From Medicago truncatula (Eukaryota > Streptophyta > Magnoliopsida > Fabales > Fabaceae), in assembly GCF_003473485.1 (NCBI RefSeq), contig NC_053048.1:52015755-52079754 (forward strand): DNA of 64,000 nucleotides, given 5' to 3'. Shown in pieces: positions 1 to 64,000 of this stretch. Position 1 is the first letter of the stretch. Each line of letters starts with the position of its first letter. A program made the position numbers and the translations under genes. Under the pieces are notes generated by a model that was not told the DNA's origin, did not search any database, and saw only the letters and a program-made list of their open reading frames with translations.

Positions 1-157
1 GGTAGTTGAAACATAATTGGTACTACTACCTCATGCACAATTAATTCCATTTATTACATTCATGTGTTGATATACCATCTCCTTGTCACAAGTTTCGCAA
101 TTAAATCCATTCATGTGAATATTTAAAAGAGAAAAAATGGATGAAGAAAAATGCTTA

Positions 158-304
158 CACTCTCCGGTAACTTATATAAGCAAAAATCTATTTTCTAGAT
201 ACATTCAATTAATGATGTGTGTGACATATAATAAAGACCACATACATCATCAATTGAATGTGTCTAAAAAGTACATTTTTGCTTATATTAGTGACCGAAG
301 GGTG
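158..304. repeat. Stowaway-type MITE
   Basis: Terminal inverted repeats begin CACTCTCCGGTAACTTATAT and, on the other strand, CACCCTTCGGTCACTAATAT. TA lies on each side (156-157 and 305-306), as for Tc1/mariner MITEs. The short open frame across it is a by-product of the arms. Confidence 0.8.
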
Positions 305-306
305 TA

Positions 307-832
307 CGTAATTTTCCGCCCTTTCTAATGCACTAACTTTTAAAAATTATGTACGATGTTTTTTTATAATTTTTTTTGGTACAAATGAAATTTTAATTTT
401 AATTAAAAGTAAAAAATATAAATATTTTTTGCTTTCATATTATAACAATTGAAACTAACCATGATTATCTATTTCAATGAAAACAACAATATAACAAAAA
501 AATATAATCTAAATTTTTATTTTTTTATTGACATCAACAACAATCTTTATTATAGAAAAAGTTGTTTAAGGGTATAATTGAGATAATAAAAAAGTAAGTA
601 TAGATACACTCATCTAGTTTGTTGCACTTTTTAAATGATAAATGAAAAAATTGGACATTTGTTGTGTTTGTTACACTTTTATTTTAATATTTAAATTTAT
701 TCTTATCTATTTATTACATGTATTATTTGTATTGAAAATTGAAGGTATTTTTGAAAAGAAAAGTTCAATCAAAAGAGCTGAAATGGATTGTTTTATTTAT
801 ATACCGTATAGAAGTATAGATATAGTATAGAT
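307..832 (-). mobile_element. Helitron-like fragment
   Basis: This stretch is the reverse-oriented relative of parts of 21774-22675. They share a 5' end reading TCTATACTATA and an internal segment around the 3' end, GTTAGTGCATTAGAAAGG. The 3' terminus is lost where the Stowaway element at 158-304 sits. No coding capacity is seen. Confidence 0.45.
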
Positions 833-1632
833 TTTTTTTAGAGAAGATATAGTATAAATATATCCATAGACCATAGTGCAACGCCATTCTCCCTCTCGAC
901 AACGCCCAATTAAGAAGAGTATTATAAGTCTAAGCATATCAACTTACAATCCCTATCAACTAACTAACAATGATTAAATAACTCAACCTTCACCAGCCAC
1001 CTGCATTTTTGCATGGCTGCATTTTGCATATCATACCAACTATTTGTTGTATTTATATGATTTATAGGTAAATTGAAAAGAAATTGATAAAGTAACGTTT
1101 TATTGTGATCGAGAGCATAACTAAGTTGATTGAGATATTGCACTGCATATATATGAATTGAAGTTCAATTCTCAAATTCTTCATTACATGCTAATTCTAA
1201 ATAGAAGCAATAATTAAGTGTCGCCCGTGGATTTGCATGTTGCAACAGCTTGATTGGGTTAAATATCGTACGAAAAAAAGTGAAATAAAAATTTCCATTT
1301 TATTGCAGTGTCACTATCATGAAACCAGACCCCGTCATCTTAAACCAGAAATGGAAATTCCTACCCACGAAATTGAACAAACACTTACCAAGTTAGAAAC
1401 CAACCCATCATTACAACTTCTTCTAGAGTTTGAAGGTAGAATCATTGAGTGGCGCCGGTTTAAATGCTTCTATTTGTGGGCTACCAACTTCATTTTCACG
1501 TTAACTTAATATTATTGATCTCAACAAAGGTCCCTCTTTAAAGATTCCATCTTTATCACAACAATATTGAGATAAAAAGTTCAATATTTTAAAGATTAAA
1601 AAAGAGGTTTTATTTAAGTTTAAATTAGTGTA
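833..1632. other. intergenic, no gene recognised
   Basis: This is AT-rich sequence. A 90-codon frame at 1237-1509 (+) begins MLQQLDWVKYRTKK and resembles nothing I recognise. It has no splice or family signature, so I do not call it a gene. Confidence 0.4.
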
Positions 1633-1775
1633 CACCCTCCAGTCACTATTATAAACAAAACTTTACATTTTAAATTCATTCAATTAATAATTTTATAGTC
1701 TTTATTATATATCACATACACCATTTAATGAATGAATCTAAAATGCAAAGTTTTACTTATAATAATGACGGAGTG
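1633..1775. repeat. Stowaway-type MITE
   Basis: The ends are CACCCTCCAGTCACTATTAT and, in reverse, CACTCCGTCATTATTATAAG. Both are flanked by TA (1631-1632 and 1776-1777). Confidence 0.75.
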
Positions 1776-1989
1776 TATGAATCTATGTCAAAATAGTTTA
1801 AATGCAACAATAAAAAATATAATTTTTTTAAATTAAATAAAACCTTTTTTTTATTAAAAAATTTCAAGATTCTTTTTGACAGGTATGATTAAAAAAAAAT
1901 TATCCGTGTCAAATAGGAATAAAAAGTTTGATTTTGATAAAAAAAATATTATTAAATAAAAAGTGTAATATAAATTGGTAATAGTATAA

Positions 1990-2096
1990 ATTTTTAGCAC
2001 TTTGTTATTGTAATATTTTTGGTCGTTTCTCCTTTGCACACCTTGTGCGGGGCAAACCATAATTATTAATATATTCCATTGTTTGTTAAAAAAAAA
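1990..2096 (+). mobile_element. LINE 3' tail fragment
   Basis: The segment reading TTTGCACACCTTGTGCGGGG and ending in a run of A (2088-2097) matches the tail of the LINE fragment at 22735-23375 (TTTGCACATCTTGTGCGAGA, then poly-A). Only the 3' end is present. Confidence 0.5.
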
Positions 2097-3245
2097 AAGT
2101 TAATATAAATTACTGTTAGTGATTTAAAAATATCGTAGCAATATGACTTTGGTCAGCAAAATCGTAACAAAATCCAATCCTTCATATTGTAAATTTTTTG
2201 ACTTGACTCTATAATAATCTAAACTTCGATCTTATTTGTGTAATATTCTGCAACAGGAGATCTTTAAAATACGATTTTTTAGAGGGTTTTTGGTTTTTTT
2301 ATTGAAGATATCAACACCTGGTTTCTAACGAAACAACTTTGATCAATAGTTATTTAACAACCAAAACCGTCTAAATCATTTATTTATTTTTTAAAACTTC
2401 TAAATTCTACGTACATAGTTTTGTTTATATAAATGAAGTATCATACTCTTGGAGCTGGACATGACCACATAGATGGCAAAGCTTACCTTCCAAAAATTTA
2501 CCGCATTTATCTCATTTTAATTGTCATTTTAACATTTTGTATATGTCTTAATTATTATTTTTTTATGTCCAAAGAGTTATGCATAGCAATGTTATGTCTC
2601 ATAGGACCATGAATGTTGTGTTTACGAAGATTGATTTTGCCATCCAAAAAGGTCTAGCGGCGCAGCTTATTGTCCGCTTGCCTCCTATTCATGTGTAAGT
2701 AATATCAATGTAAATATTATATGTAAAAAAAAAAATAGATACTCTTAAAAGGAAATTCCCAAAAAAATGCATCATTAATTATTATTTATTTGCTAAAATT
2801 TTCTAATTTATTGAACTTCATTCAAATTAACAGTTACTACTACTAATAATGGTGTTTTAATAAGTGATATTAATCTCACCGTTGAAATCAACTCGACTCA
2901 TCATTTTCTTAAGAACGGTGCACAACCCAAAAACGAAGGGAGTACTTAAAAATGCAAACAATATTACTGGCATTATACTTTTTTAAAAACGTTTGACTTA
3001 ATGTCCGCCGGTATTTATATATTTGTAAATCACAAATTATCTACCTGACATATACAAATCACAATCCATAAAAAATTAATTTTTTTTAGAATAACTAATA
3101 TCTAATTTAATCATAACTAATTTACGATCTATCGCATGTGCACAGAATGATGATCCTAATTTCTTGCTAATAAGAGTGAAAATATGCAAATGACAAACTA
3201 TGCGATGAGAAAGTTTCTCAATATGCACTTCATTTTCGCTTCGAT
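2097..3245. other. intergenic, no gene recognised
   Basis: AT-rich. A short coding-like stretch at 2597-2697 (+) reads MSHRTMNVVFTKIDFAIQKG and onward to a stop. I do not recognise it and see no surrounding gene structure. Confidence 0.35.
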
Positions 3246-3346
3246 TAGATCGTAACTCTCAATTAGCTGTTTTTGTCTGTATTGGATTGTAACTCTCAAT
3301 CAGCTGTTTTGTCTGTAGAATCCTATCGAGTTGTAACTCTCGACAA
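3246..3346. repeat. short tandem repeat, about 45-bp unit
   Basis: Three imperfect units share GTAACTCTCAATTAGCTGTT / GTAACTCTCAATCAGCTGTT / GTAACTCTCGAC. It lies about 190 bp before the NFU1 start codon, so it could be in the promoter or the leader. Confidence 0.6.
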
Positions 3347-3530
3347 TTTTAAACCAAGTGAGCTATTTTAAGGTGTTTACTGAGCAATCATCATGCAATG
3401 AACCAATAACCGGGCCAGCCCAAACAAGTAAATAGATAACCCAAAGCCCAAAGCAAGGACTCAAAAAAAAAAAAAAGTATCTTATAATTCGCGGTGCTCG
3501 TTACGCACCATAACTCAGGAAGCTCCATCA

Positions 3531-5026
3531 ATGGCGACTCTAACTCCAATTTGTTCAATACCAACGAAACTGAATTTGAATATCCAACAAAAACAACACA
3601 ATCTCAATTTCCCACTTTTCAATTTCAAAATTGCAAAGCAAAATTCAAGAACTTCAACCACAGTAATCCGTTCATCCTCTACCGCTAACCAGAACCAGTC
3701 TTCTCCGGGATTATACTCCGCCCAGAAATTCGAACTCACCGCTTCAAACGTCGATCTCGTTCTCGAAGATGTTCGCCCTTACCTCATCTCTGACGGAGGA
3801 AACGTCGATGTTGTATCCGTTGAAAACGGCGTCGTTTCTCTTAAGCTACAAGGTGCATGTGAAAGTTGTCCTAGCTCAACCACAACCATGAAAATGGGAA
3901 TCGAACGCGTTCTTAAGGAGAAATTTGGAGATTCCATTGAAGATATTGTGCAAGTGTTTGATGATGATCAAGCAAGGGAAACAACGGTTGAGGTCAGTGA
4001 TTTTCCCCTTACTTTTTGCATTTATTATTATTAGTCTTTTATGGTTGTTAATGATTGGATATTAATTTTAATTAGTCTTATAGAAGTAGTTAGAAGTTTG
4101 GCGTGATTAGTTGTTGGTAGTTAGTTAATTAGTTACATCACATGAAGTGACCAACTTCTTCGTACTATCAATTTCAAAATCAATCGTTACTTGGCCTGTT
4201 TGGATAAATAACTTATTTGCAGTTTATAGCACAAGCAATTATTATGATAAACGTGTGCCTATATGCTTGCATAAACTATTTTTATAGCAAAAGATAAAAT
4301 AAAGTTAAATTGTATTTGCATATACTTACTATAAATGTTTTTATAAGGCTATACTGGAGAACTTATAAGAATAAGTTGTATAAAGCTTATGAAAATTGTC
4401 GTAAAGCTCAAATAAGCCAATCCAAATAGGCTTTAAGTGTATATTTGGTTTCACTTCTAAAAGGGCCAAAATTGATTCTAGAGGTGTAGAATTGATTTTG
4501 ACATGTTTGGTTACTCTCTAGTATAATTGATTTTGACATGTTTGGTTGCTCTCGAATAGAATTGATTTTGCCTTCAGAATTGATTCTACTTGAAGCTAAA
4601 AATTGGAGGCTTTGATTATAGAATTGATCTTAGCACTCAAATTTATTATTCAACTCACTTTTACATAAATATATCAAAACATCAATCGGTTTACCTTCAA
4701 CTCACTCACAATCAATTTATGTCAATGCAAAACCAATAACATACACTGATTCTAATTAATATTCAATTTATCTAATATGCATAGAAATGAAATGAAAATG
4801 ATGAATGTTAGTTGATGTTTGGGTGTGGGTTTTTTAGGCGGTGAATAATCATCTAGAGATATTGAGACCGGCAATTAAAAATTATGGAGGTAGTGTGCAA
4901 GTGTTGTCTGTTGAAGGTGGTGACTGTGTTGTGGAATATGTTGGACCTGAGTCCATTGGATCAGGTGTTAAAGCTGCGATCAAGGAGAAGTTTCCAGATA
5001 TTCTCAATGTTACCTTCTCTACCTAG
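3531..5026 (+). CDS. NFU1: NifU-like protein 1, chloroplastic (Fe-S scaffold)
   Basis: There are two exons, 3531-3992 and 4838-5026, joined at a phase-0 intron (donor GAG|GTCAGT, acceptor TTTTTAG|GCG). They give 216 residues. Residues 1 to about 60 are Ser/Thr/Asn-rich without acidic residues, like a plastid transit peptide. Residues about 70-150 form the NFU domain with the cluster-binding pair Cys110-x-x-Cys113 (GACESC). The second exon encodes a second NFU-like domain without CxxC, as is usual in plastid NFU1-3. The family carries newly made Fe-S clusters to plastid apoproteins, for example of photosystem I. The wording ISDGGNVDVVSVENGVVSLK and the C-terminal GPESIG are closest to Arabidopsis NFU1 (At4g01940) as I remember it. 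The intron carries a MITE (4193-4433). No upstream in-frame ATG competes for the start. Confidence 0.93.
4193..4433. repeat. hAT-like MITE in the NFU1 intron
   Basis: The ends are GGCCTGTTTGGAT and the inverted ATCCAAATAGGC. The interior, with repeated AAGCTTAT and AATAAGTTGT words, is related to the element at about 19640-19922 in an SWC4 intron. Confidence 0.65.
4440..4640. repeat. MITE-like AATTGATTTTGACATGTTTG repeats
   Basis: Two direct copies of ATTGATTTTGACATGTTTGG lie at about 4491-4555, followed by further GAATTGATT words. It resembles a common legume MITE, but the ends are not resolved. Confidence 0.35.
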
Positions 5027-5604
5027 GTAGTAATTCAATGCAATGCATCCTCATTCTTCATTGCAATTTTGTACTGTCTTTGCAAACTAGTTAATTAAAA
5101 TATGATCACTCCTTCCTTCTGAATATACTTGGATATGTATGTATAACATAAGACCCATCATTTGATAGGACTTTAATACGTATCATGTAATTACAACTCA
5201 GTTACCATTGTTTTTATAATTGTGTATCTCAGTCTATCAATATTCAACATTACAATACTTCAAATGCATTTTTATTTTCAATTTAGACTGTTTTCTCTCT
5301 TCCTCTCTGTTTTGGCCTGCCATGGTTTTATTTTTTCTTTAGTACAATTCTTGGAAACATGAAGAAGGAAATATATGAACCAAGAAATGAAATGTAAACA
5401 GGCTAGATGATTGCAGATACCTTGAAAGTTTCTAATATAATAAGATGCAACTGAGAAGGTTATAGTAGATAATAAAAGTTGGAGGTTATTTGTAAATTTA
5501 TTTTATATTGCCATCTATGAATATGTATATATGTCATAGGTGATGGATGAAAGTTTCATTTCTTTAGATGGAGGACTCATCTCTATACTGAACATTGATT
5601 TTTG

Positions 5605-5766
5605 AAAGCATTGAATAAGAAACATGAAGTTTTGCTCTACGGTCTGCGACTCCTCTCAGCTCAGCACAGCAGCTTACTCTCCAAGTTTCAAATTTGAATG
5701 CAGACCACAAGTTGAAAGTAATGCATCCCATAACGGAACGTCAGGCTCAAATGACATGTTCTTAAC
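5605..5766 (-). pseudogene. PPR gene fragment (partial duplicate of the 8571-10256 gene)
   Basis: The plus strand here aligns with 8677-8827, inside the 3' part of the PPR coding sequence. Shared words include TCTCCAAGTTTCAAATTTGA and AATGCA(G)ACCACAAG, at about 80 percent identity by eye. Only about 160 bp is present, corresponding to the end of the repeat tract and the start of the E region. It cannot encode a PPR protein. It lies about 2.9 kb from its source, in the same orientation. Confidence 0.75.
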
Positions 5767-5769
5767 TTA

Positions 5770-8570
5770 TTTTACCACGAAACTAAGGCAATCAAATTTA
5801 TACTCCAGGCAACATCGTATCAATAATTCAAATCAACTATATAAGAAATACAACGAGTAGCTTAGAAGCGAACAAAAATGAAATCTGGTAATAAAATATG
5901 GTTTGCACTTTTCTCATAAACTAAAATATCAAACACTTCACTAATACCGTGCATCGTATAAATTTATGACAACAATGTTATCACAAATTTGATAGCACGA
6001 ACGAAATTTAAAATAATACAGGGAGGTCAAATATTCTCAAGTGGCGTTGCTCATTCCTTGCTAGTAGTTCATGGCCAATCAATTTTCTTAAGATAACTTA
6101 AAATGCTAGATTATGTTCTTCTCGGCACCATGTCTTACATTTGTTCCTATTGTTATAAATGTGAGGAGGAAAAAAAGAGCTGTATATTACTGTGTTTTTT
6201 ATGGTGAACTGTACAACTTTCAACATATTAACAATTGAAGCTTGGCATTTGCAAATCATGACATATTTCATATTTCTTTTTTTAGAAGTAATTTATATTA
6301 GATCAAACATGATACTACTACTACTACTCTCCAAGCACCTTACGTGCTGCAAAACTGAAGTAAGTTAACTGGGCAATTAGGCACATAAATGTAAAAAATA
6401 ACTTAGCTTAGACAAGTGCTGCAAGTGATGCTACCCGAAAAGATGGAGGAAAGTATTCTATATACTCGGCCTTCATAGTACAAAATTCATAAAACATGAA
6501 ACCTTTTACGTTGAACATAAATATATATCGCTAATTGGAAGAAACAGTCTGGTTGAAAGATGACTCATATTGATGTACAAAATAATCAAGTTGAAAGGAA
6601 GATTAGTCCAGGAAGCGGTGCTGCTTCGATGTCGACCGTGTGACAGAAAAAGACTTAATCATAGAACTATCAGAGTCAGAGATGTGATTGTGATGGTAAC
6701 TCCAGGTCAAAGTGCCGGGTTCAGTGAGTCCGGGTGGTGGCACTTGGTCCAACGATTATCAGAAGTGGAGGTACTCCGCTTCAGTGATTTAGGTTTCGTC
6801 CCCTATAAAAAGGAGAAACAGGATCACATACCACCGTTTAGTATCTTTCAAGTTTGTAGGGGGAATATTGTGAGTTACTGAATCCAACAATTTCAATGGT
6901 TCAGAATTGGTGGAAGCTATTTGACTTGCACCTAGTCTCAGCAATCATGATCATATATTGAACTTATCATTGATAGAAAACATGAAGAATAAATACTAAA
7001 ATTGATAGAACCTTTGTATTTTTGTAAGAGACCAATTTTGTCGACGAAAAATTAAAATACCAATATGATTCCTTGGAATATCAAATGTTGGTCAAATGAG
7101 TTCTTATAGGGATATCTTAGTCCCTAGTTAGTGGCAAACGAAGTTCATATCAGGTAAAAGAGATTCTTATTCTAAAAATTGTTAATGGGTAAAGTGACTA
7201 AATTTGTTCCCTTGCATTGAAAGGAAAATGAAAATTCCCACTAACCAAACATGTGTTTAAAATAAGTGGAAAAAGGACCAAAGAGAAAATCCTTATTCTG
7301 CAAATTGTAAAGAAGGTTATGTTTCATAAAAAGCACCTTACCATAAACACCGTAAGGCCAACAAGACGGAACGTATTTTAAAATAACAACAAAGCTCAAT
7401 TCCAAACCCAATCAAAGAACTCCCAGAGCAAGTTCATCTGAAATAGACAGTTAAAAACTTTCAACCTTACAATTAATCTACCTAGCTTGCATCGGTAAAT
7501 TCTGGCCTTCCAAAGAGTAAGGTAAAAAATTTGTCAAAAGAATAGTAAAAAAATCAGTGGTCCTCATATTTTCTTTTTATAGATAGCATACCAAAAATTA
7601 CTGACTTACTCATGTTGAATGCAAGACTAGCAAGGTGAAGAATGTGCAGGAGAATTTCACATTGTTTATACGATACAATTTTGACTTCACCCTTCAAAAT
7701 CTTGAGTGAAACTTATCATGAGCAAGCCCTTCCTACGTAATATGCAGAACAAATTTCTGTTCAAAATCTTGAGAGAACTTATCATGACCCCATATGGGAG
7801 CCTTTCACACTAAACTTGCTAAGGGAACTCTAAATTCCAGGACAGAGGGCCTTCTGAGAAATTAGATAGAAAAGACGAGAGACTAAATTCTCTTTGATAT
7901 TCATGGAGTCACCATATAAGGCATATGTAGCAGCTAGCCTTACTAAATAATTTATGCCAAATAACAGTGCAACAGAATTCATAACAAACTAGCTGAGTCG
8001 TACTCCTTCTAGAATCTGTTAAATCCAACCAAGTTATTTGTTGCTAAAACATAACAAGACCATACATTAAACTTGGAAAAACAAACATCATGACCAGTAT
8101 CCAATAATACTTGCACAAGTCACAACTGGTATATTACATGATTGAAGCCCCTTATAAATAACAAAATAATAAGCAATGACTCAAAAAGTAACTGAACAAA
8201 AAATAACCTTACAATTATTGATTGATTTAACTTCATTGGGAAACAAGGCAAGGGTCCAAGTAAGAAGTTATAGCTTAAAACAAATGAAGTAGCAACAACT
8301 TCTAAAATTCCATCTATATATGTCCAGATATATGAAAGGAAAAGATTACCCTGTATCATTTCTCTGTTGGCTTTGTCAGTAATTGCATATAAACACGATT
8401 TTCAGTTGCTTTACACATGTAGGCTTTGATATAATCATTACCATGCAGGGGAGAATTTTTAAAAGGATTTGAAGCAATCAGAATAAATTCTATTTTTGTC
8501 TTAATTGAATCCAGTTTGCTGAATTGCGCACAGTTTTTATCACCAGGCTGAACTTACAGAGAGACGGAGA
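5770..8570. other. intergenic; one unassigned GC-richer block
   Basis: This is mostly AT-rich spacer and includes the PPR 3' flank. At 6590-6870 a less AT-rich block contains a TATA-like CCCTATAAAAAG (6799-6810) and an open frame of 103 codons (6570-6881, +) starting MMYKIIKLKGRL. I recognise neither a protein nor a repeat family. No RNA gene is seen. Confidence 0.35.
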
Positions 8571-10256
8571 TCACTCAACCCAACTAATTGCCGTCTGTTT
8601 TTTTATTCCTCGCTCCTTCATTGTGTCCCTCAATTCATTTACACTGCTCCATACTCCTTTCTCACCTTGGATTTTTGAAAGTACCGAGTAAGAAACAGGA
8701 TGACTGCTCTCCAATCTGCGAATCCTCTCAGCAGCATACTCTCCAAGTTCCAAATTTGAATGCAGGCCACAAGCTGCAAGTAATGCTCCCCACAACACAA
8801 CATCAGGCTCAAATGGCATATTCTTGATTAAATTTTCTGCTTCATCAAATCTCCCTGCTCTTCCATACAGGTCCACCATGCAACTGTAATGCTCCATCTC
8901 TGCTTGTATTCCATACTTTGTTAACATATCCGTGAAGTGCTTTTCACCCTCTTCAACAAGACCAGCATGCACGCATGCCGACAACACATTCACAAATGTA
9001 ACTTCATCAGGGGTACCCACAACTTTCATCCTATCAAACTCCTCGAGTGCTCGTGTAGCTAGTCCATGGCTTGCATAACCTCCAATTATTGCATTCCAAG
9101 AAACCAAATTCTTATCCCTAATGGACTCAAAAACACCAAATGCTGCATCCATATCCCCACATTTTGCATACATATCAACGAGCGAGGTCAGCCAGATAAC
9201 ATCATTTGCTATGCCAGACTTGATGATACAGGGGTGAAGCTGCAGCCCCATTATAAGAGAGGAAGAACCTGCACATGCATCCAATACACTTGAAAATGTG
9301 AAATGATTGGGACGAGTTTCAGTCTTAAACATAAGAACAAAAAGCTTCAATGCATCCACAAATCTCTTGTTTTGCACATACCCACTAATCATTGCTGTCC
9401 AAGAAACCACATTCCTCTCACTCATATCATCAAAAACAGACCGCGCTTTGTTAACCTGCTTGTTCTTGACATAACCATTCACCAAAGTAGTCCAAGAAAT
9501 TATGTTTCTTTGAGGCATTTGATCAAAGGCAGTTTGAGCATCAACGAATTTTCCCAATTCCATATAACTAGAAACCAAAGCATTCCAAGATGTAACATCT
9601 TTCATCGATATATCATTGAACGCTCGACCTAAAGCTTCTTCCTCCTTTAAACCAGCATAAGCTCTGATCAAAGACGACCCAACAAACACATTCAAGTAGT
9701 GTCCCAAATGAAATGCCAAAGCATGAACTTGACGAACCAAAACATCCAACTCGGTACTAATAACCGCTCTGAGCAACGTCGAGATGGTGTAGTCATTGGG
9801 CACTACACCAGCTCTTCCCATTTGCAAGAAACATCTGTAGAGTCCCTCTGAGTTTCTAGTTCTCTGAAAACCAGAGAGCATGATGTTCCACGAAACTGCG
9901 TCTTTCAGAGGCATTTTATCAAACAGGTCGTGAACGGGTCCAATTTGATTGTGTTGCAAGTAAGCAGTCATAACCATGTTCCAGGAAACAATGTTGCATG
10001 ATAAAAGGTTTTCATCCAACAGTTTATGAGCTTGTTTAACGTTGTTGTTGTCAATGTAAGTGTTGATCATGTAGTTAAGTTGTGGTGTTGTGATTGTAAC
10101 AGTACACATGTTGCGGATCCACAATCTCTTCAGTACATGCATCCTAAGAATAAAATATTGGAAACACGCATGATACAACAAAAATATTGTTTGTTGTTTA
10201 AAATTGATCCTTGTAATCGCTAATCTTGGCAATTTACGCTTGCATTGTTTAATCAT
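8571..10256 (-). CDS. pentatricopeptide repeat protein, PLS class, E subgroup
   Basis: This is an uninterrupted frame of up to 561 codons. PPR proteins of this class bind organellar RNA one repeat per base, mostly in mitochondria or plastids. Visible repeats carry the motifs NIVSWNMVMTAY, DAVSWNIMLSGF, DVTSWNALVSSY, NIISWTTLVNGYV, NVVSWTAMISGYV and NLVSWNAIIGGYA, with L/S spacers between. They are followed by GVVEEGEKHF-like and PDVVLWGALLAACG segments and an E-type end, KERGIKKQTAISWVE. There is no DYW domain. The first 22 codons lie inside a MITE arm (10194-10256), so the native start is more likely Met39 (10142) or Met50 (10109); the residues after these are short and basic enough for a targeting sequence. 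A partial copy lies at 5605-5766. The RNA target cannot be read from the sequence by eye. Confidence 0.9.
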   Translation of the reverse strand: MIKQCKRKLPRLAITRINFKQQTIFLLYHACFQYFILRMHVLKRLWIRNMCTVTITTPQLNYMINTYIDNNNVKQAHKLLDENLLSCNIVSWNMVMTAYLQHNQIGPVHDLFDKMPLKDAVSWNIMLSGFQRTRNSEGLYRCFLQMGRAGVVPNDYTISTLLRAVISTELDVLVRQVHALAFHLGHYLNVFVGSSLIRAYAGLKEEEALGRAFNDISMKDVTSWNALVSSYMELGKFVDAQTAFDQMPQRNIISWTTLVNGYVKNKQVNKARSVFDDMSERNVVSWTAMISGYVQNKRFVDALKLFVLMFKTETRPNHFTFSSVLDACAGSSSLIMGLQLHPCIIKSGIANDVIWLTSLVDMYAKCGDMDAAFGVFESIRDKNLVSWNAIIGGYASHGLATRALEEFDRMKVVGTPDEVTFVNVLSACVHAGLVEEGEKHFTDMLTKYGIQAEMEHYSCMVDLYGRAGRFDEAENLIKNMPFEPDVVLWGALLAACGLHSNLELGEYAAERIRRLESSHPVSYSVLSKIQGEKGVWSSVNELRDTMKERGIKKQTAISWVE

Positions 10257-10557
10257 TTAAAATTTCGTCCATCTCCCCACTTAATCACTGCCAAGTCACT
10301 AATTTGATGTGGCAATCATTGTCACACATGAAATTCCAATTTTACCCCTGAGCTTTCAATTCTTTCTTCAATATTTTGTCCTCTTCTTAAAGGCAAAATT
10401 GGAATTTCATGTGTGGCAATGATTGCTACGTCATCAAATTAGTGACGTGGCAGACGTGGCAGTGATTAAGTGGGGAGAGAGACGAAATTTTAAATGATTA
10501 AACAATGCAAGGGTAAATTGCAAGGATTAGCGAATACATGAACCAATTTTTAAACGA
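10194..10557. repeat. foldback MITE at the PPR 5' end
   Basis: Two arms of about 160 bp (10194-10350 and 10386-10557) are inverted copies. Both contain GCATTGTTTAATCATTTAAA and CCCCACTTAATCACTGCCA-type words. The left arm overlaps the first codons of the longest PPR frame. Confidence 0.85.
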
Positions 10558-10676
10558 CCCCTAATTGCAAGGATGAAATACATATTTAAGCCTAAAAAAA
10601 ATAGAGCGCTATTGTTTTTAAGTTTTCTTTAAAGGTTTTTTAGTTATAAATTGATCTTTTACGTGATAAAATATAT

Positions 10677-11162
10677 GGTTAAATATGTTTTTGGTTCCTA
10701 TAAATATGTTAATTTTTCGTTTTAGTCCCTCTAAAATTTTCCTTCAACTTTTAGTCTCTATAAAATTTTCAATCTTCACTTTTTGTCCCTCTTTTAAAGT
10801 AAACTTATATGTAGAATTCATATTTTTTAATAAAAATTTCTAGAAAAATTCAAAATATTACAAGAATCACTCCAAAATAATTTTAGAATTTTTTAACAAA
10901 ACATGAATTTTTATATGTTTTACGGTTAACAATTCATATTTAATTTGTGTTTTGTTAAAAAAAATTAATTGTTTTTAAGAATTTTTTTAGAATATTATAC
11001 ATATTTATGCGCAATTTCATCAAAAAATACAAAAATTAAATTGAAAATAGGGACCAAAAGTAGTGATTGAAAATTTTATAAGGACTAAAAGTTGAAGGAA
11101 AATTTTAGAGGGACTAAAACGAAAAGTTGACATATTTATAGGGACCAAAAACATATTTAACC
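10677..11162. repeat. TIR element, GGTTAAATATGTTTTTGGT family
   Basis: Terminal arms of about 130 bp face each other, starting GGTTAAATATGTTTTTGGTT and ending in its complement. The same family recurs at 20528-21028 with nearly the same length and interior. Confidence 0.85.
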
Positions 11163-11197
11163 GTAAAATATATGCATTATTATTCTCTTTTTTTTAT

Positions 11198-11300
11198 CAG
11201 GTACCCTAATGGCTAGAATTCACCTTATAAGGTGAATAAGTGGGGTCTCCGAGGTTCGAACCCTGGCCTCTGCATATAATAATGCATTGTCCTACCAACT
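11198..11300 (-). repeat. tRNA-derived SINE-like fragment
   Basis: It contains a B-box-like GAGGTTCGAACCCTG and the tail TGCATTGTCCTACCAACT shared with the other SINE-like copies. No functional tRNA fold is apparent. Confidence 0.45.
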
Positions 11301-12395
11301 ATTATTCTATTTTTATCAAACTTGGTTAAAAAATATTTATGTAGACGTTTAATATTAAATTGGTATGATCTCTAAAATATACATTAAATTAGTATGTTTA
11401 AATTCACCACTCCTAAAAATAAAGTTTATATATGTATTATCAATCTTGATTTGAAACAAAATTGATTGTTTATCGAATTTATAATACTATTGATGAAATA
11501 ATTATCTGTAAAATTAGACTTGAATTCAAAAAAGAAGAAAACATGTTTTAGTAAATTAGTAATAAATGTTAACAACGATTTTTAAAATTCTTAAATTTTA
11601 CTCAAAAAATTTAAAGATGATAAAAATAGTCTATAAATGTTAAAAATTATTTTTTTTTTTATTTTATCCAAACGAAAACATTTTGAAATTCAATTGAATC
11701 GTTTTAATTGTCTAGCATTTTAGATGTCTAAGAAAAAATTCAATATCCTCGTCCAAATAAACTCTTAAAACACGTGTTAACTTTGACCCTTTATCCAAAA
11801 CAAGTTCCCAGTGAGGCTAATAATATCAAGCAGCTTCTGAAATTAACATGGAGATGTTCCATGTTTGAACGTGTGAAAATATAAACCCTCTCTCTAACTA
11901 TATATATCAATTCAAAGTATTGCATGTTCCTTGTCACAATTGGATTGGGCAAGGTCAGTGACATTCTCTCCTTAATGGTACACAAGTGGAGTAATGAGCG
12001 TTATTCTAGCACAAGGAAGTTGTATAGATGAGAACCTATTTGAAGTCCTCTTAGACAGACATGATAGAGGGACACGGGTTGCAGAAAAGATGCATACGAG
12101 AAGAAAGGAAGAAGAAACAAGAAACAGAATCAAGGAGAAGAAAAATAGTTCAACAACATGTTGAAATAAAAAGGGGTAAAAGAGTAACTAGCTAATTAAG
12201 ATTATCTACTCTATTGTATACCCTACAAATTGAGGGGAAGAAAAATAAAAGGCAAGCCAATATGGGAAGAAATAGATTTCATGTGTTTCATGTCAATTGC
12301 ATTGTTAATTATACGCATATCCAACTAATGTGGTGTCTTTTATTCTAGAAGTACTCCTGCCAATCTCAAATATAATATCAAAAAAGGTCATTTTG
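11301..12395. other. intergenic, no gene recognised
   Basis: AT-rich sequence with no long frames, RNA genes or clear repeat ends. Confidence 0.4.
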
Positions 12396-12397
12396 TT

Positions 12398-12722
12398 GGT
12401 CCAAAATAATTAGTCACTTTGGTCCCTGAATGGGAAAGGAGTAGTCACTTTAGTCTCTGAATGCAAAGAAATTGCAAAACAATCTCAAATGTAGACTCTA
12501 TTGGTCAATTTCAGGGACTAAAGTGATTAGCGGAGTCTACATTCAGAGATTAAATTGACTAACGGAGTCTGCATTCAGGGACTAAATTGACTAACAAACT
12601 CTACATTCAGGAACTATTTGAGTCTATATTCAAGGACTATTTTGCAATTTATTTGCATTCAAGGACTAAACTGACGACTCTTTTCCTATTAAGGGACTAA
12701 AGTGACTAATTTTTCAAAATAA
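12398..12722. repeat. TIR MITE (TTAGTCACTTTGGTCCCTGA)
   Basis: The left arm reads ATTAGTCACTTTGGTCCCTG and the right arm is its inverted form, GGGACTAAAGTGACTAAT. The interior holds short direct repeats of ACTAACGGAGTCTGCATTCA. Confidence 0.7.
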
Positions 12723-12976
12723 GTATTACCATATTTAAGTAATGATATCTTTTACATGATATCACTCAATTTTCAATAACTTTTTTATTCTGAGCAAACA
12801 CATCTTAATGAAGAAGTAGTTTGGACAATGCAAAGTGAAACAGAAATTCAGTTAGACTGGCCATTCAAAAAAAAAATAGTTTTAAAGATTAACCCAAATC
12901 ATCAGGTTCAACCGATTAAATCAGAAACCGCTCAATTTGCTGGCTGGTTCAATTTTGGTTGCACTTTAATTTTATT

Positions 12977-13046
12977 TTTTTTGGAGTTCGAACCCTAGAC
13001 AATTGCATAAATTACCAACTTAGTTAAGCTCTTGAACCACTTTTTA
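12977..13046 (-). repeat. SINE-like fragment
   Basis: A T-run is followed by GGAGTTCGAACCCTAGAC and ACCAACTTAGTTAAGCTC. This is the reverse of the A-box/B-box arrangement in the copies at 40636, 41268 and 45757. Confidence 0.45.
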
Positions 13047-13549
13047 CCCTCAAGTGGTTCTTATCTTTTGTATTATTTAGTTTTGCTTTTAAATTTTTTA
13101 GGTATAATCTGATACAACCATATGTACTTTAATCTTGAGCCGATGGAACAGTGGCCTAAAAAGTCTAACCAGGTCGATTTTGAGTCCTGATTTTAAAACA
13201 TAGGCTAATATGCAGCAATCAAAACCTCCAAGAGTTTGATGGCTGCTATCCACAACATTCATAATTCTCATTACGCTTAAAACAATTGCTACAAAAGTTA
13301 AAAGCTTTCGCCAGGAAAGAAAACATGAATTGCGCTTTTATATTTCTGATACAATAAATGTTTTCTACTAAAAACCTTCCATATAAATATCCATAAGACT
13401 TATATCAATAAAACCTTGAAAGGAATTATACAAATTGAAACACCTTTCCACATTGCACCTGACAGATAACATGGAAAATAATTCGGTAAGTACATCCCAT
13501 TGACAAGCTTTAACTTTAAGAAACAAGTCCTATAAAGTTAAAGCACGTA

Positions 13550-14825
13550 GGGATAAATAGTGTTTTGCCTTGTCATTTGAACGAAATTTGGTTTACCTCT
13601 ATTAAAAAAAATATATATATATATATATTAGATTTCAACCTTGTGATTTCAATTTTTTGGATTTCAAACTTTAGTCCATCTTGTAGAAATAAGCTGATAT
13701 GGCGCATTACATTGATGAGTTGGAAATTTTTATTTCTTTTCCAAAAAAAAATATTCCATCTGGAATTCTTCTATCGAAAACATAATTTAAATTACTTAAA
13801 ACATTAAATTTTTAACATAATTAATAAATTCATCCAGGTTCATCTTGATCTTCATCATCCCAACTTAAATCTTCATCCAAACCCATCCAATAAACATGAT
13901 CCAACATCAACAAAACCCAGCAATAAACTTCATCCAAAAACTCTCACTCTATTGGTTATTTTTCTTCCTCTCTCCATTCTCTTTACTCCCTTTTCTCTTT
14001 CCTTCGTTTCTCTTCGCCTTATTTTTCACTCTACCCTTTTTCCTTCCTCGTTTCCCTTCTTTCCTTTTTCTTTACCCTCTTTCTCTCCTTGTTCTCTCTT
14101 TAATTTCCTCTTCAAAAAACTCATCAAAACCTTATCTTATCCTTTTCTCTGCTATGAGAGAGAGAGAGAGAGAGAGAGATGGTTCTTAGATCTACATTTT
14201 TTCATCATCATCAAAGAGAAGAATTGATCAATAAATAAGGGTGGTTCAGTTGAAGAATACGGTGATCGAGAAGGAAGGTGAAGGTTTAATTTTAAAGGGT
14301 ATCAAGGTATGGGTGGGAGGAAGGTGGTGAATGGTGATGGATTTGGGGCTCCTTGTTTTTTTATTGTTGTTTTTGTACAGGGGTGGAAATGGGAAGTGGA
14401 AGGGTTTGGGGCTGGGGAAAGAATAAGTATGATAAGATTCTTTTTTTTTTTTTTAGTTTATGGATTTTCGAATGAATTTTTGGGTTTCATTTGAGTCTGT
14501 TCTTGAAATTAAGATATGAGTTTTTGCATTTTCTGGGTTGAAGGGTTGGAGCAGATGAAGGAGATAAGGTGTTAGAGGAGATGAAGGAAAATAAAAAAAT
14601 AAAAACAAGTGTTTAGTAATTTAAAATACAGGTGGCATAAAAACAATTAAAAAAGAAATAAAAAAGTCAACTCAGCATGCGACATCACCATGTTTGCACA
14701 GTCATATGTCATGAAGGTCTAAAACAGAAGAATCTTCAAATGACAAAGGTTGAAATCTAAAAAAAAATACAAGGGTGTAAACCAAAACTCGCTCAAATGG
14801 CAGGGTGCAAAATAACATTTAACCC
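13550..14825. mobile_element. long-TIR DNA element with leader-like cargo
   Basis: Arms of about 100 bp are inverted: GGGATAAATAGTGTTTTGCC at the left, GGGTTAAATGTTATTTTGCA at the right on the other strand, then shared TGTCATTTGAAC/G and TTTGGTTTAC. The interior (13840-14600) has CT-rich tracts, a (GA)n run and a Gly-rich short frame, like a gene leader. No transposase frame is present. The flanking 9-mers do not match, so the superfamily is open. Confidence 0.6.
14155..14180. repeat. (GA)n microsatellite
   Basis: An uninterrupted GA dinucleotide run of about 12 units inside the TIR element. It accounts for the RERERERE-type frames seen here. Confidence 0.9.
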
Positions 14826-14894
14826 AATTAAATATGATGCTTAACAAATCATACCAGTGTCGTCTGTGACAAATTTAAGCTCTTACCGGAGGAA

Positions 14895-17800
14895 TTAAAG
14901 ATCTGAGGCCTTTTGTTTTCTAGGTCTTTTATGAGCTGCTGTAGGTGGAGCTCCATGCCCCTATACAAATAAAGTTCCCGAGACCAACCAGTAATAGTAA
15001 ATTATTAAAATGGTCCAAAAGCAAATGTAAAACTAATCAATTGACGGGAGAATAATTAGACAAAATACGTTGTGGTGTACCTTGCGTTTTTGGTCCTTTT
15101 TGCCAACCCTTTCGCCTGAAACAACAGTTTTATGCATATGTTCAATGATAAATAGATGTCATTTCCCTTACTTTATAGAAATTTAGAAAGCAGGTACAAA
15201 CAAAATTAATATATATTACCTCCAAAATTCAACGAATCGGGAATAAATGTACGATCCTGATTCCCACCACAAAATAAATGTGTCAGTAGTTTCCAAATCA
15301 CGAGCCTAAAACAATAGAGGGGAAACTACCAAAAAGAAATAAAAATATGAATTTCCGACCTTTGGTGTGCCTGGTGTTTCACCGTAGGATCCATCACGGA
15401 AAGATGAACCTTCGGCCTCTTTATATTGCACCTGCCACATATATCACAACAAGTAATTAAATCAAAGAAATTTGGGGGGTGGGGGAAAATAAGCCAGTAT
15501 AGAATGTTGCTGATTCTATGAACAATCATACATTAGACAGGCATATTGCAAGCCCATGAAAATTCTAACAATTGAAATCATCATCTGCTTATAAACATGA
15601 ATGAATAAATACATTCAGCAAAATATGATTCTCTCAACTTTCTTATACCGATATACCTGTTTCTGGAGATTCAGCCAAGTTAGTATTTCTCTTCTTAGTT
15701 CAAGATGCTCTGCACAAACAGCTTTTGTTGGAACCCTCGGTTTCAAATTGACCTGGAATCACAGAATGCATCATGAACCCAAACATATGGTCAAACTCAA
15801 CTCATTACAAAAATTTCATTTTGGATTTAACATATATCTGCCTCAATATAAGACTCTCTTATCTAATTCATGGGTATTAAGATGGTTAATTTGGTCAATA
15901 GCAATAAATTTGTCAGCAATGTTTTAGAAAGAAAGAAAAGCAAGCTGCATTAAAAGTTAAGGTAGTCGGGACAAACCCCGAGATCTTGCAATGTTTGCTC
16001 AACCCGTTTGATAGTCCGAACTCCAGCAGTTGCGTTTGAAGCTTGCACCATTTGCTCGAGTGCATATGTCCTCAAATATACACGAAGCTGAAACATTTCT
16101 CACTATCAGATAATGCTACGAAGTATGAGAATTTAATAAATTGTAAAAATTGCCCCTCATTAAAACAAATTATTTGAAATATTTTGATCAATGCAAGATC
16201 AAAATTTTAAAGATTAGATCAGAATTCTGGTTAACGCCAGTGCTACAAAATGAAGTTTTAAGTTAGCTTGTCTACTGCCTAACACAAATTTCCACCAGGT
16301 TAGAGACTAGCAATGTAATGCAAGATTATGAAAATTGTGCCTAGGGTTCTGCTTAACATGATACACCAGCACCTTTAACAGAGCTACTTGACGGAGGAAG
16401 CATTTTGACTGTCGTTACACAATTTAGGGAAGCAATTTGATATTTCGCTATTTAGAGTGCCCAAATTGCCAGACACTTAATTTCAGAACACAAAATGGTA
16501 GTTTACTCAAATAACTTACCATGCGAAGAGAAGCTAGAGTAGAAGCATTATCTGCAGAAGGCACGACCATTTGTGGAAGTTGCACATTCGAAGGAGATAC
16601 AGTTTCACCGGGGACAGCCCTCTCTGTAAGTTCTGCATCAGCATTTGAAGCAACAGCCAATTGAGACTGTTCAGTAACCTGAAAAATGTATAAAATCAAT
16701 ATCCCATGCACAAATGTGCAAGTACAGATCATGTGAAATACATTTTATACATTCCGCGAATTTTGTTGCCCCAAATTGGTAATTATAAAACAAGAACAAG
16801 TGATTCAAGAACAATACTTCAGCATATATTTTACTGTCAGTAAAAATTAATAGTGATTAAGTTATGACTACAAAGCTCTAACTTTAGTTTACCTCCCATG
16901 CTAACTAAAAAGTGCACAGCATACTAGGAAACATTCCCCAATATTCGAAGTGATGGGTAGGAATTTATAATCAAGATTTCTCAAGAAATCAGAATTAGAT
17001 CATAAGAAATTTGACCTTGAATCTTGATAACAACTCCTAAGTTAATAGTGTATTGGTAAATCAATCTTGAAACAATTACCTTAGAAGCCATCCGTAATTC
17101 AGCTATCCTTTTTGCTTCAATAAGAACCTGCATGATAAAACAATATAAGTAGCCATACGTCATTTACTATGAGGGTAAATCAATGGCAGAAATGTATGAA
17201 GTATTATTTTTTCTTTGAAGGACAGAACCTCTTCATCTCTTTTCTCTTGTTGTCTTGTTTGGGAGAGGACCATAGACAGTGCCCGTTTTCGCTCCATTTC
17301 TTGTGAAACATTATATGGTTCCTACATTGAAAAGAGAAAACGAGTTACTATCACCACATTGCAATGGCTTAAGGCAGGTGAGAGTCTGTTTAACCGGTAA
17401 ATGTAAACTCAAAGACAAAATAGAGTAACTAATTCAAAACATCATACATTAATATAAAATTTGACTTCACCTTAATGATAGGATGTGTTGCAATGTCCCC
17501 GGAAGATGCAGCTCTGGCAAGTAATATAGCCCGCAACACTACATGACAGGGATGTGTGATAAAAAAATCAAGTTCAAAATATCACATTTTTGCTCATGCA
17601 ATCGCCATATCATCAGAATTGAAAGCATGAGTTTTTTTTTTTTTACAATTGAAAGTATGAGTTAAATGACACGAATAGTGGAGTGCAATATATAATAATT
17701 ATTGAACAAAGACGTACCACTATAATATCGATCCTTTAACTCCTCTACAGTCCGAGATGATGGGAACCTATCAGCTATCACAACAAAACGAAGATCGAAC

Positions 17801-20245
17801 CTCTCACACAAATCAAATAATTCATTTGTCTCCTCCTTGGTCCACATCTAGGTAGAAAAAGAAGAATCAGGTATATTAATGCATTGAACACTTGGTAAAA
17901 GAGATTAATATAAAAAAAACTGATAGAATGTCAATGTGTTTCAACTTTCAATTGAGTAAAGCGTAGAACTTAATAATTGCAGTTAAAACAGGATAATTGT
18001 ATATGATAAATTGTACAATGGGATGCAGTGTACAAAAGAGGTCCTTGCAAATAAGCCAGGTCCATTGATATATAAATTGATTGCAAATTTTCCCTCATTT
18101 TTTATGTCTAAACTGATAGTGTTTTCTTGTTCTAGAAACCTATCCTCGTATCAGATCTAAAGGACAGGATTTTGTTAAAAAGAAAAACCCCCTCAAGGTA
18201 GCAATGGTTCAAATTTGGAAGCTTTAAAAATCCCATCCGTACAGTTATGTCTCACTGTCATTACCCAATTTGGAAGCTTTAAAAAAATCTAACAAATTCC
18301 TACATGTTTCCATAATGTGGCTCTACAAATCATCAATGGATTGATTTATCATGACAGTTCTCCAAAGATGTACATGTAATTGGAGGAAAATCTCCCAAGA
18401 TGTCCCAAACTATGGTAAATACAAGGTCTATCAAAGCTTAATTTTCGAATAAATTTTGTCACTTAAAAGCAAACTGTAGGGCAAAGGGCAACCTGGTGCA
18501 CTAAAGCTCCCGCATACGCAGGGTCCGGGAAGGGGTTCCACCAGTTTTTTGGTATATTGTACGCAGCCTTCCAGTCACATGACAGGACCTTTACCAGTTG
18601 CGCCAAGGTTACCCCTTTCTTAAAAGCAAACTGTATTCTTATGTATTTTGTATAGCAAAATCTGACAATTAAATAAATATATGCTGGTTGCTAGTAGTTT
18701 GCCTCGCAGGATATAACCCTCAGTAAAATTAAATGAGAAATTTGGAACAAGACTCCATCACTAAAACCAAAGTAGAGTTGTGTTTGATATGATTCTGCTC
18801 AGGTTTCTAGAATGCTATTGTTGTCAAATGTCAGCTCTTCCACACAAAATTGTATATTAATCCCACATCACACTAAACTCTACTTTTACATGAAATCCAT
18901 GTTAAATTATTGACTAAAGAAAAAACTTCAAGGGATGTACCAGCTTAGGTTGTTCATATTAGCCAACACAAGAATAATCCAATATCATTCAGCGGAAAAT
19001 AGAGGTGTCCAGTTGTATTAGTCATAAGCTTCAACTTAAGTAATCGCCAATTAACAAATTTTAAGTTTTATAGATACACACAAAAACAATTTAATTTGTT
19101 CCCTTGCAATAGAAGTCGATGAAGGTCCCACAATCACAGCTCGATACAATACATAAAATAAATTTCAGTTCGGTTAGCATAAATTTGCAACATTGCTGTA
19201 GTTTAAGCAAACTTATCCATAAATTTCCAAAAAATTGTACAATTAGACATGATTACCCACAGGATCTGTCAAATACTTTTCGTATTCCTCGTCTGTGTAT
19301 TTGATAATGTCAACAGACTGCATCACATCAAATAGAAGATTGTGAATAAAACCAAAAAATATAAGCAATGAATAAGAAGCACGAAGACAGAGAGTAACAC
19401 AAATTTAGCTACCTTGTTGTACTTGGCAAAAGAATAGTCTCCAGTAGGAAGAACACCATTGACTACTCGAACCTGAAAAAGAAGTGACACATAAAAAAAA
19501 CTCCCATGCTTATAAATAATCACAGATAATAATCAAACGGACATTGTGACTGACCCAATGGTAGAGATGAAGATCATCTTTACGAGCAGAATTGGTGAAA
19601 GGAAGCCATTGCCAAGTAACCTGAAAAACATAATAACCCCGTTTAGATAACCATCTTAATCAAGCATGTATCACATAAGTGATAAGTGTTTATGCATAAG
19701 CTATTTTTATAATAAAAGATGTGTAAAACTGATTACATAAAAGCTATAAGTTGTATTCATAAGATATCCTGGAAAGCTTATAAAAGAAAAACTAGAAAAG
19801 CTTATGGACTACAATGTTTCTATAAGCTATCTCAAACAGTGTCACAAGTGCTTGTCTCAGTAGATAAACTTATAAGTGCTTACGAAAATAAGCTGAAAAC
19901 GACTTATGGAAACTTATAAGTTGAATCAAATAATAACCTTTTCGTGAGTAGGAGGCTTTTTCTTCAATTGAGAAGCATCAATTGATGGCATAAGAGGTGG
20001 CATTCCACCAGTAAGTGCATAAACCTAAAAATAATACAATTCAATTGAAATCAAATCAGTGATAAAAAAAAAAAAAAAAAAAATGAATAAACTGAGTGGG
20101 TAATGAATGAATGAATGAATAACCTAACCTCGCGTGAAATGCCATCAGGTTTTCTCTGAGATTCTTTGGGAGGTCGAGATTTTTTATTATCAAGAGAAGA
20201 TGGAAATGAGTTTTTGTGCAAACCAAGAATATCCTTCGCGTCCAT
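14895..20245 (-). CDS. SWC4: SWC4/DMAP1 homologue, SWR1 and NuA4 complex subunit
   Basis: Sixteen exons read on the minus strand: 20129-20245, 19938-20024, 19555-19620, 19413-19472, 19261-19317, 17718-17847, 17471-17538, 17229-17321, 17080-17127, 16520-16678, 15977-16087, 15657-15752, 15360-15431, 15220-15256, 15081-15115, 14895-14960. All junctions are GT-AG and the phases close to 433 residues; the Arabidopsis protein (At2g47210) is about 441. The start MDAKDILGL and the end KASDL match that family. Residues about 130-173 form the SANT/Myb-like domain ([10 protein letters not shown] ... DRYYS), and residues about 290-365 the conserved DMAP1-type C-terminal helix region. The protein works in the nucleus in H2A.Z deposition and H4/H2A acetylation. 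The largest intron (17848-19260) holds an Au SINE, and intron 2-3 (19621-19937) a MITE. Confidence 0.96.
18462..18635 (-). repeat. Au SINE with 17-bp target duplication (SWC4 intron)
   Basis: The body is 18479-18618. Read on the minus strand it begins AAAGGGGTAACCTTGGCGCA and ends GGGAGCTTTAGTGCACCAGG, the conserved ends of plant Au SINEs. CTTAAAAGCAAACTGTA flanks it on both sides (18462-18478 and 18619-18635). The middle, where the B box and the internal CTGCAG region normally lie, is partly missing: about 140 bp remain against roughly 180. Confidence 0.85.
19640..19922. repeat. hAT-like MITE (SWC4 intron)
   Basis: It contains CCGTTTAGATAA, ATGCATAAGCTATTTTTATA and repeated CTTATAAG words, related to the NFU1 intron element at 4193-4433. 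The ends are eroded. Confidence 0.5.
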
Positions 20246-20527
20246 TTAGGGTTTCATAGGAAGAAAGAACCAAAAACCTTGCATTCAATTCAATTCAATT
20301 GGGGAAAACCTATCGTATGAAATCACTTCTCTACTTCAATTTTCCCTCTCAATTTCTCAACTGTTCGACAACCTCCGATGCTTCGACGTTATACTATCTT
20401 CACAAAATTACTGTTTTTTTATAACTAACAAAAATTTTGTGTAATTTTTTTTTTTAAAACTTCGAGTCGGTTTATTGTTAACATTTTTATCTGTTTTTTG
20501 TAAAAATAATATTGATAAAATATTTAA
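20246..20527. other. SWC4 upstream region
   Basis: This is the 5' flank and leader of the minus-strand SWC4 gene. Pyrimidine-rich tracts are visible, but no individual promoter element could be assigned. Confidence 0.3.
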
Positions 20528-21028
20528 GGGTTAAATATGTTTTTGATCCCTATAAATATGTCAACTTTTCGTTTTAGTCCCTCTAAAATTTTCCTTCAAC
20601 TTTTAGTCCCTATAAAGTTTTCAATCTTCACTTTTGGTCCATCTTTTAAAGTAAACTCATACGTAGAATTCAAATTATTTAATAAAATTTTCCAGAAAAA
20701 TTCAAAATATTATAAGAATGACATCAAAAAAAATTAAGAATTTTTTAACAAAGCATGAATTTAATATGAATTTTTATATTTTTTATTGTTAAAAATTCAT
20801 ATTTAATTTGTGTTTTGTTAAAAAAATCTAATTTTTTTTTAGGAATTGTTTTTAGAATATTTGACACATTTCTGTACAATTTCATTAAAAAATACAAAAA
20901 TTAAATTAAAAATAGGGACCAAAAGTAGTGATTGAAAATTTTATAGGGACTAAAAGTTGAAGGAAAATTTTAGAGGGACTAAAACGAAAAGTTGACATAT
21001 TTATAGGAACCAAAAGCATATTTAACCC
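20528..21028. repeat. TIR element, GGGTTAAATATGTTTTTGAT family
   Basis: Second copy of the family at 10677-11162. The inverted arms share TTTTCGTTTTAGTCCCTCTA and TTTTCCTTCAACTTTTAGTC. Confidence 0.85.
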
Positions 21029-21053
21029 AATATTTAATTAGTAATATTTTTAT

Positions 21054-21415
21054 GGCTAAAATATGGTTTTAGTCCCTGCAAATATGCCTCGTTTTGGTTT
21101 TAGTCCCTGCTAAAAAAAACATTTGTTTTTGCTCCCTGCAAAATTTTTTGTTTTTGAAAATAGTCCCTGACCCCACTTTTGTGATGATTTGCATACGTGG
21201 CACATTATAACTGAACCAATTTTGTAGTTTTTGGTCCCTGCAAAATATTTTGTTTTTAAAAGAGGTCCCTGCAAAAATTTTTGTTTTTGAAAATAGTCCA
21301 GGGACTATTTTCAAAAACAAAAAATTTTGCAGGGACCAAAAACAATTATTTTTTTTACCATGAACTAAAACCAAAATGAGGCATATTTGCAGGGACTAAA
21401 ACCATATTTTAGCCT
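21054..21415. repeat. TIR MITE (GGCTAAAATATGGTTTTAGT)
   Basis: The inverted arms are nearly perfect over at least 45 bp: GGCTAAAATATGGTTTTAGT, then CCCTGCAAATATGCCTC. It lies next to the preceding TIR element. Confidence 0.85.
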
Positions 21416-21773
21416 ATTTTTATTGGTATATTTTTTTTTTAAGGGTTTATCTTTCTTATAATTACTAATAATGTATTTAAAAATCTTTCTTATAATTACT
21501 AATAATGTATTTAAAATGTAAACTTGATAAAAAAAAGAGTTATACATTTAGCTAAAATATTAAATTCATAATTGGTTCGGTTGAGTAACCAAAGAAAAAA
21601 AAAAGAAATTAATCATTTTAAACTTTTTGAAGTGACTTTTCTTTTTTCAAAAATGTCTTCAATTTTCAATACAAATAAATAACACATGTAATAAATAGAT
21701 AAGAATAAATTTAAATATTAAAAACATGTAACAAGCTAGATGAATATATTTATACTTACTTTTTCATTATACC

Positions 21774-22675
21774 AACTAGCAGAAAGACGGGCACGACGTA
21801 TGTCCGCTCTTTCCAGTGCCCTAACGCATGTGATTATTTTATTATGTTTGTTTTTATAATTTTGATTCAATTTTAAAAAATTAATGGAAATTATTGATAT
21901 ATTGATTTATAAACAAAATATTGGCATGGCATATAAAAAAATTATTTATGAACTCAACATATTTTAGTTTGCCTGCATATAAAATAAAGATAAAATAATG
22001 ATATTTTATTGTTATTTTAATAGTAATTAGTAACATCATAACATAAATGTATACATGACATGTTATGTAAAAGAAACATTGTTTTAAACAGTAAAAAAAA
22101 TTCATAAGGTACTATGTGTAAGTTTTCTTCTTAAATTAAATTTATTGTTATATATTTGTTACATGTGTTATTTATATTTAAAATTAAAATTTAAAATTAA
22201 AGGTATTTTTTGAAAGAAAAGTTCAATCCTAAAGTGTGCTGAAAGGGATAGTTTTCTTTATATATAGTATAGATTATTGTTATATATTTGTTACATGTCT
22301 TATTTGTATTTAAAGTTAAAATTTAAAATTAATGGTATTTTTGGAAGAAAAAAAAAGTCCAACCCAAAGTGTGCTGAAAGTGGTAGTTTTCTTTATATAT
22401 AGTATAGATTATACCCTTAAACAACTTTTTCTGTGATAAAAATTGTTGTTGATGTCATTAAAAAAATAATTTAGGTTATAACTTTTTTGTTATATATTGT
22501 TGGTGTCAATTGAAATATATAATCATGGTTGGTTTGGTTTGTTATAACTTGACATCAACAACCATTTATATTTTTAGTTTTAATCAAAATAAAATTTCAT
22601 ATAAAAAAACATCGTTCATAATTTTCAAATGTTAGCATCATAAAAAGATGAGTGTCCGTCTTTTCGCTAGTTAAT
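21774..22675. mobile_element. cluster of non-autonomous Helitron-like copies
   Basis: A minus-oriented 3' end, GAGCGGACATACGTCGTGCC then CTTTCTGCTAGT, lies at 21774-21820. Two minus-oriented 5' ends, TCTATACTATATATAAAG, lie near 22273 and 22410. A plus-oriented 3' end (GTCCGTCTTTTCGCTAGT) lies at 22653-22670. The pieces are related to 307-832. No Rep/helicase frame is present. Confidence 0.5.
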
Positions 22676-22734
22676 ATAAAAACTATTTGCACGTTCATCC
22701 AAAAAAAAATTAACAAATAGTTAATCGTAATAAA

Positions 22735-23375
22735 GCGGCAGTTTTCTCAGAAACTTTTTTCGCAACAGGCTTCCGACCAAAGACGGTCTCCTTCGGCGGC
22801 AAATTCTACACATTGATGATACTTTGTGTGTGGGTGGGTGCGGCTCTGCAGAAACTGCAAACCATCCTCTTTTCAGCTGCGACACCTTTGGCAGCGTGTG
22901 GCTCGCAGTTTTGCAGTGGCTTCGGTTATCTTTTGTAGCTCCAGCTAGGTGTAGGAACCATTTCATTCAGCTCGTGCAGTTGGTCGGCTTTCCTCGTTCT
23001 TCATACACGTTCCTTCAGATAATATGGATGGCTTGTGTCTGGATTGTTTGGATGGAAAGGACCAATCATGTTTTTCATCAGTTGGCTACAACTCCTCATA
23101 CTTTAGCTTAAAAGGTTAAGTTGTATTCTTTCCATTGTTTAAATGCAAAGTTGTCCACTTTTGTTTTTAGATATCACGATCAGTGGCAGCACCATTTGTC
23201 TTGTATGAGTGTTGGCCTAAATTTTTTATGTTTCTTCAGTCTCATGATTACGATGTGTGTTTTTTATGCACCAATGACTAAACTTTGTACTTGATTTAGA
23301 TGATTCTCTTTTGCACATCTTGTGCGAGATGAATTATATGTGGTAATTTAAATCTCATTCTAGCTTGTTAAAAAA
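22735..23375 (+). mobile_element. LINE fragment (zf-RVT region and 3' end)
   Basis: The frame reads FFRNRLPTKDGLLRRQILH, then a Cys/His zinc-knuckle region with CVGGCGSAE and NHPLFSCDTF, and continues to HQLATTPHTLA before stops. This is the linker and zinc-knuckle region that follows the reverse transcriptase in plant L1-type LINEs. The tail shares TTTGCACATCTTGTGCGAGA with 1990-2096 and ends in poly-A (about 23370). The catalytic RT part is absent (5' truncated). Confidence 0.7.
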
Positions 23376-23780
23376 AAAATCAAAGTGATATAAAAAATTA
23401 AATGAGTGAATAAACCAAAAATTTAAATCTATATTTTGAGAAGATGAAGTATCATTCAGGTTTGGTTGATTAATGTGTAGATGAAGTCTGCTCTTCTCCA
23501 GCAAGTTTTGCTCCCACCCAATCAAATTGACCAAAATATCACTAACGAAAATGTAAAAAAAACGTGACCTAATTTTTAACACCTACATGAATTAACTCAC
23601 ATTGATTCTTTCACTGCAATTTTTCATTCACAAACCAATGGTCTCCAATCAAGAAGTGGGCAAGACAATTAAATAATCCACAAAACACAAGAAAGTAATA
23701 ATCAACCAAATTAAAAACAAGATGAGAGGCATCAATTACTTTATATCATATTATTATTCTTAAATTTTGAGGTATTTTTT
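23376..23780. other. intergenic, no gene recognised
   Basis: AT-rich spacer. Its only frame, on the minus strand, lacks any recognisable family. Confidence 0.35.
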
Positions 23781-23782
23781 TT

Positions 23783-24560
23783 ATTTGATACGAAGAAGCT
23801 TAGCCCTAATCTTGATAAAGAAGATGGTCCTGAAACTGTGCTTGAAGTTCCTATAATAGAAGAAATTTTTACACATAAGAGTGGAACCATGAAAGCATGG
23901 CAGAATGTGAAGTTTTGGATGAAGCCAAACGCAGCAGAAGCAAAAGCTGCTTCCATGACAACAGTGTTTGGAGGAAGAAACTTAGGGTGTGTTTGTTTCT
24001 ATGGATAGATAGTGAGGGGAGAAAAAGACAAGGGAAAGAAGCATTTTTCATGGTTTGGAACAAGTGAAACTAACTAAGGAAAGAATGAAACACATGGGTC
24101 CCACACTAAAAACCTTTCCATGCCAATATGGGCAGAAAGGTTGGGGAAACAACCATTTTTGTTTAAAAAGTCCAAAACACTCCTACTTTTATTGTTTTTT
24201 ATTTCTAAAGGGGTGTGTGCATCTATAAGGGTATCTTTGTCAATTAGAAAAAAATAGATCTTTCTTTCCTCCAATTTTCCAATCCAATTTCTATTAAACC
24301 AAACAACCAAAACAATCCCTTCGCTTTCCATTCTCTTTCTTTCCTCATATAATCTTTCCTTTCACCGTCTTTCCTCTTACTTTCTCTTCTCATCCAAACA
24401 TAGCCTTAGAGATTCAGCTTTTGTTAGGTGTTGTAGGAGCTCAATTAATTATTCACCTATCATCAATTCTTCCGACAATTACCAACACTGGAATGAAAAG
24501 AACTTCAATAAAAAAACTCAATTTGTCCTGGCATAATTTTTTGGCACATAAATTTAAGGG
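23783..24560 (+). pseudogene. DUF620-family gene fragment split by a MITE
   Basis: The plus strand encodes KLSPNLDKEDGPETVLEVPI, then EEIFTHKSG and WQNVKFWMKPN (23793-23985). After a MITE it resumes as EIQLLLGVVGAQLI (from about 24412). DUF620 proteins of unknown function carry this EDG-ETVLEVPIPEE and LLLGVVGAPLIP order near the N-terminus. No start codon context and no remainder of the gene is seen, and the text decays after 24480. I judge it a dead fragment of a host gene. Confidence 0.65.
23986..24406. repeat. MITE inside the DUF620 pseudogene
   Basis: The ends are GGTGTGTTTGTTTCTATGGA and the inverted CATCCAAACATAGC. CTTAG repeats on both sides, consistent with a short target duplication. 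Confidence 0.65.
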
Positions 24561-24733
24561 CAGACAATTATATAAAAATTATTTATTCTATTAAGACAAA
24601 CATTTCGCAAACTTGCTTAGCCTGAACACTATAATACTCCGCTCTGATGCACTCCTCTCTGTATGCGAAACGTCACTTCTTTATTATCGATTATGATTTA
24701 GTTAACAACTTATTTTGTCCTAAAGACACTAAG

Positions 24734-25522
24734 GGTATGTTTGGAAACGGAGAAACAAGAAGGAAAGAAAACAAAGAGGAAAGAAAGAGCATTCAAAAAT
24801 GTCGTTTCCCTTGCATGGTTGCAGGGTCAAAGTGGAAAGAAAGTTTTATTTTGATGGGGCCCACGGGCAAAATCTTTCCACTCATGGCAGCGAAGAAAGT
24901 TGGGTGATTAGTTTGCAAATTGTAAAATTACAAAATGGCCATCGGTTGAAATTAAAAATTACGATGGCATGTGCATGTTATGTCCTCACAAGTCTGAGAA
25001 CTTGGTTGGTTAAAAGCATGCTTCTTCAAAAAAAAAAAATTTGTTACGTGCTTCTTCAAATTTCTACTAGTTATAATTTATACACAGCACACTACCGTCA
25101 ATTAAATTTATTATTAGTTTTTTTATTCATATACTTGATTTTTGACTATATACTCACTCCGGTCCTTATTATAAGAAACAATTGATTTTTTTGGTTCATA
25201 GAATAATTAATGTATCTTGTTATAAATATAGACTAGATACATCACTTACATAATGAATCTAAAAAATCAAATGTTTCTTATAATAAAGACCGGAGGAAGT
25301 ATATAATACTATATAATGTGACACCAACTAAAAAAATATAACATTAATTTTCAATGTAGGGGTATTTATGTCATTTAAAAAATATAGATATATCTTTCCT
25401 TTAACTTTCTTTTGTACCAAACAACTTAAATAATCATTTACTTTCCGCTCACTTTCATTCCTTCAACAATCATTCCTATTACTTACTTTCCTTCGACTTT
25501 CTTTGATCATCCAAAGAAAGCT
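24734..25522. mobile_element. TIR element with a nested Stowaway
   Basis: The left end is GGTATGTTTGGAAACGGAGA and the right end is a loose inverse (GATCATCCAAAGAAAGC). The interior is rich in AAGGAAAGAAA and its inverse TTTCCTTCGACTTTC. A Stowaway element (25153-25299) sits inside. Confidence 0.5.
25153..25299. repeat. Stowaway-type MITE
   Basis: The arms are CTCACTCCGGTCCTTATTAT and its inverse, ATAATAAAGACCGGAGGAAG, with TA at both borders. Confidence 0.85.
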
Positions 25523-25846
25523 TAAATGTGACATGCTTATTAATTTATATTTTTAATCAATTAAATTTTAAATTGCTAAGGTGATTGTTGGATTGGGAGT
25601 GAAGTTGAGGGATCATCCACATTCAGTCAACTAAAGATGATAATAATTGGTTGGCTCATGAGAAGAATTTAGAAATTCATCCATATTGTACCAAGAGTGA
25701 CTACACAAGAAAGTTGTACAGCAAACTATTATTTCTATAAAATGAGAGGCTTCTAACTCAAATTTGTTAGAACAACGTAATGCCATCTAAAAAGTTTGCC
25801 TGTCTAATATTTTGCAAATTAATATACCAACATAAATTTTGGTACT

Positions 25847-26608
25847 TGATACTTAGGTGTGTGTTCATATGGGAAAGACCAATCCTTTCCCACCATGAGA
25901 AAGTTTTTTTAACAATTAGATTGAAAGAGAACACTGAATTTACTATAGGTTGTCCACACTATATTTTTCTTGTCACTTTCTTCAACCTCTCAACGTGTAT
26001 GGATCTTACATTATTCCATGGGCATTAGAAATTGATTCTGCTGCTCCAATTGTTTGTCACCGCATAATATTATGCAGACTGTAAGCGTTTGTTACTATTA
26101 ACGTGGTCAATATTAGCTTATCTTTCCCTCACATTATGAAAAACAAACGCCGGATCTGTGATCCTTTCTATTGAACCACTTCTTTCATTCTGGGCATGGA
26201 CACATCGTCGGAGAGCCACCGCCGGTGACTTTCCGATCATCTTCTCCGGCTTCTTCAATTGATTTTTTTACAAAGCTTACAATCTGCCCCTTTTCACTTA
26301 CTCCAAACCAAACAACTAGAAAAGAAAATAAAAATATTACATTTGCATTTTTACTTATTCATATAGATCTAATTCAACAATTCATTTCTCTTGTTTTTTA
26401 ACTATAATTTTGTTTTATTGTCTCTATCATTGCCATTGAATTTGTTGGCTGGGAATGGAAGCAGAAAGCTACATTGGGAGGTTGATGACAGTGAAAAATA
26501 TAGTGTGGACAGTCTATAATAATATCAGTGTTCCCTGATGGTTAAAAAAAACATTTCCATGATGGAAAAGGATTGACCTTTCCCATGTGAAATGGCACCT
26601 GATACTTA
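25847..26608. mobile_element. non-autonomous MULE with perfect 9-bp TSD
   Basis: The element spans 25856-26599 and is bordered by TGATACTTA on both sides (25847-25855 and 26600-26608). TIRs of about 110 bp begin GGTGTGTGTTCATATGGGAA and GGTGCCATTTCACATGGGAA. The middle (26185-26300) is less AT-rich and reads HIVGEPPPVTFRSSSPASS in one frame, like a trapped plant gene piece (Pack-MULE). No transposase is present. Confidence 0.85.
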
Positions 26609-27000
26609 TTCTTTTGACACTTTTGTAAGAATAATTGGACGTGTACGCAATCATGGACATGTCTCGTTTAGAATCATAAATTTTGGTACTCGATCACAAT
26701 TATTTTTCATAATATACACATATACAGAAAAGATATTCTAATACACATTTGAGGAACAAATCACAAAAGAAGCTCCACCAACTGCCTGCTATATCTCCTC
26801 ACAGCACAGAGACCGAATTATGAAAGTGCAAGATACAGGGATGTGTGGTCTCATGTACTCACTGTTCCGTCGAGCATGAGGTACAATAGCTTTTTAACCA
26901 CTGAGGTCCACAGTAGTCTAATGGAAACAGATACACATAGTAGAATTCAATCCAATTTATGAGTAACAACCCGATTTGAATAAATGTAAAGCAAATCCAA

Positions 27001-27168
27001 CTATAAAAGCATACCCCACTTATTAACATAATTTAGAGACAGTAATAAACAAGCCTTCATTAATAGATATATAGAAGGATTTATTTCATAAGATGCTTTC
27101 GGAGCCCAGAGATTACCAATGGCTTCAACAATTGCAACTTTCAAATCTCCGTTCTTTATGAAAATCAT
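27001..27168 (-). other. 55-codon open frame at the end of the snoRNA unit
   Basis: It starts MIFIKNGDLKVAIVEAIGNL and runs to a TAG at 27001-27003. The first 26 residues look protein-like, the rest less so. It could be an exon of the snoRNA host transcript or chance. I recognise no family. Confidence 0.2.
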
Positions 27169-27447
27169 AAGGCTTCACACTTCGATATTGTGATATCCAA
27201 CTAGACAAACAATGTTTAAGAGACAAATTAGCATATTAATGGTAACAAATGGCCTCAGAGGTAGTGACAATTAGCATTTATCAATCACACAGCAGATCTG
27301 GTAATACGTGCAAGTAATACATCATTGGCCATCCGTACTATTTATCTTAAAAATGAATGTAAATCAATGTTTTAAATTTGAAAATCAAAGTTGGAAACAC
27401 AATCATAAGAAAAATACTATGAAAATCCAACGCAATTATAATACAAT

Positions 27448-27534
27448 ATGCATCAGAGAGATTCCCATCGACAAATCATCATGTTCTCTAATTAGGAGAT
27501 CTGATGTCCCTGTCTAATTTATCGTCACTTGCAA
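27448..27534 (-). ncRNA. C/D-box snoRNA, copy 1 of a 25S rRNA guide family
   Basis: On the minus strand a C box GTGACGA (27522-27528, one change from consensus) is followed by TAGACAGGGACAT and later GGGAATCTCT, then the D box CTGA (27453-27456). Short TGCA pairing encloses it. The two guides are antisense to 25S rRNA GAGATTCCCA and TGTCCCTGTCTA as I recall that sequence. It is a paralogue of the copies at 27939 and 28136. Such RNAs direct 2'-O-methylation in the nucleolus. Confidence 0.75.
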
Positions 27535-27704
27535 GTTGCATAACTATGATGAAACCAAATCAAGTAAAACAACTAAATTTCCAAGTAAACAAAACAGCAA
27601 CACCAACTCTACGTAAACCTATTGTATCACAACAAAACAGCAACAATTACAAAAACCATCTTTATCACTAATAAAAATATATACTTCAACCAAATTCAAC
27701 ACAT

Positions 27705-27840
27705 TCAGGATCAATTGTCTCAGTCTATGGAAATCTCAAAAAAGACGCGGATAGGTATGACAATTAATTTAAACATTATCAACAATAAGATCAGTACCAA
27801 CATACAAAGTACAATACTGATTGTGTTTGTTGACAACGGG
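27705..27840 (-). ncRNA. possible H/ACA-type snoRNA
   Basis: Two hairpins lie in tandem on the minus strand. Hairpin 1 (27776-27836) has a lower stem TTGTCAACA/TGTTGATAA, an internal loop AACACA/CTTAT, and an upper stem ATCAGTA/TACTGAT, which is the pocket shape of H/ACA RNAs. AAATTA (27765-27770) fits the H box ANANNA. Hairpin 2 (27713-27765) has ATTGTC/GACAAT and an internal loop. The only nearby ACA lies in the last stem, not three bases from an end, which weakens the call. Confidence 0.35.
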
Positions 27841-27938
27841 AAAATCAATGGAACATCTAAACATTATCAACACTCAAAATATTATTTCATCTCTTCTTTT
27901 TTCAATGGAGAAAATCTTAATCCTATTAATTGATAGAA

Positions 27939-28023
27939 ACGCATCAGAGATTTTCCCATTAGACAAATCAACATTCTCCCTTCGGAGTGCTGAGTCCCTG
28001 TCTATCTTGTCATCATCTGCGCA
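27939..28023 (-). ncRNA. C/D-box snoRNA, copy 2 of the 25S guide family
   Basis: C box ATGATGA (28010-28016), D box CTGA (27944-27947), and a terminal stem GCGCA/TGCGT with one wobble. The first guide (TAGACAGGGAC) is kept. The D-box guide reads ATGGGAAAATCT, which no longer fits GAGATTCCCA well, so this copy may have lost or changed one target. Confidence 0.75.
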
Positions 28024-28135
28024 TAAGGGTTAGGACCAACATATATGTTACTATTTAACAAGTGCATAGAGCTTTACATTTCAAACAAAATAATCACCAT
28101 AAAAGATTAGACCCAAAATATGTTTTTAATAAATT

Positions 28136-28221
28136 GTGCATCAGAGAGATTCCCACAGACAAATCAGCATTTTCTCTAATTAGGAGATCTGATGTCCCTG
28201 TCTAGTTTGTCATCATTTGCA
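28136..28221 (-). ncRNA. C/D-box snoRNA, copy 3 of the 25S guide family
   Basis: C box ATGATGA (28210-28216) and D box CTGA (28141-28144). The two guides, TAGACAGGGACA and GTGGGAATCTC, are antisense to TGTCCCTGTCTA and GAGATTCCCAC, which follow each other directly in plant 25S rRNA as I remember it. By the D+5 rule the D guide would place a methyl on the second A of GAGA. The guides make this the clearest member of the three. Confidence 0.8.
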
Positions 28222-28406
28222 ACATATAAAACCATGGTAAAAACAACAATATCGTTCCAAAACTAACAACAATTAACAAAAATAATTCTAATCTAATGAA
28301 ACAAAATTAAAATCTCTTTTTAAAAAAATAATTATGTTCTTCCAAAAGATTTGTATCAACGCATCAGATTGAAAAAGTAATTGTAAATTGAAATGAAAAT
28401 AAAATG

Positions 28407-28472
28407 GTGCCTCAGAGTAAAATTGTTTCATAGAAATTAATCTCAAAGTATATTTAACACCATCATGGGCAC
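28407..28472 (-). ncRNA. short C/D-box snoRNA candidate
   Basis: The terminal stem is GTGCC/GGCAC. A C-box-like ATGATGG (28460-28466) and D box CTGA (28412-28415) complete a 66-nt RNA. The guide before the D box reads AACAATTTTACT; I could not match it to an rRNA position. Its place between two other snoRNAs of the same strand supports it. Confidence 0.6.
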
Positions 28473-28633
28473 AGAGATAAACAAACGAAATTGACTTTGA
28501 ATAAAATAAAACATCATTAAATATGAAACAGTTGAAATAAGGTAAAGCATAGTTAAAATCGAATAGAAGTAATCCATAAAAAAACCATGTGATATTTGGA
28601 CATATGAAAAATCAATTTGGACACAAAAAATGA

Positions 28634-28716
28634 GAGGTCTCAGGTTATTTAAACACATCAAAATCTAAAAAAGATTATCAGACAATGTAGGCAAATAAAA
28701 ACACATCACAGACCTC
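28634..28716 (-). ncRNA. U34: U34 C/D-box snoRNA (snR62/SNORD34 family)
   Basis: This 83-nt RNA is closed by a perfect stem, GAGGTC/GACCTC. The boxes are in order: C GTGATGT (28703-28709), D' CTGA (after the guide), C' TTGATGT, D CTGA (28640-28643). The guide TTTGCCTACATTGT before D' matches the human U34 guide (ACCTACATTGT) and is antisense to 25S ACAATGTAGGCAA. U34 directs 2'-O-methylation of a uridine in that helix; the D+5 rule points to the U of ACAAU. Confidence 0.85.
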
Positions 28717-28779
28717 ACATTTTAACAAGATAAAACTATCAAACATCAAGAAAAGCATAGTAAAATTAAGAGGGAAAAA

Positions 28780-28905
28780 AGAGTTGACTCAGTGGTGGCT
28801 AGATTAATTTAGGTTCGATTCTGCCTGCAATTGACCTCACCTTAAAATCAGAAGAGGGAGCTTTGTATCCTCACGGTCAACAATTTTTAATCCCCAACAA
28901 AATTG
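28780..28905 (+). repeat. SINE-like fragment
   Basis: GACTCAGTGGTGGCTAGAT followed by GGTTCGATTCTGCCTG resembles the A and B boxes of a tRNA-derived SINE on the plus strand, opposite to the snoRNA unit. Confidence 0.35.
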
Positions 28906-28934
28906 AAAATATATATATATATATAAATGAGATA

Positions 28935-29045
28935 GATCACTCAGTTCAGCGGGGTTATCGACACGCAAAGCAATCTCTCGAAAGAGAAGAAAGCACTGCA
29001 CTGCGGTCTGTTGAGCTTGAATTTTATGGAGTCATCATCGTGATC
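28935..29045 (-). ncRNA. long C/D-box snoRNA candidate (111 nt)
   Basis: The terminal stem GATCAC/GTGATC is perfect. C box ATGATGA is at 29032-29038 and D box CTGA at 28941-28944, each directly next to the stem. At 111 nt it is longer than its neighbours. The sequence before the D box (TCGATAACCCCGCTGAA) gives no rRNA target that I recognise, so it may be an orphan. It is the RNA nearest the promoter. Confidence 0.7.
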
Positions 29046-29198
29046 TCATACTATGCAGTATGCACAACAAATATCGAAATCCAGAAAAACAAATAACAAA
29101 TAACAAAGGAAAACAAAATCAGCTGCAATAGAAAAAATTGAAAATGGGAGAGGAGGGACTCCATTGGGTTTTGTTTCTCCACAGCCGCATCTGATCTG

Positions 29199-29318
29199 AA
29201 TTTATAGGAAGAGTTAATTAGGGTTTTTGATAACACGCTGTCGTTTTGAAAGGCAACTGTGAAAGCCCGATAAAGATATGGTCAAAAGCCCAAATCACCT
29301 AAAACCACTCTCAGCCCA
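29199..29318 (-). promoter_or_regulatory. promoter of the snoRNA cluster
   Basis: Reading on the minus strand, in order: two site II elements TGGGCT (29313-29318 and 29287-29292), a telo-box AAACCCTAA (about 29217-29225), and a TATA box TATAAA (29201-29206). Site II plus telo-box is the known signature of plant ribosomal-protein and snoRNA gene promoters, bound by TCP and Pur-alpha type factors. Transcription would start near 29170 and run through all the snoRNAs above. Confidence 0.7.
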
Positions 29319-29329
29319 ACACTTGATTG

Positions 29330-30016
29330 AGAATAGTGTGTTATTTTTTATTTTTTGTATTTTAACCGATTAAATAAGTTTTTTTTATCTCAATAAATAA
29401 ATTAATTTTTGTTTTAATCCTTGTAAAATATATGTCCTTATAGTATATTTCACCATAGAGATTTAGTCTTCGTTAAAGTCAAATTTGTTTAACCATTCAT
29501 AAACTTTTAAATTCTCGAATAATCTTTTTACACATATTTAGAACATAATAAAAAGTTCATCCGTAAAAAATAAGCTCAAAATATTATTTATAGGCCAAAA
29601 TTTTCATTATTTTTATCTTAAATTTTTAAATGTTTTAAAAATTCATATTTAATTCATTTTATTTTTTAAATATTCTAATTTTTTGTGGAAGAACTTTTTA
29701 CAAGGTTCTAAATAAGATTGCAAAATGTAAACAAAAAAATAAAATTGCAAAGAGACATTCAAAAATTAATTTTTTTAAGGATAATTAAACAAATTTAAAT
29801 TTAATAAGGACTAAAATTTTATGCTGAAAATTTAATTGAGTCCAATCTATTATTTGTTAAAGACTTTATTTTAAATGAACATGACCTTTTTAGACACTTA
29901 GTATGGACTATTAGCATGTTTATACATCTATTTTGTGATTGTGTTAAGTGGTTCTAGCTTAACAAAGAGTAATGATATTTGTACCCTTTCAATTTTCCAA
30001 CACTCACTTAACATGT
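29330..30016. other. intergenic, decayed TIR element
   Basis: 29360-29870 has worn arms resembling the GGTTAAATATG family (ATCTCAATAAATAAATTAAT and ATTTAGTCTTCGTTAAAG words). No gene is seen. Confidence 0.35.
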
Positions 30017-30644
30017 ACTACTATTGAAAAATGCTATTTGGTGCGACAGCAATTTCGTGGGAAACGCACGAATGAGTAAAATCACATGGTTTCAATTTTA
30101 TCAGTTTTTTTTTTTATGCTGACAAAAGAAACAAGCCTTTGACTACTTTAATCTGACAAATCAATCATAGTTTTGATGAATTCTTGTAAGCCACCGTCTT
30201 TACCACCTCTTATTCCCTTGCAGTTCATTGCAATATCTTGGAATATAATTCGACATAGAAATATATTTATAAATAGGTCTTGTTAACGAGTGCTCTGAGA
30301 CATTTTTTAAGGGTTTCAAAAGAAGAAATTATTTCATAAAAAATCAAATATTACAATTTTCAATACTTTGATAACACAAATTTTCAAAAATAGTTACCAT
30401 TTAAAAATTCTCCGGAGACATTCGTTAACATTTTCCTTTATAAATTTATCTATGTTATTCTTTGTTTAATTCACAAAGAATTGTAATTGGGAATTACTTT
30501 TTTCTTGCGTTGACGAGACTATTAGAAGACCAACTTCCTTGAAAGAAATAGCACACAAGTGTTGGATTTGGGACTTCAATTACACGGTCGTGTGTTTCAC
30601 GCGAAAAAACTTTCGCACCATATAGCACTACACTCACTACTATT
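30017..30644. mobile_element. second non-autonomous MULE with 9-bp TSD
   Basis: The element spans 30026-30635 between two copies of ACTACTATT (30017-30025 and 30636-30644). TIRs of about 50 bp read ATGCTATTTGGTGCGACAGC and, inverted, GTGCTATATGGTGCGAAAGT. No coding sequence is present. Confidence 0.75.
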
Positions 30645-30899
30645 ATTCACTCTATTTTTCTCTTAAATGAGTGACTATCAAATATTTCCCTTTAACAAAA
30701 CTAGTTTTATATGTCTTTCTAAACATTTTTTGAGTTGAATGTCTTCTCATTAAAATCATTTTATTTTCCTAGAAGTATTGTATATTATATAGGTTATGCG
30801 TTACGTTGTATGTACTCTGAACATGATAATAAACCATATATGCTTTTTGTATCACATTTTTCCCTATCATAACGGTATATATCTCATAATGAACAAATA

Positions 30900-31440
30900 T
30901 GGATGTCAAGATGAAGCAAATGATCCTTAAAAAAAAATGAACCATCCTTTAAAAGAAATGAAGCAAATGTTAAAGCTTCTCAAAGAAGATGTGGATTCCT
31001 TTACCAGAATGGCAGCAATGTATTACAAGAAGCATCTGGAGCTTGTGAAACTTGTTGATTAGTTTTACCGGGCATACCAAGCATTGACTGAGAGAGATGA
31101 TCCATGCAACTGGAGTGAAACGCATACACCAGATACTACCTGCCAGTTACATGCCAACAATCCTTCCATGGAGAATGAGCCGCATGTATACACCAGATAC
31201 TACTTGCCACTCGCATGCCTTCTCAGATGAATTGCAAAAGGATACTTCTACTCATGAAACAGATACTGCAATAAGCAGAAATGGTATGAAACAACTTAAT
31301 GATTTCTTCATGACATGAGAGTCGGTAAGTCATGTAAAGTTTGCAGAAGGGCGTTTAGGAGGGGGCTCAATTTTCTAAGTTTGAGGTGAAAGTGGAGAAG
31401 AAGAATGGTAGAGTTTATTTTACTGATGGTAAGATTTACA
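30900..31440 (+). pseudogene. NET1/KIP1-type actin-binding gene fragment
   Basis: The plus strand reads MDVKMKQM, then, after an interruption, MKQMLKLLKEDVDSFTRMAA, MYYKKHLELVKLVD, a stop, and FYRAYQALTERDD. This is the end of the NAB actin-binding domain of Networked proteins (family text IKLIEEDADSFARRAEMYYK). Further on, DELQKD, TDTAISRNGMKQLNDF and SHVKFAEGR match the region after the NAB domain, in more than one frame. ATGAAGCAAATG occurs twice, about 50 bp apart, around an inserted AT-rich piece. An in-frame TAG follows LVKLVD (31060-31062). It is a broken copy of a host gene without its 5' part. Confidence 0.75.
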
Positions 31441-32275
31441 CCTCTCTAATCCTGTATCTTACGTTTTAATTAATTAAGTATCTTAAGATTTATAACTGTT
31501 GTTGTTCATTAACATAAAAGCATTTTCATCTGGTATTTTTTGTGCAACCAGAAATTGTTCCAATCATGTAAGTGCATATTAAACCTGAATTGATTTAAAT
31601 TTGTTTTATGAGTTAATTTCTCTTTACCTCAATTATCATGTTTTACTAACTATTTTAAAGTGTGCCTCTAATCATGTGTCTTTCTTCTTTAAGAGTGTAG
31701 ATAGTAAAATTGTGTCTTTTAAGAGTTTATAAATGTATGCAACTTATCTAAGTTTCAAACACATGGACATGTGTGCTAATACTAACCTTTGTAATTGAAA
31801 CATTTCAATGACAATTTAAAACTGATTTATAGAGTAGAGCTTCAGCTGTTGATATGGTTCAATTTTTATTATTTTAATTGTATGCCTTAAAATGTTCATT
31901 CAATTTTTGTTTGCTGTTGCTATTTTCATGGATGATCCTCACTGTGTGCAGGTGGCTGTTAGGCGTGATTCAGTGTGGGTGATTTTGAGGCTTGTGTATG
32001 CTCAACTAGGCTTAGAAATGTTCCGTTAGTATGACATTTATATGGCTGTTGGTAACATTGCTTTCTTTTTCCTTGGATGCATATTTTAGCACCAGAATTT
32101 TATTTGGGTCAATTGTGATAGGCCTTTTTCTTGGGCACTATGGTGTGTAAATGTTCCGTATATATGCGGCACCTTTTGTATATCCCGCATTTATTGTTTT
32201 TATCCGCGAGGGTTATAGTTTTTTGTACAACTCGACGTGAATAAATTTTAGCTGATTCAAAAAAAAAATGTAATT
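31441..32275 (+). other. spacer with a poly-A-ended repeat tail
   Basis: No frame is recognised. 32040-32272 ends in poly-A after GCGAGGGTTATAGTTTTTTG and could be the 3' end of a LINE or of a processed transcript; the family is not assigned. Confidence 0.3.
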
Positions 32276-33058
32276 GTTTTTATTTTTGTACACTGCCTAG
32301 CAAATGAAAGGTTGATTTAAGGCTTATGTTAGCTTATCACATGATAAGATAAGAAGGTGTGATATAAGAACAAAATCAAATCCTTCAACAATGCTCAAGA
32401 ACTCGTGGCTAATTTCCATACATTTGGATTTCAAGAGTGTCTGTCTTGAAATACACTTTTTCTTAGTGTTTTAGTTAGGCATACACTTTTGCATAAATTA
32501 ATTGAAGTGCAACCTTAAACAGAGACACTAGAGCGGACAAAGATCGATATAAAACTTACAAATAGATATGAAAAGTCGGTACTTCAAAGCTATTGTTTTA
32601 TCATAAAAGATGGAGCCAAGATACTCTTAAGCAAATACCTCAGAAACAATTTGTTAAACGTTGGGAAGATTTCCCTAAGGATGGCAGTATAGTTGGGTGA
32701 CTTAGCACAAATAAATTGATATATACATGGTTCAAATGTAAGCTAAATATGTTTCTGTTTGTAATTTCATTTTGATTGAAAAAGTAAATTCGATTTTGGT
32801 ATAAGTAAATTCTCAAGCATTTGAAGCACTTCCTTCGTTTCAGATTGATTGTCATTTTTAGGTTCTGTACGGTTTACAATCTAAAATTTCTTTTGTTGTT
32901 AAAAATTAAAGTCTCAACTCTAAAAGACCTGTGCGATAGCTTAGGTCAGGAGTCTAGTATATATGATACGGAGGGTGTATTATTCGTTATTTTTAATACA
33001 ATATTAAATCTATGTTTAGTCTAAAGGTGACAGTATTGCATTCGAGTATATGATATTA
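32276..33058. other. intergenic, no gene recognised
   Basis: AT-rich spacer with only short frames. A Stowaway-like piece, GATACGGAGGGTGTA (about 32965-32979), is visible without its partner end. Confidence 0.35.
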
Positions 33059-34484
33059 TAGAATTGATTCTATTTTTTTTTTGTAGAGGGCAAAAACCAA
33101 AGAAAAAGAAAACTAAAAAATTAAACGGATGTTCCTGGGCATGTAAGCTCCGGAAATATCATCAAACAAAAGACTCTGAAATTCATTAGGGGGAGTCTCC
33201 AGAATATGAAAATCTAGAAAATCCATCGAAATGCTGAAATTAGCAAGCCAATCTGCACTTATGTTGTCTTCAAGCCAAATATGGGTAATTTTGACAGTCC
33301 AACTCAAACTCAAAAGTTGTCGAATACGCGTGACTAAAGTAGGAGTCGTTCCACTAAAATTGCAATTTTCAGTAATCATGTCGACCAAGATATTTGAGTC
33401 ACTCTCCACTATAAGATAAGTGGTATTTTCTCTCCATGCCATGTCCAAACCTAGGTACATGCCCCACATTTCAGCATGAAAAGCATCACACATTTCAATC
33501 TTCTTGAAGTAGCCTTTGATCCATCTGCCATCAGAGTCTCGAAGAAGCCCTCCACACCCTGCAAGAGTACCATATCCCTTCCAAGCACCATCACAATTAA
33601 GCTTAACCCAACCAATCGGAGGTCGCATCCAACCGATGTATATAATTTCCTTTTGATGCGAATTTTTATGCACCAACTTCGTATTGTCTTCTATCTCTCT
33701 AGTAAACTTTTGAATTACCAGTGTTGGATTGCTTGGTCTTTGAAATCCTATTTCAAAAATAGAATTGTTTCGCCAATTCCACAAATACCAACATGTTATC
33801 ATGAAAGTAGTCTGCCAAGTAGCAGGATTATCTCCAATCCCTTTTTTATTAAGGTTGTTAAAAATCCACTCCCTGCAATCAAAAGAGAAGAAATTAGTTA
33901 TGTAATTATACGGGACAAGTCTGAGCCATACCTGAGTGGCGTGCACACAATCACGAAGGATATGAATGACTATTTCATCCTCTCTCGCACAACAAGGACA
34001 AGTAGGGGAGATACCAACCCCCCCACTTGCTACGACGATAATCGGTAAGGATCCTTCCATGAGCGACCAACCAAATAAAGGTTTGGATACGACGGGGACC
34101 CTTCCAGTTCCATAAGGTCTTCCAATCACCTCCCACAACAAAAGAGGTCTCTTGCTGCAAATTGTAAGCACTTTGGACAGTAAACTCGAGAGTGTCAATT
34201 CCTCCCCATCCTATAGTATATGGGCCATCAAAATTAGAAGGGGTTGGGAGGGCTAAAATATGGTTAACAATGTCCACATGCAAGTTATCCATCAAAAAAA
34301 TTAGGTCCCAGACACCAGAAGTATTAATAGCATCCCTAACTGAAATAGTGGTATTCACATAAGATTGAATAGAAGAAGAGAAGAGAGAAGTATTATTCGA
34401 GACCCACTTATCGATCCAAAAGTTAGTACTTCTCCCATCCCCAATTTGCCAAATAACATGACACTTAAAATAGAATTAATTTTA
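33059..34484 (-). mobile_element. 5'-truncated LINE (zf-RVT and RNase H)
   Basis: The body runs from the poly-A end (poly-T at 33073-33082) to about 34470. The minus-strand frame holds a zinc-knuckle CPCCAREDEIVIHILRDC, then a plant RNase H domain with VKLNCDGAWKGYG, GCGGLLRDSDGRW, FHAEMWGMYLGL, VESDSN and a final HIWLEDNISADWLA. An upstream piece (34016-34358) reads WKTLWNWKGPRRIQTFIWL in another frame, so one shift lies near 34010-34030. A 14-bp imperfect duplication flanks it: TAGAATTGATTCTA (33059-33072) and TAGAATTAATTTTA (34471-34484). The reverse transcriptase core is missing. Confidence 0.8.
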
Positions 34485-35280
34485 ACTAGAAATAAATTGA
34501 AGGTAAATTAAATATGTATGAATACAATCATACAAAAGTAAATTGAACAATAATATAAATTTATATATAAAAATCAATTCTAAAATTAAAAACTTCAATT
34601 TCAAACTTTAAGTATAATTAATTTTACTCGAAAATAATGAAACATATCATAACTAATTCTTCCTCCATAATCAATTGTAATCGTGGAAGCAAACATACAC
34701 TATTTTTTCCAATGGTATCACACTACTTTCAAACTTATCACTTTTATTTGTATATTCCTTTTTTTTAAAATTGCATTATTTAATTGGTCATGTTAAGCGA
34801 TATCTCTTGAATATTGTTTAAATAAGTCAAATAATAAAATTTTAAGTTAAAAAAAGACACTTGTTCTCAAAATAAAGTTAAAAATGACACTTTTTAGATT
34901 TTGAAAAATTAACTACACAACTTTTTAATGTAATACAAATATTATATTTGATTACTTTACTTAATATTTTTTTTTATATGAGTGTAAAAATTACAAACGA
35001 CGTTCATTTACAAAAAAAAGATATTTGTACAACTATTTTTTAACAATTTTTCTTTCTTACATTCACTATATTTTTACTTTCTTTCTCTAATTTTCATAAA
35101 AGTTGTCGTTTAAATGATAGTTCAAATAACGCGACTCTTTTTAAAACATTTTCAATTAATAAACAACATTTTGTTTTTGTTTGTTGTATTGTGAGTTCCG
35201 AAAATGATGATTCCCATTTCCACAAGAATCTTGAGTAAACATAGTGAGTACCAGCCGATTCTAGTGTTTTCCACAAGATG
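34485..35280. other. intergenic, MITE remnant
   Basis: 34485-34700 contains AATTGATTTT-type MITE words around the LINE insertion site. The rest is AT-rich, up to the GolS promoter. Confidence 0.35.
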
Positions 35281-35308
35281 TAAGTTATTCAATCCCACGG
35301 GGCACTCT

Positions 35309-35321
35309 TTCGAGAATCTTC
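35309..35321 (+). promoter_or_regulatory. perfect three-unit heat-shock element
   Basis: TTCGAGAATCTTC fits TTCnnGAAnnTTC exactly. It lies 271 bp before the GolS start codon and about 145 bp before the TATA box. Arabidopsis GolS1 is a known heat-shock-factor target, so direct HSF control is the likely meaning. Confidence 0.75.
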
Positions 35322-35360
35322 CCACAAATCATCCCTCACCGTTAGATCATCTCCTGACGA

Positions 35361-35368
35361 CACGTGGC
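35361..35368 (+). promoter_or_regulatory. G-box/ABRE
   Basis: CACGTGGC, the core of ABA-response elements bound by bZIP (ABF) factors, lies 99 bp before the TATA box. It fits the drought and ABA induction known for galactinol synthases. Confidence 0.6.
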
Positions 35369-35466
35369 AGTCACATAAACCAAGATCTCCACCATGCATG
35401 ATCAAGCATAGCCACAATTTTCATCAAAACTTACAATGTCACCTCCTACCACCTTCACCTCTTTCA

Positions 35467-35474
35467 TTATAAAT
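35467..35474 (+). promoter_or_regulatory. TATA box of GolS
   Basis: TTATAAATAACACC lies about 118-125 bp before the start codon. The leader would be roughly 90 nt. Confidence 0.6.
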
Positions 35475-35591
35475 AACACCTTCACCCTCCACATTTCATC
35501 TCACCAATTTATTTTCAGCAATCTCTCTTAAGCATTCTCGCAAATACTTCTCTCAGAATTTTAATTTCTTTCACAAAAGCAACTTAAAAAT

Positions 35592-37327
35592 ATGGCACCA
35601 GAGCTTGTTCCAACCGCTGCAAAATCAGTTACCGGATTCACGAAGCCAGTGACGATACCAAAACGTGCGTATGTAACGTTTCTTGCCGGTAACGGTGATT
35701 ACGTGAAAGGTGTAATAGGTTTGGCGAAAGGTTTGCGGAAGGTGATGACGGCGTATCCGCTGGTTGTGGCGGTGCTTCCAGATGTACCGGAGGAACACCG
35801 TGAGATGTTGGAAGCTCAGGGATGTATTGTCCGTGAGATTGAACCGGTTAACCCACCCGAAAATCAGACTCAGTTTGCTATGGCGTATTACGTCATCAAT
35901 TATTCCAAACTCCGTATATGGGAGGTACACTCTACAAGACACTATGCTATTTTCGTAGTCTGTTATTTCTACACGTCATCAATCATTTATTTCTGTTATT
36001 GTTTCTTTACACGTGGAATTTGTGAGTCGGTTAGTTTCTTACACGTGGACACTTGAGATCCATACATATGACGTGTCACTTGTATTTCTAGTTCTAGATA
36101 AAAATACCAAAACTTAATTTTACCTAATAAAAATAATAACTTTGACTAAGTGAGGAATTTCGAAGGGACTAATAACTTGTGTTCTAAGTAGGTAAATTAT
36201 TTTGGACTTAGATCTATGGTGATGTTGTTGACCATGGCATGGGTTGATACTACAATTTTTCTAATTAAAAAAAAAAAGATATAATAATTTTTCTTCTCAA
36301 AACTGACTTGCGTTGGTTTGATGCATTGCTGACTTGGGACCTTACGGTGTGTATCTGGTTTGATTCTTAAACCCACCAATTGTTTGATTTTTTTGGCTTC
36401 TTAAGAGAAAATGGAATCAAGTTAGTGTATCATTTATAATGAGTTAAAATTAACCAAGAGACTAATGATTCATAAAATAAATCTGTGCACCATAAAACTA
36501 GGAAGGAAAGTGTACTTATTTGAGCTATATTTATTATGTTACAGTTTGTGGAATACAGCAAGATGATATACTTGGACGGAGACATTCAAGTTTATGAAAA
36601 CATAGACCATCTCTTTGATCTACCAGATGGTCATTTCTACGCTGTTATGGATTGTTTTTGCGAGAGAACTTGGAGTCACACACCACAATACAAAATCGGT
36701 TATTGTCAACAATGTCCAGAAAAAGTTCATTGGCCAAAGGAAATGGGTCAACCTCCTTCACTTTACTTCAATGCTGGCATGTTCCTGTTTGAGCCAAGCA
36801 TTGATACTTACCACGATCTTTTGAAGACACTTAAAGTTACTCCTCCTACTCCTTTTGCTGAACAAGATTTCTTGAATATGTATTTCAAGGATATTTATAA
36901 GCCAATCCCATTTGTTTACAATCTTGTTCTTGCTATGTTATGGCGTCACCCTGAAAATGTTGAGCTTCATAAAGTCAAGGTTGTTCACTATTGTGCAGCG
37001 GTAAGTAATGCAATGCATATTTTGATTTATTGATTGTGTGAATAAATTTGAAGTGCATAAATTTTTACAGTGACTTGATTTTTCGATTTTGTTCAGGGAT
37101 CAAAGCCTTGGAGATACACAGGGAAGGAAGAAAACATGCAAAGGGAGGATATAAGAATGCTAGTCAAGAAATGGTGGGATATTTACAATGATTCATCTCT
37201 TGATTACAACAAGAATTTGAGTGGAAGTGGTGAAGTACAAACGAATGGTTTTGAAATTGAGCCATTCGTACAAGCATTGTCTGAGGTAGGTCGTGTTCAA
37301 TATGTCACAGCACCTTCAGCAGCTTAA
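35592..37327 (+). CDS. GolS: galactinol synthase (UDP-galactose:myo-inositol galactosyltransferase)
   Basis: There are three exons, 35592-35924, 36545-37000 and 37097-37327, with GT-AG introns in phase 0. They give 339 residues; Arabidopsis GolS1 has 344. The enzyme makes galactinol from UDP-galactose and myo-inositol, the first committed step of raffinose-family sugars, in the cytosol. It is a GT8 glycosyltransferase: RAYVTFLAGNGDYVKG at residues 26-41 starts the fold, YLDGDIQVYENIDHLF carries the Mn-binding DxD (Asp122, Asp124), and the protein ends with APSAA, the pentapeptide typical of GolS. FNAGMFLFEPS and FAEQDFLNMYF are further family blocks. Upstream lie a heat-shock element, a G-box and a TATA box, so a stress-induced isoform is likely. 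It is the only copy in the window. Confidence 0.96.
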
Positions 37328-38450
37328 ACTGAGCTGTTTTTTGGTGACCATTCATTCGTGCAATGGAAGCAAAAACATAAAAAATGAAGTAAGGAATAAC
37401 GATGGAAATTATTATGGAAGTGAGTAAAAAGTTTAGGTGCAACCGTTCAAGAATTTTTTTCAAGACAAGGGGAAATGGTTGGTGCTATATTTCAGCTTTT
37501 GTGTGTTTTTATTTTATTTTTTAAATTTGGGAATTTTGTTTGACTTCAGTTTTGTTTATATGGGTTTGGTTCTGGCTTGTAATTTTCAAATATGTACATT
37601 ATGTTCTTGTTTTTTATTTTTGATTCTGTTGTTGGTTTTTGTAATATATATCAAGGGCAATTGCTTCGTTGTAAAGGGAAATGTGAATCATGAAATGCAA
37701 ATGCGATGGAATTTTATTGTGTAAAGGGTCTCTTGTCTATTTCATGTGAAATTGTGGGAAGTTTTCTATGTCTATATTGATCGGTCAATTTAGAAGGGTG
37801 GATTGTTGCTTAGCAAAGAAATGTCTTTTATATTATCGAAAAAGAAAACATTGTCGTTTTAATTACTGGCAAATTAAATAATGACCTTCTATTGCGGCAG
37901 TGTATGTATTCATCTACTCTGGCACCTTGAGGCAGACCATTCAAATCCGTTTAACATTGTGTTTGAAATTGTTCTTTTTCGAGTGGTAGAAGAAATTTTC
38001 AATTATCTCATCATACTCGAATTATAATAGTTTTAGGTTGTTTGGTGTTGATAAGCTGATCAATCAACATGCTTTCTGGTTGAGGATGAAATGCTTTTTG
38101 TAAGCTCAGCTCGAAGATGAGTCAAAAATAATTTTGAAACTTATGAGAGACTTTATATCAAATACAGATCGTCTCAAAGTACCTAAAATAAAATGTGATC
38201 TCGGTTTAGTTATAAAATTTGTACTCATATTTTGTTTATAAAAAAAAAATACTAATGTAATGTTATCATTTTGCATGTTTAATATGAAGGATGTAAGTAG
38301 TATAAGTGTGTCAAGTATGATTAAGATCAACAATAAGTAGTTCGGTGGTTTTCAAATAACCACTTTCACAAATGATGTTGTTATAATCTTTGTTGTAACA
38401 AAAATCAAGACTCGTTTAAATAACACAAAACTCAACTAACAATGCATCAT
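37328..38450. other. GolS 3' region and spacer
   Basis: The 3' untranslated region probably extends to about 37720 (TTTTATTGTGTAAAG). Beyond it there is only AT-rich spacer, and no gene is recognised. Confidence 0.4.
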
Positions 38451-38459
38451 CTCTAACTT

Positions 38460-38585
38460 CATAATAAAATAAATCGGTTATCTAATTTTTCATCATAGTA
38501 GAAATAATACCGCCGACATTATGCACTCACGGCCTTCCCAAAAAACTACCATCAACATTGAATTGAAGAATACCTTTTAAAGTGC
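38460..38585 (-). mobile_element. LINE RNase H fragment, antisense piece
   Basis: The minus strand reads GTLKGILQFNVDGSFLGRP, the start of a plant-LINE RNase H domain (consensus LKLNVDGSFLG), and then decays. Confidence 0.5.
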
Positions 38586-38599
38586 ATAATCGACTTATC

Positions 38600-39035
38600 T
38601 TTTTTTGAGCACTACAATACGGGTGGAATTAGGATTTGCTTAACGGATGAGTCTAAGATGTTTATGGTAGCACATAATTTGTGGTTGCAATCTATTTTGA
38701 ATGTTGAGAAGGGTAAGGCTTCATGCTTATTAATAGGCATCGAGTGAATGTAGGAATTAGAGTTCAAACAAGTTATTTTTACTCTTGATTCAAAGAGTGC
38801 TGTGAACTCTTTTAACCTATGAGTCAATAATAGAATAGAGGTAGGTTCCATTTTAAGTAGATGTCCTTGTACTTTATGATCGTTCTCTAACAACTCTCAT
38901 GGTGGATTTTCTAAGAGAGAGACTAATGTAGTTATGTAATTGCTTGTAACCATGCTAAGGTGGCCATATATAACCTCAACTCTCAGGTTTTATTTTGACA
39001 TTCTCCTTTGTATTGATCCTTTAATTTTTAATTTT
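38600..39035 (+). mobile_element. LINE RNase H fragment, copy 1
   Basis: Conceptual pieces read GGIRICLTDESKMFMVAHNL, VIFTLDSKSAVNSFN and SFSNNSHGGFSKRETNVV, the plant RNase H core and its conserved DSKS and RE(A/T)NVVA motifs, ended by DILLCIDPLIFNF. Several stops interrupt it. A second copy at 41860-42125 shows that it was duplicated together with the HMA-like gene next to it. Confidence 0.6.
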
Positions 39036-39373
39036 TTCTTGTCAAGAAATAGTAAAATAAATAGGATCAGTTCTGATAATTTTTTTGCATAGACTACCAA
39101 GTCTTTGCAATCACATTAATTTCAATAAAAATAAAAACATTTCCAGACAGAGAACAACAAAAGGAAGTTTTCATTTTCTTGCATCTTTTACCATGATTTT
39201 GAATCACGATATTCTAGCATAACCAGTTTATCAAAGGATCACAAATGAGGCTACAAAGTTAAATGAATACTAATTGCTGCTATGTTAACCAAAAAGATCT
39301 CAAGTACGAAATGGAAAATGCAGAAAGCAAAAATTCAGATAAGCTATAATGTAAAACTTATACCAACAATTGG

Positions 39374-40571
39374 TCACATATTAACGCAATTGTTATTTGT
39401 ATCATTGTAGTGTTGGAGTTGCTGATGTTCCAATTGTTCTGGTGCTGATGGTGGAGGAAGTGCTATAACACCGCTAGATCGACGGCCTTCATTATAGCGG
39501 TATTCACCATAGTTGGACTTAGAGTTAGGGTGAAAGTGAGAGTGTCCACCACCACGGCCGCCAACATCATCTGCAACAATGAGTCTAGCATGTTTTCCAG
39601 CTTTTGTTATTTCAGTCAAGAGCTTATTTGGATCAATTGCCCCAGAAATTCGAATGATACATCTTCAAATCCAATTCCAATAATGATTAAGTGTAAGTAA
39701 AGATTAATCACTAGATTTGTAGAGACTAATTATAGAAAATAAAATGTAATATCAATTACAAAAAATAACAAAATTTTATTGTTTTTTCTCTTCAACATTT
39801 GCACAGATCAATGCTTGATTTTTTCCGGCACAAGTACACATCTAATATTCCTTGAAAAAAAGTGTACATCTAATATAACTTTTTTTTTTAAAAAAGATCT
39901 AATAATATTTTTAACATATGTTTTACATTCCCACTAACCGACATCTATTTAGGGTTTGTTAAGATAAAAATTAATGTATTTTTAATATAAATTGATTTAG
40001 AGATTATTTTACCCAAACTTTTAAGAAAACGGAAGTCATTATTGTATTTCTCCATCTTCTATTAAAAATTATTTTTTCTCAAAAAAATCAAAATAACATT
40101 TTATTTTCAACATACTTTTTTAACAAAATGATTTTTCAAAAAGGTTTTGAAAATATTATTTAAAACATAAAAAATAGTTTCTAAAAAAAAAGGGGGGTTT
40201 ATTATCTCCAAACAATCATAAACAAATGCACTCTTAAGGAGTCAAACTTTCCAACATGTTTTTTAAGAAATATACCAATCAAGGATCAAACTGGTGACAC
40301 AATTACATACTATATAGATTGGTCACTAATGAATGTGTAAATTGTTACCTTTGATACTCTTAATCACTTCTATAATGGACTTCTTCCAACCAGCAAATTG
40401 AGTATTCACTCTCAGACCACAGATCTACGGAAAAAAAAACATATATACACGTAAACAAGAACTTATACCTAGCAAAAATAATTGTTTTGTTGTTGCGTCA
40501 TAAAGAAAAATCGATGAATTTTTTTGAAACCATATAAGCGTATATACCATGTTACGATCGGAGGACTCCAT
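39374..40571 (-). pseudogene. HMA-like, CaaX-ending gene, copy A (frame broken)
   Basis: The exons correspond to 40548-40571 (MESSDRNM), 40349-40424 (ICGLRVNTQFAGWKKSIIEV and on) and 39374-39662. Splice sites are kept. Compared with copy B, exon 3 lacks about 28 bp after its first codons, so the coding frame changes and stops soon after. The remaining downstream frame still reads TEITKAGKHARLIVADDVGG, followed by a Gly/His-rich stretch, and ends NNNCVNM, a CaaX-like box. A shorter product from an internal Met (39619) is possible but would lack the beta-alpha-beta core. I rate it a recent pseudogene. Confidence 0.7.
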
Positions 40572-40635
40572 TGAAGATTGAAAGTGTGTTAGTTGCCTCT
40601 GAAATTTTGGATTAAAATAAGTAGAGAACCTCTTT

Positions 40636-40706
40636 TTTTTTTGGTGGTGGCCGGGTTCGAACCCTAATGCATTGTTAATATCAACTGAGTTAAGCTCGCG
40701 AGAACA
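40636..40706 (-). repeat. SINE-like fragment
   Basis: A T-run is followed by GGTGGTGGCCGGGTTCGAAC, CCTAATGCATTGTTAATATC and AACTGAGTTAAGCTCGCG, a reversed tRNA-type B and A box. Confidence 0.55.
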
Positions 40707-41267
40707 GTGGAGAACATTTTCTATTTACAAACTTCTATAACTCGGTTAGCTGATGGTCTTAATAATGTGATGAAACAATTGATTTTTTATTTTCTAAATA
40801 AGGAAATTTTTTTATTTGAGAAAAACATACTATGTACAAAGGTCCAAGAATTATATATATATATATATAAAAAAAACAAAGGCCTAAGTCATAATCAACA
40901 ATGAAAATTTTATAATGTACCCCTACAATTCACTAAAATGTCAATTTTGCTCTTTTGGCCATTTAATTTTTTAAGCCATTATTTTTTCACCCCTACTTTT
41001 AATTTTTTCGGATTCAACATTAGTTCACCCCTACATTCCAATTCTGGTATGTGAAATTTTTTTGTTTTATTAATCTTCTTGAAAAACTATAATTAACATT
41101 CCCGTTATTCTATTTATTGTCGGAAAGCTATAAAAATCCATTTTGGTATGGTAAAAAATTTAGGAAAATCAAAGTAAACATTTCCAATTGGAAATAATTT
41201 TTATGAAAATAATTGGTAGACCAGACCGAATTGGAAAACTTGAAAGATCGTTTCCAATATGCATTTT

Positions 41268-41418
41268 TATGAATTTTTTTATTTTTTTTGGTAGATAGAC
41301 GAAATGGCAAAGTCATTATAAACTCACACACACAAGTGGAGGTACCGGGGTTCGAACCCCGGTCAAGGCATCCGACCTAACAATTTCGGCATTTTGCCAG
41401 TTGAGCTAAGACTTCTGG
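41268..41418 (-). repeat. tRNA-derived SINE
   Basis: Read on the minus strand: an A-box-like TTAGCTCAACTGGCAAAATG, a B box CCGGGGTTCGAACCCCGGTA, and a tail to poly-A (poly-T at 41277-41289). About 150 bp. Confidence 0.6.
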
Positions 41419-41534
41419 ATTAATTATGATGAATTTATTACTAATGTTTATGTATTTTCTTGATTCATAACAATTGTAAAATATGTATAAATTTATCAGA
41501 ATGCTAAAAAACTACCATTAAAATTATAGTCATA

Positions 41535-41814
41535 CTCCCTTCGTCCCAAATTGTATGTCATTTTGAAAAAAAAATTGTCCCAAATTGTATGTCGCTTTAG
41601 AATACCAATGAATCATTAATGTTACTTTTCCTATTATATCATTCACTATTTATTGCCTTCTCTACTTCCAAGTCATTCATTTATCTTTCTCATATCATTT
41701 ATTAAGGATAATTTTGTAAAATAACTCATAATATCTATTTCCCACACAAAATTAATTACATTTCTTAATACGTGTAAAATGTTCAAAACATCATATAATT
41801 TGGGACGGAGGGAG
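41535..41814. repeat. Stowaway-type MITE (CTCCCTTCGTCCCAAATTG)
   Basis: The ends CTCCCTTCGTCCCAAATT and AATTTGGGACGGAGGGAG are inverted and flanked by TA (41533-41534 and 41815-41816). Confidence 0.85.
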
Positions 41815-41859
41815 TAGTAAATTAGTAATATAAATACATTTCAAATATCAAATGTTGCT

Positions 41860-42125
41860 AGCTACCGAGTGGATGCAAGGAGTTCAAACAAATTATTTTT
41901 ATCCTGGATTTGAAGAGTAATGTAGACTCTTTTATTCTGTTAGTCAATGATAGAACCGAGGTAGTTCCATTTAAAATAGATGTTGTAGCACTTTATCATA
42001 ACAACTCTTATGTCGAGTTTTCAAAGAGATATATTTGCTTATAACCTTGCTAAGGTAACCTTATACAACGCAAATTCTCAGCTTTATTTTGACATTCTCC
42101 TTTATATTGATCCTTTAATTTTTAA
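41860..42125 (+). mobile_element. LINE RNase H fragment, copy 2
   Basis: It is parallel to 38690-39020. Shared words are TTTATTTTGACATTCTCCTT and TTGATCCTTTAATTTTTAAT. It lies at the same distance before copy B of the HMA-like gene, marking the edge of a tandem duplication. Confidence 0.6.
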
Positions 42126-42892
42126 TGAAATTTATCAGTTTTTTTGTCAAAAAAGTTAAAAAAAAAAAAAAAAAAAATCAGTTCTGATTGAAATTTTGCA
42201 TATAAGTATTTGCAATCACGTTTCAATGAAATAATATTTCCAAACGAGTTTATAAAAAAAAAAAATTGTAAATGAGACGAATAGTAAGAATAAAATATAC
42301 TTATCTACCAAAAAAAAAAAAAAAAAAAAAAAAAAAGAATAAAATATACTTAATTACATGTTCCTTTGCATACAAGACACCGTCACATTGATGTAAGTAA
42401 AAATAATTTGAGAACAAAAAAAAAAAGGAAGTTTTCAATGATTGCCTTCAGAATCGACTAACTGAAAAATCAATTACCGACACAAACGGTATATGATTTA
42501 ATTTCTTGCATATTTTACCATGTTTGTGAATCACGATATTCTAGCATAACTGCTTCGTTATATATGATCACAAATAAGGCTACAAAGTTATGATGGAGAG
42601 GCAAAGGAAATTAATGCCAATTGATATGCTAACCAAAAAGGGAAATTAAATATTGTATCAAATAAGATACTAATATTATTATGAGAAAACAATATAGTAG
42701 TTCAACATCCAAGCTAAAAAAAATCCCCAGATAAAAAAAAGGGATCTCTAATCAAAATTTTCCTAAAAGGGGAAATAAAACGAGATAAAAGATCATCCTA
42801 CTACAAAAAAAGTAGATCTGAAGTACGGAATGGAAAATGCAGAACCAAAAGTTCAGATAAACTATAATGTAAAACTTATACTAATCAATTGG

Positions 42893-44273
42893 TCACATAA
42901 TAACACAATTGTTATTTGTATCATTGTAGTGTTGGAGTTGTTGATGTTGCAATTGTTCTGATGCAGATGGTGGAGGCAGTGCTAAAATACCATTGGATGG
43001 GTAAGGGTCAGATTGATATTGAATATGATTATAGCTAGGTACCACATTTCCAGATGGTGCAGGTAGTGCGAAAACATCGTTGGATCGGTAACGGTCAGAT
43101 TGATATTGAATACGGTTATAGCTAGGTACCACATTTCCATGTCCACCGTTATATTCATTATAATGGTAACCGCGACTCTGATCACCATTATATTCATTAT
43201 AGCGGTATTCACGACCGTGGTTACCATTATATTCATTGTGAGAATGTCCACCGCTGCCGCCAACAACATTAGCAGCAATGAGTTCAGCATGTTTCCCAGC
43301 TTTTGTTATTTCGGTCAAAAGCTTACTTGGATCTATTGCTCCAGAAATTCGAATAATACCGTGTGTTGCATCGATAGTAAAGGAAACATCTACAAAGCCA
43401 ATTCCAATAATATGATTAAAATGTAAGTAAAATATTAACAAATCAATAAATCGATTTGCATAGACCAATTACAGACCATAAAATGTTAGACATTTTTTTG
43501 GCTACAAGTATACAACTAATAACTCAATTTAATCGCTTTAATTGATTTTTCTCAAGATTTATCAGTTTATTTCATTAGGGTTTGATTACATACCCACAAA
43601 CCGACATCTATTTAGTCTTTCATAAAAAAAAAACATCTATTTAGGGTTTTTTAGATCAAAATAATCTTATTTCGATATAAATTGATTAATTGATTTAGAG
43701 ATTAATTTAGGCTTTGTTTAGATCAAAATAAATGTAATTTCGATGTAAATTGATCTAGAGACAATTTTTTTTAGAAACTTTCCAAAAAAACAGACGTCAT
43801 TGTTGTATATCTCCATCTTCTACTAAAAATGATTTTTTTTTTCCTCAAAAAAAATGCTCACACGATATAATTTAAAACATAAAAAATGATTTCTTAAAAA
43901 AAGTGGTTTTATCTCCAAATAATCTTTAAAACAAATGAACTCTTACACGGTTAAACATTTTCAACATCTCTTTTTAGATAGGATCAAAATGGTGACCACA
44001 AATACCTACTATTTAAAAAGTGTGTAAATTCTTACCTTTGATACTCTTAATCACTTTTGTAATAGATTTCTCCCAACCAGCAGATTGAGTATCCACTTTC
44101 AGCACACAGATCTATGGAAAAAAACATATATGCACATAAATAAGAACTCAACCTAGCACAAATAATTTTGAGGTATACACAAAAAATAATGAAACACGTT
44201 GAAACCACATAAATAAATGAAAAAAAGGGAGCATCGTTTGCGTACATACCATGTTACGATAGGAGGAATTCAT
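42893..44273 (-). CDS. HMA-like isoprenylated protein, copy B
   Basis: There are three exons, 44250-44273, 44036-44111 and 42893-43389, giving 198 residues. The HMA-type beta-alpha-beta fold is visible: ICVLKVDTQSAGWEKSITKV, VSFTIDATHGIIRISGAID, PSKLLTEITKAGKHAELIAA. In metal-binding relatives CxxC follows the first strand; here it is QSAGW, so metal binding is doubtful. A Gly/His/Asn/Tyr-rich tail has three NEYNG units and two long repeats (GNVVPSYN.IQYQSD.Y.SN), and the protein ends NNNCVIM, a farnesylation-type CaaX box. HIPP-family proteins are anchored to membranes this way. It is the only complete-looking member with a full domain of the three tandem copies. Introns are short and GT-AG. 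Function is unknown. Confidence 0.8.
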
Positions 44274-44794
44274 TGATAATTAAAGGAGAATCTGAATGAT
44301 ATGTTTTTTTTAACGCCTTTGTAACTTTGGGGTGAAATGAGTTGAGAATCTATGTGTACTGTTTATTTTTTTCGAAGGAGAACCTCCACTATTTATAGGC
44401 CTCTATCAGTCGGTAATCTCGGTGGATTAATTAACATTAATGGTCTTAATGTTGTATAGAACAATGTAATGGAAACAATTGATTTTTTATTTTCTAAATA
44501 AGGATTTTGTTTTTGGAAAGAAAAATAACTATATTAAACAAAACTAAGCTGGCCCATGTCATAATCAACGATGCATTTAAAAAAAAAAAAAAAATCAACC
44601 ATAATTTTTTTAGCATGTGCCCCTAATCTTCAACCCTAAAAATCACAAAAAAATGTCAATTATATCCTTTTTAACATTTAATTTATTACCCTTTTATCTT
44701 TTCACCCTCACGTTCAACTTTTTCGGATTCAACATAGTTCACCCCTACATTACAAATTCAGTATTTAAAAAGACTTCAGTTTTTGTTTTTTTTT

Positions 44795-44876
44795 ATTGTC
44801 AATGTTTGAATCCCAAACCTTGCATATATTATGTATTGTCATACCAACTGAAGTAAGTTCAAGATGACAGAAAAAA
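44795..44876 (-). repeat. SINE-like fragment
   Basis: A T-run, then GTTTGAATCCCAAACCTTGC, ATATATTATGTATTGTC and ATACCAACTGAAGTAAGT. A worn copy of the family at 45757. Confidence 0.5.
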
Positions 44877-44907
44877 CTTCCGTTTACTTAAACTATTGGA
44901 AAACTAT

Positions 44908-45258
44908 GGATGTGTTTGTTTCAAGTTTACCAAATTTATTCTTAGGAATAATATTCCTTGGAATATAAAGATGGGAATTTTATTCCAAGGAATTTAGGAA
45001 AAATATGTTTGGTTAGCTTTATAATATTCCTAGGAACCATAAAAATAGGGATTATAATAGGTAAACTATTTATGAATTTATTCCCATCTCCATGGGAACT
45101 TTATTCCCACCCTTTTCCTTGGGAAATTTTTTCTATTCCCAGGAACATTTTATACCCGGAAATAAAATTTAATAAACTTGTAACAAACATAGGCATATAC
45201 ATTCCTATCATTTTATTCCCGGGAATCAACAATTATAACTTAAAACAAACACACCCTA
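44908..45258. repeat. hAT-like MITE
   Basis: The ends TGTGTTTGTTTCAAGTTTAC and TATAACTTAAAACAAACACA are inverted. Inside, ATTCC(C)AGGAAT words alternate on both strands. Confidence 0.7.
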
Positions 45259-45756
45259 TGATTAACATTTTTGCTATTCTATTTTTTACGGAAAAGCTAT
45301 AAAAGTCCATTCTGGTTTGGTAAAAAAAAATATAGGGGAAAGCTATAAAAGTCCATTCTGGTTAAGGGTATGAAAAATGAAATTATATAGTAATTAATGC
45401 ATTGAAATTGTGTAATTAATTTATAATAATGTCAAAAACAGTTTCCTTTTATGATAATAATTCCCTTTTATGGTATGCTTAACCAGTGCCCCGGTTAGCA
45501 GGACCCAAAAAAAAATATAGGAAAATCAAAGTACACATTGTAAGCCTAGTTATGAGAAACGAATCCTAGAAACAATTTTCCTTAATTTGATTATCGGTTT
45601 CCTATTCAGATTGATAAAAGGGGGTGTTATTAAAAATATAATAAAATAAGCATGGATAAAAGCAGCTATCGAAGGAAATGTCACATTTTATGCAAATTTT
45701 ATGATCAATAGATGTTAGAAGTGTGAGATCGGGAATTGAGGTAGAGGTGCAAACTT

Positions 45757-45842
45757 TTTTTTGGTGGTGGTCAGAGTTTGAACCCCGGACCTTGCATATA
45801 TTATGTACTGTCCATATCAACTGAGCTATGCTCACGAGGACG
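45757..45842 (-). repeat. tRNA-derived SINE
   Basis: On the minus strand: GTCCTCGTGAGCATAGCTCA, GTTGATATGGACAGTACATA, then GGTCCGGGGTTCAAACTCTG and a poly-A end. Typical A and B boxes of the short legume SINE. Confidence 0.6.
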
Positions 45843-46870
45843 TTAGAGATGCAAACTTGTAACTACATTGATAATTTATATAATATAAATAAAATAATAA
45901 ATTTTGAAATATATTAAGGAATCTGCAAATTTCTGAATAATTCTCGGGTGCAGCAAAGGAGAGTCTTGGCAAGGGTAAAACAACCTGCAAAATAAACTAC
46001 ACTCCAACGTTCAAATCAACGATAGAAATGAGGAAGGAAAATGTGCGAAAAGTGATGAAAATGGTTGAGGTGCGTTTTTATGTAGTGAAGTGCACAAGAA
46101 ATCCCCTATGTTCCCTAGAACTGCGAGAGTTGTGTGTGAAAAATGGTGAAAATGGTTGAGGTGTGACAATCCTTGTATCTCTTTATCTTTCTTTTCTTTT
46201 ATTTTCTTTCACATCTTTACCTTCAAAATCAATTCGCTGCCATTTTTTCTTGACGAAAACAGAATATAATTTAAATTCTTGCACCTTTTATCATATCGTG
46301 AATCACAATATTCTAAATTTATTGCTTCATCATGATATCAAATGAGGCTACAGGCTATGAATTATGATGGGGAGGCAAGGAAATGAATACCATTTGATAT
46401 GTTAGTCGAAAGGGAAATTAAATATTGTCCAACTATAATTTCGGTAGATAAATCTACACCGAACTTTGCTCTGATTTTAACAGGATCCTGCAAGTGGACG
46501 GTGAGATGGTCTCCTCAGATTAGTCGGTTCTTGAATCAGATAATGAACTTTTAAATAAAGAATTGTAATACTGAGCTTTAAAAAAAATTGTAGCACTATT
46601 CTTTCAAAAACAAAATATTGTGCCACTGTGGAGAATAAAAAACTGGCAGTCTATAATAACGTAGTTATATTATTATCACAAAATTAGTAGTCCAACATCC
46701 AAACTAAAAAAATCCCCAAATCGAAAATATAAGGGATCTCTAACTAAATTTCCCTAAAACGGGGAAATAAAATAAAAGATCATACTAAAAAAAGATCCGG
46801 AGTACGAAATAAAAAAATGCAGAAAGCAAATATTCAAATAAACTATAATGTTATAACTTATTCTAATTAA
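45843..46870. other. spacer, partly duplicated from 42480-42800
   Basis: 46210-46440 and 46680-46860 match the spacer on the copy-B side (ATCGTGAATCACAATATTC, GCTACA...ATGATGG, AAAATGCAGAAAGC words). No gene is seen. It is the third unit of the tandem duplication. Confidence 0.5.
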
Positions 46871-46874
46871 TTGA

Positions 46875-49800
46875 TCACAAAATAACACATCTGTTATTTG
46901 TATCATAGGGACGTTGGTGTTTCTTATGTTGCCTTTGTTCTAGTCCAGGTAGTGTTAAAACACTATTGGATCTGTAAGGATTAGACCCGTGTCCGCGACT
47001 GTGATTGTGTCGACCTCCACTGCTGCTACCACCGATATCGGCAGCAAGGAGTTCAGCGTGTTTCCCAGCTTTTGTTATGTCGATCAATATTTTGTTTACA
47101 TCTACAAATCCAATTCCAATAATAATTAACATGTAAGTAAACACTAATAGAGATTTATCACAAAAATCCTTTTTTTTTTTCCCCTTCTACCACAATTGTA
47201 TAGACCAAGTACATGAATTAACTGATAAAATTTATAACAATGAATAGGAATAAAATGAGTTTTTTTCTCCAGATAATATCTTAATCTTAATCTTAAAAAT
47301 TTGCCCCAATCTAATGTGTCAAAATTCTAAGCCTCCTACAATAAATCATCATATTTTATAATCTCATTTTATCATCACTTATAGTAATAGGGACCACAAA
47401 ACCATAACAATTTTAAATTTACACAATAAAAATTGATTTTAGCTCGTAAAAATTTGAATGTGTTAATTTCCCTCTAAGAAATGTCATTTTTTCAGGTGTG
47501 TTATTAAGAAAAAAACAAATGTTAAATTTGAAATGAGGCCCAACTATGCTAAGCCCAGCACTCAAACTCTCCTATTTTCAGAATCATTCACTGTTTTCAC
47601 GTTGGAAAATTCTCATTACCCCACCTCACTCAATTCAAATTCAAATTCAAATTCAATCTCCCAGTCTTTCTTTTTCATCTTCTCTCCTCTTCTCTTTCAT
47701 TGTTTCTAAATTCGCAAATCAGAAATCAATATCCATAGTGACAGTGATGAAAAAGAGCATGACCGCTGCAATTTAGTTTTTGAACTCCTGATCCATGTTC
47801 ATGTTGAAACTATAGAACCATTATCTTATTCTCTCACTCTCTCCCTCTGGTTTGTTGTTGTTGTTATAGTTAGAAAAGGGCGACATCCAATCAAAAATTT
47901 CGATATTGATATAAAATCATTTTTGTTTATTGTCTGCAGTAAAAAGTGACAAATTTGTAGTTCTCAGGAGATGGAGAAACTGCAATTGCAAATCTGCAAC
48001 AGGTTGTGTTCCATGTCTCTATTTTTGTTTTTTTATTTAAGAATTAACCTTTTGATTACTAAAACATTTTCTGTTCTAGCTCTTACTTTTTTTTTTTTTG
48101 CCATTTTAGAGCCTACTTTGAAGCTAGCTTTGAGGCCATTCTTGATGAGAGGTAGCTTTGATTCACCAAATCTGAATTACTTTTCTTTTTCTTTGTAATT
48201 GATGCTATTATTTGAGTTAGTATCTTATTTATTTAGTTTAATGTTAAACAACAATACATTGTTTGGTATGATGGCTACTTCAATTTTTATATTAGAAAAA
48301 GCATGCATAAATTTTCAAATAAATGATATTTTAATGTTGCCTTTTGTGGTCTGATTCTTCTTTTTCTTTGTTTTGGCAGATTTTGAAGCATTTTATGAGA
48401 GATCAAGATTTGTATTCGAGATAAAGACCATGAGGTAACTTGGTTTCCGATTTTAGAGCCAAAGAGTTAATAATGAGTCAAACAAAATCAATTATCACTC
48501 TCATCAAATCAGCAAAGAAAAATTAGAAATTCACTCTTCTTCCCAATTTTAAAATGATACTTCAACCAAGTATATGGATTTAAATGATGTACAATTTTTT
48601 GGTTAGCTCTTAATTTTTTAAAGAAGCATATTGCACACATCTCTTTCTTTTGGTTTTGTTATTAGTGATTCTCCTTTCTTTAAATTGGTCTTTCAATTTG
48701 ATTTTGTTATTTGTACCTTATTTCAATTTGGTATATATTTGTACCTTATTTGTACCTTGATTTTGTGATGGATATGTATACTTCATTATACCTTCAGAGT
48801 CATTAGAGCAACTTAAATATAGATATTTTGTTGTATCACTATAGCAATTCAAAGTATCATCTTGCTTATGTGCTATGATCAATGAAATATATTGGCATGA
48901 TACGTACAAGTAATTAGATACTTTTAGTAGATCATCGTCATTTTTAAACTTAAAATTTGATTGATGGGATAGAACAAAATAACTATTGGTTTGTGGACAG
49001 TCAACCCATGGGGATCAATGGAAGGTTACAAAGCTGAAACAGTATGTAAGGGTGGATCTGAGTTCACTATGATACGAAATTGCAACTGTTATGATGGGGT
49101 ACATGAATAAGAACCGGTTTTCTTACGTGCAACTGCAACTGTTATTCTTTTTAGTCTGAATATGTCCTTTCCAATCTTTTTTAGTGAAGTCTTCTATAAA
49201 TCGGGACATTAGATACACTTTGTTTATGGTCAAATATGTACAGGCATACTTAATTTGATGTTAGGGTTGTGAAAAGATTTGATAGACTGTAATGTTGGCA
49301 TTTACTATTAGTAGGATGTATAATTTTTTTCTTTTTTGACAAAATTAGTGGTTGTATAATGTTGGCACTTGCTATAGTCTATAGTTTATTAGAGGCCAAC
49401 ATTTTTTGTGCTTTTTAAATTGGTTTGATATCTTAGTGTTTAAGTGTTAAACCATTTATTTGTCTCTAACTTATGTAGCGTGTGGATTAAGATCTATCTT
49501 GATGTTAAATCATATATTTTTCATTAAATTATGTCCATTTCAGAGTTTAAGAAGATCCTAACAATTATGGTATATTTTTGGGACAGATTGATGGACACAA
49601 TTTGATCCCAAAGCTGAATATAAAAGGCAGTGGCTACCTGGGTCCTCAAAGTTGTTACATGAGTGGAAGTGTCCTGTTTATCACACACCACCTACTGTGC
49701 CTTAATTGGAGAATCATAGAAATAGTCTTATAGAAGACTTTAAACATTATTATTTGCTCAAGGTTTAGTCTTTTTTATACCCAATTTGGTTTACTGTGCC

Positions 49801-51056
49801 TACAGTGTATCTAATTTTTTTTATCAAATTTGTAAATCATAAACCAATCCGATTAAATTTCTTAAAAGTTATAGTAACTAAAAGTATGATATAAAGGATT
49901 TATGATTCGTGGGAAGTATAACAGATACTTACTTATTTGTAAAGTAGATGTTGAAGCTATTATCGACAACGACTTTTTACCAAATCCAAATTTTAATTGT
50001 GTAAGATTTTTTTTTTTTTTTCTTAGTGTTTTGTTTTTATTAAGTATAAAGTTTTTTTTATTGTAAAAAAAAGTCTGCATACTATATTTATTTTAATAAG
50101 ATGGCTTCTCAATTCATCTTTCAAAAAACACGAAGGATAACCTGAGGCACAATATCTAAGAATTGAATTCAACTTGCCAAATAGTTATTTGTCGAATATT
50201 TAAGAATTGAATTCAACCTGTCAAATAACAAATGATAACACATTTCTGATAAATATAATATTAGTATAAAATTATGTTGATTTTAACATTTGTATTCAAT
50301 ATATTGGATATATTTTTACTCATTTATACATTATGTATTGAGAATCAACATTTGCTTATTACAATAAGACAAATTTTTATGATGACAACAACATTTGATT
50401 TGTCTACGAAATGCATTATATGTTTTTATTTTGGTTGTACGTTTAGTCACAATAAATCCTTTTTCGCCCATGCGTTGCATGGGTGGAAATACTAGTGGTT
50501 ATACAAACGTGTTTATTTTTGTGTGTTTAAACACAAAAGTTCATTTGTTTTAAATTAAATAATTTAAAATCTTACACAAACATAATTTAAAACATCATAA
50601 CCAATTTCTTACTTGCAAAAAGGGATCTAATCCCTCAAATAATCTTAAACAAACATACTTTTAAGGGCTAACACATCTTTTCACAATCAAACTCGTGATC
50701 ATGCGGTTAAGAGCTTCAAATATCGACTAATTTTTTTTTACTAAAACAATGGCTACTATTTTTATTTTTAGTAGCATAAAAATTATCAACTATTTGGATC
50801 ACACTTTTGGTAAAATGACAAATATATTGATTGAAGAGTGTGAAAATTGTTACCTTTGATTCGCTTAATCACTTTTGTTACGGACTTCTCCCAACCAGAA
50901 GTTTGGGTATCCACTTTCAGTATACATGTCTAAAAAAACATAAATACATACATAAGTACAATACGAGGAATAGCACAGGCAGTAAAAACAAATGTTGAAA
51001 CCACATAAATAAATAAAAGGGAATCGTTTGTGTACCATGTTACGGTAGGAATCCAT
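46875..51056 (-). CDS. HMA-like isoprenylated protein, copy C (shortened, giant intron)
   Basis: The exons are 51036-51056 (MDSYRNM), 50854-50929 (TCILKVDTQTSGWEKSVTKV) and 46875-47101, with intact GT-AG sites and a frame that closes to 107 residues. Exon 3 keeps ITKAGKHAELLAAD and the CaaX end NNRCVIL (Leu last, a geranylgeranyl-type box). It has lost, in frame, the second and third strands (copy B: SFTIDATHGIIRISGAIDP). The Gly/His tail is also shorter. Intron 2 is about 3.75 kb against about 0.65 kb in copy B, because a Helitron-like insertion lies in it. Whether the gene is still spliced and made is open; a fold without these strands is unlikely to be a normal HMA domain. Confidence 0.55.
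47520..50496 (+). mobile_element. Helitron-like insertion carrying gene fragments
   Basis: The 3' end is diagnostic: hairpin CCCATGC-GTT-GCATGGG (50467-50483), eight bases, then CTAGT (50492-50496). Copy-B intron sequence resumes after about 50520 and is interrupted before about 47500. The 5' end is not resolved. Inside, a CT-rich leader-like start (47546-47760), then exon-like pieces bounded by splice-like sites: MEKLQLQICNR (47971-48003), AYFEASFEAILDER (about 48109-48150), DFEAFYERSRFVFEIKTMR (about 48381-48434), and TQFDPKAEYKRQWLPGSS with HEWKCPVYHTPPTVP (about 49598-49705). I do not recognise the source genes. No Rep/helicase is present. Confidence 0.55.
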
Positions 51057-51254
51057 TAAGAACTGAAAATCGAGAGAATGGTATGGATATAGCCTCTATA
51101 ACTTTGTACTAAAATGTAGTCATAATGTCGGTGGAGTAATTAGAATTAATTTTCTCAATAATATTTGTGATAAATGCAATAGAATGGAAATGGAAATGCA
51201 AACAACTGATTATTATATTTGCAATCTAAGGAAACTCAAAGTCTCGAATGTCCT

Positions 51255-51349
51255 TCTGAGCTTAGCTCAGTTGGTATGAACAATGCATAATGTATACAAG
51301 ATCCAGGTTCAAGCCCCGACCACCACAAAAAAAAAAAAAAAAAAAAAAA
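51255..51349 (+). repeat. tRNA-derived SINE
   Basis: Plus-strand order: GAGCTTAGCTCAGTTGGTAT (A box), ATAATGTATACAAGATCC, GGTTCAAGCCCCGACCACCA (B box), then poly-A of about 23. Confidence 0.7.
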
Positions 51350-52600
51350 ACTTAAAGCTAAATCAGTGTGGTGATTGATGATACTAATATATGTAATTTT
51401 TTCTTTTTTGAGAGAATGATATATGTAATTATTACTATTAGTTTTTTTTTTCAGCAAATAAAAAGGAGCCAAGGCCAATTTGCTAAATGGAATCAGATAA
51501 TTTATGTGATTAATTTATGCAATTACTCCGTATTAAAATGGAATAGACAGTGTACCAAAAAGATAATCAGATCCCAATTTTAAAGAGAAATGTAGAATTT
51601 ATACTCCGTATTAAAGGATTTGGTTTGATAGTATAAGTTTTTGGATCTCAATTTGATCGTACAATTGAAAAAAGAAATTGATTTTTTTTTTTGAAAGAAT
51701 AAAAAAGAAATTGATGCATCAAAATATTAAAATGAGGTTTATTTTGAAACTTTTTTTTTCTTTATTGTGACTCGTTGTGAATCGAAGAGAGTGTTCAGTT
51801 TTTTTTTGTTGAGAAAATAATAATTACTACGTAAAAGCAAATCCATAAAACAAATATGTATTATTCCTAGGAAAAAAAGCCATTTAACGTTAATCATTTA
51901 TTAGTAACAATATAAAAGGTATAAATAGAATTGTCAGCAAGAAATTAACTAAAATTGTTTATAACGTAGAAATAACTTTTCTTAAAAAAAAAGACTTATC
52001 TACTAAATAAACCCATTTGGTTTTGTTTTGATGGTGTTGGCTTACGACCTTTAAATGTGACTCTCTTACACTATGTTTGGTAGAAGAGAAAAAGGAGAGA
52101 GAGAAGTTGAAGAGAGAGAAATAGGAGAGAAGTCTTGCATTTCTCTTGTTTGGTTGTGGTGAGAAAGAGAGAATTAAAACCATTGTGGGGCCCACTGTTT
52201 TTTTGGTATATATATATATAAAAGTAGCAAATGTAATAACCATGGTTGTATTTTGGAACAGCGGATTATCACGATCATCAAACAAGCCATACTGACATCG
52301 CTCTCCTGAAGCTGAATATATGATTGCCCATTTTATAGCCATAGCCTTTTTGTATTATGTGTAAATGTAAAAGTTTCAATGATTTTAATTGACAATACAG
52401 ATCAATAGGTGAAACAATGCTTTAAGTTTATTATATATGGAAAAAAATGCAATTGTATTAAACCTAGGTACATTTGTTCTTTTTCGAATACAAATGAAAC
52501 AATACATGTTAGACAGAATTAAAATTCTAAACAGGGTAACCATATCCGAACATCTGAAATCATAATCTCTAAACTCGGTTGAACTTCATGCAGCCCATGA
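51350..52600. other. spacer with MITE-like pieces
   Basis: 52070-52200 (CACTATGTTTGGTAGAAGAG, then AGAGAGA words) looks like one end of a hAT-like MITE of the 24734 kind. A short (TA)n run lies at 52208-52220. No gene is seen. Confidence 0.35.
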
Positions 52601-52611
52601 CAAATGAATAA

Positions 52612-57100
<4,489 letters not shown>

Positions 57101-57478
57101 GCTTAATTACTCTTTTGGTCCCTTAACTTATTTTTTGGTTTCGTTTTGATCCCTTAACTATTAAAAGTTTCGTTTTGGTCCCTTAACTTATTTTTTGGTT
57201 TCATTTTGGTCCCTTAACTCTTCTTCCGTCAACCACTTTGATCCTTTATGTTAGAATGAATCTATTAGAGTTAAGGACCAAAACGAAATCAAAAAATAAG
57301 TTAAGTGACCAAAACGAAACCAAAAAATAAATTAAGGGACCAAAACGAAACTTTTAATAGTTAAGGGACCAAAACAAAACCAAAAAATAAGTTAAGGGAC
57401 CAAAACGAAACTTTTAATAGTTAAGGGATCAAAACAAAACCAAAAAATAAGTTAAGGGATCAAAAGAGTAATTAAGCC
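57101..57478. repeat. TIR MITE (GGCTTAATTACTCTTTTGGT) with internal tandem units
   Basis: The arms GGCTTAATTACTCTTTTGGT and ACCAAAAGAGTAATTAAGCC-type ends are inverted. The interior repeats the 35-bp unit around CCAAAAAATAAGTTAAGGGA several times. Confidence 0.85.
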
Positions 57479-57619
57479 AAATTTTTATTTTGAAATAAAA
57501 AAAAAAAAATCATTTACTTTGATTCTGACCGTTGTGTTATTTTACAAAAAATTGTACAATAAAAGTATATGGTTAACAAGGTTTGAATATTCTTTAAGAA
57601 AAAAAAATAAGGTTTAAAT

Positions 57620-57722
57620 ATGTATTCTGATCCGGTCCTTATTTACAACAAGATACATTAATTATTCTATATATTTAAAAATACAATTGTTTCTTATAAA
57701 TAAGGATAGGAGGAAGTAATCA
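57620..57722. repeat. Stowaway remnant
   Basis: GATCCGGTCCTTATTTACAA and TTATAAATAAGGATAGGAGG are worn inverted arms like those at 25153-25299. Confidence 0.5.
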
Positions 57723-58827
57723 TTAAAAGAAATTGGTTTAAATATGTAAATTTTATTTTATTTATTAAAAATATGTGAATAATTATGTTTAGTGAATGAT
57801 TAATAATAATATTTGACTAAAATGTCTTTTTTTTTTAAGGATAAAATGTCTTCTTGCATTAAAATTGAAACATAATGTATATATTTGGGCAATTGGCATC
57901 CATGTAATGGCTACAGACATTTTTGAACCACATGAATAGTTTTTCTTGGTTTTAATTAGTTTGTATTTTTTTTTTCACTCATAAAAATTGAACCATGTTA
58001 ATATGTTTTTTTTGCTCAATCATACTGGCTCAAACATAATAGTGTCCAACTTTTTCTTTTGACATTTCTAAGTGAGGAGCTTTTTCCATGCAATACACAA
58101 GTAAGACCATTATGCAAAAATTAATTTTTATCATTAAATCAATAAATCATATCATTGAACCAAATTAGTATGAGGTGGTTTATTGATCTAAGGATAAAAA
58201 ATGCTCTTGTGTTGCATGATGCAAGAGTATTTCCTTGTGCATATTAGACAAAACTCTTGCATATTAAATAAAAAAACATAGTTTTGCCCGAATTTATCAT
58301 CCATACACAGAAAGTAATGGTGTTTTTTTCCCATCCAATTAAAGTGAGGAGTGTGATTTTTTAAGAAATCATTGGAGATAAAAGTAGTTGTTATGTAATA
58401 ATGCACCTATCAAATTTTAAAATACCTGTGACTTAGAATCAATCAAACTTCATTTTGATGCAAGGACTATCATCTAAAGTCAGTGTTTTTGAAGGAAATT
58501 GTAGTTAAATGTTATTCAAACCAAACCCATTCCTAATACTTTTATTTAAAAAATAAAAAAAAACATTCATACATAGAATTACGAAAACATGAACTAAATT
58601 TTTGACTGAACGAAAAATGCTGACTAAATTGGTTTGAGAATCAAATATTCACAAATTCTTATTAACTATCAACAACTCTGCATGTGTCAACTACATTGTT
58701 CTTAGAATATTGCACACATCTAAGTAACTAACAGCAAAGTGCAAAATACACACAACATACATCATTGTTATCAATTCTACAGGGGAAAAGAGAACAGAGG
58801 ACCAAATTGCAAATGCTAATCTTTTGT
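57723..58827. other. spacer between ARF1 and PII
   Basis: AT-rich, with no gene or clear repeat. The last part is the 3' region of the PII gene. Confidence 0.4.
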
Positions 58828-61511
58828 TCAAACAGACAACGCGTCAGTTAGTCCCCCAGCCATCCTCTCAGCCTGCTCCCCACGCTCACCTGAGAATTCA
58901 TATTTAAAACTTGAGTACACATGCTCTACACAAAAATGTAAACATTTTATGTTTTTAGACAATTCACTCGAGCAAATAGTTACCTGTGCGGATTCTTATT
59001 ACATCAGATACAGGGATCACTGCACAATCAAAGTTCTATTAGAAATATGATACAGTTCCAAATTGAGTTTAGTAGTTTTACATTTTGAATCTAGATATTG
59101 TACTGTAACTCTTATACCCTCCTTAAACTAATTTATTATGAAAGATTCTGATAAAACATATCAGGTTTGTATCAGCTCAAAACAGAACATCACGTATAAT
59201 TGATTTCCAGCAAAAGATGTTGGCCTTACAGAAAATTTTGCCATCACCAATCTCCCCAGTTCTTGCCGTCTCCATAATTTTGTTTATCACTGCCTCAACC
59301 TGAAAAAATGCATGATACGTATTAGATATGCTGCAAAAAGCAATATTTTGTTTGTAATTAAAAGTAGCATGAAGTTTTACTCGAACTACTAAATAATTCA
59401 AACACCACTGAGCTGAAAATGTTTATTCTAACTACTCCTGACTATGTCCCTTGTTGTCAAACAAAAGAAAACGGTTTTGTTTAATCTCTTGAAATGCAAA
59501 CACTTTGAAATAGTGACTAGTCATGTATGAGTTCGGAAGATGCTGAATACGCAGGAACCAATGGCAATGGTCTTATCATATCCAAGAAAAAGTTTGTGCT
59601 ATACTCTCACCAATATATCTAGCCAAAAAAACTGAGAAGACCCAAATCCATAGACAACTGACATTGTATGTTAATTGTATAGAATATTAGGTATTTAAGA
59701 TTGTAGCACACGAATCAGGATGCCAATGATTACTACCAAATGTCAACACACCTGGTCTTTTCTCACCACTATTTCCATTTTAACTTTGGCAACAAAATTG
59801 TCTTCAGAAAATTCGGAGCCTGTGAAGAATAAACCATCAATAAAGGACAAGGATGTAAGTGAGCATGCGATCTATATGTAATATATGCACAAAACTAAGT
59901 ATACAAACCAATCCCAAAGGAAGGAAAAATGTAATTCTTGAACTATATATAACAGAACAAAAGTTACAGACATAAAACACGGCTGAAGTTGGGTGGCCAC
60001 AGGCCTAAATTTGTGCGCTAACATTTAGTAAAAAAAGAAAGAGCAAGTGTTTTTTTTAAGGCACGAATTCAACAAAATTTACCATAACAAATAGTCTAGT
60101 GATGAAATATGGACTTCAAAAATGTATGACGGTAACAAAAATTCCTCCAAACTCTTAACATGAATTTGTCTTTGAAGTTAACAAGGGTGAATAGAGCACT
60201 AAATTTAGGTCGGTTAAGATCAGCAACGTACATACCTCCCTGCCTCTCTTTTGAGCCACCCTGAGCACCAAACCCCTTGACATCAGATACAGTGACACCA
60301 CGAATTCCCATTTTCAACAAACCCTTCAAATTTTACAATAAAAAATTCAGTATATTAGCACAAGGCCAAGGGCTTCCTGGATGAAAAATACATATATGAG
60401 CCGCATTGACCAAACCAATAATTCGAGAGGTAAAGGTCCTGGGGTACAAGTACTAAGTACAAACTCAAAAGTCATGGATCTCGTCCCAAGAGGGTAATGA
60501 ACCCATTCTATAGGTGTATATTAATGATAAAACTAACGCAATACTTTTGCTTATTTGACCGCAAAAGTATTTGAAGCAATAACACAATCTTATGCACCAA
60601 CTGCTAAAAATCTATTGAAAATGAAACCTTTTGGAAGTTGGAAAAAACAAAGAGAGGCGCTGAATGGAATCAATTGAATGAATTCACCAAGAAACATAGT
60701 AGTTAATATACACAGCATGTGTCATGTGCGCTAATGAAATGCCAACTAATTAACATAACAGTTAACTGACTTTGCCAATAATTAACTTATTAACTGACTT
60801 TGAAACTAATTAACTAACACTGTGTTAATCTAAGGCTTACTAACTAACTAACTAACTAGCAGAATTCAGTCCAAAAACACTAACATAATTTAGTCAAGAA
60901 AATACCATAATAGTTAACTGAATTTGCAATGAGTTAACCACCACTTGTAAACAATGTCAAGAAATCACAGGTATCAAAGACAATGTATCCAATTTAGTGA
61001 AAATAACAAGAATCACATTTTAATTTAGACATGCAAAAAAAAAAAAAAGGAAAAAGGAAAATGTATTATTACCGAAGAAACCTGAGGGATTCTCCATGGC
61101 CTGTTCATGTTGAAACAAGAAATTGAACAACATAAGCATCAAGAAATAACTGAATTCAACTGATTTCACAAAAAAACGTAAAAGAAGAGTGTTATAACCT
61201 GAGAATGGCTTCAACTTTGTAAAACTTGGATTCAGGAACATAGTCTAAAAAAGAGATCAAAGATTTAGCAACAAGATTTGAGTATGAATATGGATGAACA
61301 TAGCTAAAGGAAAGGAAATCGAACCAGGAAGGTTTTGAGCTCTGATTTTGGGAAGAATCGATGCATTTCCGTTGCTTTTTAGGACCACATTGCGATGAGA
61401 AGAATCTCCGAAACGCTTGCGAATGACGCTGAAGCTTGAAAAAGGAAATTGAGTTTCATTGATATGAAAATTCAAACCGTTGAACACGTTCGGTTTCGCA
61501 ATCAAAGCCAT
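58828..61511 (-). CDS. GLB1: nitrogen regulatory protein PII, chloroplastic
   Basis: There are eight exons: 61325-61511, 61199-61244, 61073-61100, 60236-60323, 59752-59819, 59230-59299, 58984-59019 and 58828-58889. They give 194 residues; Arabidopsis GLB1 (At4g01900) has 196. Residues 1 to about 60 look like a plastid transit peptide. The PII fold follows: FYKVEAILRPWRIPQVSSGL, MGIRGVTVSDVKGFG, the T-loop AQGGSKERQGGSEF, and the nucleotide-binding TGEIGDGKIF. The bacterial uridylylated Tyr51 is Gln115 here, as in plants generally. The C-terminal extension GERGEQAERMAGG is kept. PII binds ATP and 2-oxoglutarate and relieves arginine inhibition of N-acetylglutamate kinase; in many plants it also senses glutamine through this extension. 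All splice sites are GT-AG. Confidence 0.96.
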
Positions 61512-61602
61512 TTCTTCTTACTTCTCACTTCGCTTACCGAACTCTCCCTAGCTCGCTAGACACAGTATTGACTTAATTGAAGTTTTGTTAAGTAATAATC
61601 GA

Positions 61603-61946
61603 TAGTTGCTAAAAAAAAATGGCAAAGTTACACTTTAGTCCTTTAACTTAATTTCAGGTAACAGTTTGGTCCTTTATCTTTTTTTCATTTCAATTTGGCC
61701 CTTTTTGTCCATTTTCATATGAATTTTTAAGCTTAAAATTCATGATTTTATTTTCTTATGGTCTTTCAGTCTTCAAATCTATGATCCTCGTTTATGTTTG
61801 GATAAGAATATTAGATTTGAAGCTTGAAAATGTATATGAAAATGGACAAAAAGGACTAAATTGAAATGAAAAAAAGATAAAGGACCAAACTGTTACCTGA
61901 AATTAAGTTAAGGGACTAAAAGTGTAATTTTGTAATAATCGATAGA
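61603..61946. repeat. TIR MITE, copy 2 (partner of 54880-55196), with flanking 13-mer
   Basis: The inverted arms match copy 1 (GGCAAAGTTACACTTTAGTC, CTTAACTTAATTTCAGGTAA). TAATAATCGATAG is found on both sides (61590-61602 and 61934-61946), longer than the usual MITE target duplication. Confidence 0.8.
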
Positions 61947-62032
61947 CACTTGCTTTTCTCTGCCTTGGAAACATACCTAAATTACTAAAAAAACTTAGTG
62001 CCAATTAATAGCGGCCGGTTCTCTAATTACTA

Positions 62033-62311
62033 CCTCCGGTCCTTTTTATCAAAATAAAAGTGAATTTTTTTGTCCAAGATTGATCAAGTTTCAAATATGT
62101 TTAAAGCTAAATTTCATCTGTGCCCTTGTTGATTATGAGAGAGAATATTAAAAGTAAGTAAGTTGATGGAATAAAAAGTAATTAATTTAAGGGTATTCAT
62201 AGAATTTTTTTAAATGTAAAAGTGTATTAAATGAAGATGACTATTTTCAATGTATTTTCTTGATGTTGATGTTTTATGTCTTTTGTTTCTTGTATAAAGG
62301 ATCAGAGGAAG
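62033..62311. repeat. Stowaway-type MITE
   Basis: CCTCCGGTCCTTTTTATCAA and TGTATAAAGGATCAGAGGAA form loose inverted ends. TA flanks both sides. Confidence 0.7.
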
Positions 62312-63398
62312 TATAAGCAACCATAATTAACTACGTTAGGAGTATTTTACTTGTATTTTTAAAAAGTTTATGATTTTAAAAAATCTAATTTTTTAAACTT
62401 TTTTATAGTCAAGTAGGCTAACAATTAAAAAGTTCACATAAATATATACCTTATCAAGCTTATGCGGATTTTTTTAAAAATGCCACATTTGTTAGCATGT
62501 TTTTTTTTTGGTCAACCAGTTTAATAATAAATTCATCTTTTTTTTTTTTTTTTTAACTCGTTTGTCGTCCACATGGATCCCACAATATTTGAGGGATTAG
62601 TCTTTGAAATTACGTGTAGAAGATATTGGTTTACACCAATAAAAATTCATCTCTTAAAAGAGAAAGTGTAGTATATTTGCTTGAACCCGACCCCTATATA
62701 TAATACAATATTTTCTATCAACTGAGTTTTTTTTTTTTTTTTTTTTTTTATGGTGGTCGGAGTTTGTTCAACGTATTGAAATTTTTAAATAGTGTTAGAT
62801 TGTGCACTTTGTTGATCAAAATAATTTCTAACATTAAAATAATTCAGGTGCGTTTGATTCTTAAAAAAATTGAAGTAGGAGAATTTAAGTTGTACTCTGT
62901 TTGATTTGTAAATTGGTGACAACTAGAGTACCAATGAAAGAATGGTGGATAATTTACCTCAACATACACATTAGCCACATAAGCACATTTTTAAGTGGTA
63001 TCCATGAACTATCTTGACTCCATCAACAAATTGCTCATTTTCATTGGTTGGTGGGTAAATTACCCACCATTCTTCAAAGGTAATCTAGAAAAAACCTTAT
63101 AAATTTGTTTAATTGCTAAGAGATGTGACAAAAACTAAAATTATGTTATCATTAAACCACATGATTTTTTATCTTTCCGTTGTCTAAAATACCAAAATAA
63201 TTTTTTTTCCATCAAAGATCATATAAGATAAAAAATATTCAATACGTGAAGTTTATCATGTGTTGTTTTGCTGCTGTGAGTTTGGAAAATGACCGACCCT
63301 ACCGCAGGACTATTTTGCAATTTCGATAGATTTATTTATGTTGTTATGTAACGGGAAAATAACGGGGGAGTTGGCGGTTGTGTATTCTATAGTAGACG
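62312..63398. other. spacer with SINE and foldback pieces
   Basis: 62680-62755 is a worn SINE piece (TATCAACTGAGT then a long T-run). 62945-63085 forms a foldback with AAGAATGGTGG and CCACCATTCTT arms. The region after 63090 is the flank of the next gene. No other gene is seen. Confidence 0.4.
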
Positions 63399-64000
63399 AT
63401 GAGTGATTTTGTGTACAGAATCAGCACGGCGAAGGAATGGGAGGAATTGCAAAGAAATGGGTCCACTTTCGGTGGTGAACTTGACAAGTCTTCTTCTTTC
63501 ATCCATCTTAGCAAACTCGAACAGGTTAATTAATTTCTATGTTTTTCTAATATTTTGATTTTGATTTCATTTCACTGTTTTGCTCATGTTCATATAAGTC
63601 ACTTCATTCATTGGGATTCTGAATTCTATAATTATTTTATTATTGCAGGTTCGATCAACGTTGGATAATTTTTTCTTGAATTCTAAAGATGAACTCTACC
63701 TTCTTCAGATTGATGCTAAGAAGGTTTGCTCATACTTCACCTTCATTATGCTTTTTTTAATGTGTTCTTGATTTTATTTGTGAATAAATAATTAAAAAAA
63801 CATGCTTATTGGTAGTGATGAAGATTATTAGAAATGTATCATTCAACTAAAATCTGAAGGAAAATGAAACTCTGTTTCTATTCATAAAGTGACACTTAGT
63901 GTGTATTAAAATTTGATTTGTTCACATGAGAATACACTAGATTATACAGGACTTTGTAGGAAGATATAAATCTGATCTGATTACCATTGAAAATTTAGGT
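63399..64000 (+). CDS. DUF952 protein, 5' part (runs off the window)
   Basis: Exon 1 (63399-63524) encodes MSDFVYRISTAKEWEELQRN, then GSTFGGELD and FIHLSKLEQ. Exon 2 (63649-63723) encodes VRSTLDNFF and DELYLLQIDAKK. Both junctions are GT-AG in phase 0. DUF952 proteins are small (about 115-120 residues in plants) and show the pattern VYRI...EW, G...D..FIHLS, and LLxID; the last exon or exons lie beyond the window. Their biochemical role is not established. The ATG at 63399 is the first in the frame and gives the usual family start. Confidence 0.85.

What the first reader, a model, noticed from the sequence alone, without database searches (positions are those of the whole stretch)
27448..29318. 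Unannotated snoRNA cluster with its own promoter
Six minus-strand C/D-box RNAs (27448, 27939, 28136, 28407, 28634, 28935) lie within 1.6 kb. They have matching C/D boxes and closing stems, and follow a telo-box, site II and TATA promoter at 29199-29318. The boxes, stems and promoter motifs are seen directly; the link between this promoter type and plant snoRNA units is established. No protein gene explains this region.
Basis: partly seen in the sequence, partly recalled or inferred. Interest (0 to 1): 0.85.

Follow-up and report, generated by a model that had tools for sequence, protein, structure and literature searches.

The report
Ordinary plant snoRNA gene cluster
This is a run of eight small RNA genes behind one promoter, of the usual plant kind, whose RNAs tell a methylating enzyme which letters of ribosomal RNA to mark; it looks real but ordinary.

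Summary
Rfam covariance models find eight, not six, box C/D snoRNAs on the minus strand at 27251-29045: Z107/R87, R30/Z108, SNORD34 (U34), Z267, three copies of R44/J54, and a borderline snoR122 match. No other snoRNA family reaches its cut-off in the 64 kb. TATA, telo-box and two site II elements lie 156-273 bases ahead of the first snoRNA. Seven of the eight carry antisense elements selecting rRNA positions mapped as 2'-O-methylated in Arabidopsis: 9 guide-site pairs, 7 distinct sites, against a mean of 0.05 pairs in shuffles. The rRNA letters used were recalled, not fetched. R44, R30 and U34 have the published guide's name. Two details go slightly beyond routine: R44 copy 2 (27938) has altered guides, and the 27251 gene pairs with 18S A468 and, over 12 bp, with U168, which is not mapped in Arabidopsis, tomato or tobacco. 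Verdict: new member of a well-known kind; expression untested; interest low.

The parts
29287..29318 (-). two site II elements (TGGGCY) at 29313-29318 and 29287-29292
   Evidence: exact motif scan; motif definition from PMC4660826
29218..29226 (-). telo-box (AAACCCTAA)
   Evidence: exact motif scan
29201..29206 (-). TATA box (TATAAA)
   Evidence: exact motif scan
28935..29045 (-). C/D snoRNA Z107/R87; D guide to 25S G2392 (9 bp); D' guide to 25S G2410 (13 bp) if a degenerate box is accepted; the sites of Arabidopsis SnoR29
   Evidence: Rfam RF00360 105.2 bits; guides; Table 1 of PMC8053127. With the nearest one-mismatch D' box the target would be G2415, not a mapped site
28785..28884 (-).
   Evidence: Rfam RF00046 73.0 bits; guide, where unmapped 25S G2466 (same box, one mismatch) and G2715 scored slightly higher
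28633..28717 (-). C/D snoRNA U34 (SNORD34); D' guide to 25S U1892 (13 bp)
   Evidence: Rfam RF00147 42.7 bits; guide
28404..28475 (-). C/D snoRNA Z267; D' guide to 18S U604 (10 bp), the site guided by SnoR115 in Arabidopsis
   Evidence: Rfam RF00344 61.9 bits; guide. The scan did not report this guide
28135..28223 (-). C/D snoRNA R44/J54 copy 1; dual guide, D to 25S A2327 (11 bp) and D' to 25S C2338 (12 bp)
   Evidence: Rfam RF00357 79.9 bits; guides
27938..28023 (-). C/D snoRNA R44/J54 copy 2, with both guide elements altered (D guide no longer matches A2327; one base missing before the D' box)
   Evidence: Rfam RF00357 69.0 bits; alignment; no guide to a mapped site or among the best listed
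27447..27535 (-). C/D snoRNA R44/J54 copy 3; D to 25S A2327 (10 bp), D' to 25S C2338 (12 bp)
   Evidence: Rfam RF00357 80.3 bits; guides
27251..27330 (-).
   Evidence: Rfam RF02407 36.3 bits, cut-off 36; SNORD70 below its cut-off, 35.3 against 50; guides

Best explanation
A plant polycistronic box C/D snoRNA gene. RNA polymerase II starts near the TATA box at 29.2 kb under telo-box/site II control and makes one minus-strand precursor through at least 27.25 kb. The precursor is cut and trimmed into eight snoRNAs, which join fibrillarin-containing particles and direct 2'-O-methylation of the rRNA base that pairs five bases upstream of box D or D': 25S G2392, G2410, U1892, A2327 and C2338, and 18S G392, U604 and A468 (Arabidopsis numbers). 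Shown here: snoRNA identity, order, strand, promoter motifs, and complementarity to sites known in Arabidopsis. Inferred: one transcript, processing, expression, and methylation in this species.
For: Eight Rfam C/D matches on one strand and no other snoRNA match above cut-off in the window. A box-and-stem scan without Rfam finds all eight among its 16 minus-strand candidates. 7 of 8 molecules carry a guide of 9 bp or more to a mapped Arabidopsis site, 9 guide-site pairs; 2000 dinucleotide-shuffled sets gave a mean of 0.05 and never more than 1; 11 of 1452 other 85-base pieces of the window did so. The published guide has the same name for A2327 and C2338 (SnoR44), G392 (SnoR30) and U1892 (U34). 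SnoR29.2 is reported to use a degenerate D' box for G2410, as Z107/R87 would. TeloSII motifs are in place. An R44 gene followed by a guide for the SnoR17 site recalls rice cluster 53, snoR44-snoR17-snoR147a.
Against: No transcript data. PMC8053127 reports that 24 of 26 Arabidopsis snoRNA genes once predicted from promoter features were not expressed (passage), so promoter motifs are weak support alone. R44 copy 2 has no guide to a mapped site. Some elements pair as well or better with unmapped positions (R30, Z107/R87). The published link of SnoR30 with 25S U803 was not found here. The 27251 gene passes its Rfam cut-off by 0.3 bits. A host transcript is not excluded.
Confidence: 0.95

Rival explanations
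1. The snoRNAs sit in one or more introns of a host gene, coding or non-coding, that the TeloSII promoter drives, and are released by splicing rather than from a dedicated precursor.
For: Most plant host genes of intronic snoRNAs encode ribosomal or ribosome-biogenesis proteins, whose promoters share the same motifs. A short frame (29054-29281) spans the TATA box and what follows.
Against: 0 of the 7 frames of 70 codons or more that overlap the cluster, and 0 of 5 scanned (of 6 listed) minus-strand frames between 21.0 and 27.2 kb, has a Pfam match. Short exons would be missed.
Confidence: 0.12
2. A decayed, silent copy of a snoRNA cluster whose active copy lies elsewhere in the genome.
For: R44 copy 2 has lost its guide matches. 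Most plant snoRNA families have several paralogues (PMC5122169, passage). Copies elsewhere could not be counted.
Against: The other seven keep boxes, stems and guides to mapped sites, and the promoter motifs are intact.
Confidence: 0.05
3. Chance C/D-like motifs in AT-rich sequence.
For: C and D boxes are short; 7 plus-strand candidates and several minus-strand ones without Rfam support also pass a box-and-stem scan.
Against: Rfam E-values down to 1.5e-22 and the guide test against shuffles.
Confidence: 0.001

Closest known systems
Plant polycistronic (TeloSII) C/D snoRNA genes, as in Arabidopsis and rice (PMC4660826, passages)
   Same: Tandem C/D snoRNAs on one strand after telo-box, site II and TATA.
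   Different: No difference seen in layout; transcription not shown here.
Rice cluster 53, snoR44-snoR17-snoR147a (PMC5122169, passage)
   Same: An R44 copy is followed by a guide for 18S A468, the site assigned to SnoR17 in Arabidopsis.
   Different: Here three R44 copies and four other families come first; none of the eight matched an Rfam family named snoR147 or guides its Arabidopsis site 25S C1479. Homology of the 27251 gene to snoR17 was not tested by sequence.
Rfam families RF00360, RF00046, RF00147, RF00344, RF00357
   Same: Each matched above its gathering score over the full model.
   Different: R44 copy 2 departs from RF00357 in both guide elements.
Rfam snoR122 (RF02407) and SNORD70 (RF00575)
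   Same: The 27251 gene shares the D' antisense stretch with snoR122 and the D antisense stretch with SNORD70 (alignments).
   Different: It barely reaches snoR122 (36.3 against 36) and is below SNORD70 (35.3 against 50); it combines one guide of each.

Membership tests
Box C/D snoRNA | C box, D box and terminal stem | tested here: met
   Rfam full-length matches for 8 of 8; box-and-stem scan finds all 8 with at most one C-box mismatch and stems of 4-7 pairs, G-U allowed
Box C/D snoRNA | antisense element upstream of D or D' that places a known methylated rRNA base at position 5 | tested here: met
   7 of 8; R44 copy 2 fails. Sites from Table 1 of PMC8053127; rRNA letters recalled
Box C/D snoRNA | stable nucleolar RNA bound by fibrillarin | not testable with these tools
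   no expression data
Plant TeloSII polycistronic snoRNA gene | telo-box and site II upstream of a TATA box | tested here: met
   definition
Plant TeloSII polycistronic snoRNA gene | several snoRNAs in tandem on one strand close downstream | tested here: met
   eight within 1.8 kb; the first begins about 156 bases after the TATA box
Plant TeloSII polycistronic snoRNA gene | single Pol II precursor | not testable with these tools
   no transcript data
Intronic snoRNA cluster | host gene exons flanking the cluster | tested here: inconclusive
   no Pfam match in 7 of 7 frames that overlap the cluster, nor in 5 scanned of 6 minus-strand frames at 21.0-27.2 kb; short exons would be missed
snoR17 (18S A468 guide) | D guide to 18S A468 | tested here: met
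   13 bp; Arabidopsis assignment
snoR17 (18S A468 guide) | sequence homology to plant snoR17 | not tested
   no snoR17 sequence was at hand; none of the Rfam families listed bears that name

The most novel reading that the evidence does not exclude
Local duplication in this cluster is producing new guide specificities. R44 copy 2 has moved its D' target (to 25S C2339, if the box aligned with the other copies is used) and lost its D target. The 27251 gene is a dual 18S guide whose D' element methylates U168, a position not mapped in Arabidopsis, tomato or tobacco, giving this lineage one or two rRNA methylations of its own.
Probability: 0.12. Interest if true: 0.35.

Novelty: new member of a known kind. 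Interest (0 to 1): 0.15.

Why it matters
It gives an annotation of eight snoRNA genes and their predicted rRNA sites in what looks like a legume genome. The testable extras are whether 18S U168 is methylated in this plant and whether the altered R44 copy still guides anything. Neither would change how plant snoRNA genes are understood.

Tried and rejected
The genome of the window is not held, so copies elsewhere could not be counted. Annotation status of the locus was not checked. A blastn search of 26900-29400 against the plasmid collection gave no match. A scan of viral contigs for a eukaryotic 25S motif gave nothing; the same scan of genome contigs gave two eukaryotic LSU rRNA stretches in bacterial bins, L001 and L002; their organisms were not identified. 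They served only as a partial check of the recalled 25S: of five target stretches, two are exact in L001 and two in L002; the other best matches differ by 1 to 3 bases, and some of these lie at places that are not the counterpart.

The one plus-strand C/D-like candidate with a guide of 10 bp or more (26817-26904, 11 bp to 18S U622) is not a mapped site and has no Rfam match; I take it for chance. A looser search for second targets, of which the best six per element were printed, gave nothing convincing: for R30 and U34 none of the six is a mapped site (U34's best, 25S position 34, is a long duplex with G-U pairs that starts at position 4); for Z267 one is mapped, 25S G2918, but with a mismatch and two G-U pairs, one of them at position 5. 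For R44 copy 2 the best D-guide target, 18S G961, has a mismatch at position 5 and is rejected; its D' element gives 11 bp to C2339 with the aligned but poor box, or 10 bp to U2341 with another box.

Literature: in the papers listed (lists capped at 10 to 20 rows, of up to 321 papers) no title or abstract start describes this locus or a Medicago snoRNA survey; the full lists were not seen. Two Arabidopsis cluster papers are not held. What I saw of papers: PMC8053127, one section and passages; PMC4660826, 12 of 35 passages; PMC5122169, passages; PMC11542601, passages including the 18S rows of Table 2; PMC7464842, two passages; PMC8351944, term searches with one reference-list passage; PMC7762058, a term search with none; the rest, listings only.

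Full report
What was checked. Rfam release 15 covariance models, run over the whole 64-kb window, give 11 matches above gathering scores. Eight are C/D snoRNAs, all on the minus strand at 27251-29045; the other three are miRNA families. The six listed genes are confirmed. Two more were missed: R30/Z108 at 28785-28884 and a borderline snoR122 match at 27251-27330. In order of transcription the genes are Z107/R87, R30, U34 (SNORD34), Z267, R44/J54 copies 1, 2 and 3, and the 27251 gene. A box-and-stem scan that does not use Rfam finds all eight, with stems of 4-7 pairs, among 16 minus-strand candidates in the window; the plus strand has 7 candidates.

Promoter. On the minus strand there is TATAAA at 29201-29206, a telo-box at 29218-29226, and site II elements at 29287-29292 and 29313-29318. 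This is the published TeloSII arrangement of plant snoRNA genes (PMC4660826, passages). A telo-box with two site II elements within 110 bp arose in 7 of 200 random 64-kb sequences, so the evidence is the placement just ahead of the first snoRNA. A caution: 24 of 26 Arabidopsis snoRNA genes predicted from promoter features were not expressed in a later study (PMC8053127, passage). Here the snoRNAs stand on Rfam and the guides, not on the promoter.

Guides. I compared the antisense stretches with Arabidopsis rRNA. All 23 sites listed from 2114 to 2494 fit with a shift of one base, which I allowed for over indices 1900-2560; that leaves one misfit, G3292. The check covers those positions, not every letter. 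With this, U34 selects 25S U1892 (13 bp), R44 copies 1 and 3 select 25S A2327 (11 and 10 bp) and C2338 (12 bp each), R30 selects 18S G392 (9 bp), Z267 selects 18S U604 (10 bp), Z107/R87 selects 25S G2392 (9 bp), and the 27251 gene selects 18S A468 (13 bp). If a degenerate D' box of Z107/R87 is accepted it also selects 25S G2410 with 13 bp; the nearest one-mismatch box would give G2415, which is not mapped. A degenerate D' box is reported for Arabidopsis SnoR29.2 at G2410 (PMC8053127). The guide assigned in Arabidopsis bears the same name for R44, R30 and U34; for the other sites it is SnoR115, SnoR29 and SnoR17. R30 also has two unmapped matches that score slightly higher than G392, and the published link of SnoR30 with 25S U803 was not found.

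Chance. With strict pairing of 9 bp or more and boxes with at most one mismatch, against 18S and 25S, 7 of 8 molecules hit mapped sites: 9 guide-site pairs, 7 distinct sites. In 2000 shuffled sets the mean was 0.05 and the largest value 1. Outside the cluster, 11 of 1452 pieces of 85 bases did so. In the looser scan, the eight gave 11 duplexes of score 10 or more, 7 at mapped sites; 193 random pieces of the window gave 31, of which 3 at mapped sites.

Departures. R44 copy 2 (27938-28023) keeps boxes and stem, but its D guide has lost the match to A2327 and one base is missing before the D' box, so that 11 bp now point at C2339, or 10 bp at U2341 with another box. It finds no mapped site. The 27251 gene joins a D guide like that of SNORD70 with a D' stretch shared with Rfam snoR122 (alignments). 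That D' stretch pairs over 12 bp with 18S at U168. U168 is absent from the Arabidopsis map and from the Arabidopsis, tomato and tobacco 18S rows of Table 2 of PMC11542601, while Arabidopsis SnoR122 is called an orphan. I recall, from no call, that the human counterpart of U168 is methylated. The same Table 2 pairs A468 with human Am512.

Setting. 0 of the 7 stop-to-stop frames of 70 codons or more that overlap 27251-29318 has a Pfam match. Of 20 frames of the window scanned in all, 3 have matches: a reverse-transcriptase-like fragment at 33116-34210 (minus), a glycosyltransferase family 8 domain at 35565-36053 (plus), and pentatricopeptide repeats at 8574-10256 (minus). I infer a legume, probably Medicago, because the window's miRNA matches are MIR2655 and MIR2593 (that these names come from Medicago is recalled); this was not proven.

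Judgement. The locus is a plant polycistronic C/D snoRNA gene of the ordinary kind. Expression, processing and methylation are inferred. Interest is low.

Noticed in passing
57150-57428, both strands: MIR2655 precursor family matches on both strands (201 and 186 bits), as an inverted-repeat element would give; perhaps a transposon-like palindrome rather than a miRNA gene (inference).
   Followed up: no
174-288, minus strand: MIR2593 precursor family match, 103 bits against a cut-off of 96.2.
   Followed up: no
35565-36053, plus strand: Frame with a glycosyltransferase family 8 domain; it looks like galactinol synthase (recalled).
   Followed up: no
33116-34210, minus strand: Reverse-transcriptase-like domain (RVT_3), with a zf-RVT match just below its cut-off (25.6 against 27.5).
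   Followed up: no
8574-10256, minus strand: Open frame of 561 codons with pentatricopeptide repeats and a C-terminal E motif.
   Followed up: no
L001, L002: Two contigs in bacterial genome bins (JABSRU010000113.1, BQJP01000067.1) hold eukaryotic LSU rRNA, so the bins look contaminated.
   Followed up: no
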